Source of the DNA: Pirellulales bacterium
Lineage (GTDB): Bacteria; Planctomycetota; Planctomycetia; Pirellulales; DATAWG01
Direction: 5' to 3'
Length of the DNA: 45,198 nt
Assembly (NCBI GenBank): GCA_035939775.1
Contig: DASZFO010000345.1
Location: 1 to 45,198, forward strand
Every line of letters starts with the position of its first letter. Positions within the stretch are counted from its first letter, which is position 1. Under the pieces are notes generated by a model that worked only from the letters and a program-made list of their open reading frames with translations, was not told where the DNA came from and made no database searches. The position numbers were made by a program, and so were the translations under genes. Positions 1 through 45,198 of the stretch are shown piece by piece.

Positions 1-1
1 T

Positions 2-1303
2 ATCGCGCTTCTCGGCTTGACGATCTGGGGGCTGCACAAGAATCTCGCGGTCGGCTCTCTGGGGGCGTCGTTCTTCGTGATCCTCGCGCCGACATCGAGC
101 TTCGTGCCGATTCGCGATGCCGCGTTCGACCATCGCATGTATCTGCCGCTCGCCGCAATCGCGGCCATCGTGGTCATTGGCGGATTCGCGATCTGGGACC
201 GGCTCGTGCTCCGCTGGTCGCCGACGGAAGGCGAATCAACCATGCGGCGATGGGCCGTGCCGATATGCTTGCTCGTGGCGGCGCTTGTCGGCCTGGGGTG
301 GGGTACGCTTCGGCGGAACGAAGATTACAGCACCGGCGCTGCCATTTGGCGGGACGTGCTGGAAAAGAATCCCGACAACGCCCGAGCCCATAACAATCTG
401 GCCGTGCAGTTATTGGACCAGGGCAAGATCGACGAAGCGATGGAGCACTGCAAGCGGGCGCTGGAATTGGAGCGCGACTATGCCGATGCGGAAAGCAATC
501 TCGGCTTGGCGCTCACCAAGCAGCACAAATTCGAAGAAGCGCTGCCCCATTACCGCCGCGCGCTGGAACTCAAGCCGGAACATAAGTACGCGCTTGACCT
601 CCTGGCCGCCGCGTTGACCGAGCAAGGCAAATACTCCGAGGCCGTCGACCTTTACGATCGGCTCCTGAAAATCGATCCCGAGAACGCGAAAACGCATTTC
701 GATCTGGCCAATTGCCTTCGCAAGAGCGGCCAGGCCGACGCCGCGATCGAGCAATTCAAGATTGCGCTCGCCGTCGAGCCCGACTATCCCGAAGCGCACA
801 ATAATCTGGCCGGCGTCTTGGCGCGACAGGGAAAGTATAACGAAGCGATCGTTCATTTCAACAAGGCGCTCGAACTCAAGCCCGACCATGCCGACGCGCA
901 CTACAACCTCGGCATGATCTTCTACAGCCGCGGGCAAATCGCCGAGGCGGAACGGCATTGGCGCGAGGCGAGCCGGCTCGAGCCGAAGCAAGTAGACTAC
1001 CTTCGCGCGCTGGCCTGGGCACTCGCGACCAGTGATGACGCCGCGACTCGCAACGGCGCGGAGGCGGTGGACTTAGCGAAGCGGGCGGTCAAGCTGTCCG
1101 AGAAACCCGATCCAGCGGTGATTGGCACTCTGGCCGCGGCATATGCCGAAACGGGGCAATTCCCAAGAGCTGTCGAATCGGCCAAACAAGCGCTCGATAT
1201 CGCCTCCAAACAAGAAAAAGGGGATTTGGCCACCGAACTGCGCGAGCGTGTCAAGCTCTACGAATCCGGCAAGCCGTATCACGAGGCTCGAGGCCGACGC
1301 TAG
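2..1303 (+). CDS. Membrane/TPR repeat protein, 5' end outside the window
   Basis: The frame is open to the left edge, so the start is missing; the first TTG in the window is not a credible start. The visible N-terminal part is hydrophobic and carries FDHRMYLPLAA followed by a membrane segment. That resembles the end of the membrane domain of TMTC/DUF1736-type proteins. From about residue 110 there are at least five or six tetratricopeptide repeats of the form A..NL...L...G...EA......AL...P. The protein ends with a Leu/Ala-rich segment (RALAWALATSDD) common after TPR arrays in planctomycete proteins. TPRs mediate protein contacts. A role in cell-surface glycosylation is possible for this architecture, but the catalytic region would lie upstream and cannot be judged. 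Confidence 0.8.
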   Translation: MALLGLTIWGLHKNLAVGSLGASFFVILAPTSSFVPIRDAAFDHRMYLPLAAIAAIVVIGGFAIWDRLVLRWSPTEGESTMRRWAVPICLLVAALVGLGWGTLRRNEDYSTGAAIWRDVLEKNPDNARAHNNLAVQLLDQGKIDEAMEHCKRALELERDYADAESNLGLALTKQHKFEEALPHYRRALELKPEHKYALDLLAAALTEQGKYSEAVDLYDRLLKIDPENAKTHFDLANCLRKSGQADAAIEQFKIALAVEPDYPEAHNNLAGVLARQGKYNEAIVHFNKALELKPDHADAHYNLGMIFYSRGQIAEAERHWREASRLEPKQVDYLRALAWALATSDDAATRNGAEAVDLAKRAVKLSEKPDPAVIGTLAAAYAETGQFPRAVESAKQALDIASKQEKGDLATELRERVKLYESGKPYHEARGRR

Positions 1304-1346
1304 CAGCGTCGGCCACGACTTGCCGCGCGATGCTGGCCACTCGGCC

Positions 1347-1375
1347 TTCCGGCGCTTCGCCCGGATTGCTAGAAT
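1347..1375 (+). promoter_or_regulatory. Possible sigma-70-like promoter
   Basis: A TTCCGG box and a TAGAAT box are separated by 17 bases, about 35 bases before the ATG of the peptidase gene. The -10 is good and the -35 is poor. This is a motif match only. Confidence 0.22.
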
Positions 1376-1409
1376 CCCCCGCTTTATCGTCGGCCATGGA
1401 GGGCTTTTG

Positions 1410-2213
1410 ATGCGGGCATTGGCGTGGGGGCTGCTCGGCTTCGCGGTGACCTGTTGCGGCTGCGCCGCGTGGCGCAGTGCGCATCCAGAGCTGCCGGATC
1501 GCGCCAACATCCGGCTCGATCAACTTGTGATCCACAGCAATTTCGAGATTCCCAGCCAGCATCGCTTGCTGCAGGAGGTCAACGCCCTGCGGATGGACGT
1601 GAGCGGGAAGTTGGGGGTCCCCACATCCGACGAGCCGATCCATGTCTATTTGTTTGAAGACGGCGAGCGATATAGTGCATTCATACATAGCCGGTTTCCG
1701 CAATTTCCCGAGCGGCGGGCCTTCTTCGTCGAGACTGATACCAGGCTGAGCGTTTACGCGCATTGGGGCGAAAACGTCGCCGTCGATTTGCGCCACGAAG
1801 TGACCCACGGCTACCTGCACTCGATGCTGCCGAATCTGCCCCTCTGGCTCGACGAGGGGCTGGCCGAATTCTTCGAGGTGCCGCGCGGCCAGCACGGTTA
1901 TCATCGCATCAATATCGACGACTTGATGTCTGGCTCCGCGGCCGGCCGATGGCATCCCGATATCCGTCGCCTGGAAGCCCTAAAATCGGTTGCCGAGATG
2001 AGCCGCACTGAATATGCCGAGTCCTGGGCCTGGGTCCATTTGCTGTTGGAAACCGATCCACCGCGGCAAGAGCTGCTCCATAATTACCTCGCCCGCCTTC
2101 GCCGCGACGCCGTTGCCGAACTCCTTTCGCTTCATCTTCAGCAAGCCCATCTCGACGACCCGCAAATGCTGTTGGATCACGTCCGCGAGTTGGCGGCCAA
2201 ACCCGTGAATTGA
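1410..2213 (+). CDS. Secreted lipoprotein-like zinc peptidase (DUF1570/peptidase MA-like)
   Basis: The 267-residue product starts with a short hydrophobic leader ending in a Cys-rich stretch (TCCGC, residues 14-18), which suggests a lipoprotein signal. Residues 129-133 are HEVTH, a match to the HExxH zinc site of gluzincins. Fifteen residues further on, LWLDEGLAEFFE supplies the downstream glutamate (E149 or E153), giving the layout of DUF1570/peptidase_MA-like proteins. The frame is open further upstream, to 1122, but that part overlaps the previous gene. The ATG at 1410 gives the signal sequence directly, so it was chosen. The likely role is a cell-envelope metallopeptidase; the substrate is unknown. 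It converges on the transporter-like gene downstream, with a repeat hairpin between them. Confidence 0.78.
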   Translation: MRALAWGLLGFAVTCCGCAAWRSAHPELPDRANIRLDQLVIHSNFEIPSQHRLLQEVNALRMDVSGKLGVPTSDEPIHVYLFEDGERYSAFIHSRFPQFPERRAFFVETDTRLSVYAHWGENVAVDLRHEVTHGYLHSMLPNLPLWLDEGLAEFFEVPRGQHGYHRINIDDLMSGSAAGRWHPDIRRLEALKSVAEMSRTEYAESWAWVHLLLETDPPRQELLHNYLARLRRDAVAELLSLHLQQAHLDDPQMLLDHVRELAAKPVN

Positions 2214-2249
2214 AAAGACTTGACGTGCGCTGGCGATCCGGTCGGAGCC

Positions 2250-2347
2250 GTAGGGTGCATCAAGGCTCGGCGCAGACGCAGCGGAACCTGTCGCGGACTT
2301 AGAGCGCTCCCTGGTGCGTCTGCGCGGACTCGGCGCACCCTACTTTT
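2250..2347 (+). repeat. Long imperfect inverted repeat with T-run, probable terminator
   Basis: The left arm (2250-2280) and right arm (2315-2343) are near reverse complements; both begin or end with the core GTAGGGTGC and contain GCGCAGACGCA. The right arm is followed by TTTTT on the plus strand. It lies between two converging genes, so it can act as a terminator for the peptidase gene. A half copy of the same element is found inside purQ (33913-33943). Confidence 0.7.
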
Positions 2348-2349
2348 TG

Positions 2350-3696
2350 TCATTCGACGCTCGTCGGTCCTAAATCGGCGGCTCCGTCTGGATTCTTTCG
2401 TTGCACGAGTATCTGGTCAATCCGCTGGCCGTCCATGTGGACTACTTCGAGGTGGAGGTCGTTCCAATCGGTGGAATCGCCGACCGACGGGATGCGGCCG
2501 AGTTGATCGAGAATCAGCCCGGAGATCGTGCTGAAGCCGCGCGACTCCGATCCCTCGGCATTGCGAATCTTGAGCCGCTCGATCAGATCGCTCACGCTCA
2601 CCATGCCGTCGACGAGCCAGGTGTTCGCGGCCCGCTCGACGAACAGGTCGGTCTTTTCGCGGCGATGCTCGTCGCGGATTTCGCCGACCAGCTCTTCGAG
2701 CACGTCTTCGAGTGTGACCATCCCCTCGGTGCCGCCGTATTCATCGAGCACGACCGCCAGTTGATTGTGCTTCTCTTGAAACAGCTCAAGCAGCCGATCG
2801 AGCGGCATCGTCTCGGGCACGAACAGGGCCGGGTGCAATAGCCTTCGCAATTCGATCGGCCGGCCAAGATATTGCTGAAGAAATATGTCCTTGATGTGGA
2901 CGAACCCGACGATGTGGTCGAGATCGCGCTCATAGACCGGCAGCCGCGAGAAGCCGGCCATGGCGACGGCTCCCATCACCTCGTCGGCCGGCGTGTCGGC
3001 GTCGAGAGCATCGAGGTCGATCCGCGGGCGCATGACGTCGCGCACCGTCCGCTCGCCGAGCCGCAAGGCCTCGACCGCCACTTTCTTCTCGACGGCCTCG
3101 AGCACTCCTTCGGCCGTTCCGGTGTCGATCATATGCTCGATGTCGGCGACCGAGACGGTCGGCTCCGCCTTCGCATCCGAGGCGGCCAACATCAGGACGG
3201 CGTTCGTCGCCGAACTCATCAGCCAAACCGCCGGCCGCCCGATCCGCGACAAGACGGTCAGAAGCGGTGCAGCGAAGCGGGCAAATTGCTCGGCGCGACG
3301 CAGCGCCAAGCGCTTGGGAACCAATTCGCCGAGCACCAGCGTCGCCAACGTGATTCCCAGCCCCACAATCACGATTGCAGCGCCGTGCGCGTTATTGGCG
3401 ATGAGCGGCACGGGAACGTGCTCGAGATACGCGGCCAGCTCATGCACCAGGCTGGCGCCGCCAAATGTGGCTGTGAACGTGCCGATCAGCGTGATCCCGA
3501 CTTGCACCGTCGGCAGGAACCGGCCCGGATCGTTGGCCAACTCCAGCGCTTGCCGAGCCCGCTTGTCTCCTTCTTCTGCCTGCCGTTGCAATCGGCCGCG
3601 GCGCGAGGCGATCACCGCGATTTCGGCCGCGCTAAAGAATCCGTTGGCCAAGATCAAGACCAGGATGATCAAGATTTCCCAAACGTACTCGGACAC
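2350..3696 (-). CDS. CNNM/DUF21 plus CBS-pair plus CorC/HlyC membrane protein (hemolysin C family)
   Basis: The 448 residues show the full family order. An N-terminal DUF21/CNNM membrane domain (about 1-190) begins with ILANGFFSAAEIAV and contains the GELVPK motif. A pair of CBS domains follows (about 205-335, with VRDVMRPR and EYGGTEGMVTLEDVLEELVGEI). A C-terminal CorC_HlyC transporter-associated domain ends the protein. Family members are linked to Mg2+/Co2+ homeostasis; the hemolysin name is historical. The length is normal. It lies downstream of proB on the same strand, separated by a repeat-filled gap of about 180 bases, so co-transcription is uncertain. Confidence 0.9.
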   Translation of the reverse strand: MSEYVWEILIILVLILANGFFSAAEIAVIASRRGRLQRQAEEGDKRARQALELANDPGRFLPTVQVGITLIGTFTATFGGASLVHELAAYLEHVPVPLIANNAHGAAIVIVGLGITLATLVLGELVPKRLALRRAEQFARFAAPLLTVLSRIGRPAVWLMSSATNAVLMLAASDAKAEPTVSVADIEHMIDTGTAEGVLEAVEKKVAVEALRLGERTVRDVMRPRIDLDALDADTPADEVMGAVAMAGFSRLPVYERDLDHIVGFVHIKDIFLQQYLGRPIELRRLLHPALFVPETMPLDRLLELFQEKHNQLAVVLDEYGGTEGMVTLEDVLEELVGEIRDEHRREKTDLFVERAANTWLVDGMVSVSDLIERLKIRNAEGSESRGFSTISGLILDQLGRIPSVGDSTDWNDLHLEVVHMDGQRIDQILVQRKNPDGAADLGPTSVE

Positions 3697-3743
3697 GACA
3701 AATCCGTTCTCGATCGACTAAATACTCGCCAGTGCGGAAAGAA

Positions 3744-3873
3744 CGACGAATGTCTAATGACGAATCTCTAATGAATGACGAAGCTCGAATGACGAATGAG
3801 ATTGACCAACGTCGTGCGACTCGTCATTCGCCATCCGTGCTTCTTCAGGCATTCGTCATTAGGCATTCGACAT
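3744..3873. repeat. GACGAATGTCTAATGACGAA-type inverted repeat
   Basis: The left part has several copies of AATGACGAAT and GACGAATGTCTAATG. The right part has the reverse complements (ATTCGTCATTAGGCATTCGACATTC). The whole fills the proB-to-CNNM gap. A second copy of the same family lies at 11759-11915. Confidence 0.75.
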
Positions 3874-5034
3874 TCACCCTCCCTGGCCTCGGGTCCCGAT
3901 CCCCGTCGCCAAATTGTCGCGATGGATCACCTCTTGATAAGGGCAGTGTCCGAGAGCGGCGGCGATTTGATCGGTCTTCAGTCCTTTGATTCGCGTCACA
4001 TCGGCGACGGAGTAGTTGGTCAGCCCGCGGGCGAACTCTCGGCCGCCGCGATCGCATAGCGCCACGACATCCCCTTTTCGAAACGTTCCCTGGGCATCGA
4101 CGATGCCGATTGCCAGCAGGCTGCTCCCCTTGGTCTCGACCGCTTGCCGCGCCCCGTCGTCGAGGAGCAGCTTGCCGCGCGGCTGGGCCGTGAAACCGAT
4201 CCAGCGCTTCCACGAGGGGATCGATTCTGCTTGAGCGACGAAGAGCGTGCCGACCACGTCTCCGGCCAAGATTCGCATCAAGTTGCCCGGCTGCTTGCCG
4301 CTGGCGATGATCACGTTTTCTCCGGTGGAGGTGGCGACGCGGGCCGCTTCGAGCTTGCTCGCCATGCCCCCTTTGCTCACGCCGGTGGCCCGATCGCGGA
4401 CGAGCGACCAGATCGATTCGTCGAGTTGAGTCACCGTCGGGACCACCCGCGCCGCCGGATCCGCCGGATCCCCGTCATATAGCCCTTCGACATCCGAGAG
4501 CAGCACCAAGAGCGGCGCGCGGATCAAGTTGGTGACCATCGCGGCCAGTCGATCGTTGTCGCCGAAAGTGGTTTGCAGCTCCTCCACGCTGACCGTGTCG
4601 TTCTCGTTGATGATCGGCACGGCGCCGAATTTCATCAGCGTGACGATCGTGTTGCGGATGTTGAGATAGCGGGTGCGATTGTCGAGATCGTCGGCGATCA
4701 AAAGGATTTGCGCGGCATGGCGGCCGTGGCTGCGCAGCGTCCGGTCGTAGGCCTCGACGAGGCTCGTTTGCCCAACCGCGGCCACCGCTTGCAATTCGGC
4801 CAAATCGGTCGGACGTTTTTTCAAGGCCAATCGCCCCATTCCCGCACCGACGGCGCCGGAGCTGACGAGCGCCACGCGCCGGCCGGCCTGCATGACCTGG
4901 TGCAATTCCTCGGCTAGCGTTGCGACGCGGGCTTGGTCCAATTGCCCTTCCGATGTGGTGAGGATGCGCGTTCCTACTTTCACCACGATCGTGTGGGCGG
5001 CGGCAGCGATTTCTTGGCGCAAGAGATCGGTCAT
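3874..5034 (-). CDS. proB: Glutamate 5-kinase
   Basis: This enzyme phosphorylates glutamate to gamma-glutamyl phosphate, the first step of proline synthesis. The 386 residues contain the amino-acid-kinase fold (about 10-270) with VVKVGTRIL, LVSSGAVGAGMG, the substrate segment NENDTVSVEE and GDNDRLAAMV. A C-terminal PUA domain follows (about 285-370), as in E. coli ProB. The open frame runs on upstream to 5163, but the ATG at 5034 gives the usual short N-terminus before the first beta strand. No proA (glutamyl phosphate reductase) is next to it, so the rest of the pathway must be encoded elsewhere. Confidence 0.93.
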   Translation of the reverse strand: MTDLLRQEIAAAAHTIVVKVGTRILTTSEGQLDQARVATLAEELHQVMQAGRRVALVSSGAVGAGMGRLALKKRPTDLAELQAVAAVGQTSLVEAYDRTLRSHGRHAAQILLIADDLDNRTRYLNIRNTIVTLMKFGAVPIINENDTVSVEELQTTFGDNDRLAAMVTNLIRAPLLVLLSDVEGLYDGDPADPAARVVPTVTQLDESIWSLVRDRATGVSKGGMASKLEAARVATSTGENVIIASGKQPGNLMRILAGDVVGTLFVAQAESIPSWKRWIGFTAQPRGKLLLDDGARQAVETKGSSLLAIGIVDAQGTFRKGDVVALCDRGGREFARGLTNYSVADVTRIKGLKTDQIAAALGHCPYQEVIHRDNLATGIGTRGQGG

Positions 5035-5369
5035 GGTTGCGTGTTTAGGGCTTTCCGGCTGACTCAGTGCCCGCATATTGCTCGGCATCAGGCTAAAAAT
5101 CTGACCTGCCTCCGCAATCGGCCGACGGGTGCTATAAGAATAGCGTCCGGCGGGGTAGTTCAAAACCCTCGGAGTCCTCGGTGCGTTAAGGCTCTCTCCC
5201 TAGCTGGCGGGATCGAATTCTCACGATTTGCCGGCAACAATAAGAATTCCCACAGATTTAGTAGAAACATCCGAAACCGAGACTAAAATCCGGGGTTAAT
5301 ACTGAATCATCCAGTTTTTGCGTGGACGATTGCGTCGGGAGTCGGAACACTCCCAGAATCGGGCCCACC
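5035..5369. other. Intergenic region between divergent proB and the deiminase-like gene
   Basis: This is a 335-base divergent spacer. The half nearest the plus-strand gene (about 5220-5330) is distinctly A/T-rich compared with the surroundings and should hold the promoters. No -35/-10 pair with good spacing could be settled on. No small ORF with a credible ribosome binding site was seen. Confidence 0.5.
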
Positions 5370-6527
5370 ATGTTGAAGAGGCAATCCACTGCGTTGCTGT
5401 TGGTCTGCGGAACTTTCCTCGCATCCGCCGGTTTTTTCGCCGGGATTCGGGTCGAGGGTTTCCGCGGCGCCCAGGCTGACTCGTCGAATCCCCCTTCGGA
5501 TCGAGGCGTCTCGGAGCGCGTCTGGCCGATTGCCGACGTCAAGACCGAAGGGCGCATCCAGGGAGAGTTCGAGCATCAAGCAGCGCTGATTCTCGGCGTC
5601 AATGAATTGATCCAATTTCATCCGCAGACCCTGGCCCAGATCGTGGCGGCGATTCATGACCGAATCAAGATCATCGGCGTCGTGGCCGACGACGACCAAC
5701 GGGCGAAGACTGTTTCACTGCTGAAGGACAATCGACTGCCCGAGGACGCCATCGACTTTTTCGAATGGCCGGTCGAGGCGATGTGGGTTCGCGATTACGC
5801 CCCGTTCTTCGTCGTCGGCGACCATACGACCGTCGTCGATTTCACCTATCCCGAGCAGAATCGGGACCTCGAGGACAGTTTCGCCGTGGCGTTTGCCGCG
5901 ACCTTTCGGATGCACTATGACCATTGCCATTTGACTCTCGAAGGTGGCAATCTGACATCCAACGGCGGCGGCCTGTGCGTTTCCACCACGAAGCTCGGCT
6001 CGGGCAACGAACGCCGCGGCTATGACGCCAAGCGGATCGGCGAGTTGCTCTTCGAGCATTTTCACTTTACGCGGTGGGTCCATCTCAATCCGCTCGAAGA
6101 CGAGCCGACCGGCCATGCCGATATGTTCGTCACTCTCTGCGCTCGCAACAAAGCGATTCTTGGCTTCTACCGCTCGGAAGATGACAAAGTCAACGCCGAG
6201 ATCCTCGATCAAAACGCGGCCGTGCTGAAGGGCGAGCCGACGAAAGACGGCCCCATGGACCTGATTCGCATCCCGATGCCCAGCCATAAAGACGGCAATT
6301 GGCGCACTTACACCAACGTGATCTACGCCAACGGAGTCGTGCTCGTGCCGCAATACCCGGACACCGATCCCGACTTGGACAAGGTCGCGTTAAACGTGTT
6401 TCACGAGGCCCTGCCCGACTGGAAAATCGTCGGCATCGATTGCTCGAAGCTCATCACCAAGCGCGGCGCGCTGCACTGCATCTCGCGCAATGTTCCCGCG
6501 CTCGATGGCCTGGCGAGCGGTAAGTGA
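5370..6527 (+). CDS. Exported agmatine deiminase / peptidyl-arginine deiminase family protein
   Basis: The 385-residue protein has a hydrophobic N-terminal segment (residues 8-25), so it is probably exported or membrane-anchored. The rest is the guanidine-modifying (PAD_porph) fold. MWVRDYAPF (138-146) is present, with LEGGN (190-194) bearing E191. EPTGHADM (245-252) gives H249 and D251, and GALHCISRNVP (366-376) gives the expected nucleophile C370. These match the Cys-His-Asp/Glu set of agmatine deiminases and Porphyromonas-type PAD. The family hydrolyses agmatine or protein arginine to citrulline-type products plus ammonia. Classical agmatine deiminases are cytosolic, so the leader argues for an extracytoplasmic substrate. 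The ATG at 5370 is preferred to the GTG at 5322 because it gives the clean signal sequence. Confidence 0.82.
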   Translation: MLKRQSTALLLVCGTFLASAGFFAGIRVEGFRGAQADSSNPPSDRGVSERVWPIADVKTEGRIQGEFEHQAALILGVNELIQFHPQTLAQIVAAIHDRIKIIGVVADDDQRAKTVSLLKDNRLPEDAIDFFEWPVEAMWVRDYAPFFVVGDHTTVVDFTYPEQNRDLEDSFAVAFAATFRMHYDHCHLTLEGGNLTSNGGGLCVSTTKLGSGNERRGYDAKRIGELLFEHFHFTRWVHLNPLEDEPTGHADMFVTLCARNKAILGFYRSEDDKVNAEILDQNAAVLKGEPTKDGPMDLIRIPMPSHKDGNWRTYTNVIYANGVVLVPQYPDTDPDLDKVALNVFHEALPDWKIVGIDCSKLITKRGALHCISRNVPALDGLASGK

Positions 6528-6652
6528 CGAGTGGCAAGCTGGAGCGCAATCAGCGGCCCTTCATTCTCGCTCTCTCACTCTTCGATCTCGCAAATCGCCT
6601 CTTGGTTCGGCCATAATGCGAGCGTTTCATCGCTCCCATACGAGGCCCAGCC

Positions 6653-7231
6653 ATGCTCGACACGATTCTGCATAATGTGTTTGTCCTCGATGTGCCGTTA
6701 TTGGAGAAGATCATCCGGCCGATCCTCGTGTATTGCTTCTTGATTGTCGGCCTGCGGCTGGCCGGCAAGCGCGAGATGGCGCAACTCAACGCGTTCGATT
6801 TGGTGGTGCTGCTGACGATCTCGAACACCGTGCAGAACGCCATCATCGGCAACGACAATTCGCTTAGCGGCGGCGTGATCGGGGCGAGCGCGCTCTTGCT
6901 GACCAACGCCCTGGTCGTCCGCTTCCTCTACACGCACGACAAGCTCGACCGTCTGATCGAGGGTGAGCCGGACGTGCTCATCAAAGACGGCAAGGTCCGC
7001 ATGGATCGTCTCCGAAGCGAGTTGATGACGCTCGCCGAGCTGCAAAGCGCCGCGCACAAGCAAGGCTTCGCCAGCCTAGGCGACGTCGAGCGGGCCGTGC
7101 TCGAGCCGAGCGGCGTCGTTTCCTTCATCGCCAAGCGGCCGCTACCCGAGGAAGCCCGCCAAGCCGAACTGCTCGCCCGGCTCGATCAAATCGACCAGCG
7201 CTTGGCGGCGCTCGCTGAGGATCGCGCTTAG
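6653..7231 (+). CDS. DUF421 (YetF-like) membrane protein
   Basis: The 192 residues have three predicted membrane helices in the first 95 positions. They carry the family motif RLAGKREMAQLNAFDLVVLLTISN, with VQNAIIGNDNSL after it. The cytoplasmic C-terminal domain has the typical GEPDVLIKDGKV and MTLAELQSAAHKQGFASLGDVERAVLEPSG segments. The function of the family is poorly known; Bacillus relatives are spore or membrane proteins. The length is normal. It stands alone between the deiminase gene and a converging methyltransferase-like gene. Confidence 0.88.
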   Translation: MLDTILHNVFVLDVPLLEKIIRPILVYCFLIVGLRLAGKREMAQLNAFDLVVLLTISNTVQNAIIGNDNSLSGGVIGASALLLTNALVVRFLYTHDKLDRLIEGEPDVLIKDGKVRMDRLRSELMTLAELQSAAHKQGFASLGDVERAVLEPSGVVSFIAKRPLPEEARQAELLARLDQIDQRLAALAEDRA

Positions 7232-7237
7232 GTGATC

Positions 7238-8242
7238 TTAGATTACCGCCGTCGTAGCTTGGAGCAAGGGCACGGGAACCGATGCCGGCAGCGTCGGCAA
7301 CGGGCAAACTGGTCGGGAACTTTGATTGACGCCGAAGCCGGCCTCGAAGAATCGTTCGGAGAAGGTCGTGTAGCGCTTGAAGTGCTCCGTCCATTGGGAC
7401 TTGAACGGGTATTGCTCCAAGCCGCCGATCGCGTTATACGGACGCTGGGCGTCGGAAACGACGACGTATTGCTGCGTGTAAAAAATCCCCGAGACCTTTC
7501 GATCGATCAAGTCGAAATAAGTCCGCACCTGCGCGAGCTTCATTTCCTGAAAGCTGGCCACGTTGATGAATACGTCGATCGCGCCGTCGGCGACTTTCAA
7601 CAGGTCTTGGCTGCCGGCGAACCACAGCCCCTTTTGCAAGAGCATGGATTTCGTCAGGGCCGGCATCGCTCGAAATTCCGCGTAAAGGCTCGTCGATTCG
7701 GCCGGCAACAGCCGCGGCAAAACCGCCATCGAAATCATCAGGATTTCCGGCAGGTCAAGCAACAAATACGAGACGCGCGGATTGATTCGCTTGAGCACAT
7801 AGCCGATCCGTCCCCAGCCGCTCCCCAAATCGGCCACGACGCGGCGGTCCGTCAGAATCCCAGGGTCGGCCTCGGCGATCGAAAGGATCGTGTCGAGCGA
7901 GATCAGCGTATCCCACGAATACCGGCGGCCGTCGATCGCGATTTCGTAACCCGTGTCGCTGCTCAAGTCGAATCGGCCCAGCAGATCGCTGGCATCGCGC
8001 TGCTTGATGAGGCGGTACAACATGTAGACGGCGTACCGGTGATAACGCGGATTGCCGGGGGGCGATTGCGAAAAGCTCTGATTGAAATACGCGATGTCCT
8101 CCCTGGGCACGCCATGCACGCGAAAATTCGCGTCGAAGTCGTGGCAGAGCTTCTCCCACACGCCCCGCGGAGCGAAGGGGAATCCGGCCCGAAGGTTGTC
8201 TTCCCGCATCAAGCGGAGAACCGATTCCTCTTCAGCATTCAT
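7238..8242 (-). CDS. Putative sugar O-methyltransferase
   Basis: The 334-residue protein contains a SAM-binding motif, VVADLGSGWGRIGYVL, about 120-135 residues in. LLLDLPEIL and a later DVFINVASFQEM segment follow, as in the NanM-like putative sugar O-methyltransferase family. The open frame continues about 195 codons upstream, but that part is low-complexity basic sequence antisense to another gene. The ATG at 8242 begins MNAEEESVLRLMREDN, which reads as a normal start. The likely role is methylation of a surface glycan. No glycan cluster is visible nearby, so the substrate is open. Confidence 0.72.
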   Translation of the reverse strand: MNAEEESVLRLMREDNLRAGFPFAPRGVWEKLCHDFDANFRVHGVPREDIAYFNQSFSQSPPGNPRYHRYAVYMLYRLIKQRDASDLLGRFDLSSDTGYEIAIDGRRYSWDTLISLDTILSIAEADPGILTDRRVVADLGSGWGRIGYVLKRINPRVSYLLLDLPEILMISMAVLPRLLPAESTSLYAEFRAMPALTKSMLLQKGLWFAGSQDLLKVADGAIDVFINVASFQEMKLAQVRTYFDLIDRKVSGIFYTQQYVVVSDAQRPYNAIGGLEQYPFKSQWTEHFKRYTTFSERFFEAGFGVNQSSRPVCPLPTLPASVPVPLLQATTAVI

Positions 8243-8533
8243 GCTGTTGATTCTTCGTTGGATTGTTTGGTGGAATTCGACTCTTCGGTTTCTTCGGTTG
8301 CCGAACCCGGCAATCTCAAAACAATCGGCAAAGTCGCGGCGTTCAGCTTCCGAGCCACGATTCTCAAGCCATCGCCCCGGCGGTTTGGGAAAGCCGGAGC
8401 GTTTGCAGGTCTGATTAAAGCCACTGCACCAGAACTGCCGATAATAGCAATACGATGGGCTATTCTGGCCGCAGGAACGGCCAGAGCGGGAGTTGCAATT
8501 CTGTCGAATTCCGGCCACTTGAAGGACCAAGTG

Positions 8534-8956
8534 ATGCAAGCAGCCGTGGTTTCCATGTTGTTGATGGCCGGAGCGTGCGCCAACTCGGGCGAACCGCTGC
8601 CGGCGCCGACTCCGGCCGCAGTCGCCGCCGCCCAACCGTGGCAGCCGGCGAGCTGCGAATATTCGACGATGTATCCTTCGCCGGCTGGCGGCATCTACTA
8701 TCACGTCGGTCTGTTCGGCTGCCCGCAGTATACGCCCGTGTGGCTGCTGAAGGACTGCGCCGCATTCTATCCGGGCAACTACGCGGTGCCGTACGATTAT
8801 CGCGAGGTCTTCAACTACCCCTGGCACGGCCCGCGGCCGATGGCGCCAATACAGGCGATCGAGTATTCAACCGCCACGAAACCCGCCGTCAAATCCGTGA
8901 AGACCGCTTCCCGGCCCGCGAAGAGCGCTTCCAATTCGCCTCTGACGACGCGCTGA
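8534..8956 (+). CDS. Small secreted Tyr/Pro-rich protein of unknown function
   Basis: A GAAGGA ribosome binding site sits 8 bases before the ATG at 8534. The 140-residue product has a short hydrophobic leader followed by a Cys (LLMAGACANSG), which could be a lipoprotein site. The mature part is rich in Pro, Tyr and aromatic residues and has three further Cys, ending in a Lys/Ser-rich basic tail. The frame stays open far upstream, but only because it runs antisense to the methyltransferase gene. No family was recognised. A structural or surface role is a guess from composition only. Confidence 0.55.
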   Translation: MQAAVVSMLLMAGACANSGEPLPAPTPAAVAAAQPWQPASCEYSTMYPSPAGGIYYHVGLFGCPQYTPVWLLKDCAAFYPGNYAVPYDYREVFNYPWHGPRPMAPIQAIEYSTATKPAVKSVKTASRPAKSASNSPLTTR

Positions 8957-9726
8957 TTGCGGTCGTCCCGATCCAACACAGAGCGAATTGAACTGGAGCA
9001 AACTGAGAGAACAGAGCGACTAGTTCTCCGTTTCCTCCGTTATCTCCCGTTCAACGCTTCGATGTTTTCTGTCGTCACGTCCGGTGGTTGCGCACGGCAT
9101 TCTTTGTTCTGCAATGTGCGTTCTTCGTTCGCGGCGCGCCGGAGTGCTAGCACTTTTGAGAACGCGTGTTCGGAAAAAAACAAGAGCGATTCGGCGCGCG
9201 AAAAAAACTTGCCTGAATTGTTGCTTGACAATTCGGCGACGCACAGCAAAATGTCGTTTTGAGTTTGCGCGTTGTTGACGAGCACTTTGATTTTGGCGAT
9301 TCAACTTCACCGGTTTCACGGTGGCAGGGTAGTGGACAGCGATTAGTCCACGAACCCTCACGAGGAATTCCAGGCAACGGGAAAAGATCCAGGCGGATCG
9401 ATTGGGGAGCGCGGCTGCGCGCCGAGCGAGGTTCTTGCGTTGCTGCCGATTGAAGTATCGCCCCGGACGCGCGGCGGCTTTGTTGGCGATGAGGGCCTCG
9501 ACGGTTCGAGCGAATGGCAAGGCGTTGCGGTTGGGCAGCGTATTTTTGCGGCGATTTCGCTTGGGGGAGCGCGACCGAATGGATCGACTGTTAACGACGA
9601 AAGTCGGGAAATGGATGTCCCCCCCATGCTTTTTGCCAGTGTAGGGGTGGTCGAAGTGACGTGTGCTCGTCGCGCTCCGCGGTGAGGGATTTGCCTCGCG
9701 AGGAGCGCGACATGTACACTTGATTG
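8957..9726. other. 770-base region with no convincing gene
   Basis: No ORF here has both a ribosome binding site and protein-like composition. A minus-strand frame (9020-9520, 166 codons) is Arg/Ala-rich and unconvincing. The stretch 9165-9260 is unusually A/T-rich, with two A7 runs (9175-9181, 9201-9207). It also has a perfect 7-bp hairpin, GAATTGT...ACAATTC (9215-9234); read on the minus strand, the hairpin comes about seven bases before a T7 run. This could be a terminator or a small RNA end. Near 9010-9060 lies a GGAGATAACGGAGGAAACGG-like low-complexity repeat on the minus strand. Confidence 0.45.
9669..9711. repeat. Hairpin just upstream of folK
   Basis: GTCGCGCTCC (9669-9678) and GGAGCGCGAC (9702-9711) are perfect reverse complements. 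The inner GTGAGG/CCTCGC partly extends the stem. It ends 15 bases before the folK start codon, so it could either terminate upstream transcription or shape the folK leader. Confidence 0.55.
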
Positions 9727-10782
9727 ATGGCCGCCGCGCTCATAGCTCTGGGCTCGAATCTGGGAGACCGAGAGCGAATTCTGAACGATGCCGTCGCGCA
9801 GTTGTCGCTCCAGCCTGGCATTCGGCTTGTTTCCAAGAGCCGCTGGCATGAGACGCGACCGGTCGGCGGCCCGAAGGGACAAGCCGATTTCCTCAACGGC
9901 GCCGTGCTCGTTGACACGTCGCTTTCTCCCGAGCAATTGGCCGAGGAGCTTGAGCGAATCGAAACGGCTGCGGGGCGAACTCGCGAGGGGCGATGGGCAG
10001 CGCGAACGCTCGATCTCGATCTCTTGCTATACGGTGAAGAAGTGATCGATACTCCGCGGCTCGTTGTGCCGCATCCTCGAATGACCTTTCGCAGGTTCGT
10101 TCTTGAGCCGGCGGCCGAAATTGCGCCTTCGATGCGACATCCAACGGTCGGCTGGACGCTTGCTGCACTTCGCGATCATATACAGTACCGTCGCCTGCGG
10201 AGAGTTCGGATCGCCGAATACGTTGCCGCAACCGCCGGACCGATTGCCGCCGGAAAGACAGCGCTGGCCAACACTGTTGCGGCCGCTGTTAATCACCAAG
10301 TGATGGCAGATCCAGTCGCCCTAGATTGGAATGCAAAATCGCCGCGCGAGAGCGCCAGTTTAGCTTTTGATCGCCAATTATTGAGACGACGTGCGGACCA
10401 GTTAGCCGAAGATCGCATCCGTCCACCTCCGGATTTGATTAGTGATTATTGGTTGGAACAGTCAATTTGCATGGCTGAATTGGCGCTGCCGCACGATTGG
10501 CTGGCCAAGTACCTCGACGAGTACCATGGGATTGTTGCCGAAGTCACAAAGCCGAAATTGCTTGTTTTGTTGGATGTGCCGCCGGAAGTGTCATTGCAGC
10601 GAATTAATGAACGGGGTGGCTGGTGTCCAAGCTGGCTGACGCTCGAGTGGTTGGCTCGATACCGCGAGTTGCTTCTAGTGCGCGTGGCCACGCCGAGACG
10701 AGGACCGGTGCTTCGGCTTGACGGGACGAAGCCGGATGAGGCGCGAGAGGAACTTGTCGCGGCGATTCAGGCGATGCAGTGA
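9727..10782 (+). CDS. folK: FolK (HPPK) fused to a deoxynucleoside-kinase-like domain
   Basis: Residues 1-150 are 6-hydroxymethyl-7,8-dihydropterin pyrophosphokinase, the folate-pathway enzyme that transfers pyrophosphate from ATP. ALGSNLGDRE, RTLDLDLLLYG and VPHPRMTFRRFVLEPAAEIAP are all present. After a short linker, residues 168-351 look like a deoxynucleoside kinase. They have a P-loop, GPIAAGKT (171-178), then RRADQL, ISDYWLEQS and LLDVPPEVSLQRINERGG. The NPFL-type segment that normally follows the P-loop appears shortened. A TTG three bases upstream is in frame, but the ATG at 9727 is chosen. The DNA for the second domain (about 10190-10640) is less GC-rich than its neighbours. The gene precedes panC, a common vitamin-gene pairing. 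Confidence 0.85.
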   Translation: MAAALIALGSNLGDRERILNDAVAQLSLQPGIRLVSKSRWHETRPVGGPKGQADFLNGAVLVDTSLSPEQLAEELERIETAAGRTREGRWAARTLDLDLLLYGEEVIDTPRLVVPHPRMTFRRFVLEPAAEIAPSMRHPTVGWTLAALRDHIQYRRLRRVRIAEYVAATAGPIAAGKTALANTVAAAVNHQVMADPVALDWNAKSPRESASLAFDRQLLRRRADQLAEDRIRPPPDLISDYWLEQSICMAELALPHDWLAKYLDEYHGIVAEVTKPKLLVLLDVPPEVSLQRINERGGWCPSWLTLEWLARYRELLLVRVATPRRGPVLRLDGTKPDEAREELVAAIQAMQ

Positions 10783-10859
10783 AACGAATTAGTTCGGCTT
10801 GCACTGTTGGTCGCATCGCCGCCTGAAGGCGGAACTCCAACGGCTGAGTGCGGCATCCG

Positions 10860-10905
10860 GCAGCGCGCCCCAATCCAAAATCGCAAATCCAAAATCCAAA
10901 ATCGC
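10860..10905. repeat. AATCCAAAATCGC tandem-like spacer repeat
   Basis: The folK-panC spacer contains CAATCCAAAATCGC, CAAATCCAAAATC and CAAAATCGC in direct succession, ending at the panC start codon. It replaces any visible Shine-Dalgarno sequence for panC. Confidence 0.6.
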
Positions 10906-11763
10906 ATGCCCACCCTTCCCATCATCACGCGCGGCGACGACCTTCACCGGCAAGTCCTCGGCTGGCGGGCGGCCGGCGAGTCGGTCGGGCTCGTGCCGAC
11001 GATGGGGGCGCTTCACGCTGGGCACATAAGCTTGGTCGTCCGTTCGGCCGAGGAGTGCCGGCGGACCGTGGTGACGATCTTCGTCAATCCGACGCAATTC
11101 GGCCCGAACGAGGACTTTTCGCGCTATCCGCGGCAACTCGAAAACGATCTCGCGCTGCTCGCGCCAACCGGGACCGATTTGGTCTTTGCCCCGACAACGG
11201 AGGAAATGTATCCGGCGGGGCACGCGACGTTCGTCGATGTCGGTGGAATTACGCGGCGATGGGAAGGGGCGATTCGACCGGGCCATTTTCGCGGCGTAGC
11301 CACGATCGTGCTCAAGCTATTCAATCTCGCGCCGGCCGATCGGGCTTATTTCGGCCAAAAGGACTATCAACAGTCAGTCGTCATCCGCCGGATGGTTGCC
11401 GATTTGAACGTGCCGATCGAGATTCGCATTTGCCCGACCATTCGCGAACCCGACGGATTGGCGCTCAGTTCGCGCAACGCCTATTTGAGTGCCGCCGACC
11501 GCCGCGGAGCACTGGTCCTCTCGCGGAGCCTGCGGTTGGCGGCCGATCGAGTGGGCCAGGGAGAGCGCGAGGCCCGGCCGATCGCCGCCGACATGCGAAA
11601 AATGATCGAATCCGAACCCTGCGTCGGCCTGGATTATGCAACGCTCGTCGATCCTGATACGCTAGAGGAGGTCAGCCACGTCGCGGGCACGGTCGTCGCT
11701 CTTGTCGCAGCCCGAGTCGGAACAACGAGACTGATCGACAACGAGATCATCAACTGGGAATGA
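10906..11763 (+). CDS. panC: Pantothenate synthetase
   Basis: This enzyme joins pantoate and beta-alanine with ATP to make pantothenate. The 285 residues include VPTMGALHAGHISLV (the HIGH-like nucleotidyl motif), IFVNPTQFGPNEDFSRYPR, FRGVATIVLKLFN, YFGQKDYQQ and ALSSRNAYLS, all diagnostic. The length is normal. The frame is open to 10807, but the upstream codons are repeat sequence. The ATG at 10906 gives the usual N-terminus seven residues before the first strand. The product acts in the cytoplasm. Confidence 0.95.
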   Translation: MPTLPIITRGDDLHRQVLGWRAAGESVGLVPTMGALHAGHISLVVRSAEECRRTVVTIFVNPTQFGPNEDFSRYPRQLENDLALLAPTGTDLVFAPTTEEMYPAGHATFVDVGGITRRWEGAIRPGHFRGVATIVLKLFNLAPADRAYFGQKDYQQSVVIRRMVADLNVPIEIRICPTIREPDGLALSSRNAYLSAADRRGALVLSRSLRLAADRVGQGEREARPIAADMRKMIESEPCVGLDYATLVDPDTLEEVSHVAGTVVALVAARVGTTRLIDNEIINWE

Positions 11764-11915
11764 CGAATGACGAAATCCGAATGACGAAAGAATGACGAAT
11801 GTCTAAATGACGAAGGCGCTCGATCTGAGCGTGCGATTCGTCCTGTCGCAGCGGATCTTCGACATTCGTGCTTCGTCATTCGTTAGACATTCGTCATTCG
11901 ACATTAGTCATTTCG
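11759..11915. repeat. GACGAATGTCTAATGACGAA-type inverted repeat, second copy
   Basis: The left part repeats AATGACGAA units and AATGACGAATGTCTAAATG. The right part has CATTCGTTAGACATTCGTCATTCGACATTAGTCATT. It begins at the panC stop codon and ends about 35 bases before lgt. It is the same family as 3744-3873. Confidence 0.75.
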
Positions 11916-11951
11916 CTCCGCCAATCAATCACCCTTTCGCCCGCCCATCTC

Positions 11952-13415
11952 ATGCTCCAAACCCTCTTCTACATCCCCGATCATCTGTTCGGCATTCCCC
12001 TGTTCGGTCCGCTCGGACTGCTATTCATCATTTGGGCGGTGATCGCCGTGATTGTTCTGGGCCGGCTCGTCTACCGGCAAGGCATCAGCGGCGACGTGCT
12101 GAGCGCGATGGGGATGCTTGCGCTCGTGGGCGCCGCGATTTGCTTTTATCTGCCGAGCCTGCTAATCAAAGACGCCGGTCTGCCGATCCGCGGCTACGGC
12201 GTGATGGTGCTGCTCGGCGTGGTGGCGGGCGTGTGGCTCGCCGTGCGCCGGGCGAGAAAGCGCGGTATCGACGTCGAACTCATCTTCAATCTGGCCCTCT
12301 GGCTGTTTATCGGCGGGATCATCGGCGCCCGGTTGTTTTACGTGTTCGAGTATTGGGGCCAACAGTTCTATCGCACGGATTCACATGGCCAATTCGATTT
12401 CGCCGGCACGCTCAAGGCCGCGCTCAACATCGCCCAAGGAGGCCTGGTGATCTACGGAGCGCTGATCGGCGGCGGCGTGGCCGGTCTGCTGTTCTGGCTC
12501 CGGCACCGCAATCAGCCGATGCTCCGAATTGCCGACGTCATCGCCCCCAGCATGGCGCTCGGCCTCGGCATCGGGCGGATCGGCTGCTTTCTGAACGGCT
12601 GCTGCTTCGGCAGCGTGGCCGAAGACTTGCCCTGGGCCGTGAAATTCCCCGAGCAATCGCCTCCGTACATGCGGCAGATCGAAAACGGTCAGCTCTATCT
12701 GCACGGACTGGCGTTTCGCGGCAAGCCGGACAAGGCCGGTGCGACAATCTCCGCCGTCGAGCCCGATTCCGACGCGGACAAGGCCGGACTGCAAGCCGAT
12801 GAGAAGATCGTACAGATATACGAGCAGCCGACGAGCGACGCGAAATCGCAAGTCTTGCTCTATCCCAAAGCCGATCCTGAAAAGACCGGGCAAGCCGCCG
12901 ACGCGGAGCCCGACGCCACGCTGGGCGCCGCCGAGCGAGCATTGATGGCGATCAAGGGAGAAGGGACCAAGATCGTCGTCTACACGGAAGACCGCGAGAA
13001 GCCGGTCGTGTGGGCGATTACGCGGCCCAACGATCTCCCGGCCAAGAGCCTGCCCGTGCATCCGACGCAGCTCTACAGCGCGCTGGACGCCGTGCTTCTT
13101 TGCCTATTGCTGTTGGCGTTTGACCCGTTCCGCCGGCGGGATGGGGAGGTGCTGGCGCTGATGCTCACGGTGCATCCGATCGCGCGTTTCTTGTTGGAAT
13201 CCATCCGGACCGACGAACCGAAGATGATTCCATTGCCGTTCGGCACGGCGTCGCTGACCATATCGCAGTTTTTGAGCGTAATGATGTTTGTGGGGGCGAT
13301 TGGGTTGTGGGCGTTCCTGATTCTCCGCCGGCCACGGCTGGACGGGAGCGATTTGCCGGAGGAGGGACTGGATTCGACGGGAGCCGACGGCGATATTCCC
13401 CCCGCCGTCGCCTGA
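11952..13415 (+). CDS. lgt: Prolipoprotein diacylglyceryl transferase with a PDZ-like insertion
   Basis: Lgt transfers diacylglycerol from phosphatidylglycerol to the Cys of prolipoproteins in the inner membrane. Membrane helices, GGLVIYGALIGG (163-174), the signature GLGIGRIGCFLNGCCFG (204-220) and HPTQLYSAL (370-378) identify it. At 487 residues it is far longer than the usual 260-300. The excess is a soluble insertion, about residues 245-362, containing ISAVEPDSDADKAGLQADEKIVQIYEQP; this reads like the core of a PDZ domain. The position of the E. coli catalytic His is occupied by Tyr (VIYGA), as in many Lgt outside Proteobacteria. The ATG at 11952 is chosen because upstream codons are repeat DNA. 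Confidence 0.92.
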   Translation: MLQTLFYIPDHLFGIPLFGPLGLLFIIWAVIAVIVLGRLVYRQGISGDVLSAMGMLALVGAAICFYLPSLLIKDAGLPIRGYGVMVLLGVVAGVWLAVRRARKRGIDVELIFNLALWLFIGGIIGARLFYVFEYWGQQFYRTDSHGQFDFAGTLKAALNIAQGGLVIYGALIGGGVAGLLFWLRHRNQPMLRIADVIAPSMALGLGIGRIGCFLNGCCFGSVAEDLPWAVKFPEQSPPYMRQIENGQLYLHGLAFRGKPDKAGATISAVEPDSDADKAGLQADEKIVQIYEQPTSDAKSQVLLYPKADPEKTGQAADAEPDATLGAAERALMAIKGEGTKIVVYTEDREKPVVWAITRPNDLPAKSLPVHPTQLYSALDAVLLCLLLLAFDPFRRRDGEVLALMLTVHPIARFLLESIRTDEPKMIPLPFGTASLTISQFLSVMMFVGAIGLWAFLILRRPRLDGSDLPEEGLDSTGADGDIPPAVA

Positions 13416-13518
13416 ACAATTCGCCCGCTAGCCGAGACCAACATAGGGGCAATTCGCCTTGGCCAGCCGCCGCAGGGAACTTTTCCAGCACCTTTCACGT
13501 CTCAAATCTGGAGCGGTT

Positions 13519-14082
13519 GTGAACGACGACGCTCAACTCATCGACGACGCCTTGGCTGGCCAATCGGTGGCGTTTGGGCAGTTGGTGACCAAGTATCAAG
13601 ACCGCTTGTACAACGCGCTAGTCCACGTGATCGGTTCGGCTGATGAAGCCCGCGACGTGGCCCAAGACGCGTTTGTCCAGGCGTTCGTGAAACTGGCCTC
13701 GTTTCATCGCGCTTCAGCGTTTTATACGTGGCTCTATCGCATCGCATTTAACTTGGCGATCAGCCGGCGGCGCAGGTGGAAGCCGATGGTTTCGGTCGAA
13801 CAGACGCGCGAAGCGTCGGGGCGGGAACCGATCGCCCGCGATGGGGCGCCCTCTGAGCGATTGGAACGGCAGGAGCGCGTCGGCCAGGTGCAAGCCGCTC
13901 TGGCCGCCATGAGCGAAGAACATCGGACCGTGTTGGTGCTGCGCGAGATGGACGGCCTGTGCTACGACACGATCGCCGAGGTCCTCGAGCTGCCGGTCGG
14001 CACCGTGCGGAGCCGGCTGCACAGGGCCCGATTGGAACTGCGCGAGCAGTTGAAGGAAGTCCTCCAGGAAGAAGAACTTTGA
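13519..14082 (+). CDS. ECF-type RNA polymerase sigma factor
   Basis: The 187 residues contain sigma region 2 (AFGQLVTKYQDRLYNALVHVI, DEARDVAQDAFVQAF, FYTWLYRIAFNLAISRRRR). Region 4 is LAAMSEEHRTVLVLREMDGLCYDTIAEVLELPVGTVRSRLHRAR. GTG at 13519 is preferred to the upstream TTG at 13459 because GGAG lies 5 bases before it and the protein then starts MNDDAQLIDDAL, like related sigma factors. The next gene, 80 bases downstream, encodes a membrane protein with an anti-sigma-like N-terminus. The pair is probably a sigma/anti-sigma module responding to an envelope signal. Confidence 0.9.
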   Translation: MNDDAQLIDDALAGQSVAFGQLVTKYQDRLYNALVHVIGSADEARDVAQDAFVQAFVKLASFHRASAFYTWLYRIAFNLAISRRRRWKPMVSVEQTREASGREPIARDGAPSERLERQERVGQVQAALAAMSEEHRTVLVLREMDGLCYDTIAEVLELPVGTVRSRLHRARLELREQLKEVLQEEEL

Positions 14083-14162
14083 GGGCGACAAGCCGATTGG
14101 CGTAACGAGCCGAGTGGCCGAAGCCCCTCGGATCACCGCCGCCGACAAGCGATCGGCGCGAG

Positions 14163-16553
14163 ATGCGAATCATGAACAACCCCTTGTACGACGACGAACG
14201 GATCAGCGCTTATCTCGACGGCGAGCTGTCGGCCGACGAGCAAGGCCGCTTCGAGGAGCGGCTGGCCGAAAGTGCCGAGTTGCGGCAGTTGGTTGAAGAG
14301 CTGCGCGCACTGCGCGGCAGCCTCGATCTCTTGCCCCGCCACAAGCTGGAAGCGGACTTCGCCGATCAGGTCTTGCGCCGAGCCGAGCGCGAAATGCTCG
14401 CGTCAGAGGACGCCGGACTATCGGGGTCGAACGGCGGCGCGCCGTCCGGCACGCAGTCGGTTCCGGCGACTCGACCGGCGAAATTGGCGCGCTCTCCGCG
14501 CGATTGGAAGCGCCGCGCTTTGCGTCCGCTGATCTATGCCGCCGTGGCGATCGCCGTGGCGATCTTGATCGTGGTCGGCGGCCCGGATCGTTCTAAGGAA
14601 CGGAAACTTGCGGAAGTCACAAACCCTTCAAGTCACATCGCTCTGCCGGAAGGCAAGGTTTCGCCGCGAGGTTCGTCCGATTCACCGAAGAAAAGTCCGC
14701 TGGCGGTGAAAGATCAGGTCGAAGCCGAAAAAGAGCACGAAGTTGCGCTCGACCGCGAGTCGCTAGCGCGCGACGGCGCAGGTGCGCCGGTAGCGCCGTC
14801 GGACAAATCAAGATCGGAAGGCCTTGAATATCGAAGCGGCATCGGGCCTGAGCCCTCGAGCAGTAAGCCCGAGCCCGCGATCGGCTCGACTGCGGTCGGC
14901 GGTCTGGGAAGCCGCAGGGGCTTGGCGGGAGGCGTATCCAACGCCGGAGCGAAGCGCGAAGGCGGTCAGGCGGAGATAGACAATTTGAAGGTACAGATCG
15001 TTCCCGAGACGTTACCGAAATCACCAGCACTTCAGCATGCATCGGAACGACCTGCCACTGGGCCGTATTTGCCGGGGCAGAAAGTCACTGGCAAGGAAGA
15101 CGAGTCTCTCGGGGGCGGCTTGCCGGCGACCCGTTCGATCGCAGCGAAAGAGTCGCTGCAGCGAAACGTGCCGATCGTTGGCGGCATGGTCGTCGCCCAA
15201 TGCGTCTCGGCGCCGGAAGTGGCCGAGCGAACCTTCGAGCGTCTCCTATTGAAGAGCGACATCGAATGGAGAGACGCGGCAGATGTCTCGGACCTGTCCG
15301 CTGCTGACAGCTATGCGGCGACCGAAAAGCCGCGCGAGCAGTTAGACGAGTCGAACAAGAAGCTGACCAAATCGATCGAGCAGCGGCCGGTCGGGCTCGG
15401 GGTTGAACCATCCTCAGAACGGAAGCTTGCCAAGGGGGAGGAAAAGCGCGTGGAGGTCATCCTTGTCGAAGGGACGACGGATCAGATCAAGGAATTGGTG
15501 TACGGGCTCGAGGCCGACCCCAAGGTATTTGGTTCGGTGACAATCGTCGCCGCTCCGATCTCTTCGACGAATGCAATCTCGACATTTGGCTACGACGAAC
15601 ATGCAGCCCGAAGTGGCGGCGAGGCCGTGCGACCGCAGTTGGGCAACGGAGTCGAGTTCGAAGGGCGCGGCGCTGGGGCGGACAAGGGCGAATTGCGCGA
15701 GCTTGGACGCAACGATTCCGCTGGGCAGGCCGAATCGGCGCCTACGCCGCATGCGCCTGCTCGCAAGCAGTCGAGCGACTCGAAGCTGAGCGATCAGGAT
15801 TCCGACGCATTGTCAACTAACGGACCTGCCAGGGGAGCATTTCGCGATTTCAAGCGAGTCGCTCCGGAAACGAGTAAGTCGGCTGCCACAGCGCCGCCTG
15901 CTGCCGCAGTACCGCCGGCGGCCGCAGTACCGATGGCTCCTGCCTCATCGCCGGCCGCTGCTGGTCGAACGCTGAATTCTCCGAAAGACGCTCGGGGATC
16001 GCCGCAGGCATTCGGCGAAACGTCCGCAGGGCGCGCGGCGGCCGCCGATTCGGGATTTGCCGAGAATCGCGCTGGTAAGCCGGCGGAACCCGCGATGCCC
16101 GCCGTCCCGACCGACGAGACGAAGGAGAAGCCGCAAACGCGCGGCTTCGCGCTGCGACTCCAGAGCTTGCCCACCGATGCCGAAGCCGCGATCGTGCAAG
16201 TGCCGGTGGAGGAAAAGCAGAAGACCATCGATGCTCCCCTGGCCACCGACGCTTCACTGAAGGCGGGCGCTGCGATCGGCGGCGGAGTGAATCTGCAGCA
16301 GCAGAATGCGGCCGGCGCGCGTGGCGGTTCGGAGAATGCAACCCTCGCAAAACCGGCGTTCGCCGCACCGCCGGAAGCCGATCACACATTTTATTTCAGC
16401 ACCACGGATCCTGCGCGCTTCGGCGCGGGCCGGGGGGAATTCCCCGAGACAAGGATGCAGGCCTACTTCGTCTTCCGGCGTGCTCTGACCCCCTCGGCCC
16501 CCGCAGCGGCAACGCCCCCCTCGACACCGTCCGCGGCGAAAGAGCGGAAGTGA
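14163..16553 (+). CDS. Putative membrane anti-sigma factor with very long extracytoplasmic region
   Basis: The 796 residues begin with DDERISAYLDGELSADEQGRFEERLAESAELRQLVEELRAL. That is an anti-sigma/zinc-finger-family N-terminus, but it lacks the HxxxCxxC zinc ligands. One membrane helix follows at about 122-140. The remaining 650 residues are extracytoplasmic, mostly low-complexity Ala/Pro/Ser/Lys sequence. One more ordered patch, about residues 335-480, contains VVAQCVSAPEVAERTFERLLLKSDI and RVEVILVEGTTDQIKELVYGL. Lying directly after the ECF sigma gene, it most likely holds that sigma factor at the membrane. Either ATG at 14163 or 14172 could be the start; neither has a clear ribosome binding site. 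Confidence 0.72.
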   Translation: MRIMNNPLYDDERISAYLDGELSADEQGRFEERLAESAELRQLVEELRALRGSLDLLPRHKLEADFADQVLRRAEREMLASEDAGLSGSNGGAPSGTQSVPATRPAKLARSPRDWKRRALRPLIYAAVAIAVAILIVVGGPDRSKERKLAEVTNPSSHIALPEGKVSPRGSSDSPKKSPLAVKDQVEAEKEHEVALDRESLARDGAGAPVAPSDKSRSEGLEYRSGIGPEPSSSKPEPAIGSTAVGGLGSRRGLAGGVSNAGAKREGGQAEIDNLKVQIVPETLPKSPALQHASERPATGPYLPGQKVTGKEDESLGGGLPATRSIAAKESLQRNVPIVGGMVVAQCVSAPEVAERTFERLLLKSDIEWRDAADVSDLSAADSYAATEKPREQLDESNKKLTKSIEQRPVGLGVEPSSERKLAKGEEKRVEVILVEGTTDQIKELVYGLEADPKVFGSVTIVAAPISSTNAISTFGYDEHAARSGGEAVRPQLGNGVEFEGRGAGADKGELRELGRNDSAGQAESAPTPHAPARKQSSDSKLSDQDSDALSTNGPARGAFRDFKRVAPETSKSAATAPPAAAVPPAAAVPMAPASSPAAAGRTLNSPKDARGSPQAFGETSAGRAAAADSGFAENRAGKPAEPAMPAVPTDETKEKPQTRGFALRLQSLPTDAEAAIVQVPVEEKQKTIDAPLATDASLKAGAAIGGGVNLQQQNAAGARGGSENATLAKPAFAAPPEADHTFYFSTTDPARFGAGRGEFPETRMQAYFVFRRALTPSAPAAATPPSTPSAAKERK

Positions 16554-16640
16554 AAGTAACCGACGACTTGCATTGTAGCGGCGACTTGCTAAAAGAGAGC
16601 TTGATTCGGCAAGCTTCCAAATGGCAAGGCAGGTTTCGTG

Positions 16641-16886
16641 ATGGCCGAGATAAGAATTCGCTTGCGACCCAACGGACCGATGGTGATCGAGGCCGTGGGA
16701 CCGCTCGAGGGGATGCTGCAGATCACCGACCATCAAGGGAATCCGTTTCCGATTCCCGCCAATAAACCGGTGGTGGCGCTGTGCCGCTGCGGCCATTCGG
16801 CGAATAAGCCGTTCTGCGACGGCGCGCACAAGACCTGCGGATTCCTGGCGGAAGAACTGGCCCCAGCGCCCGCCCCGCCGGTCTGA
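16641..16886 (+). CDS. CDGSH-type iron-sulfur protein
   Basis: The 81-residue protein has the mitoNEET-type motif CRCGHSANKPFCDGAHK, which supplies the three Cys and one His that hold a 2Fe-2S cluster. N-terminal to it, IRLRPNGPMVIEAVGPLEGM matches the small beta domain usual in bacterial single-CDGSH proteins. The ATG at 16641 is taken over the GTG one codon earlier. The protein is cytoplasmic, with no signal or membrane segment. The exact role is unknown; the family is linked to redox or iron handling. Confidence 0.9.
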   Translation: MAEIRIRLRPNGPMVIEAVGPLEGMLQITDHQGNPFPIPANKPVVALCRCGHSANKPFCDGAHKTCGFLAEELAPAPAPPV

Positions 16887-17040
16887 CGCTGCCATCGCGC
16901 CGCGTCCTCGTCAACAAGTTTTCCCCAACGCCGAGCGACGCGACGCTCGATCGCGCTCATTTCGAGGCACGGATTCCGCCGCGGTTTTTTCGCCTTTCAG
17001 GAATTTTTTCAGGGTGGGTGCCGCGCGGCCAGCTTCGCGT

Positions 17041-17071
17041 TTGTCGCCGCGGGGAAGAAGGCTGCTACAAT
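17041..17071 (+). promoter_or_regulatory. Possible promoter
   Basis: A TTGTCG box and a TACAAT box lie 19 bases apart, about 70 bases before the gene at 17139. The -10 is good and the spacing is slightly long. This is a motif match only. Confidence 0.3.
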
Positions 17072-17138
17072 CAATCCTCTCGTCGCGCTTCCACGTCTCG
17101 CGCGGCATGCAGATCGATTTTCTCCTTCGCACTTGCCC

Positions 17139-17927
17139 ATGACTACTGCCGTCGCGGACGAAACCTCGGTGACGTATCTCGGCCAATGGAACCGCTTGGT
17201 AAGCACGACCAATTGGGAAAAAGGGCGGATTATCCACGAGTGGCGACAGGCCCTTGTCGCCGCCGCGGCGCCCGACTCCGAGTATTCCGATGAAGCCTGG
17301 AGCCAGTGGGTGGGCAACGTTACCGCCCAGCATGTCGGGCGGCTGCGGCGCGTTTACGAGCGGTTTGACGGCCTTCGCGGGCAAATAACGGCGCTCTATT
17401 GGAGCCATTTTCAAAGCGCCCTGGATTGGAGCGACGCCGAGATGTGGCTCGAAGGGGCAACTCAAAGCGGTTGGTCGGTTGCGGAGATGCGGCGCCAACG
17501 ATGGGAAACGCTGGGGGCGATCGAAGCCGACCTCCCCGCGGCGGTAGAGCAAACGAGCGATCCAATCGACGAGGATTCCGATCCGGCCGACACCCGCGAA
17601 TCGAAAACCGCGTCGACCGAACCGGGTCCCTCAACCGCGACCAGCAGCAGCGCCGTCGAGACCGACGTGGTCCCCTTACCAAGACACGCCGGAGCACCGG
17701 GCGAGGCATCTTATGACTCGGACGACGCGGCGGACTCGTCGGCCGACGAGCCGCATCGCCCTTTCGCTCATCTTGCGGAGATGCCGGACGATTTGGGCGA
17801 AGCCTTCGAGGCCTTCAAACTGGCGATCCTCCGCCACAAATTCGCCGGCTGGCAAGAAATCTCTCGCGACGATGTCTTAGCCGCCATCGACGCCCTGCGC
17901 GATTTCGCACTCGCGCCGACGGAGTAA
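17139..17927 (+). CDS. Hypothetical protein, tryptophan-rich N-terminal half
   Basis: No family was recognised with confidence. The first 120 of 262 residues are rich in Trp and charged residues (GQWNRLVSTTNWEKGRIIHEWRQAL, YWSHFQSALDWSDAEMWLEGATQSGWSVAEMRRQRWETLG) and are probably helical; the layout recalls DUF3102-like DNA-associated proteins. Residues 130-205 are acidic, Ser/Thr/Asp-rich and likely disordered. The last 50 residues form a compact helical end (EAFEAFKLAILRHKFAGWQEISRDDVLAAIDALRDFAL). It has no signal or membrane segment, so it is cytoplasmic. The start is the ATG at 17139, two codons inside a TTG frame. Its stop lies one base from the end of the converging gene. Confidence 0.7.
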   Translation: MTTAVADETSVTYLGQWNRLVSTTNWEKGRIIHEWRQALVAAAAPDSEYSDEAWSQWVGNVTAQHVGRLRRVYERFDGLRGQITALYWSHFQSALDWSDAEMWLEGATQSGWSVAEMRRQRWETLGAIEADLPAAVEQTSDPIDEDSDPADTRESKTASTEPGPSTATSSSAVETDVVPLPRHAGAPGEASYDSDDAADSSADEPHRPFAHLAEMPDDLGEAFEAFKLAILRHKFAGWQEISRDDVLAAIDALRDFALAPTE

Positions 17928-17928
17928 A

Positions 17929-18417
17929 TCAGCCTCGGCTTCCCGCGTAGAGTTCGGCGAATTCAGGGACCCAGAGGTCGACGAGTCCCTCGAACGGCTC
18001 CAATTGGAATTCCGCCAAGAGTTGATAGTGCGAGCGGTGATAAACTTCCTTGTTGTGGATGGTCCCGCGCGCGGCGAGTTCGAGCACGTGGGCCGAATTG
18101 AATGGGGCCACGACCAGTTCCAGACGGCTAAACGACGTGCTCCGCCGTCCACCGCGGGCCAATTGCAATTCATCGACGCTGACGGCGGCCCCCCAGCCGC
18201 GGTCGCTCACGACGGTCTCGAATTGAAAGCCGGGAAAGTATTGCGGGAGCTTCGCCAGGCAACGCTCGATATACTCCGACAGTTGCAGGCGGTATTGAGA
18301 GTGCAGCCGCTTGAGCTGCTCTTCGCTCAGGGCTTGCTCCGCCTCAACGCGCCGCTTGGCCTCGGCCGCGCGCGTGCCTCGCTCGACGGCCCGCTGAAGT
18401 CGTTGTTCGAAGTCCAT
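17929..18417 (-). CDS. Conserved-looking hypothetical cytoplasmic protein
   Basis: The 162-residue protein starts MDFEQRLQRAVERGTRAAEAKRR. Its N-terminal half forms a long charged helix or coiled coil (to about residue 50). A mixed alpha/beta part follows, with FETVVSDRGWGAAVSVDELQL and FSRLELVVAPFNSAHVLELAARGTIHNKEVYHRSHYQLL. No known catalytic motif was found. It lies 58 bases downstream of tex on the same strand and may be co-transcribed with it. A function in nucleic-acid handling would be inferred only from that context. Confidence 0.72.
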   Translation of the reverse strand: MDFEQRLQRAVERGTRAAEAKRRVEAEQALSEEQLKRLHSQYRLQLSEYIERCLAKLPQYFPGFQFETVVSDRGWGAAVSVDELQLARGGRRSTSFSRLELVVAPFNSAHVLELAARGTIHNKEVYHRSHYQLLAEFQLEPFEGLVDLWVPEFAELYAGSRG

Positions 18418-18475
18418 AATTCAATCGCCAAAACGGCACTCACGGAGTGCCCAACTTGCCAGCAATAGCCGCTCG

Positions 18476-21142
18476 TCACTGCTCGCTTGCCGCTAGCTCG
18501 TCGCCGCTCGGCGGGCCGGTCTCTTGGTCGATTTCGGGTTCATCGGGTTTGATCTCGAGGAACTGCTTCAGATCGCCGAAGGTTCGCAGCGGCTCTTTCC
18601 CTTTTTTCATCGCGTCGGTAATGGGAATCAGCGGCGCGGGTTTTGGCTTGGGCCGGTAGTGTGGCTTAGCCTGCGCAGCGCCGTGCTGTGTTCGTGGCCC
18701 GCCGGGACGCTGGAATCGCGGGCGCTGCGGGGGTTGCCGAGGCGCCGCGGATTGGCCGCCAGACGCGATTGCCGCCGGATCGGACGGCGCGTTTTCGGCA
18801 CCGGCGGGGGCTGCGTCGTGAGCGGCCGCAGCGGGCGTCGGGCGCGGCGGACGGCGCGGTCGCCGGGATCGCCCGTCGCCGCGCGGTTCACCCGCTTGCT
18901 CGGTCTGCTGACCTGATTGGCTTGCGGGATGCTTGCCCGCCACTGGGTCGCCGCGCCGGCTGCCGGGAGCGATCATGGTGAGCGAAACGCGCCGCCGGCC
19001 CTTATCGATCTCCAGGACCCAGACCTTGACGATATCGCCTACCGCCACGACCTCGTGCGGATCGCGCACGAAGCGGCTAGCCATTTGGCTGACGTGCACC
19101 AGGCCGCTATCGTGCAGCCCGATATCCACGAAAGCCCCGAAATCGACGACGTTCAGCACGGCGCCGAAGAGTTCCATGCCGGTGGTCAGATCTTCGAGCT
19201 TGAGAATGCCGCGCTTGAAAATCGGCGCGGGCAAGTCCTCTCGCGGATCGCGGCCGGGGCGCGTCAATTGGGCAACGATGTCTTTGAGCAACAGCGGGCC
19301 GACGCTCAACTCCGCCGCCAGAGAGTCGAGATTGAGGGCGGCGGCCTTCTGGGCCAATTCGGCGATCGCCTCTCTCTTGGTCAATTCGGCGGGTGAACAG
19401 CCCAATTTTTCGAGCACGCGGCGGGCAGCCTCGTAACTTTCCGGATGGATCCAGGTGCCATCGAGCGGATCTTCGCTATCGCCGATTCTCAAAAACCCTG
19501 CCGCCTGCACGAATGTCGCCTCGCCGAAGCCGGCAATCTCCTTGAGCTGCTCGCGGCGCTTGAAGGGCCCGTTGGCCGTGCGATGATCGTAAACGCGGCG
19601 AGCCGTCAATTGATTCAGCCCCGAGACGTATCTCAACAGGGCGGGACTGGCCGTATTCAAATCGACGCCAACGTAGTTGACGCACGATTCGACCACCGCA
19701 TCGAGCGAGGTCCGCAAGTGCTTCGCCTTCACATCGTGCTGATACAGGCCAACACCGATGTTCGCCGGGTCGATCTTGACCAACTCGCTCAGCGGGTCCT
19801 GCATGCGGCGGCCGATCGAGATCGCGCCGCGGAGCGTCGCGTCGTAATTGGGAAACTCTTCGCGGCCGATGGGGCTGGTCGAATAGACGCTCGCCCCCGC
19901 CTCGTTGACGATCACATACGCCACGCCGCTGTCTTTCAATTCATCGGCCACCAGCTCGGCGATCACCTGCTCGGTCTCGCGGCAGGCCGTGCCATTGCCC
20001 AGCGCCGCGGCGGAGACGTTGTGCGTCTTGATCAGCTCGACCAACTTTGCGCGGGCCTCGGCTTTCTTCTCCGCCTTGCCGATCAGATGGACGACGCTGT
20101 GGTCCACCAGATTGCCGAATTCGTCTAGCACGGCCAGCTTGCAGCCGCTTTTGAAGCCCGGATCAACCGCCAGCACGCGCCGCCCGCGAACCGGCGGCTG
20201 AAGCAGCAGGTTGCGCAGGTTCTTGGCGAACACGCCGACCGCGTGCGTCTCCGCGCTCTCGGTCATCTCGCGGCGAATCTCGCGCTCGAGACTTGGCAGC
20301 ACTAGCCGCGCGAGCGCGTCGCGGGCGCAACCTCGCAAAAAATCAGCATGGGGATGCTCGGCTGGCACGAGCAGCTCGTCGGCCGTGCGCTGGAGTTCCT
20401 CCGCGTCGGCGTCGATTCGCACGCGGAGCATCTTCGCCTTCTCGCCGCGATTGATGGCCAAAATGCGGTGAGGGGGAATCTTCGAGAGCTGCTCTTGATA
20501 TTCGAAATAGTCGCGGAATTCCTTCCCCTGCTTGTCGGCAATTTCGGTCTTGGCGCTGAGGAGCTTTCCGCTGCGCTTGAGAATCCGCCGCAGCCGCTCG
20601 CGGAGTTCGGCCCGTTCGCTGAAATCCTCGGCCAAAATATGCCCGACGCCGAGCAGCGCGTCGGCGGCCGTGGCGACTTGATGATCCGGGTCGATGAAAT
20701 CTTTGGCCCGATGGTCTAGATCGGCCGCGGCGAGAGAACCGCTCAGGATTTCGTGGGCGAGCGGCTCGAGCTTTCGCTCGCGCGCCACAGTGGCCAGCGA
20801 TTGCTTCTTGGGCTTGAAAGGAAGATAGAGGTCCTCGAGCCGCTTCGTGCTGTTGGCCGCTGCAATTGCCGCGGCCAATTCAGGAGTCAGCTTGCCTTGC
20901 CCTTCGATCGAGCGGAGGATCGTCTGCTTGCGCTCGGCCAACAGCCGCAAGCGGCCGACGCGGGCCTCGATCTGGCGAATCTGCTCTTCGTCCAGCCCGC
21001 CGGTTTGGTCCTTGCGGTAACGCGTGATGAACGGAACGGTGTTCCCGGCGTCGAGCAAGCGCACCACGTGCTCGACACGTTCCAAGGGGAGAGTGAGGGC
21101 GTGGGCGACGGAAGCCAGATCGATGGTAGTCGTATAGCCCAT
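18476..21142 (-). CDS. tex: Tex-family transcription accessory protein, S1 RNA-binding
   Basis: The 888-residue product has the Tex order. An N-terminal helical domain carries VPFITRYRKDQTGGLDEEQIRQIE. A YqgF/RNase H-like domain follows (VLAVDPGFKSGCKLAVLDEFG), then helix-hairpin-helix segments (GVDLNTASPALLRYVSGLNQLTARR), and an S1 domain (GMELFGAVLNVVDFGAFVDIGLHDSGLVHVSQMASRFV). After S1 there is an extra tail of about 170 residues, Pro/Arg/Ala-rich and probably disordered. It closes with a short ordered motif (TFGDLKQFLEIKPDEPE). Tex binds RNA and affects transcription and termination. The frame extends to 21352, but the ATG at 21142 gives the family N-terminus (MGYTTTIDLASVAHAL). Confidence 0.93.
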   Translation of the reverse strand: MGYTTTIDLASVAHALTLPLERVEHVVRLLDAGNTVPFITRYRKDQTGGLDEEQIRQIEARVGRLRLLAERKQTILRSIEGQGKLTPELAAAIAAANSTKRLEDLYLPFKPKKQSLATVARERKLEPLAHEILSGSLAAADLDHRAKDFIDPDHQVATAADALLGVGHILAEDFSERAELRERLRRILKRSGKLLSAKTEIADKQGKEFRDYFEYQEQLSKIPPHRILAINRGEKAKMLRVRIDADAEELQRTADELLVPAEHPHADFLRGCARDALARLVLPSLEREIRREMTESAETHAVGVFAKNLRNLLLQPPVRGRRVLAVDPGFKSGCKLAVLDEFGNLVDHSVVHLIGKAEKKAEARAKLVELIKTHNVSAAALGNGTACRETEQVIAELVADELKDSGVAYVIVNEAGASVYSTSPIGREEFPNYDATLRGAISIGRRMQDPLSELVKIDPANIGVGLYQHDVKAKHLRTSLDAVVESCVNYVGVDLNTASPALLRYVSGLNQLTARRVYDHRTANGPFKRREQLKEIAGFGEATFVQAAGFLRIGDSEDPLDGTWIHPESYEAARRVLEKLGCSPAELTKREAIAELAQKAAALNLDSLAAELSVGPLLLKDIVAQLTRPGRDPREDLPAPIFKRGILKLEDLTTGMELFGAVLNVVDFGAFVDIGLHDSGLVHVSQMASRFVRDPHEVVAVGDIVKVWVLEIDKGRRRVSLTMIAPGSRRGDPVAGKHPASQSGQQTEQAGEPRGDGRSRRPRRPPRPTPAAAAHDAAPAGAENAPSDPAAIASGGQSAAPRQPPQRPRFQRPGGPRTQHGAAQAKPHYRPKPKPAPLIPITDAMKKGKEPLRTFGDLKQFLEIKPDEPEIDQETGPPSGDELAASEQ

Positions 21143-21607
21143 GCCCAAGTGTTGAACCGCGTTTGCCCCGTCTTCAGCGTGGGGCCATGCCGTGCATACC
21201 AAAGGCTGCGTTGCGCGCCGCGACTGGCACGCCAAGCGTGCCCCACGGGTCCGCTGCCTGCACCTCGGTCTGCCAATACCCAAAAGCCGCCAGGGGACGT
21301 GAACTGCCGGAATCGGCTTCCGTGCATGGGAAGCGCGCTTGCCCCTCGACACTAAACCAAGAATCTAAGCTGGTTTAGAAGCTGCTGTCAAGAATCAACC
21401 GAGCGATGCTAGCAATTTCTCGCTTCGAAAAATCCGCAACCTTGACGGAATACGACCAAACTTGCGCGACCGCTCCAGCCGATATTAGGCGCACGTGAAA
21501 GAAGGGCGGGGCAACGGGCGCGCGAAAGGATTCCGCGCCACAACGGGTCGCGCCTGGGTGTGCCCCCGATGAAGCCAATGCATCTCTGACGTAAGGAAGC
21601 GTCTGCC
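21143..21607. other. Intergenic region upstream of tex with a GGCACGC hairpin
   Basis: This is a 465-base divergent spacer with no credible ORF. A perfect 7-bp hairpin, GGCACGC-caa-GCGTGCC, lies at 21226-21242. It belongs to a small-repeat family also seen at 22002-22019, 33237-33306 and 35651-35663. The promoter for tex should be here, but no clear hexamers were found. Confidence 0.5.
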
Positions 21608-21853
21608 ATGGCACAACGCCGTCTGCGTGTTTACTACGGCCCTCAAACGGAACCGACCGCCTCGGTCACGGAAACCAGCGTCGCGCGCGAAACAGTGACA
21701 GTGCCGCTAGGCGACGTGTTGCGCCTTTTGGCCGACGCCGTCGAGAGCAATCGCACCTGGCTCCGCGACTTCGAGGACGATGAGATCACGATTTCTAGCG
21801 ACCTCTACGAAGTCGTGCTCGCCTACCAGCACTTCCGCCGGCCATCGGCTTGA
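21608..21853 (+). CDS. Small hypothetical protein
   Basis: An AAGGAAG sequence lies about 7 bases before the ATG. The 81-residue product starts with a basic strand (QRRLRVYYGP), has a Thr/Ser/Val linker, and ends with a helical acidic half (VPLGDVLRLLADAVESNRTWLRDFEDDEITISSDLYEVVLAYQHF). There is no signal peptide. The family is not recognised. The good ribosome binding site and protein-like composition support it as a real gene. Confidence 0.68.
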   Translation: MAQRRLRVYYGPQTEPTASVTETSVARETVTVPLGDVLRLLADAVESNRTWLRDFEDDEITISSDLYEVVLAYQHFRRPSA

Positions 21854-22058
21854 CTTCACGCCGACGCATAAAAGTCGCACACCGCAGTGCAGTTTCGTAT
21901 CTGCGGTTTCCAGCCGCAGGTTTCGGGAGCAAGATGCTCGCGCTACCACACGCCCAACGCGACGACCGACTCCGTAGTGCACGGTGTGCATGCCGATCGG
22001 TGGCACGCAGAGCGTGACCTCCGGCCAATTCCGCTACGCGCGATGCGCCCGAGTGGGC

Positions 22059-22064
22059 TATAAT
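22059..22064 (+). promoter_or_regulatory. TATAAT -10 box upstream of the LOG-family gene
   Basis: A perfect TATAAT lies 70 bases before the GTG start of the next gene. No good -35 is found 16-18 bases upstream, so this is only a partial promoter match. Confidence 0.35.
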
Positions 22065-22133
22065 TAGGCTGAGTTTGCCGATTGGGCAGGCTCATGCGGC
22101 AATTAAGCCGCGGCGTCTTGAAAGGTCCTGCGC

Positions 22134-23189
22134 GTGAACGATAATCCATCGTCGTCGTTTTCACTATCCGATCCAACCCCCGATGCCGGATCGAACGGAC
22201 TCCCCGCCCCGCTGCCGCGTCAGCGGATCGTCGATCTGATCGGCCAAATCAAAGAGTCGGCCGACAAGCTCGCGACCGACCAGACGACTCAAGGCGATTT
22301 GAAAATTTTGAGCCGCACGCTCCGCGAGCTGCGCTACGCCTTCAAGGTCTTCACCCCCTATCGCTCGCGGCGAAAAGTCACGATCTTCGGCTCCGCCCGG
22401 ACGCGGCCGCACGACCCCAGCTATCAACAGGCAGTCGAGTTCGGTCGCAGCATGGCCCAGAATGGCTGGCTCGTCGTCACTGGGGCGGCCAGCGGGATTA
22501 TGGAAGCCGGGCACGTTGGCGCGGGGCGCGAAAACTCGATGGGCCTGAACATCATGCTCCCCTTCGAGCAGCAGTCGAACGCGATCATCGCGGGCGACCC
22601 GAAGCTCGTGCACATGAAGTACTTCTTCACGCGCAAGCTGATGTTCGTCAAGGAGTGCGACGCAGTGTGCCTCTTGCCCGGCGGCTTCGGCACGCTCGAT
22701 GAAGGCCTCGAAGTGTTGACGCTTCTGCAGACCGGCAAGCGGGAGTTGGTTCCCGTGGTGATGCTCGACGCGCCCGGCGGAGATTTCTGGCAGGAGTTCC
22801 AGCGATTTGTCGAGAAGCAGCTCCTGGCCCGCGAATTAATCTCGCCCGAAGACTTGCATCTCTACAAGCTCACGGATCGGCTGGACGTGGCGGTCGGTGA
22901 AATCCTTCAATTCTTCCGCGTCTATCACAGCATGCGGTACGTGAAGAACCGCCTCGTCTTCCGGCTCACCCAGCATCCCAGCGCCGAACTGGTCGAGTCG
23001 CTCAACCAACATTTCTCCGACATTCTGACCGACGGCCAATTCGAAGTGACGACCGCGCTGCGGGAAGAGCACGACGAACCGTCGGTCATCGCCCTGCCGC
23101 GGCTGGCCTTCCACTTCAACCGCCGCAACCTCGGCCGCCTCCGCCAGTTGATCGACTGCATCAACCGCGGGCGAGTGGAAACGCCGTAG
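22134..23189 (+). CDS. LOG-family Rossmann-fold protein (nucleotide 5'-monophosphate nucleosidase type)
   Basis: The 351 residues include the LOG signature PGGFGTLDE (182-190). Preceding it are TIFGSARTRPHDPSYQQAVEFGRSMAQNGWLVVTGAASGIMEAGHVGA and LNIMLPFEQ. Family members cleave the N-glycosidic bond of nucleotides (LOG cytokinin-activating enzymes, PpnN). The N-terminal 75 residues form a helical extension before the Rossmann core. The C-terminal 100 residues are also extra compared with the shortest LOG proteins. The start is GTG, with AAAGG about 9 bases before it. The protein is cytoplasmic. Substrate preference cannot be read from the sequence. Confidence 0.85.
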   Translation: MNDNPSSSFSLSDPTPDAGSNGLPAPLPRQRIVDLIGQIKESADKLATDQTTQGDLKILSRTLRELRYAFKVFTPYRSRRKVTIFGSARTRPHDPSYQQAVEFGRSMAQNGWLVVTGAASGIMEAGHVGAGRENSMGLNIMLPFEQQSNAIIAGDPKLVHMKYFFTRKLMFVKECDAVCLLPGGFGTLDEGLEVLTLLQTGKRELVPVVMLDAPGGDFWQEFQRFVEKQLLARELISPEDLHLYKLTDRLDVAVGEILQFFRVYHSMRYVKNRLVFRLTQHPSAELVESLNQHFSDILTDGQFEVTTALREEHDEPSVIALPRLAFHFNRRNLGRLRQLIDCINRGRVETP

Positions 23190-23198
23190 AGTCAACAA

Positions 23199-23227
23199 TT
23201 GACGGCCGCCGCGTGTTAAGATAGATG
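23199..23227 (+). promoter_or_regulatory. Possible remnant promoter of the restriction gene
   Basis: TTGACG and TAGATG are separated by 17 bases, about 45 bases before the chimeric restriction ORF. The -35 matches five of six positions and the -10 only three. Confidence 0.25.
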
Positions 23228-23270
23228 ATTCCGACTGCAGTTCGATCGGCCTCATTCGACCGCGGCCAGA

Positions 23271-24116
23271 ATGCCTCAACTCGACCCTGAAGCTGAAGCC
23301 CGCCAGCGGATCGACCGGCAGCTTGAACAATGCGGCTGGAGCGTGCAGGGTCGCCGCGAAATGAACATCTCGGCGGCGCCGGGCGTCGCGATCCGAGAGT
23401 TCTCGCTGACCACCGGCGAAGCGGATTACATGCTGTACGCCGACGGTCGAGCAATCGGCGTGGTCGAGGCCAAGCCCATCGGCCACACGCTCACCGGCGT
23501 CGAAACGCAGTCGGGCAAGTATCTCGACGGTCTGCCCGCCGGTCTGCCGAATTACCGCCTGCCGCTCCCCTTCGCCTACGAATCCACCGGCGAGGTCACG
23601 CAATTCACGAATGCCTTGGAGCCGAATGCCCGCAGCCGCGGCGTGTTCACATTCCATCGCCCCGAGGAACTGGTCCGGCTCGTCAAGCTCGATAAGCAGG
23701 TGCGGACTCGGCTTCGCGAAATGCCGCCGCTCGCGGCTGGTCATCTCTGGCGCGTGCAAATCGAGAGCATCCAGAACCTCGAAACGTCGCTGGCCGCCAA
23801 CCGTCCCCGCGCCCTCATCCAAATGGCGACCGGCAGCGGCAAGACGTTCACGGCCGTCAACCGGCCGGGCAAGCGACACCTGCGCAAGCCGAAGTGGAAT
23901 GCCGAGAAGAACCCCGAAGGCCGCTGGCGGTCGTTCGACTACGACGAATTGATGAAGCGCGACAAGGTGAACCTCGACATCTTCTGGCTCAAAGACACGA
24001 GCCTCGAAGACTCCGACGATCTCCCCGCCCCCGACGTACTAGCCCAAGAAATCGCCGACGATCTCCAGACGGCCCTGGAGCAATTCACCGCGATCGCGGA
24101 GAAAGTGAAGGGATAG
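23271..24116 (+). pseudogene. hsdR::hsdM deletion chimera (remnant of a type I restriction-modification locus)
   Basis: The frame encodes 281 residues made of two unrelated ends. Residues 1-197 are the start of a type I restriction subunit R. They hold the PD-(D/E)xK-type nuclease region (GEADYMLYADGRAIGVVEAKP) and then the Walker A motif QMATGSGKTFTAVN. The helicase ought to continue there but stops. From about residue 198 the sequence is basic and then reads NPEGRWRSFDYDELMKRDKVNLDIFWLKDTSLEDSDDLPAPDVLAQEI. That is the C-terminal end typical of type I N6-adenine methylase (HsdM) proteins. An in-frame deletion near 23861 must have removed most of hsdR, probably hsdS, and most of hsdM. The helicase motor and methylase catalytic site are missing, so it cannot be a working restriction system. 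Confidence 0.8.
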
Positions 24117-24148
24117 CCCCGCTTGCGATCGGCGCGTATTGTAAGATC

Positions 24149-24241
24149 GCCTAAAAAATCCGGCTGGGAGAAGGGGACAGTCCCCGTTTTGCTCCGCGGA
24201 CTCCGAAAAAGGGGGACAGTCCCCGTCGGATCTGTTAGGCG
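24149..24241. repeat. GGGGACAGTCCCC palindromic element, copy 1
   Basis: The core (24171-24225) has two GGGGACAGTCCCC palindromes flanking TTTTGCTCCGCGGACT. Outer arms CGCCTAAAAAATCCGGC (24149-24165) and GTCGGATCTGTTAGGCG (24225-24241) are imperfect reverse complements. The core matches that at 41173-41227 at 53 of 55 bases. It lies between the convergent chimera and spoVG. Confidence 0.8.
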
Positions 24242-24248
24242 CTGCGAA

Positions 24249-24965
24249 TCAAAAGATCCCCGCCCCAAACCCCTCGGTCTTCGGCGGGATATCGCTGGCC
24301 GCGCCATCGCGGCTCGCGGCCGCTGGCGCGGATGGAATCGATGGCGCCGGTTGCTGGGCGGCGACCTTGTGCGGCGGGCGGGGTTGTTGTTCGGCCGGCT
24401 GGATTTGGCTCGCCGGCTCGCTGCCGGGGCGCACGTAGACGTGCTGATGACCGTCGCGTTCCGGTGGGCGATGGCTTGGAGAATCGCGGCGCTGCGGCTT
24501 TGCGGCGCGCTGGGTTTGGGGGGTGCGGTGCGGTTGGGCGAAAGCTTCTTCGTGGTCGAAGTCGTCATACCGCGACATGTAGCCCGGCAACTTGGCCCGC
24601 TCCAACTCGTCGTGAAACTCGCGGATCACGCGGTCTTGGATCATTTCGCGGCAGGCCGAGTTGATTGGATGCGCGATGTCGGCATAAAGCTTGGTCCGGC
24701 CCTCCTCATCCTTGACGGCCCGATCTTCCTTGAGGCGGGCGCCGCATTGGTTGCAATGAGGGGCTTTGAGGTGGTTTTTGCAGCCGCACTGCGGGCAGTG
24801 CGCCGTCAGCTTGCGGCTCGGCATGGCCACGAACGGACCGTTCGCCCCTTCGATGATCTTCAGATCCCGGATGACAAAGCAATCGTCGAACGTGATCGAG
24901 CAAAACGCTTGCAGCCGCTCGCCCGTCTCTTCCATCAACTTGATCCGCACTTCGGTGATTTCCAC
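24249..24965 (-). CDS. spoVG: SpoVG family protein with zinc ribbon and long disordered tail
   Basis: Residues 1-55 are a close SpoVG match ([54 protein letters not shown]). SpoVG proteins bind nucleic acid and regulate sporulation, division or virulence genes in Firmicutes. Here a zinc ribbon follows, CPQC (57-60) and CNQC (71-74). The second half of the SpoVG domain comes next ([17 protein letters not shown]), then about 100 Pro/Gln/Arg-rich residues. GTG at 24965 is preferred: it sits 7 bases after GGAG and gives the canonical [10 protein letters not shown] start. The ATG at 24971 is only one or two bases from that site. It lies 51 bases after ispE and is probably co-transcribed. Confidence 0.9.
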
Positions 24966-25016
24966 GGCCATTCTCCTCGTGAAAGTGGCAACGTTTGGCC
25001 TCCCGAATCGCACTCC

Positions 25017-25949
25017 TCACAGTGACCGCACGGCAAACACGCGCTGGAATCCTCGGCTGCGCAGCCGTCTCGCCGCGCGGCGGGCGTGGCCGGCGTTGCG
25101 GCAGATGCCGAAATAGCTCGTCCCACTGCCGCTCATTTGCGCCGCGATGCAATCCAGCTTGGAAAACTCGGCGCGCATCGTTTCGATCCAAGGAGACAAG
25201 CGCCCGGCCGCCGTCTCCAGGCGGTTGAAAACCGCGCCGGCCAAGTGCCGTCGGTTGCCGCTGCGCAACGCCGTAAGCAGCCCGTCGGCTGTGCGCGGCG
25301 GATCGCCCGGCCGGCATTCCGCATAAACGGCCGCGGTCGAAAGCCCTTCGGGCGGCGCGGCCACGACGAAATCCAGCGATGGAAGGCCTGTCATCGGTTG
25401 AATCCTTTCCCCACGCCCCTGGCACAACGCCGGCCCGGCGCCGAGAAAGAACGGCACGTCGCTTCCGATTTCTCCAGCCAATTGGCTGACGCGGTCGATC
25501 GGCCAACCGAGCTTCCAGGCCAGGTTGGCTGCGATCAAAGCGGCAGCGGCATCGCTGGATCCGCCTCCTAGACCGGCGGCGGACGGAATCCGCTTGGTCA
25601 GTTGCAGCGAAGCGCCGGCAGAACTCCCTGAACGGCGCCGCAACAGATCCACGGCTCGCATCGCAACGTTGTCATATCCCTCCGGCAACTTTTCCCACTC
25701 AACGACCGGCGAACGTCCTGATTCGTCTGGCTCGACGTGCTTTTGCAAGCCGCAAGCCCATTGGCATTTGAGATTGAGCCGTCCCCGCGAGTCCTCTCGA
25801 AAAGACAGACTATCAAACAAGCCGACGGGAACCATGAGCGTTTCGATCTCATGAAACCCATCGTCGCGCCGATCGAGAACCTCCAGAAAGAGGTTCAGTT
25901 TCGCCGGCGCCAGAACTTCATATCCTCCTGCGATCTGGCGGACATGCAC
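25017..25949 (-). CDS. ispE: 4-diphosphocytidyl-2-C-methyl-D-erythritol kinase
   Basis: IspE phosphorylates CDP-methylerythritol in the MEP isoprenoid pathway. The 310 residues show the GHMP-kinase order: LAPAKLNLFLEVLDRRDDGFHEIETLM, the ATP-binding motif PSAAGLGGGSSDAAAAL, IGSDVPFFL, and the C-terminal MSGSGTSYFGIC. GTG at 25949 is chosen; it has GGAG 8 bases upstream and gives a normal short N-terminus, whereas the open frame to 26036 adds unrelated residues. It is directly followed by spoVG, an arrangement in which ispE and spoVG neighbour each other also in Gram-positive genomes. Confidence 0.92.
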   Translation of the reverse strand: MHVRQIAGGYEVLAPAKLNLFLEVLDRRDDGFHEIETLMVPVGLFDSLSFREDSRGRLNLKCQWACGLQKHVEPDESGRSPVVEWEKLPEGYDNVAMRAVDLLRRRSGSSAGASLQLTKRIPSAAGLGGGSSDAAAALIAANLAWKLGWPIDRVSQLAGEIGSDVPFFLGAGPALCQGRGERIQPMTGLPSLDFVVAAPPEGLSTAAVYAECRPGDPPRTADGLLTALRSGNRRHLAGAVFNRLETAAGRLSPWIETMRAEFSKLDCIAAQMSGSGTSYFGICRNAGHARRAARRLRSRGFQRVFAVRSL

Positions 25950-26157
25950 CCAAGCTGCTCCACAAAGCCAACCCGCCGTTTGTCCCCAGGCATCCCTGTC
26001 GCCCCCGAACTCCGCAGCGCCGGTCCTTGTCCCCAAACGAAATGGAAGAAATCGAAAAACTCAGCGACCGAACCTTCTACGGCAACTTAAATGTATCGCG
26101 GGCGAACAAGAACGTCAACGGAAGTTTCGATAGAATCACGACTTCGCTCACAACTCG

Positions 26158-27150
26158 TCATTTGCCGCTGGCACCTTTTCGCGGTCCCTTATCCCCAACC
26201 TCCGGTCCCTTCTTCCCGTATTCGATCCGCACCTCGGCCGATTCGATCTGGCGGAAAATGTGCTCCTGTGGAGTCTTGTCCCGCTCCAATTCGCCCGGTT
26301 TGGTCTTGAAATTCCGCTCGGTGATGATCCTCTCACTGCACGACACCAGTCCGGTGGAATTGTCGGCCGGAAGGCGGACCGTGCCGGAGATCTTCTGCGT
26401 GGCGCCGACGGGCATCATGTCGGGGGGCGCGCCGGCGGGAGCGTTGTCGGACTTGGCCGAGAAGGCGTATTTGACTTCGAGGAAGTCTTCAGCATGAGGC
26501 GGTTTGGTCAATTCGGCGATGCCCGAAACGGCTTTGGCCTCGAGCCTCGGATCGAATCCCTCCATCTTCTTGGCCCCGGCCGACGGGCTAACGTTCCAGT
26601 GGTCGCCGATTTTCTGCGGCTTGCCCGCATCGAGCAATCCGCGGTAATTCGCTTCGTTCTGCGGGCCGCCGAGCCAAGCCAAGGCGGTCAAGAGCTGTTG
26701 GGCGTCGTCAGACAGCTTAACCGACTCATCGGCCGGCACGACCGTGTCTTTTTCGTCCTTGCGTTCAACGATCAGGACGGTCTTGGGCTTGACCAACTCA
26801 ATCGCCGCCGCGAGTTCGATCTTCGTCGTCGCCTTTTCGACCGTAATGGTCAGCTTGGAAGGAAAGCCATCCTCTCGGACTTCATTGACCTCATAGTCGC
26901 CCTGGAATTCCGTGCGCGAATTCTGCGCTTTGCGGGAGAGTTCCTTGTCTGCCTTCTTGACGACGTGCTCCAAGGTTCGATTCAGCACGATATGGGCGCG
27001 CTGACGGTCGCCGACCTGGCGCGGATGGAGCCATTGAATCTTGAATCCCGCATCCGGAGGGGAAGCGGCCAGAAGGCTCGCATAAGCCGCCAGCAGAATC
27101 GTGCCGATCCAGAGCCGCCGCAATACCCGCTTTCCTCGATTCCCGTTCAT
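26158..27150 (-). CDS. Secreted protein of unknown function
   Basis: The 330-residue product has a clear signal peptide (RRLWIGTILLAAYASLLAASPPDAG). The mature part is Lys/Glu-rich with mixed beta/alpha patterns (KIQWLHPRQVGDRQRAHIVLNRTLEHVVKK, DGFPSKLTITVEKATTKIELAAAIELVKPKTVLIVERKDE). It ends with a repeated charged Lys/Gly tail. No known domain was recognised. AGGA lies about 7 bases before the ATG. It begins 26 bases after the SUMF1 gene on the same strand, so the two are probably one transcript, and both are exported. Confidence 0.72.
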   Translation of the reverse strand: MNGNRGKRVLRRLWIGTILLAAYASLLAASPPDAGFKIQWLHPRQVGDRQRAHIVLNRTLEHVVKKADKELSRKAQNSRTEFQGDYEVNEVREDGFPSKLTITVEKATTKIELAAAIELVKPKTVLIVERKDEKDTVVPADESVKLSDDAQQLLTALAWLGGPQNEANYRGLLDAGKPQKIGDHWNVSPSAGAKKMEGFDPRLEAKAVSGIAELTKPPHAEDFLEVKYAFSAKSDNAPAGAPPDMMPVGATQKISGTVRLPADNSTGLVSCSERIITERNFKTKPGELERDKTPQEHIFRQIESAEVRIEYGKKGPEVGDKGPRKGASGK

Positions 27151-27176
27151 CGTTTTTCCTGGACTTTCGCACATTG

Positions 27177-28487
27177 CTAACGACCTTTCTCGTTCGCTTC
27201 GAGCTTCTTGACCGCCTCGGGCAGCGCCGGATCGACGATCCCCCGAGCACCGCGACCTTGATCCACGCGATCCTTGGCATCGTCGCTGATCGAAGTCACG
27301 TCGGCATCCCAAAACTTGCTCCGCTCGGCCTCAGGCGCCGGCTTGAGTGGCCGAATGATTCGAAATCCGACGCCGAGCGCCTCGGGCTGCGTGAACCACC
27401 AGGGGCTCTTGGGGCTATTCGGATCGGTGTCGCGCCAATCGTCGTCGCTCGACTCGCGCCGCGAGGCCGAGCGGCATTCCACGGCGTCAGCGTCCCACGA
27501 GCCGCCGCGCAGCACGCGCGGGAACAGTTTCGTGGGCCAGACGATCGCGTCTTTCCAGTTCGTCGCGCGGCCGGCGAATTTCTTGTATCCCTCCGGCAAA
27601 CTCTGGTCGAGCACCCATTCCGAGGCGTTGCCGTAGATGTCGTAAAGACCCCAAGGATTCGGCAGCTTTTGGCCGACCTCGTGCGTGGTTTCGTTGGAAT
27701 TGTCGAAATACCAGGCGTATTTGCCGAGCTGCGCCGGATCGTCGCCATAGAAATAGGGGGTCGTCGTGCCGGCACGGGCGGCGTATTCCCACTCGGCTTC
27801 CGTTGGTAGTCGATAGAAATCGCTGGTAAGTCGGCTGAGCCACTTAGTGTATTGCTTGGCGGCGAATTGCGACATGGTGACCGCCGGAAGCCGCGGTTTC
27901 TGACCATTGCGGAACGTGAACGTCGGGTCGTATAGGTTCGAGGGGGCGGTCACGGCGTCGGCTTGATTGTCCTTCGTCACGGGGCGCAGCGGCGGCTGCA
28001 ATCCCTCAAAACCCTTGAAGACATCCGTGATCTTCATGAACTCCTTGTACTCGCCCCAAGTGAGTTCGAACTTGCCGATCCAAAACGGCTCGATCGTCAC
28101 GTCGAACTGCGGTCCCTCGGCCGGCTTGCGCCCCTTTTCCGAATCCGGGCTTCCCATCTTGAATTGGCCGCCTGCGATCGGCACCATCTCGAACTGCACG
28201 TCGGTCCCAGGGATCTTGGCCGTGTAAGGGACCATGAAGCCGTGCCCGGCCTTGACGATCCGCCCGTCCTTCGGTTGCTCGTCAACCAGCCCGAGCACGG
28301 CCCCATGCGTCGCAGCGGCCTTTACGACTGGCTCCGTCTGCCGCGGCGGCGCGGTTCGAGCGGGTTCGGCAGTGGCAGCAAGGACGGCCAACATCGCGAC
28401 GAACGGAAGTCGTCTTCGCAACCGCCGTCGTGGCGCTGAAGGCTCATTTGAAATGCCGCCATCCGAGTCGTGCGCAATGTTGTTCAT
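27177..28487 (-). CDS. Secreted SUMF1 (formylglycine-generating-enzyme-like) domain protein
   Basis: The 436 residues carry a signal peptide (RLRRRLPFVAMLAVLAATAEPARTA). A SUMF1/FGE-sulfatase domain spans about residues 90-385: MVPIAGGQFKMGSPDSE, PFWIGKFELTWGEYKEFM, FYRLPTEAEWEYAARAGT, NPWGLYDIYGNASEWVLD, PRVLRGGSWDA and GVGFRIIRPL. Formylglycine-generating enzymes use a pair of Cys residues. Here the WEWC-type position reads SEWV, and no Cys pair was found in the C-terminal part. A catalytic FGE role is therefore unlikely; the domain probably binds ligands or partners, as in many planctomycete SUMF1 proteins. Confidence 0.85.
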   Translation of the reverse strand: MNNIAHDSDGGISNEPSAPRRRLRRRLPFVAMLAVLAATAEPARTAPPRQTEPVVKAAATHGAVLGLVDEQPKDGRIVKAGHGFMVPYTAKIPGTDVQFEMVPIAGGQFKMGSPDSEKGRKPAEGPQFDVTIEPFWIGKFELTWGEYKEFMKITDVFKGFEGLQPPLRPVTKDNQADAVTAPSNLYDPTFTFRNGQKPRLPAVTMSQFAAKQYTKWLSRLTSDFYRLPTEAEWEYAARAGTTTPYFYGDDPAQLGKYAWYFDNSNETTHEVGQKLPNPWGLYDIYGNASEWVLDQSLPEGYKKFAGRATNWKDAIVWPTKLFPRVLRGGSWDADAVECRSASRRESSDDDWRDTDPNSPKSPWWFTQPEALGVGFRIIRPLKPAPEAERSKFWDADVTSISDDAKDRVDQGRGARGIVDPALPEAVKKLEANEKGR

Positions 28488-28584
28488 CTTCGAGATCGTT
28501 CGTTGGGTTATGCTTTGTCGTCTGGGTCATCGTCCCATGATAAACCAAGCCGCGTCGCATTGGCAGCAGGTTGTTGAGTCATGC

Positions 28585-29148
28585 TCAGTGGATCGGCTCC
28601 GCGCCAACGGCTGCCCTGTAGCAATAGTCAAACAACAATTCGCACTCGCGCCGCTGAATCTGGCGGCAGAGCATCTCACTCGCGGATTGCCCCTGAGCCG
28701 CTGCGCACAGATCGACGAAGCGGAACGGATCCCAGGTCGTCTGTTCGGTGAGGAAGGTGGACGCTCGATCCAATTTCTCAGCCGCGGCCAATTCGCGGGC
28801 AGCGACCGCCAATGGTGCGAAAACTGGATGGACGCCGACGCGGCGAAACCAGTATTTGGCGTTGCCGTAATCCGGCTCGCGGCGGTGCAAAATGCCGTGC
28901 CAGTAGCTGCCGCTCGGGTTCTCGATCGACTGGCTGATCGTATGCGATTCGTCGAAGCAGTCGTACAGCAGAAACAACCCAGCCCGGCAGGCCTCGGCCA
29001 TCTCTCGATCCGCGATCCGCTGCGGCGCGAACCCGTCTTCAAGCGGCAAAGTCTTGATCTTCGCCAGCGCGCGGTCAGGCTGGCCCGACCCCAGTTCGTT
29101 CAACGGCGCGGCAGCGAGAAGCGGCGTGAAGATGGGTCCGTAGTTCAT
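28585..29148 (-). CDS. Conserved-looking hypothetical protein
   Basis: The 187-residue protein contains a patterned central stretch, AGLFLLYDCFDESHTISQSIENPSGSYWHGILHRREPDYGNAKYWFRRVGVHPVF. Its His, Glu, Asp and Tyr residues suggest a conserved site. I recognise this style of sequence from unannotated planctomycete proteins but no function is known to me. There is no signal peptide. The ATG at 29148 is chosen, since the open frame to 29337 reads through repeat-like spacer. It starts a minus-strand run leading through SUMF1 to ispE and spoVG. Confidence 0.7.
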   Translation of the reverse strand: MNYGPIFTPLLAAAPLNELGSGQPDRALAKIKTLPLEDGFAPQRIADREMAEACRAGLFLLYDCFDESHTISQSIENPSGSYWHGILHRREPDYGNAKYWFRRVGVHPVFAPLAVAARELAAAEKLDRASTFLTEQTTWDPFRFVDLCAAAQGQSASEMLCRQIQRRECELLFDYCYRAAVGAEPIH

Positions 29149-29394
29149 GGCGGAGGTTCGGAAGTCGGAGGTCGTAGGTCGGACGGCGCGCCTGGGCGGT
29201 AGTTCCACCTCGGTCACTTCGCCGGCACTGCTCGCTCGATCCAGTTTATGGTACAAAACTACGATCGACGATGCAGCGCTTTCCATATTCAAACCTCTGA
29301 CCTCCAACCTCGCTTGGTAGTGCCCTCCGGTTCGCAAGCGAACTGGCTAACGAGCGGTCTCAGTCCTTCGATTGACCTCCGACCCCAGTCTCGC

Positions 29395-30234
29395 ATGTGG
29401 AAAACCGTCACCATTGTCGGAGTCGGCCTGATCGGTGGTTCGATCGGACTGGCGCTGCGCGAGCGGGAATTGGCCGAGCGCGTCATTGGCGTCGGGCGAC
29501 GAGCGGCGTCGTTGCGAAAGGCGAAATCAATGGGAGCCGTCAGCGCGACGACGCTCAGCCTCGAACAAGGCGTTGCGGAGGCGGATGTCGTGGTCGTCTG
29601 CACTCCGATCGCACAGATCCCCGAGCAAATCCTTCAAGCCTCGTCAGCTTGCCGGCCAAGCGCGCTGATTACCGACGCGGGCAGCACCAAGGCCACGATC
29701 GTGCAGATCTTGAACGGCCAGCTTCCCGAGTCGGTTCGCTTCGTTGGCAGCCATCCGCTGGCGGGCAGCGAAAAATCCGGCCCAGAGGCCGCCAGCGCCG
29801 ATCTATTCGAGGGGCGAATCGTGGTTGTCACCCCAGGTCCAACGACCCGCGAGGGAGTCGCTGCGGATGCGGCCGATTTTTGGTCGGCGCTTGGGGCCAC
29901 GGTGTTCATGATGAACCCCAAGGACCACGACGCGGCTCTAGCCTCGACCAGTCATCTTCCGCATCTTCTGGCATCGCTATTGGCCGGAGTGACGCCGCGC
30001 GCCGATTTGCCATTAACCGCGACCGGCTGGCAAGATACGACGCGAATCGCGGCCGGCGACCCCGAGTTGTGGGCGCAAATTCTGCTGGATAACAAGCGAA
30101 ACGTCTTGAAGTCGTTGGCCCGGTTTGAGAAAACGATGCAAAGAGCCAAGACGGCCCTGGAACGGAGCGATTCGAAAACTCTCCAGCGGCTCTTGGCGGA
30201 AGCCAAAGCGATCCGCGATGCTGTGGGAAGTTGA
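29395..30234 (+). CDS. tyrA: Prephenate (or arogenate) dehydrogenase
   Basis: This enzyme oxidatively decarboxylates prephenate (or arogenate) toward tyrosine. The 279 residues start with the Rossmann motif [17 protein letters not shown]. They continue with [26 protein letters not shown] and the catalytic [12 protein letters not shown], and end with the dimerisation helices including [11 protein letters not shown] and GWQDTTRIA. There is no chorismate mutase or ACT domain. The start is the ATG at 29395. Its last 17 bases overlap the start of purL in another frame, which suggests translational coupling. Confidence 0.92.
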
Positions 30235-33200
30235 CATCTATCCGGCCGAGGGACAGCCGGATCGCGCCGCGCGCGGGATTTCGGCCGATGCCGCCGACTT
30301 CGGGCTGGCCCAAGACCTTCGCGTGACGGCCGCCGTCGGCCATCTGATTCAAGGCGAACTGAGCCACGACGACGTTTCGCGGCTGGCTCGCGAACTGCTG
30401 GCCGACCCGGTCGTCGAACGAGCTATCGTGGCGCCCGTGGGCGACGCTTCCCTCGCAACACTCCCTCTCCCAAAGGGAGAGGGGACCGGACAGGTGGCAT
30501 CCCCGCGGTTTCGTCTGGTCCATGTCCTGCCCAAACCGGGCGTGATGGACCCCGTAGCCCAAAGCACGCTTTCTGCGATCCGGGATTTCGGCCTTGAGGC
30601 CGAGGCGGTCCGCACGCTGCGAAAATACTGGCTCGGCGATTTGACCGAAGATCGGTTTCGCCTGCTGCTGACGAAGGTGCTTGCCAACGACGCGATCGAG
30701 CAAGTCATCGTCGGCCCGCTCAATTTCGAGCGATTGGAATTCGGCTCGGAGTATTGTTTCAAGTTGGTCCGCGTGCCGCTCTCGGGAATGGACGAGTCGG
30801 CCTTGATGCGGCTGAGTCGCGAGGGGCAGCTTTATCTATCGTTGGCGGAAATGCAGGCGATTCAAGAATACTTTCGTGCGTTGGGGCGCGAGCCGACCGA
30901 CGCCGAATTGGAAACTCTCGCCCAAACCTGGAGCGAGCATTGCAGCCACAAGACGCTGGCGGGGCGGATCGCTTACCGCGGACCGGAGGGTCTTCGGCGT
31001 TTCGAGAACATGCTCAAGGAGACGATCTTCGCCGCCACGCAGGAGATTCGCAAAGCGCGGCGGGAGCGCGGCCAGGAGGATTGGTGCGTCAGCGTTTTTG
31101 AGGACAATGCCGGAGTGATTCGCTTCGACGAGCAAACCAACATCGTGTTCAAAGTCGAGACGCACAACCATCCATCGGCCCTAGAGCCCTACGGCGGCGC
31201 GAATACGGGCCTCGGCGGCGTGATTCGCGATTCTATCGGCACGGGGCTCGGCGCGAAACCCGTTTGCAACACCGACGTTTTCTGCTTCGCACCGCCGGAG
31301 ACCTCTTCCGACACCGCGCCTGCCGGCGTCTTGCACCCGCGGCGGGTAATGAAAGGGGTCGTCTCGGGAGTGCGCGATTACGGCAACCGGATGGGTATCC
31401 CCACGGTAAATGGAGCGATCTATTTCGATCCTAGATATCTCGGCAATCCGCTCGTTTTCTGCGGCAGCGTCGGACTTTTACCCCGCGACAAATCGCACAA
31501 GGCTCCGCAGCCGGGAGACCAGATCGTCGTGGTCGGCGGCCGGACCGGTCGTGACGGCATCCACGGGGCGACTTTCAGCTCCGCCGAACTCACGAGCCAA
31601 AGTGAATCTCTTTCCGGCGGGGCGGTGCAAATCGGCAACGCAATCACCGAAAAGATGCTGCTCGACGTGCTGCTCGCCGCGCGCGACCGCGGGCTGTACA
31701 GCGCCGTCACCGATTGCGGCGCCGGAGGTTTTTCGAGCGCCGTCGGCGAGATGGGAGAGAAGATCGGCGCGGAGGTGTGGCTCGATCGCGCCCCGCTCAA
31801 GTATCAGGGCCTCTCGTATACCGAGATTTGGATATCTGAGGCCCAAGAGCGGATGGTGCTCGCGGTGCCGCCGCGGAATTGGCCGGAGTTATCGGCGCTT
31901 TGTGAATCGGAAGGGGTCGAAGCCACGGTGATCGGTCAGTTCGTGCCCACCGGCCGGCTGAAGCTAAAGTACGGCGACCAGGAAGCGGCCGATTTGGCAA
32001 TGGAATTCCTGCACGGCGGGCGGCCGCCAGTGGTCCGCGACGCGGCCTACGCTCCCACCGAAACGGCGGCGCTGCACTGGCCCGCCGCACTCGCTCATTC
32101 GACGAACTTCTCCGATCAGCTTCTCAAGATTCTCGGCTCGCTGAATGTGTGCAGCAAGGAATGGGTGATCCGGCAATACGATCACGAGGTGCAAGGCGGA
32201 AGCGTCGTCAAGCCGTTGGTCGGCGCGAGCAACGACGGCCCGAGCGATGCGGCCGTCGTTCGGCCGGTGCTCTCGTCGCGGCGCGGGTTGGTCGTCGCCT
32301 GCGGGATGAATCCGCGCTACGGCGACTTTGACACGTATCACATGGCCGCCAACGCCATCGACGAGGCGATTCGCAACTGCGTCGCGGTCGGGGCCGATCC
32401 GGAGCGCATCGCGATTCTCGACAACTTCTGTTGGGGCGATTGCGAGCGCCCCGAAACGCTTGGCTCATTGGTGCGGGCGGCGCTTGCCTGCCACGATCTG
32501 GCCGTCGCGCTCGGCACCCCGTTCATCAGCGGCAAGGACAGCCTCAACAACGAATTCCGCTTCACCGACGCGGCGGGCGTCAAGCAAACGATCGTAATCC
32601 CGCCGTCGCTGTTGATTAGCGCGCTCGGCCAGATTGCGGACGTAAGCCTCGCGGTGACGATGGACTTGAAGCACGTGGGCAACGTGCTGTATCAAGTCGG
32701 CGCGACGAAAGACGAACTCGGCGGATCGCATCTGGCCCTCGTCGAGAAACTTGCGGGCGGGCATGTGCCGAAAGTGAACGCCCTATTGGCGAAAGCGACG
32801 TTCGCCGCGCTGCACAAGGCAATTGAATTGCGATTGGTTCGCTCTTGCCACGATCTCAGCGAAGGCGGACTGGCCGTCGCCGCGGCGGAAATGGCGTTTG
32901 CCGGCGGCCTGGGGGCGCGGATTTTCCTCGAACAAGTGCCCAATCAACTGGACCTAACCGCGCTGGAGAGCGCCGCGACCGCGAACAGTCCGTCGATCAT
33001 CAACGCCCTTCTATTGTTCGCCGAATCGAATACGCGGTTCCTCTGCGAGGTCCCTCAAGATGCGGTGGGGCACTTCGAATCGATGCTCGGCGACGTGCCG
33101 CACGCCGCCGTGGGCGAGGTCATCGCCGAGCCGAAACTCCAAATCGTAAACGTTGACCCGGCCAATCCGTTCCATGTAATCGATGCCAGTTTAACGGACT

Positions 33201-33235
33201 TGAAGGAAGCCTGGCAGAAGCCGCTTCGCTGGTAA
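30218..33235 (+). CDS. purL: Phosphoribosylformylglycinamidine synthase, PurS-like plus PurL
   Basis: PurL converts FGAR to FGAM using ATP and ammonia supplied by PurQ. The 1005 residues lie between the small form (about 740, with separate PurS) and the large fused form (about 1300). Residues 1-75 and about 97-175 look like two PurS-like units ([29 protein letters not shown]). The core follows: [72 protein letters not shown], and GKDSLNNEF in the second half. The C-terminal glutaminase is absent and is provided by purQ downstream. A CCCTCTCCC palindrome has been absorbed in frame near residues 82-89. The ATG at 30218 lies within the end of tyrA. Confidence 0.95.
30462..30484. repeat. CCCTCTCCC-AAA-GGGAGAGGG palindrome inside purL
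   Basis: This is a 9-bp perfect stem with a 3-base loop, translated as LPLPKGEG in purL. It sits at the junction between the two PurS-like units, where length variation should be tolerated. Confidence 0.75.
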
Positions 33236-33236
33236 C

Positions 33237-33306
33237 TGTAGTGGGCACACGCCGTATGGCGTAACCCGACGCGGCGGCGGACGGCACACGGAGTGTGCCT
33301 GCTACA
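33237..33306. repeat. TGTAGTGGGCACAC imperfect inverted repeat
   Basis: TGTAGTGGGCACACGCCGT (33237-33255) faces ACGGCACACGGAGTGTGCCTGCTACA (33281-33306). They are near reverse complements and fill most of the 109-base purL-purQ spacer. Confidence 0.65.
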
Positions 33307-33344
33307 CTACGTCCGTCTCGACCCCTGACCTCAAATACGTTGCA

Positions 33345-34199
33345 ATGGTTCAACCACGCGTTTTGATCCTGCGGGCGCCCGGCACGAACTGCGACGGCGA
33401 GACCGCGCACGCGTTTTCGCTCTCCGGCGGACGGACCGAGGTGCTCCACATTAATCGCCTGCTCGAACAGCCGAGCCTTTGCAACCAGCATCAAATCCTT
33501 TGCATTCCGGGCGGCTTCAGCTTCGGCGACGACATCGCCTCCGGCCGCATCTTCGCCAATTTGATCCGGCACCACCTGGCCGACGCCATGCGCGAATTCA
33601 GAGCGGCGGGCAAGCTGATCCTCGGCATCTGCAACGGCTTTCAAGTGCTCATCAACTCGGGCATCCTGCTCGAGGACGACCGGCGGCACGGCCCCCCGGC
33701 CACGCTGGCTTGGAACCGCTCCGGCCGGTTCGAGGATCGCTGGGTGCAGCTCAAGACCGACGGCTCCAAGTGCGTCTTTCTCGCCGGCATCGATTCGATG
33801 TATCTGCCGATAGCCCACGGTGAAGGCCGGTTCGCCGCCCGCTCCCCCGACGTGCTCGACGACCTAGACCACGCCGGACAACTCGTGCTCCGCTATACGG
33901 CAAGCGATCCTAGTAGGGTGCGTCAAGTCCGCGCAGACGCACCGCCACAAGACCCAGCCACATCCACTACATCAGTTTTGAAAGCTCCTCAAACCCTTGT
34001 CCCGTACCCCGAAAACCCCAACGGCGCCGAGCGCGACGTAGCGGGCGTTTGCGATCCCACCGGTCGCATCTTCGGCCTCATGCCGCACCCGGAGCGCCAT
34101 GTCGATCCATCGCAACACCCGCGCTGGACCCGCGGCGAAGCTCGCACGCCCGGCGACGGTCTGCGAGTATTCGCCAATGCGGTGGCGTATTTCCGCTAA
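33345..34199 (+). CDS. purQ: Phosphoribosylformylglycinamidine synthase, glutaminase subunit
   Basis: PurQ hydrolyses glutamine to feed ammonia to PurL. The 284 residues are a class I glutaminase: LRAPGTNCDGE, IPGGFSFGDDIASGRIFAN, GICNGFQVLINSG with nucleophile C96, and GLMPHPERHVDP with H248 and E250. Between the strand ending LVLRYT (about 185) and the PYPENPNGAERDVAGVCDPTG segment lies an insertion of about 32 residues (SRVRQVRADAPPQ...). Its DNA is a copy of a dispersed repeat (33913-33943) plus some extra. The insertion lies away from the catalytic residues, so the enzyme is probably active. It follows purL after a repeat-filled gap and converges on aceF with two bases between stops. Confidence 0.95.
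   Translation: MVQPRVLILRAPGTNCDGETAHAFSLSGGRTEVLHINRLLEQPSLCNQHQILCIPGGFSFGDDIASGRIFANLIRHHLADAMREFRAAGKLILGICNGFQVLINSGILLEDDRRHGPPATLAWNRSGRFEDRWVQLKTDGSKCVFLAGIDSMYLPIAHGEGRFAARSPDVLDDLDHAGQLVLRYTASDPSRVRQVRADAPPQDPATSTTSVLKAPQTLVPYPENPNGAERDVAGVCDPTGRIFGLMPHPERHVDPSQHPRWTRGEARTPGDGLRVFANAVAYFR
33913..33943. repeat. GTAGGGTGCGTC repeat half-element inside purQ
   Basis: Bases 33913-33941 match the reverse complement of the right arm at 2315-2343 at 27 of 29 positions. The insertion keeps the purQ frame and encodes RVRQVRADAP and neighbours. Confidence 0.8.
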
Positions 34200-34201
34200 C
34201 T

Positions 34202-35605
34202 TCACGGCGCCAGCAGAAGCCTTCCCGGCGATTGCAGATAGCCGATCACTTCATTCAGAAAGCGGGCGGCGGCGGCGCCGTCGACCAGGCGATGGTCGTA
34301 CGAGAGGCTGAGCGGCATCATCAACCGCGGCTCGATGCGGTCTTCGACCACGACCGGCAGCTTCCGCGAGCGACCGAGGAGGAGAACCGCCACCTCGGGG
34401 AAGTTGATGATCGGCGTGGAGTAGGTGCCGCCGATGGCGCCGAGGTTGCTGATCGTGAACGACCCGCCGCGGAGGTCGTCGAGCGTGTATTGCGTGGCCT
34501 TCGCCTTCTCGGCAAGCGTGGTAAGCGATTGGGCGATGTGTGGGATGGTGAGCTTGTCGACGTCGCGCACGACCGGCACGACCAGCCCGCGCGGCGTGTC
34601 GACGGCGATCCCGAGGTTCACATAGTCCTTGTAAATGATCTGGCCGTTCTCCATGTCGAGCGAGGCATTCAACATGGGATGCTGCCGAAGCGACAAAGCC
34701 ACGGCCTTCATCACGAACACGAGCGACGTGAGCTTGGCATTCGAGCCAGCGTAATCGGCAACGCTCCCTTTGCGGATTCGCTCCAATTCGGTGATGTCGG
34801 CGTCGTCGAAATTAGTGAGGTGCGGGATCGTGAAGGCGGACCGCACCATGTTGGCCGCGATCGTCTTGCGAATCTTCGGCATTGCCTCGCGGCGGATGGG
34901 TCCCCAGGCGTCACGGTCCTGAGTGCCGGTGGGAGGAGCGGCGGGCGCGGAGCTGGTGGCGTGCCGGACTGCGGCGATCACGTCCTCGCGCAAGATACGG
35001 CCGTCCGGCCCCGTGCCGCGAACGCGCGACAGTTCGACGCCCAGTTCGCGCGCCAAGCGGCGCACGGCGGGACCGGCCGGCGATGGAGGGCCCTCCGCTG
35101 GGGTCTCGTCTTCGGGCTCCTGCGGCGCGGCCAAGGGAGCGGCGCGAGGCGGCATCGGCGCTGCGGAACGACCGTTGTCTCCCTTCGCCGTTGGGGCCGG
35201 AGTGGGCCGTTCGGCCGCCGGCGCCGCAGTGCGCGGCTTCTCCCTCGGCGCTTCGGCCTTGCTGGGCGCCGGTTTCGCGGGAGCGGGCTTGGGCGCCGCC
35301 TTGGCTGGCGACTCGGCTTTAGCCGCTGGCTTACTCGGCGCCGCTTGCGGCTTAGCCGTGGCCGCGAGTGCCGCCTCTTCGAGCGAGAGGAGCACTTGTC
35401 CGACCTTCACCGTATCCCCCGGCTTGATGTGAATCTTCGTGACCCGCCCGCCGAGCGGCGTGGGGACCGGAATGACCGCCTTCTCGGTCTCGACCTCGAT
35501 CACCTCCTGCTGAGGTTTGACAACGTCCCCTTCTTTGACCAGCAGGCTCACCACGTCGCCCGAGGCAATGTTTTCACCGAGGTCCGGCAGCTTGAAATCA
35601 GGCAT
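34202..35605 (-). CDS. aceF: Pyruvate dehydrogenase E2, dihydrolipoamide acetyltransferase
   Basis: E2 moves the acetyl group from the E1-bound intermediate to CoA. The 467 residues are in the order lipoyl domain (1-78, lipoylated K42 in ETEKAV), a long Ala/Pro/Lys linker (about 80-175), a peripheral-subunit-binding domain (178-213, VRRLARELGVELSRVRGTGPDGRILREDV), and the catalytic acyltransferase core. The core ends with SYDHRLVDGA, giving H438 and D442. There is a single lipoyl domain. The frame extends to 35767 through repeat DNA; the ATG at 35605 gives MPDFKLPDLGENI, the normal start. It lies 76 bases downstream of aceE in the same operon. No lipoamide dehydrogenase gene follows within the window. 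Confidence 0.95.
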   Translation of the reverse strand: MPDFKLPDLGENIASGDVVSLLVKEGDVVKPQQEVIEVETEKAVIPVPTPLGGRVTKIHIKPGDTVKVGQVLLSLEEAALAATAKPQAAPSKPAAKAESPAKAAPKPAPAKPAPSKAEAPREKPRTAAPAAERPTPAPTAKGDNGRSAAPMPPRAAPLAAPQEPEDETPAEGPPSPAGPAVRRLARELGVELSRVRGTGPDGRILREDVIAAVRHATSSAPAAPPTGTQDRDAWGPIRREAMPKIRKTIAANMVRSAFTIPHLTNFDDADITELERIRKGSVADYAGSNAKLTSLVFVMKAVALSLRQHPMLNASLDMENGQIIYKDYVNLGIAVDTPRGLVVPVVRDVDKLTIPHIAQSLTTLAEKAKATQYTLDDLRGGSFTISNLGAIGGTYSTPIINFPEVAVLLLGRSRKLPVVVEDRIEPRLMMPLSLSYDHRLVDGAAAARFLNEVIGYLQSPGRLLLAP

Positions 35606-35681
35606 GGCAATTAAGTACGAAGTACGAAGTGCGAAGTACGAATGTCGTTGGGCACGCTGTGCCTGCCAGACTGATGGTTGG
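35606..35681. repeat. AGTACGA tandem repeat and GGCAC hairpin in the aceE-aceF spacer
   Basis: Four consecutive 7-base units (AGTACGA, AGTACGA, AGTGCGA, AGTACGA) occupy 35614-35641. A small palindrome, GGCAC-gct-GTGCC, follows at 35651-35663. Both lie between two genes of one complex, so they are transcribed. Confidence 0.7.
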
Positions 35682-38552
35682 CTACGAGGCGAAGGGGTCG
35701 GATTTTTCCGGGTCGATGCCGAGGTCGTGGATGGCTGTGGCGATTTTGGCACGGTCGAATAGGTCATGGTCGGCCAAGCGAGTCAGCGCAGCGATCGTCA
35801 CGCATTCTGCATCGACCTCGAAGAACCGACGCAGGGCAGGGCGGGACTCGCTGCGGCCGAAGCCGTCGGTTCCCAGCACGAACAAGCCGCCGGGAACCCA
35901 GGGATCAAGCTGCTCGGGCACTGCTCGCACGTAGTCGGAGGCGGCGATGAACGGGCCTTTCGCCCCCGCGATCGCTTTTTCGAAATACGATTGCCGCGGC
36001 GGCTCGGTCGGATGGAGCATGTTCCAGCGGCGGCAGGCATTGGCGTCGCGGCGGAGTTCCTTGTAGCTCGTGACGCTCCACACGTCGCTCGACACGCCAT
36101 ACTTCTCGGCCAGAATTGCCTGCGCCCGCTGCACTTCGCGCAGGATCGCCCCGCTGCCGAAGAGCTGCACGCGCGGCCCCTGCCCCCCGACCTCCAAGCT
36201 CGACAGCCGGTAAATTCCGCGGACGATCCCTTCTTCAACCCCCTCGGGCATCGGCGGCATCTTGTAGTTTTCGTTGCCGATGGTGATGTAGTAGATCGCG
36301 TCTTCGCACTTTTCATACATCCGGTGCATGCCGTCGAGAATGATTACGGTCGATTCGTAGACGAACGCCGGATCGTAGCTGCGAATGTTCGGATAGGCGA
36401 TCGCGAACAGGTGGCTATTGCCATCCTGATGCTGCAAGCCCTCGCCGGCGAGCGTCGTGCGGCCAGCCGTGCCGCCGAGCAGGAAACCCTTGGCCCGCGA
36501 ATCGAGCGCTGCCCAAATCTGATCGCCGATCCGTTGGAAGCCGAACATCGAATAGTAGATGAACATCGGGATCATCGTCACTCCGTGCGTGGCATACGAC
36601 GTGCCGGCGGCGACGAACGAAGCCATCGAACCGGCCTCGGTGATCCCTTCCTCGAGAATCTGGCCGTCGGTCGCTTCGCGGTAATAGACCAATTGGCCCG
36701 AGTCGACCGGTTCATATAACTGGCCGGCATGGCTATAGATCCCGCATTGCGTGATGAGCGCCTCCATGCCGAAGGTGCGCGATTCGTCGGGCACGATCGG
36801 CACGATGAACTTGCCGATCTTCTTGTCTCGCAGGAGCGTTCCCATCAAGGAGACGACGCCGGTCGTAGTGGAGATCTCGCGACCGACACTCTTGTCGATG
36901 AACGCCTTGTACTCGGCGAGCTTCGGCGTCTTGAGCGGCAGCGGCACCATCGGCCGGCCCGGCACGTAGCCCCCCAGCGATTGGCGGCGCTCGTGGAGAT
37001 ACTTCATCTCCGGTGAATCGTCGGCCGGGCGATAGAACGGGGCCTTCGCCACTTCGTCGTCGGAGATCGGGATGCCGAACCGCGAGCGGAATTCGCGCAG
37101 CTCATCTTCGTTGAGCTTTTTCTGCTGGTGCGTGGCGTTGCGACCCTCGCCGACTTCGCCCAGGCCATAGCCCTTGATCGTCTTGGCGAGGATCACCGTC
37201 GGCTTGCCTTTGCATTCGACGGCCGCCTTGTAGGCGGCGTAGACCTTCTCCGGATCGTGCCCGCCGCGGCGGAGTTTTTTCAGCTTCTCGTCGGACAGAT
37301 GGCTAACCATCTCCAGCAGCTCGGGATACTTTCCGAAGAACTGCTCGCGGATATAGGAGCCGGGCATGACATTGTACTTTTGATACTCGCCGTCCACGAC
37401 CTCACCCATCCGCTTGACTAACAGTCCGCTCTCGTCTTTTGCCAGCAGCTCTTCCCAATCGTCGCCCCACAGCACCTTGATCGCGTTCCAGCCGGCGCCG
37501 CGGAAGATGCCTTCGAGTTCCTGAATGATCTTGCCATTGCCGCGCACGGGGCCATCGAGGCGCTGGAGATTGCAGTTGATGACGAAGATCAGGTTATCGA
37601 GATTCTCCCGCGAGGCGAGCGTGATCGCGCCGAGCGTCTCCGGCTCGTCGCATTCGCCGTCGCCGAGGAAAGCCCACACGTGCGCGCCGCTAGTGTCCTT
37701 CAGCCCGCGATCTTGCAGATACTTATTGAACCTCGCGTGGTAGATGGCCTGGATCGGTCCCAGACCCATCGAGACAGTCGGGTATTCCCAAAACTCGGGC
37801 ATGAGCCAAGGGTGCGGATACGACGATAACCCGCCCCCCTTGGCCAACTCGCGGCGGAAGTTCTTGAGTTGCGTTTCCGTGAGCCGGCCTTCCAGAAAGG
37901 CCCGAGCATAGATCCCGGGGGATGCGTGCCCTTGGAAATAGATCTGGTCGCCGGAGAAGTTTTCTCCCTTGCCGTGGAAGAAATGGTTGAAGGCGACTTC
38001 ATACAGCGTGGCGGCGGAGGCGTAAGTCGAAATATGGCCGCCGATACCCAAAGAAGCATCCTTGTTCGCCCGGACGACCATGGCCATCGCGTTCCAGCGA
38101 ATGATGCTCTTGATGCGGCGCTCGATCTCGCGGTTGCCAGGATACGGGGGCTGCTTATCGGCGGAGATGGTGTTGATGTAAGGAGTGGTCGCCGCAAACG
38201 GCAACTCGACCCCTGAGCGGTGCGCCAATTCGTCCAACGCGGAGAGCAAGTAGTTAACCCGCTCCGGCCCTTTGCTCTCCAGGACATAGCGGAGCGATTC
38301 GAGCCATTCCTGCGTTTCGGCCGGATCGGAGTCTTCGATCGCTGCCGAGGGGACTTCCCCGGCTGGGATCGCCTCGACCTCGCCGGGCTGAGTCGCCGCG
38401 GCATCGGCATCGGGATCCAGCAATTCAGCTTCCATGACCTCCGGCTCGATTATTTCGTTGCCATCGACCACCGGTTCGACGTGCTTGCCGTTCGCCGGCG
38501 CACCGTTGGTGGCCTTTTCGCCGGCCCCATGGCTGATTTCACCTCTGGCCAT
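35682..38552 (-). CDS. aceE: Pyruvate dehydrogenase E1, homodimeric type
   Basis: E1 decarboxylates pyruvate with thiamine diphosphate and passes the acetyl group to the lipoyl arm of E2. The 956 residues contain the TPP site GDGECDEPETLGAITLASRENLDNLIFVINCN, the transketolase-like core with GGHISTYASAATLYEVAFNHFFHG, TTTGVVSLMGTLLRD, GRTTLAGEGLQHQDGNSH and the C-terminal GTDGFGRSESRPALRRFF. This is the alpha2 form found in Gram-negatives. An acidic, Ala/Pro/Glu-rich extension (about the first 70 residues) precedes the core. A GAGGTAATAAGTT sequence lies before the ATG at 38552. aceF follows after a repeat-containing 76-base gap. Confidence 0.96.
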   Translation of the reverse strand: MARGEISHGAGEKATNGAPANGKHVEPVVDGNEIIEPEVMEAELLDPDADAAATQPGEVEAIPAGEVPSAAIEDSDPAETQEWLESLRYVLESKGPERVNYLLSALDELAHRSGVELPFAATTPYINTISADKQPPYPGNREIERRIKSIIRWNAMAMVVRANKDASLGIGGHISTYASAATLYEVAFNHFFHGKGENFSGDQIYFQGHASPGIYARAFLEGRLTETQLKNFRRELAKGGGLSSYPHPWLMPEFWEYPTVSMGLGPIQAIYHARFNKYLQDRGLKDTSGAHVWAFLGDGECDEPETLGAITLASRENLDNLIFVINCNLQRLDGPVRGNGKIIQELEGIFRGAGWNAIKVLWGDDWEELLAKDESGLLVKRMGEVVDGEYQKYNVMPGSYIREQFFGKYPELLEMVSHLSDEKLKKLRRGGHDPEKVYAAYKAAVECKGKPTVILAKTIKGYGLGEVGEGRNATHQQKKLNEDELREFRSRFGIPISDDEVAKAPFYRPADDSPEMKYLHERRQSLGGYVPGRPMVPLPLKTPKLAEYKAFIDKSVGREISTTTGVVSLMGTLLRDKKIGKFIVPIVPDESRTFGMEALITQCGIYSHAGQLYEPVDSGQLVYYREATDGQILEEGITEAGSMASFVAAGTSYATHGVTMIPMFIYYSMFGFQRIGDQIWAALDSRAKGFLLGGTAGRTTLAGEGLQHQDGNSHLFAIAYPNIRSYDPAFVYESTVIILDGMHRMYEKCEDAIYYITIGNENYKMPPMPEGVEEGIVRGIYRLSSLEVGGQGPRVQLFGSGAILREVQRAQAILAEKYGVSSDVWSVTSYKELRRDANACRRWNMLHPTEPPRQSYFEKAIAGAKGPFIAASDYVRAVPEQLDPWVPGGLFVLGTDGFGRSESRPALRRFFEVDAECVTIAALTRLADHDLFDRAKIATAIHDLGIDPEKSDPFAS

Positions 38553-38998
38553 AACTTATTACCTCGACTTGTCTTAAAACCGGCATCGCCGGCCGCCTGT
38601 TCCCTTGTACCTAGGCATCGCTTGGTATGCCTCACCGCGAGATCAGCCTCGCGATAAGCCATGCGACCGATGCCAATCTGCTCGGCCGGCATTGCTGCGC
38701 AACGTGTAATTGTATGGCGAACGTGCAGTCAACAATACCGCCCCGATCCATCGCAGCGACGGCAACCTGCTTTTTTGGCCTCAATCGCGATCCAATCTCT
38801 CCATCATGATTTAAGTTACGGCATTATCCTTAACCGCGCAACGTCCGTAAAGGGGAATGCGCGGGGGGCGCGGCAGTTGCGTCGTTTGAGCCATTGTCAC
38901 GCGGCGGTAACATCCCATCTCGTCGAATTGCGGCCTCTCCAGCGATTCGCTAACCTCAAGTCGTCGTTGGGACAACTCGATCATTCGGAGGCACAACC
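38553..38998. other. Intergenic region between divergent aceE and a secreted protein gene
   Basis: This is a 446-base divergent spacer. Small hairpins are visible (GGCATCGCTTGGTATGCC near 38614-38631; CGCGAGATCAGCCTCGCG near 38637-38654). The middle (about 38700-38835) is more A/T-rich, and promoters for both directions probably lie there. The plus-strand gene has a clear GGAGG. No ORF was accepted. Confidence 0.5.
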
Positions 38999-39742
38999 AT
39001 GAAACGCTTCAGATTCGCGGACATGTCACGGATGCTCAGTGGGAGCGTGTCGCGGCGCGCAAGGAATTCAGTGCTGCTGGCGACGGCGGTTTGCCTGGCC
39101 CTGGCTTGCGCGGCGCGCGGAGCCGAGCAACAGGACGCCGACTCCCTTGAACGGCTGCAATCGGAGATTCAGCGCAATCTACCTGCTGGCTGGACCGCGA
39201 CCATCGATCCCGCGTTTCGCGAGTCGCCGCGAGCCGACGTTGAGAAACCAGCCTTGGTAATCAGCAGCGCCGACAAGCTGAGCATTGAGACGCAGTTTCC
39301 CGGCGCCGCGCCCGGGCAAGAGCCATTCAAGGAGTCACGTCAGGTCGAAATCGTGCTTGCCGTATGCCCTTTCCTAACGCCTGAGCAATACGCGGCCGCG
39401 CGGCAGAAGAACGAAGAAGGCACGAAATCGCGAACCGACTTCGAGCGCAAGCTGCGCGACATCCCCTGGGCGCACAAAGGCGGGTCGCCGATTCCGCCCT
39501 CGGCCTTTCGCGCCAGGGACGAGCGCGATCGGCGGTTGATCTTGGAATACGCGTTGCTCTGGAATCGCGCCGAGCTGCGGTCGCTACCGACGCATTATCT
39601 CGGGAGCTTGTCATTTGACATAACCCTGCCGCCGGAAAACTCTCTAATCGTTGACCGGTCGAAGGCAACGGAGTATGACGAAATCGTCAAGGCGCTCAAA
39701 CGGTTGCTAACGCCATACGAGAAAGAGGATCGCGCTCGCTGA
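38999..39742 (+). CDS. Secreted protein of unknown function
   Basis: GGAGG lies 8 bases before the ATG. The 247-residue product has an N-terminal basic stretch and a hydrophobic core (SVLLATAVCLALACAARGAEQQ), so it is probably exported. The mature part has alternating charged and hydrophobic segments (DSLERLQSEIQRNLPAGWTATIDPAF, RQVEIVLAVCPFLTPEQYAAARQKNEEGTKSRTDFERKLRDIPWAHKGG). No family was recognised and no catalytic motif stands out. Confidence 0.72.
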   Translation: MKRFRFADMSRMLSGSVSRRARNSVLLATAVCLALACAARGAEQQDADSLERLQSEIQRNLPAGWTATIDPAFRESPRADVEKPALVISSADKLSIETQFPGAAPGQEPFKESRQVEIVLAVCPFLTPEQYAAARQKNEEGTKSRTDFERKLRDIPWAHKGGSPIPPSAFRARDERDRRLILEYALLWNRAELRSLPTHYLGSLSFDITLPPENSLIVDRSKATEYDEIVKALKRLLTPYEKEDRAR

Positions 39743-39899
39743 CGGCTGACTTGCCCGGGAGATTGGGTGGATCGACGCGACATGCCGAAATTGACTCGTC
39801 CCATTGATCGATCGATTGGCAGTCGATTGCAGTTCGCGGCCAAATCCGCTAGTCTCGATTTTTAATTGTCGGGCAAGCGTCACTTCGGTGGGCGGCCTC

Positions 39900-40262
39900 A
39901 TGAAAGATAATCTGCTCGCGCTGGCCGGGGCGATCGTGGGTGGAACGATCGGCTTTTTCGGTTTCGGCTGGTTGCTTGGTCAAGGGTTTTATGCGCTCGT
40001 GCTGCCTGGCGGATTGATGGGGATCGGCGCGGGCTGGGTTTTCAATCGCTCGATCTTTGTAGCAATCATCTGTGGCGTGACGGCTACCGCGCTCGGACTC
40101 GTCGCCGAGTGGAACTTTCGACCGTTCAACGCTGATGACAGCCTCGGGTTCTATTTCAGACATTTGGGAGATCTCCAACCGATTACATTCCTAATGATCG
40201 TGCTGGGCGGCGCGATTGGGTTCTGGGTTCCCTACCGCCGACTTAAGCGAGCCACAGAATAG
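39900..40262 (+). CDS. Small membrane protein of unknown function
   Basis: The 120-residue protein has about four hydrophobic segments (LALAGAIVGGTIGFFGFGWLLG, YALVLPGGLMGIGAGWVF, SIFVAIICGVTATALGLVAEW, ITFLMIVLGGAIGFWVPYRRL) with Gly-rich helix packing. It ends in a basic tail on the cytoplasmic side. The ATG at 39900 is chosen; earlier codons of the open frame read as spacer. No family was recognised. Confidence 0.68.
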   Translation: MKDNLLALAGAIVGGTIGFFGFGWLLGQGFYALVLPGGLMGIGAGWVFNRSIFVAIICGVTATALGLVAEWNFRPFNADDSLGFYFRHLGDLQPITFLMIVLGGAIGFWVPYRRLKRATE

Positions 40263-40274
40263 GAGTCGCCTCCA

Positions 40275-40607
40275 ATGAAGATCGAGCAACTGATTTTCGT
40301 CGGCCTCAACGGCTATGCCGTGGCTTTGGACCGAGAGACGGGGGAAATCGTCTGGTCGAACAATCAGATGAAGAGGGGTTACGTCACGCTGCTGCTCGAC
40401 GGCGACCGGCTGATCGTTTCCACCAATGGCTATATTTATTGTCTTGATCCGCTCAGCGGCGAGATTCTCTGGAACAATCCGCTGAAGGGCTATGGCGCGG
40501 GGTCGCCGGCCTCGCTGCTCTCCGTCCGCGGACAGAGTTCGCAAACCATGATCGAGCAAGCCGCCGCCGCGGCGGCGGCAGCTCAAGCGGCAGCGAATGC
40601 CGGGTAG
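40275..40607 (+). CDS. Short PQQ-like beta-propeller repeat protein
   Basis: AGGAG lies 7 bases before the ATG. The 110 residues contain two PQQ-like propeller strands in succession, FVGLNGYAVALDRETGEIVWSNN and VSTNGYIYCLDPLSGEILWNNPL. An Ala-rich tail follows. Two blades cannot make a full propeller, so the protein must oligomerise or complete another structure. There is no signal peptide. It is 12 bases after the membrane protein gene and is likely co-transcribed with it. Confidence 0.75.
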   Translation: MKIEQLIFVGLNGYAVALDRETGEIVWSNNQMKRGYVTLLLDGDRLIVSTNGYIYCLDPLSGEILWNNPLKGYGAGSPASLLSVRGQSSQTMIEQAAAAAAAAQAAANAG

Positions 40608-40675
40608 CTTCGGACGACCGACGCAAAGTCTTTGTCAGGAAACACGACCATCACCACTAAAAGGAGATCATCACC

Positions 40676-41146
40676 ATGTCCGTCAAGCCAATTCCCGACG
40701 GTTATCACACCGCGACGCCGTATTTGATCGTCAGCGACGCAGCCGGAGCGATCGATTTCTACAAGCGGGCGTTCGGCGCCACCGAGCTGTTTCGGATGCC
40801 AATGCCAAACGGAAAGATCGGCCATGCCGAGATCAAGATCGGCAACTCGATTCTCATGCTTGCCGACGAATTCCCCGAGATGGGCGCTCGCAGCCCGAAA
40901 ACGATCGGGGGCACGGCGACCAGCATATTGCTATACGTCGAAGATGTCGATGCACGGTTCAATAAGGCTATCGCCGCCGGCGGAAAAGTCATGCGACCGC
41001 TCAAGAACCAGTTCTACGGCGATCGCTCGGGGACGCTGGAAGACCCCTTCGGCCACACCTGGCACATCGGCACGCACATCGAAGACGTGCCGCCCGAGGA
41101 GATGCACAACCGCATGGCGGCGGAAATGCAAGCGAAAGGCGGCTAA
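40676..41146 (+). CDS. VOC family protein (glyoxalase/PhnB-like)
   Basis: AAGGAG lies 9 bases before the ATG. The 156 residues have the vicinal-oxygen-chelate betaalphabetabetabeta pattern: ATPYLIVSDAAGAIDFYKRAFGATELFRM, IGHAEIKIGNSILMLADE, LLYVEDVDARFNKAIAAGGKVMRPLKNQFYGDRSGTLEDPFGHTWHIGTH. The PhnB-type subfamily often has unknown small-molecule substrates; the metal-site residues H and E typical of glyoxalases are only partly apparent. The gene is flanked by a repeat element immediately after its stop codon. Confidence 0.88.
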   Translation: MSVKPIPDGYHTATPYLIVSDAAGAIDFYKRAFGATELFRMPMPNGKIGHAEIKIGNSILMLADEFPEMGARSPKTIGGTATSILLYVEDVDARFNKAIAAGGKVMRPLKNQFYGDRSGTLEDPFGHTWHIGTHIEDVPPEEMHNRMAAEMQAKGG

Positions 41147-41246
41147 GAGCCTATCCGAGAACCGCCTGGGCAAAGGGGACAGTCCCCGTTTTGCTCCGCG
41201 GACTGCGCAAAAGGGGGACAGTCCCCGGCGGTTCTCGGATAGGCTC
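41147..41246. repeat. GGGGACAGTCCCC palindromic element, copy 2
   Basis: Outer arms GAGCCTATCCGAGAACCGCC (41147-41166) and GGCGGTTCTCGGATAGGCTC (41227-41246) are perfect 20-bp reverse complements. Inside lies the 55-base core (41173-41227) shared with 24171-24225. It begins at the base after the stop codon of the VOC gene and can act as a terminator for the converging VOC and rnc genes. Confidence 0.88.
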
Positions 41247-41256
41247 TGAGTCCGTC

Positions 41257-41994
41257 TTAATCCGAAGGAAACGGGATCGCTTCGCCGCTCAGCTCGCTCA
41301 GTGCATTTCGGGCGGCGCGCTGCTCGGCTTCCTTTTTGTTGCGGCCCCAGGCGGGGCGATAGCGCTGCTGGCCGATTTGGGCCGAGATCTTGAAGCATTT
41401 GCTGTGATCGGGGCCCTTCTCGTCGAGCAGTTGATAGATCGGCGTCGTGCCGTGTTCGCGCTGGGCCACTTGCTGCAACAGCGATTTGTAGTTGCCCCCG
41501 AGTTCGCCGCTGACCGCCAACTCGATCTCCGGGCCGATGTGTCTGGTGATGAAACTTCGCACGGCCGCATCGCCGCCATCGAGGTAAATTGCCGCGACGA
41601 GCGACTCGAACACGTCCGCCAGCACCGACGGCGGCACGCGCGCGTGCGTGGACATCCCCTTGCCAAGAATCAAGAACTCTTCCAGCCCCAGCGCCTCGCT
41701 CATCTTGGTGCAGGTCGTGCGACTCACGACCACCGACTTGATCTTCGTCAAGTCCCCCTCCAGGTATTCGGGATACTGGTGGAAGAGATTCTCGCAGACA
41801 ACTGCTCCCATGATCGCGTCGCCGAGAAACTCGAGCCGCTCGTTGGAGCCGAGGCGGTGCACGGCGCCGGAGGCGTGCGTGAGCGCGGCCCGCAACAAGA
41901 GCTTGTCGCGGAAGACGTATTCAATTCGTCGCTCGCATTCAGCCAAATCGAGCGGAGCAACTTCAGCCGCATCGGGCGGCGAGTAACGGACCAT
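41257..41994 (-). CDS. rnc: Ribonuclease III
   Basis: RNase III cuts double-stranded RNA in rRNA maturation and mRNA control. The 245 residues begin with a short extension. The nuclease domain has LTHASGAVHRLGSNERLEFLGDAIMGAVV, the signature NERLEFLGD, and DVFESLVAAIYLDGG. The dsRNA-binding domain is at the C-terminus (NYKSLLQQVAQ..., WGRNKKEAEQRAARNAL). The length is normal. It is monocistronic as far as seen. Confidence 0.94.
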   Translation of the reverse strand: MVRYSPPDAAEVAPLDLAECERRIEYVFRDKLLLRAALTHASGAVHRLGSNERLEFLGDAIMGAVVCENLFHQYPEYLEGDLTKIKSVVVSRTTCTKMSEALGLEEFLILGKGMSTHARVPPSVLADVFESLVAAIYLDGGDAAVRSFITRHIGPEIELAVSGELGGNYKSLLQQVAQREHGTTPIYQLLDEKGPDHSKCFKISAQIGQQRYRPAWGRNKKEAEQRAARNALSELSGEAIPFPSD

Positions 41995-42334
41995 CGGAGA
42001 TCTTCATCAGGCAAGGCGGGTGGCCAGCCGGCGATAGCCGAATCAAGCCAACAACTCGTTGCCGCGATACCGCGGGCCTTTCCGCGGCCGCTCACGTTGA
42101 CCAAAGAGTCCGTTGAGAAAGGGGCTTGGCTGCTAACGATCCTAGTCGTCGCCGTGGAGCGCGATTTCGCCACGGTTGGCGTCCTCGCGATCGGCCCATC
42201 CCCGTTTTCAACGCCCTCCCACAAAAACACCCAACAACGAGCCTTCCTAACCCTAGTCCAGGCCGAGTGTTTTGTCAATGGAGCCGCTTTCCTGCCAACA
42301 GGCTCAGATTTTGCAGATTAAATCCGGAGGAAAA
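41995..42334. other. Intergenic region between rnc and the small ORF
   Basis: This is a 340-base divergent spacer with no accepted ORF; a longer minus-strand frame here overlaps the rnc start and is a shadow. An A/C-rich run at about 42220-42250 is the only visible bias. Promoters for rnc and for the small ORF transcript should lie here, but none was clear. Confidence 0.45.
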
Positions 42335-42448
42335 ATGGATCGCTCGGTTCCCGTAATGCAACGAGATTTGGCGACGTGCTTTCGCTGTGAAGTGCCCCAG
42401 TTCGCTTGTCGCGAACACCCATCTGGCGAGGCACCAGCGGAAAAGTAA
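42335..42448 (+). CDS. 37-residue putative small protein with CxxC...CxxH
   Basis: CCGGAGG lies about 5 bases before the ATG, a strong ribosome binding site. The short product has C15-x2-C18-x6-C25-x2-H28, which could bind a metal. The stop codon (42446-42448) is partly embedded in the AAGGAGG of the next gene, so the two may be translationally coupled. The function is unknown; it could be a leader peptide or a small zinc protein. The spacing and signals make a real coding sequence plausible. Confidence 0.55.
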   Translation: MDRSVPVMQRDLATCFRCEVPQFACREHPSGEAPAEK

Positions 42449-42460
42449 GGAGGAATGACT

Positions 42461-43645
42461 ATGTCACGCATAATTACAGCGGGTCTATTCGGACTCGCAC
42501 TGGCTGCTGTTGCAGCATTTAGTATCGTCCCAGCCTGGGGACGCGGCCCCGGCGGGGGCGGCGGTGGTGGAGGAGGTGGCGGGCGCGGCATGAGCGCGCC
42601 AAGCGGCGGGGCTCGCGCGTTTAGCGCGCCCAGCGGTGGCGCTCGGGCTTTCAGTGCACCGAGTGCGGGCACTCGCGCCTTTACGAATGGCGGCGGCCAA
42701 ACGTTTAACGGTACTGGAGGCGTCCGGAACTTCAATAGCGGGAATTGGGCGTTCGAAAATCGCGGTTGGAACAACGGGAGTTGGAACCGTGGTTGGAACG
42801 GCGGTTGGAACGGCCGCAATAATGGTTGGTGGTGGTGGGGCGTTGCGCCTTTGCTCGGCGCGTATTGGGGAAATTGGTATCCGGGCTATTGGAACGGCTA
42901 CTCCGGCTACCCGGCCTACTATGGCTACGATTACGCCCAGCCCGATTATTACGCCATGAATCAGCCATCCGGCGGCGTTGAAGGGAGCCAATCGACGACG
43001 GCAGCGGCGGGGGACAATCAGTATCTTGACGAGGCCATTACCAATTTCCAAAACGGCAACTATCGCGAGGCGCAGCGATTAGCAGGCCATGCGATCGTTG
43101 ACGATCCGCAGAACGCCGAAGCTCACGCCTTGATCTGCTTGTCCGCATTCGCCACCGGCAACTATCAAGCGGCAGCCGCCGAGGCGCATGCGGTGGCGAG
43201 CATTCGCGGAGTCCCTGGCTGGGGACATATCTATGGGCTCTATAACGATGTCGATCGTTTCACCTCTCAGTTTCGTCCGCTAGAGAAGTTCGTCCGCGAA
43301 CATCCCAAGGACGCGAGCGGGCAGTTCCTCGTCGGCTTCCTCTACATGGCGATGGGGCATCGCGCCGAGGCCCAGGAGCATTTGGCCCAAGTGGTCGACC
43401 AGATGCCGAAAGATCGCGTCGCTCAGAATCTATTAGGCGACGCGGGGGGGCAAGTGCCGACGACGGCCACGCGTCCCAGCGGGCCGGAAAGTTTTGAGGG
43501 ATCCGGGGCCAATCCGGTAAATCCGAATCAGCCTAGCGCCCCCAATCCGCCGACCGAAGATCGTGGCACATCGTCCGGCCATACGCCATCGGGTCCGCCA
43601 ACTGGCGAACCATTGCCGGCGCCTGCCCGGCCTCGTGCGTACTAG
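42461..43645 (+). CDS. Secreted Gly/Trp/Asn-rich protein with TPR-like C-terminal domain
   Basis: AAGGAGG lies 7 bases before the ATG at 42461, which is preferred to the ATG two codons earlier. The 394 residues begin with a signal peptide (residues 1-27). An 11-Gly run follows, then three SAPSxGxRAF repeats and a low-complexity Asn/Gly/Trp/Tyr-rich region (about 90-165). From about residue 180 there are helical TPR-like repeats (YLDEAITNFQNGNYREAQRLAGHAIVDDPQNAEAHALICLSAFATGNYQAAAAEAHAV, FLVGFLYMAMGHRAEAQEHLAQVV). It ends with a Pro-rich tail. An envelope-associated scaffold is the best guess; no enzymatic motif was seen. Confidence 0.8.
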   Translation: MSRIITAGLFGLALAAVAAFSIVPAWGRGPGGGGGGGGGGGRGMSAPSGGARAFSAPSGGARAFSAPSAGTRAFTNGGGQTFNGTGGVRNFNSGNWAFENRGWNNGSWNRGWNGGWNGRNNGWWWWGVAPLLGAYWGNWYPGYWNGYSGYPAYYGYDYAQPDYYAMNQPSGGVEGSQSTTAAAGDNQYLDEAITNFQNGNYREAQRLAGHAIVDDPQNAEAHALICLSAFATGNYQAAAAEAHAVASIRGVPGWGHIYGLYNDVDRFTSQFRPLEKFVREHPKDASGQFLVGFLYMAMGHRAEAQEHLAQVVDQMPKDRVAQNLLGDAGGQVPTTATRPSGPESFEGSGANPVNPNQPSAPNPPTEDRGTSSGHTPSGPPTGEPLPAPARPRAY

Positions 43646-43675
43646 CGCTGACGTTAATTGTCACCGCACAAACCT

Positions 43676-43706
43676 GAGACTCGCTCTCTCGCGGAGCGAG
43701 TCTCTT
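43676..43706 (+). terminator. Intrinsic terminator-like hairpin
   Basis: GAGACTCGCT (43676-43685) and AGCGAGTCTC (43695-43704) form a perfect 10-bp stem with a 9-base loop, 31 bases after the preceding stop. The T-run after it is short (TTGCTA), so efficiency is uncertain. Confidence 0.7.
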
Positions 43707-43738
43707 GCTATTGGCGAACGACGACCGTCACGCGCCAC

Positions 43739-44626
43739 TTATCTCTTCGCCGCCACCAGCTTTCCCGCCGGGCTGAGGCCGGCGGATTTCCAGGCTTGAT
43801 CCACGCGCTCGCCCGCCAGCTTGACGATCTGCTCGCGCCGCATGCCGGCCAGCCGATCGCGATGGGCACGCGGCGAGATCGGGCCGTCGAAGCCGAGTTC
43901 CGCCAGCATCGTCAGCAGCGCCGCGCAATCGATCTTGCCGGTCTCGCCCGGCAGCAGGCGATCGGCCTCCGTGAGCGCGGCCGAATCTGCGACTGCGGGA
44001 GCGTCCGAGAGATAAGCCGCGACGATCCGATCCGCCGATAACTTGCGAATGTCATCGAGGCTGCTTCCGGCCGCGTGAATCTGCCAGGGGTCGACGACCG
44101 CGCCGACGTTCGGCGCACGGATCATGTTTACGAGCGTCACTATGGCGTCGAACGTATGAATGAACTGGAACGCTCGATTCTTTCGCGCCGCAGCCGGGGC
44201 GACAAACTCGATCCCCAAGCGCATCCCCGCTGGGGCCAACAGTCCGCCAATCTCCGCCAGCCGGCGGCGATGGAATTCAAAGTTTTCGTGGTAGGGCCGG
44301 GTGTCGTTGGCGGGAGCGAGCGTAGTCACCGCCCGCTTGGCCCCGAGGTCGGCGGCCAACTGAAGAAGTTCCGGCAGTTCGCGCACGCCTTGCTGGTACG
44401 TTTCGTCGCTGTCGTCCCAAACGAGCGGCAAGCGAAACGCGCCGACCTTCAATCGAGCGCTATCGAGCAGCCGGCGCGAATGCGGTAAGCCATGCGCCTT
44501 CACCTGCTGCTGAAAATCGATGAGATCGAGGTCGATCCCTTTGAAGCCGAACGACAACGCCAATTCGATGATTTCGCTTTGGCGCCCTGAGACGCCGATC
44601 CCCTCGGTGCTGAGATTCTTGAACAT
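43739..44626 (-). CDS. Sugar phosphate isomerase/epimerase (xylose isomerase-like TIM barrel)
   Basis: The 295 residues fit the AP endonuclease 2/xylose-isomerase-like fold: IIELALSFGFKGIDLDLIDF, LPELLQLAADLGAKRAVTTLAPA, LLAPAGMRLGIEFVAP, PNVGAVVDPWQIHAAG and KIDCAALLTMLAELGFDGPIS. Conserved acidic and His residues at the strand ends (E in GIEF, D and H in VVDPWQIH) can bind a metal. These proteins isomerise or epimerise sugars, or cleave inositol-type rings. The substrate is not inferable here. It lies divergently from uppP. Confidence 0.85.
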   Translation of the reverse strand: MFKNLSTEGIGVSGRQSEIIELALSFGFKGIDLDLIDFQQQVKAHGLPHSRRLLDSARLKVGAFRLPLVWDDSDETYQQGVRELPELLQLAADLGAKRAVTTLAPANDTRPYHENFEFHRRRLAEIGGLLAPAGMRLGIEFVAPAAARKNRAFQFIHTFDAIVTLVNMIRAPNVGAVVDPWQIHAAGSSLDDIRKLSADRIVAAYLSDAPAVADSAALTEADRLLPGETGKIDCAALLTMLAELGFDGPISPRAHRDRLAGMRREQIVKLAGERVDQAWKSAGLSPAGKLVAAKR

Positions 44627-44851
44627 CCCCTCCCCTTCGTCGCAATGCCCTCAAACAACCGAATTATGACAAAACCGCGATGGACCGAACAGGGGCAAGC
44701 CGTGGAAGTGGTGAATGGCGAAAAGCCAAGCGGCATTGCTGTTCCACCGCGTCGCCCGGTGAAGCTATATTTTCCTGTGCGCACAAGCGAATCAGCCCGG
44801 TTTAACCACCAAGGGCACGCAGGGCGCGTTATTTATCAACGGGAGCGATCG

Positions 44852-45198
44852 ATGGATTTCGGGCATGTCTGGAAAATCCTGGTTTTGGCAATTGTCCAAG
44901 GCGCGGCCGAATTGCTCCCGGTCTCCAGTTCGGCTCATGTGGCGATCGCCGCGAAGCTGATCGGGTTCGATCTGGGCACGGATGCCAAGGCCGACGTGCA
45001 ATGGGCCTTCCTGCTGATCATGCTTCACACCGGGACGATGTTCTCCGTGCTCGTCTACTTTTGGTCCCGCTGGAAACCGCTCCTCAAGCAGGTCCCCGCG
45101 CTGATCCTGGCGACGATCGCAACGGGTGTCGTTGGATTTGGCCTGAAGAAGTTGATCGAGCGCGTCGTGCTGCACGACTCGGCCGGCAATCCGCAAGA
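44852..45198 (+). CDS. uppP: Undecaprenyl-diphosphatase, 3' end outside the window
   Basis: UppP removes a phosphate from undecaprenyl diphosphate to recycle the carrier for peptidoglycan and other wall polymers. The visible residues start MDFGHVWKILVLAIVQGAAELLPVSSSAH, which carries the (E/Q)xxxE catalytic motif (Q16, E20) and the SSSAH segment. The amphipathic and membrane helices that follow (WAFLLIMLHTGTMFSVLVYFW) fit the family. GGAG lies about 6 bases before the ATG. The reading frame is open further upstream to an ATG at 44666, but those residues look like spacer repeat. The PGxSRS motif lies beyond the edge. Confidence 0.92.
   Translation, partial: MDFGHVWKILVLAIVQGAAELLPVSSSAHVAIAAKLIGFDLGTDAKADVQWAFLLIMLHTGTMFSVLVYFWSRWKPLLKQVPALILATIATGVVGFGLKKLIERVVLHDSAGNPQ

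Follow-up and report, generated by a model that had tools for sequence, protein, structure and literature searches.

How does a short repeat that is dispersed through a bacterial genome come to be read as part of an essential enzyme? The question is raised by a purQ gene on contig DASZFO010000345.1 of assembly GCA_035939775.1, from a Pirellulales bacterium (GTDB lineage Bacteria; Planctomycetota; Planctomycetia; Pirellulales; DATAWG01). The window, that is the whole stretch of DNA analysed, covers positions 1 to 45,198 of the forward strand; the host genome, labelled G000, is metagenome-assembled and comprises 6.39 Mb in 384 contigs, with 96% completeness. An earlier note on this DNA had interpreted the locus as a dispersed repeat absorbed into purQ. 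That interpretation is supported, and the element is very probably a GTAG REP inserted in frame in a flexible, permissive loop and tolerated by the enzyme. The note missed a wider pattern, which is the main point here: unrelated repeats are found in the same PurQ loop in other genomes.

The purQ gene and the REP unit within it

The gene, its upstream neighbour and the parts of the element are located as follows.

33345..34199, + strand: purQ, glutaminase subunit of phosphoribosylformylglycinamidine synthase, 284 aa (from GATase_5, NCBIfam and fold)
30125..33235, + strand: putative purL-type ORF, immediately 5' of purQ (ORF listing from the first TTG; identity by sequence and position)
33913..33943, + strand: single GTAG-type REP unit GTAGGGTGCGTCAAGTCCGCGCAGACGCACC, in frame in purQ (from genomic copy counts)
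33913..33916, + strand: GTAG head tetranucleotide, typical of GTAG REPs (sequence; consensus in PMC3733652 and PMC8266576)
33917..33924, + strand: 5' stem arm GGTGCGTC (sequence and stem tests)
33936..33943, + strand: 3' stem arm GACGCACC (sequence and stem tests)

The protein matches GATase_5 with 255 bits in a profile search and its best NCBIfam models are PurQ models, yet the scores fall under the curated cut-offs. Structure comparison of the predicted model points to a fold resembling the glutaminase domains of FGAM synthetases and Thermotoga PurQ (3d54_D). The protein belongs to the class I glutamine amidotransferases, with Cys-His-Glu present and a purL-type neighbour, and a genome search returned a single purQ match in G000. 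As the earlier note had read it, the purQ frame runs through the repeat; it is open throughout, REP included, with zero stops. The residues that the note considered intact, C96, H248 and E250, are invariant across an alignment of 49 PurQ sequences, the one from which the structure was predicted.

GTAG REPs have been described as units of 20-40 nt with a GTAG head and a short perfect stem, arranged in head-to-head pairs and mostly intergenic, with some in-frame genic copies (PMC3733652, BMC Genomics 2013), and Planctomycetes are listed among their hosts (PMC3733652). The purQ element is like these REPs in head, stem, unit size, pairing and intergenic majority. The GTAG tetranucleotide directly abuts the palindrome, giving the architecture GTAG followed by GGTGCGTC-N11-GACGCACC, with a stem that is perfect over 8 bp. 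The element is a complete GTAG-headed REP hairpin, a class assigned by structure and not through a demonstrated REPtron. Its translation product is SRVRQVRADAP, residues 190-200 (S190-P200), and since 31 nt does not divide evenly into codons, flanking bases must belong to the insertion event. The earlier estimate of about 32 added residues was too high: the REP gives about 11, and the remainder is hypervariable loop.

In the mRNA, the hairpin of the REP has a computed energy of -15.8 kcal/mol (z -1.6), and 17 of 200 shuffles are equally good. When windows were matched, the REP stem scored 8 vs 7 elsewhere in purQ, a bare excess, and with wider spacers it was no stronger than in the remaining purQ windows. 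Hairpin strength was dropped as sole evidence since many purQ windows score alike, and copy counts were used instead; it is because of genome copy number, and not of hairpin strength, that the element is regarded as a REP.

The REP family in the host genome

The stem pattern has 78 exact matches in G000 and 0 for the reversed control, so the match of the purQ element to a REP is not due to chance; the further genomic copies that the earlier note expected do therefore exist. The aligned copies sort into a few loop variants, and 12 of them, the purQ copy included, are identical over all 31 nt. Could the loop nevertheless have drifted to a REP sequence, or the repeat matches be fortuitous? The stem by itself covers 8 bp and other purQ windows reach similar hairpin scores, but identity at 31 of 31 nt with 11 other genomic copies, the empty reversed control and the abundance, in five other genomes, of the repeats that their own PurQ loops carry all speak against it. 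A chance resemblance is at odds with the copy counts as they stand, and its probability is negligible.

The copies of the family are numerous, spread over many contigs and mostly intergenic, and many of them lie near an inverted partner, in the head-to-head arrangement. One such pair is in the window.

2250..2343, no strand assigned: head-to-head pair of the purQ-type REP family (between convergent genes; fold z -3.0)

The genes flanking this pair converge, with a stop at 2213 on the + strand and a stop at 2350 on the - strand. The match that had drawn attention to the locus, between 33913-33941 and the arm at 2315-2343, holds at 27 of 29 positions, as a reverse complement, and a repeat search extends it to 2313-2344 and 33912-33943 (32 nt, 30/32, 94%). 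The arm at 2315 had been called terminator-like. A T5 run does follow it, but the arm is one member of a REP pair of the usual intergenic kind and not a dedicated terminator.

Genic and intergenic copies were told apart by taking flanks of about 1.5 kb around the copies, calculating coding scores on both sides and reading the ORFs. The coding score is insensitive: purQ itself was not flagged, its part after the REP scoring near zero, and homology identifies purQ as coding. The only other locus singled out by the score was L212, in a class I methyltransferase gene of G000 (L212:1001-1789, + strand), where a head-to-head pair of REPs (1179-1209 and 1226-1258) lies in frame and directly precedes the methyltransferase Pfam domain (residues 91 onward); the first of these units has the reading frame of the purQ REP (SRVRQVRADAP). 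Among the sampled copies, no convincing in-gene location was found besides purQ and this one methyltransferase gene. Several REP-spanning ORFs (e.g. a tadA-like, a pyrH-like and an RND-efflux-like one) were dismissed, the REP preceding the likely start in their translations, and the remaining copies in long frames appear to lie before a start or in frames with no coding signal.

Outside G000, the stem of the purQ REP, mostly with different loop sequences, is present in 10 others of 117 genomes of the order, and a pattern search did not find it in the nearest relative, G001.

RAYT transposases are thought to mobilise REPs (PMC8266576, PMC3733652). A profile search of G000 gave four Y1_Tnp genes, and two of the Y1 transposases match the RAYT model, one of them above the cut-off. 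These two RAYT-like transposases, L240 and L241, are located on contigs C88 and C100, with no purQ-type REP nearby. The purQ REP shares with REPtrons, the RAYT (TnpA-REP) systems (PMC8266576), the GTAG-hairpin type of substrate, and differs from them in that no G000 Y1 transposase gene, within flanks of about 2.5-3 kb in this incomplete assembly, is accompanied by an intact unit of the purQ REP family.

Other repeats are also present in the window. A dispersed repeat at 24160-24233 and 41143-41250 carries GGGGACAGTCCCC palindromes in a 74-nt unit, its copies being 91% alike; the copy at 41143-41250 is enclosed by a 28-nt inverted repeat, and coding scores suggest that both are intergenic. At 3741-3875 and 11758-11912, AATGACGAATGACGAA-type repeats form inverted arrays, apparently also intergenic.

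Unrelated repeats in the hypervariable PurQ loop

The REP of purQ lies in a segment that is bounded by LVLRY and YPxNPNG in the homologues and is located in the host gene as follows.

33897..34004, + strand: hypervariable PurQ loop, residues 185-220, LVLRY to YPENPNG (from homologue lengths and pLDDT)

About 200 PurQ homologues, gathered from the order and beyond, were examined. The loop is the most length-variable segment of PurQ (sd 9.1 residues, vs 3.5 at the next site); it ranges from 0 to 65 residues, with a median of 15, across 119 distinct PurQ sequences of the order, and is at most 3 residues long in several relatives. In 33 of the 119 it has at least 20 residues, a fraction that is biased because a second batch of order genomes was picked partly for long loops or high similarity. 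Distant homologues (n=50) have a median of 9 and a maximum of 12. The loop of the host has 36 residues, 21 over the order median, and the REP explains only part of this excess. There is no motif conserved across the loops of the homologues. The REP-encoded segment RVRQVRADAPP is in none of the approximately 200 sequences, in agreement with the expectation that relatives should lack it.

In an AlphaFold2 model of the host PurQ, which has a pLDDT of 91 overall, confidence is lowest at residues 201-210 (mean 59). The inserted segment, for which a surface loop had been considered, is placed by this model in the loop that it predicts with least confidence, the rest being confident. In alignments with 3d54 and with a long single-chain FGAM synthase, two blocks align and the loop falls in the space that separates them. 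It is probably surface-exposed and near neutral.

A second length-variable site lies between residues L136 and C143 of PurQ (loci L111, L121, L099, L091, L070 and L182). Some distant PurQs, from Omnitrophota loci, have lysine-rich insertions there, e.g. KSQVTSHKSQVR and KNIKNQKSKIKTK, which resemble translated tandem repeats, and L182, from the order genome G043, combines a 38-residue segment at this site with a hairpin in the main loop.

The repeats found in the main loop were counted in the whole genome of each host, with other genomes as controls. In G021 the loop holds a palindromic REP-like unit, CACTGCTGGGCAAGCCAGCAGTGGCAC, with 233 matches (at most 2 mismatches); this family is present in other genomes as well, with 17 matches in G000 (CACTGCTGG-type). 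G001, the only genome from the same family as the host, already has another repeat at the purQ site: GAGGGGC heptads, with 200 matches, overlapping registers of one array being counted separately, and 33 in G000. The loop of G172 contains GGTGGCTGGGGCATAGCGAAGCG, which has 51 matches in its own genome and 2 in G000. ATTGCGG heptads in the loop of G110 have 41 matches (overlapping registers) and none in five other genomes; the repeat is low in complexity and its reversed control gives 29 matches. In G049, two inverted copies of GGGGTCTCGCGGAGCGAG flank another palindrome, and this sequence has 16 matches and none in the other genomes tested. The loop repeat of G009 has 8 matches, a weak case; VALAQPV, at the corresponding place in the loop of its genus-mate G026, is compatible with an inherited, diverged copy.

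When 64 loops were compared with same-length windows of their own genes, every control window was surpassed by 7 loops in the strength of an inverted repeat and by 11 in that of a direct repeat; in several cases the margin is one unit only, so that single calls are soft. Clear cases are L021 and L135 for inverted repeats and L010, L025, L244, L257 and L276 for direct repeats. A repeat nature is also suggested, from their sequences, for the loops of G144, G302, G213, G043 and G033 and for the identical loops of G225 and L047.

As the repeats differ in sequence, their insertions are taken to be independent. The loop acts as a permissive sink for DNA repeats, with five other genomes having their own, different dispersed or tandem repeats in it, and our impression is that it gathers such DNA much as intergenic DNA does. 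It is likely, although less firmly so than the origin proposed for the purQ element itself, that this holds across the lineage, with unrelated REPs and tandem repeats repeatedly entering one PurQ surface loop in frame, and remaining there, in five or more GTDB families of the order.

These data bear on two further explanations. One is that the REP in purQ arose by joining across a repeat in a metagenome-assembled genome. The assembly, at 384 contigs, offers occasion for such an error, and repeats are known break points, but the frame is intact, the conserved PurQ blocks stand in the expected order on either side of the REP, and different repeats occupy exactly this loop in other genomes. Moreover, ordinary sequencing reads are longer than a 31-nt repeat. 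We consider an assembly artefact very improbable.

The other is that selection keeps the REP-like DNA for a function, e.g. contact of a longer or charged loop with PurL or PurS, or adjustment of purQ translation by a hairpin in the mRNA. Long loops are indeed common in the order, the inserted residues are largely hydrophilic and the REP is able to form a hairpin in the mRNA. Nevertheless, the inserts are unrelated between hosts, vary from 0 to 65 residues and have no conserved motif, several relatives manage with very short loops, and the RNA fold is only marginally above that of shuffles. A functional loop is therefore an improbable explanation, if somewhat less so than an artefact.

A proposed origin and its relation to known systems

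We favour, instead, tolerated insertion. REPs with a GTAG head are short hairpin repeats that spread through the genomes of their hosts, and one of them would have entered purQ, probably through a RAYT-type transposase. Its landing site would be the flexible loop of residues 185-220, which joins two beta strands; as the inserted stretch keeps the frame and brings no stop, the result would be a PurQ with about 11 extra residues that is tolerated, and the REP-bearing protein is presumably made and functional. In-frame, stop-free alleles would survive in the tolerant loop, where selection would mainly require an open frame, the loop thereby resembling intergenic DNA within an essential gene. Other hosts of the order have their own, unrelated REPs or tandem repeats in this loop; the heptad insertions may stem from slippage or another route and not from transposition.

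In-frame REPs are already known, both as GTAG/CGTC REPs and as Rickettsia palindromic elements. REP insertions have been proposed to be neutral in flexible linkers or loops, and a single instance of distinct REPs in nearly the same position has been described, in recB of two Xanthomonas species (PMC3733652). Neither purQ and purL nor purine genes in general appear in the main text of the same paper, and the present case is unlike its REPs in that one PurQ loop is common to unrelated repeats in several GTDB families, non-REP tandem heptads included. The Rickettsia palindromic elements (Ogata et al. 2000, 2002), as outlined in PMC10969869, are the best-known translated palindromes: about 150 bp in size, they occur in many genes of one genus. 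The likeness, on the same account, is that short palindromic repeats lie in frame in unrelated genes and are translated; the difference is that the GTAG head groups the purQ unit with REPs and that many kinds of repeat converge on one loop. The end tag of the purQ unit is GTAG and not the CGTC of short Rickettsia elements, a separation made by end tag and not by sequence comparison with that family. What is new here is the repeated use of one loop in one essential enzyme by unrelated repeats, for which we found no prior description; a literature search for insertions in the PurQ loop of Planctomycetes returned no paper.

The finding may matter for annotation, as the REP-bearing PurQ scores under curated family cut-offs. 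More broadly, it has been proposed that non-coding DNA can become protein through short repeats inserted in frame, and most of the published examples that we found are single insertions in scattered genes. One loop struck independently in many lineages offers replicates, in which tolerated repeats and frames, the rate of decay and any gain of use could be compared. If this reading is true, PurQ loops would document, naturally and in replicate, how coding sequence is built from selfish or junk DNA.
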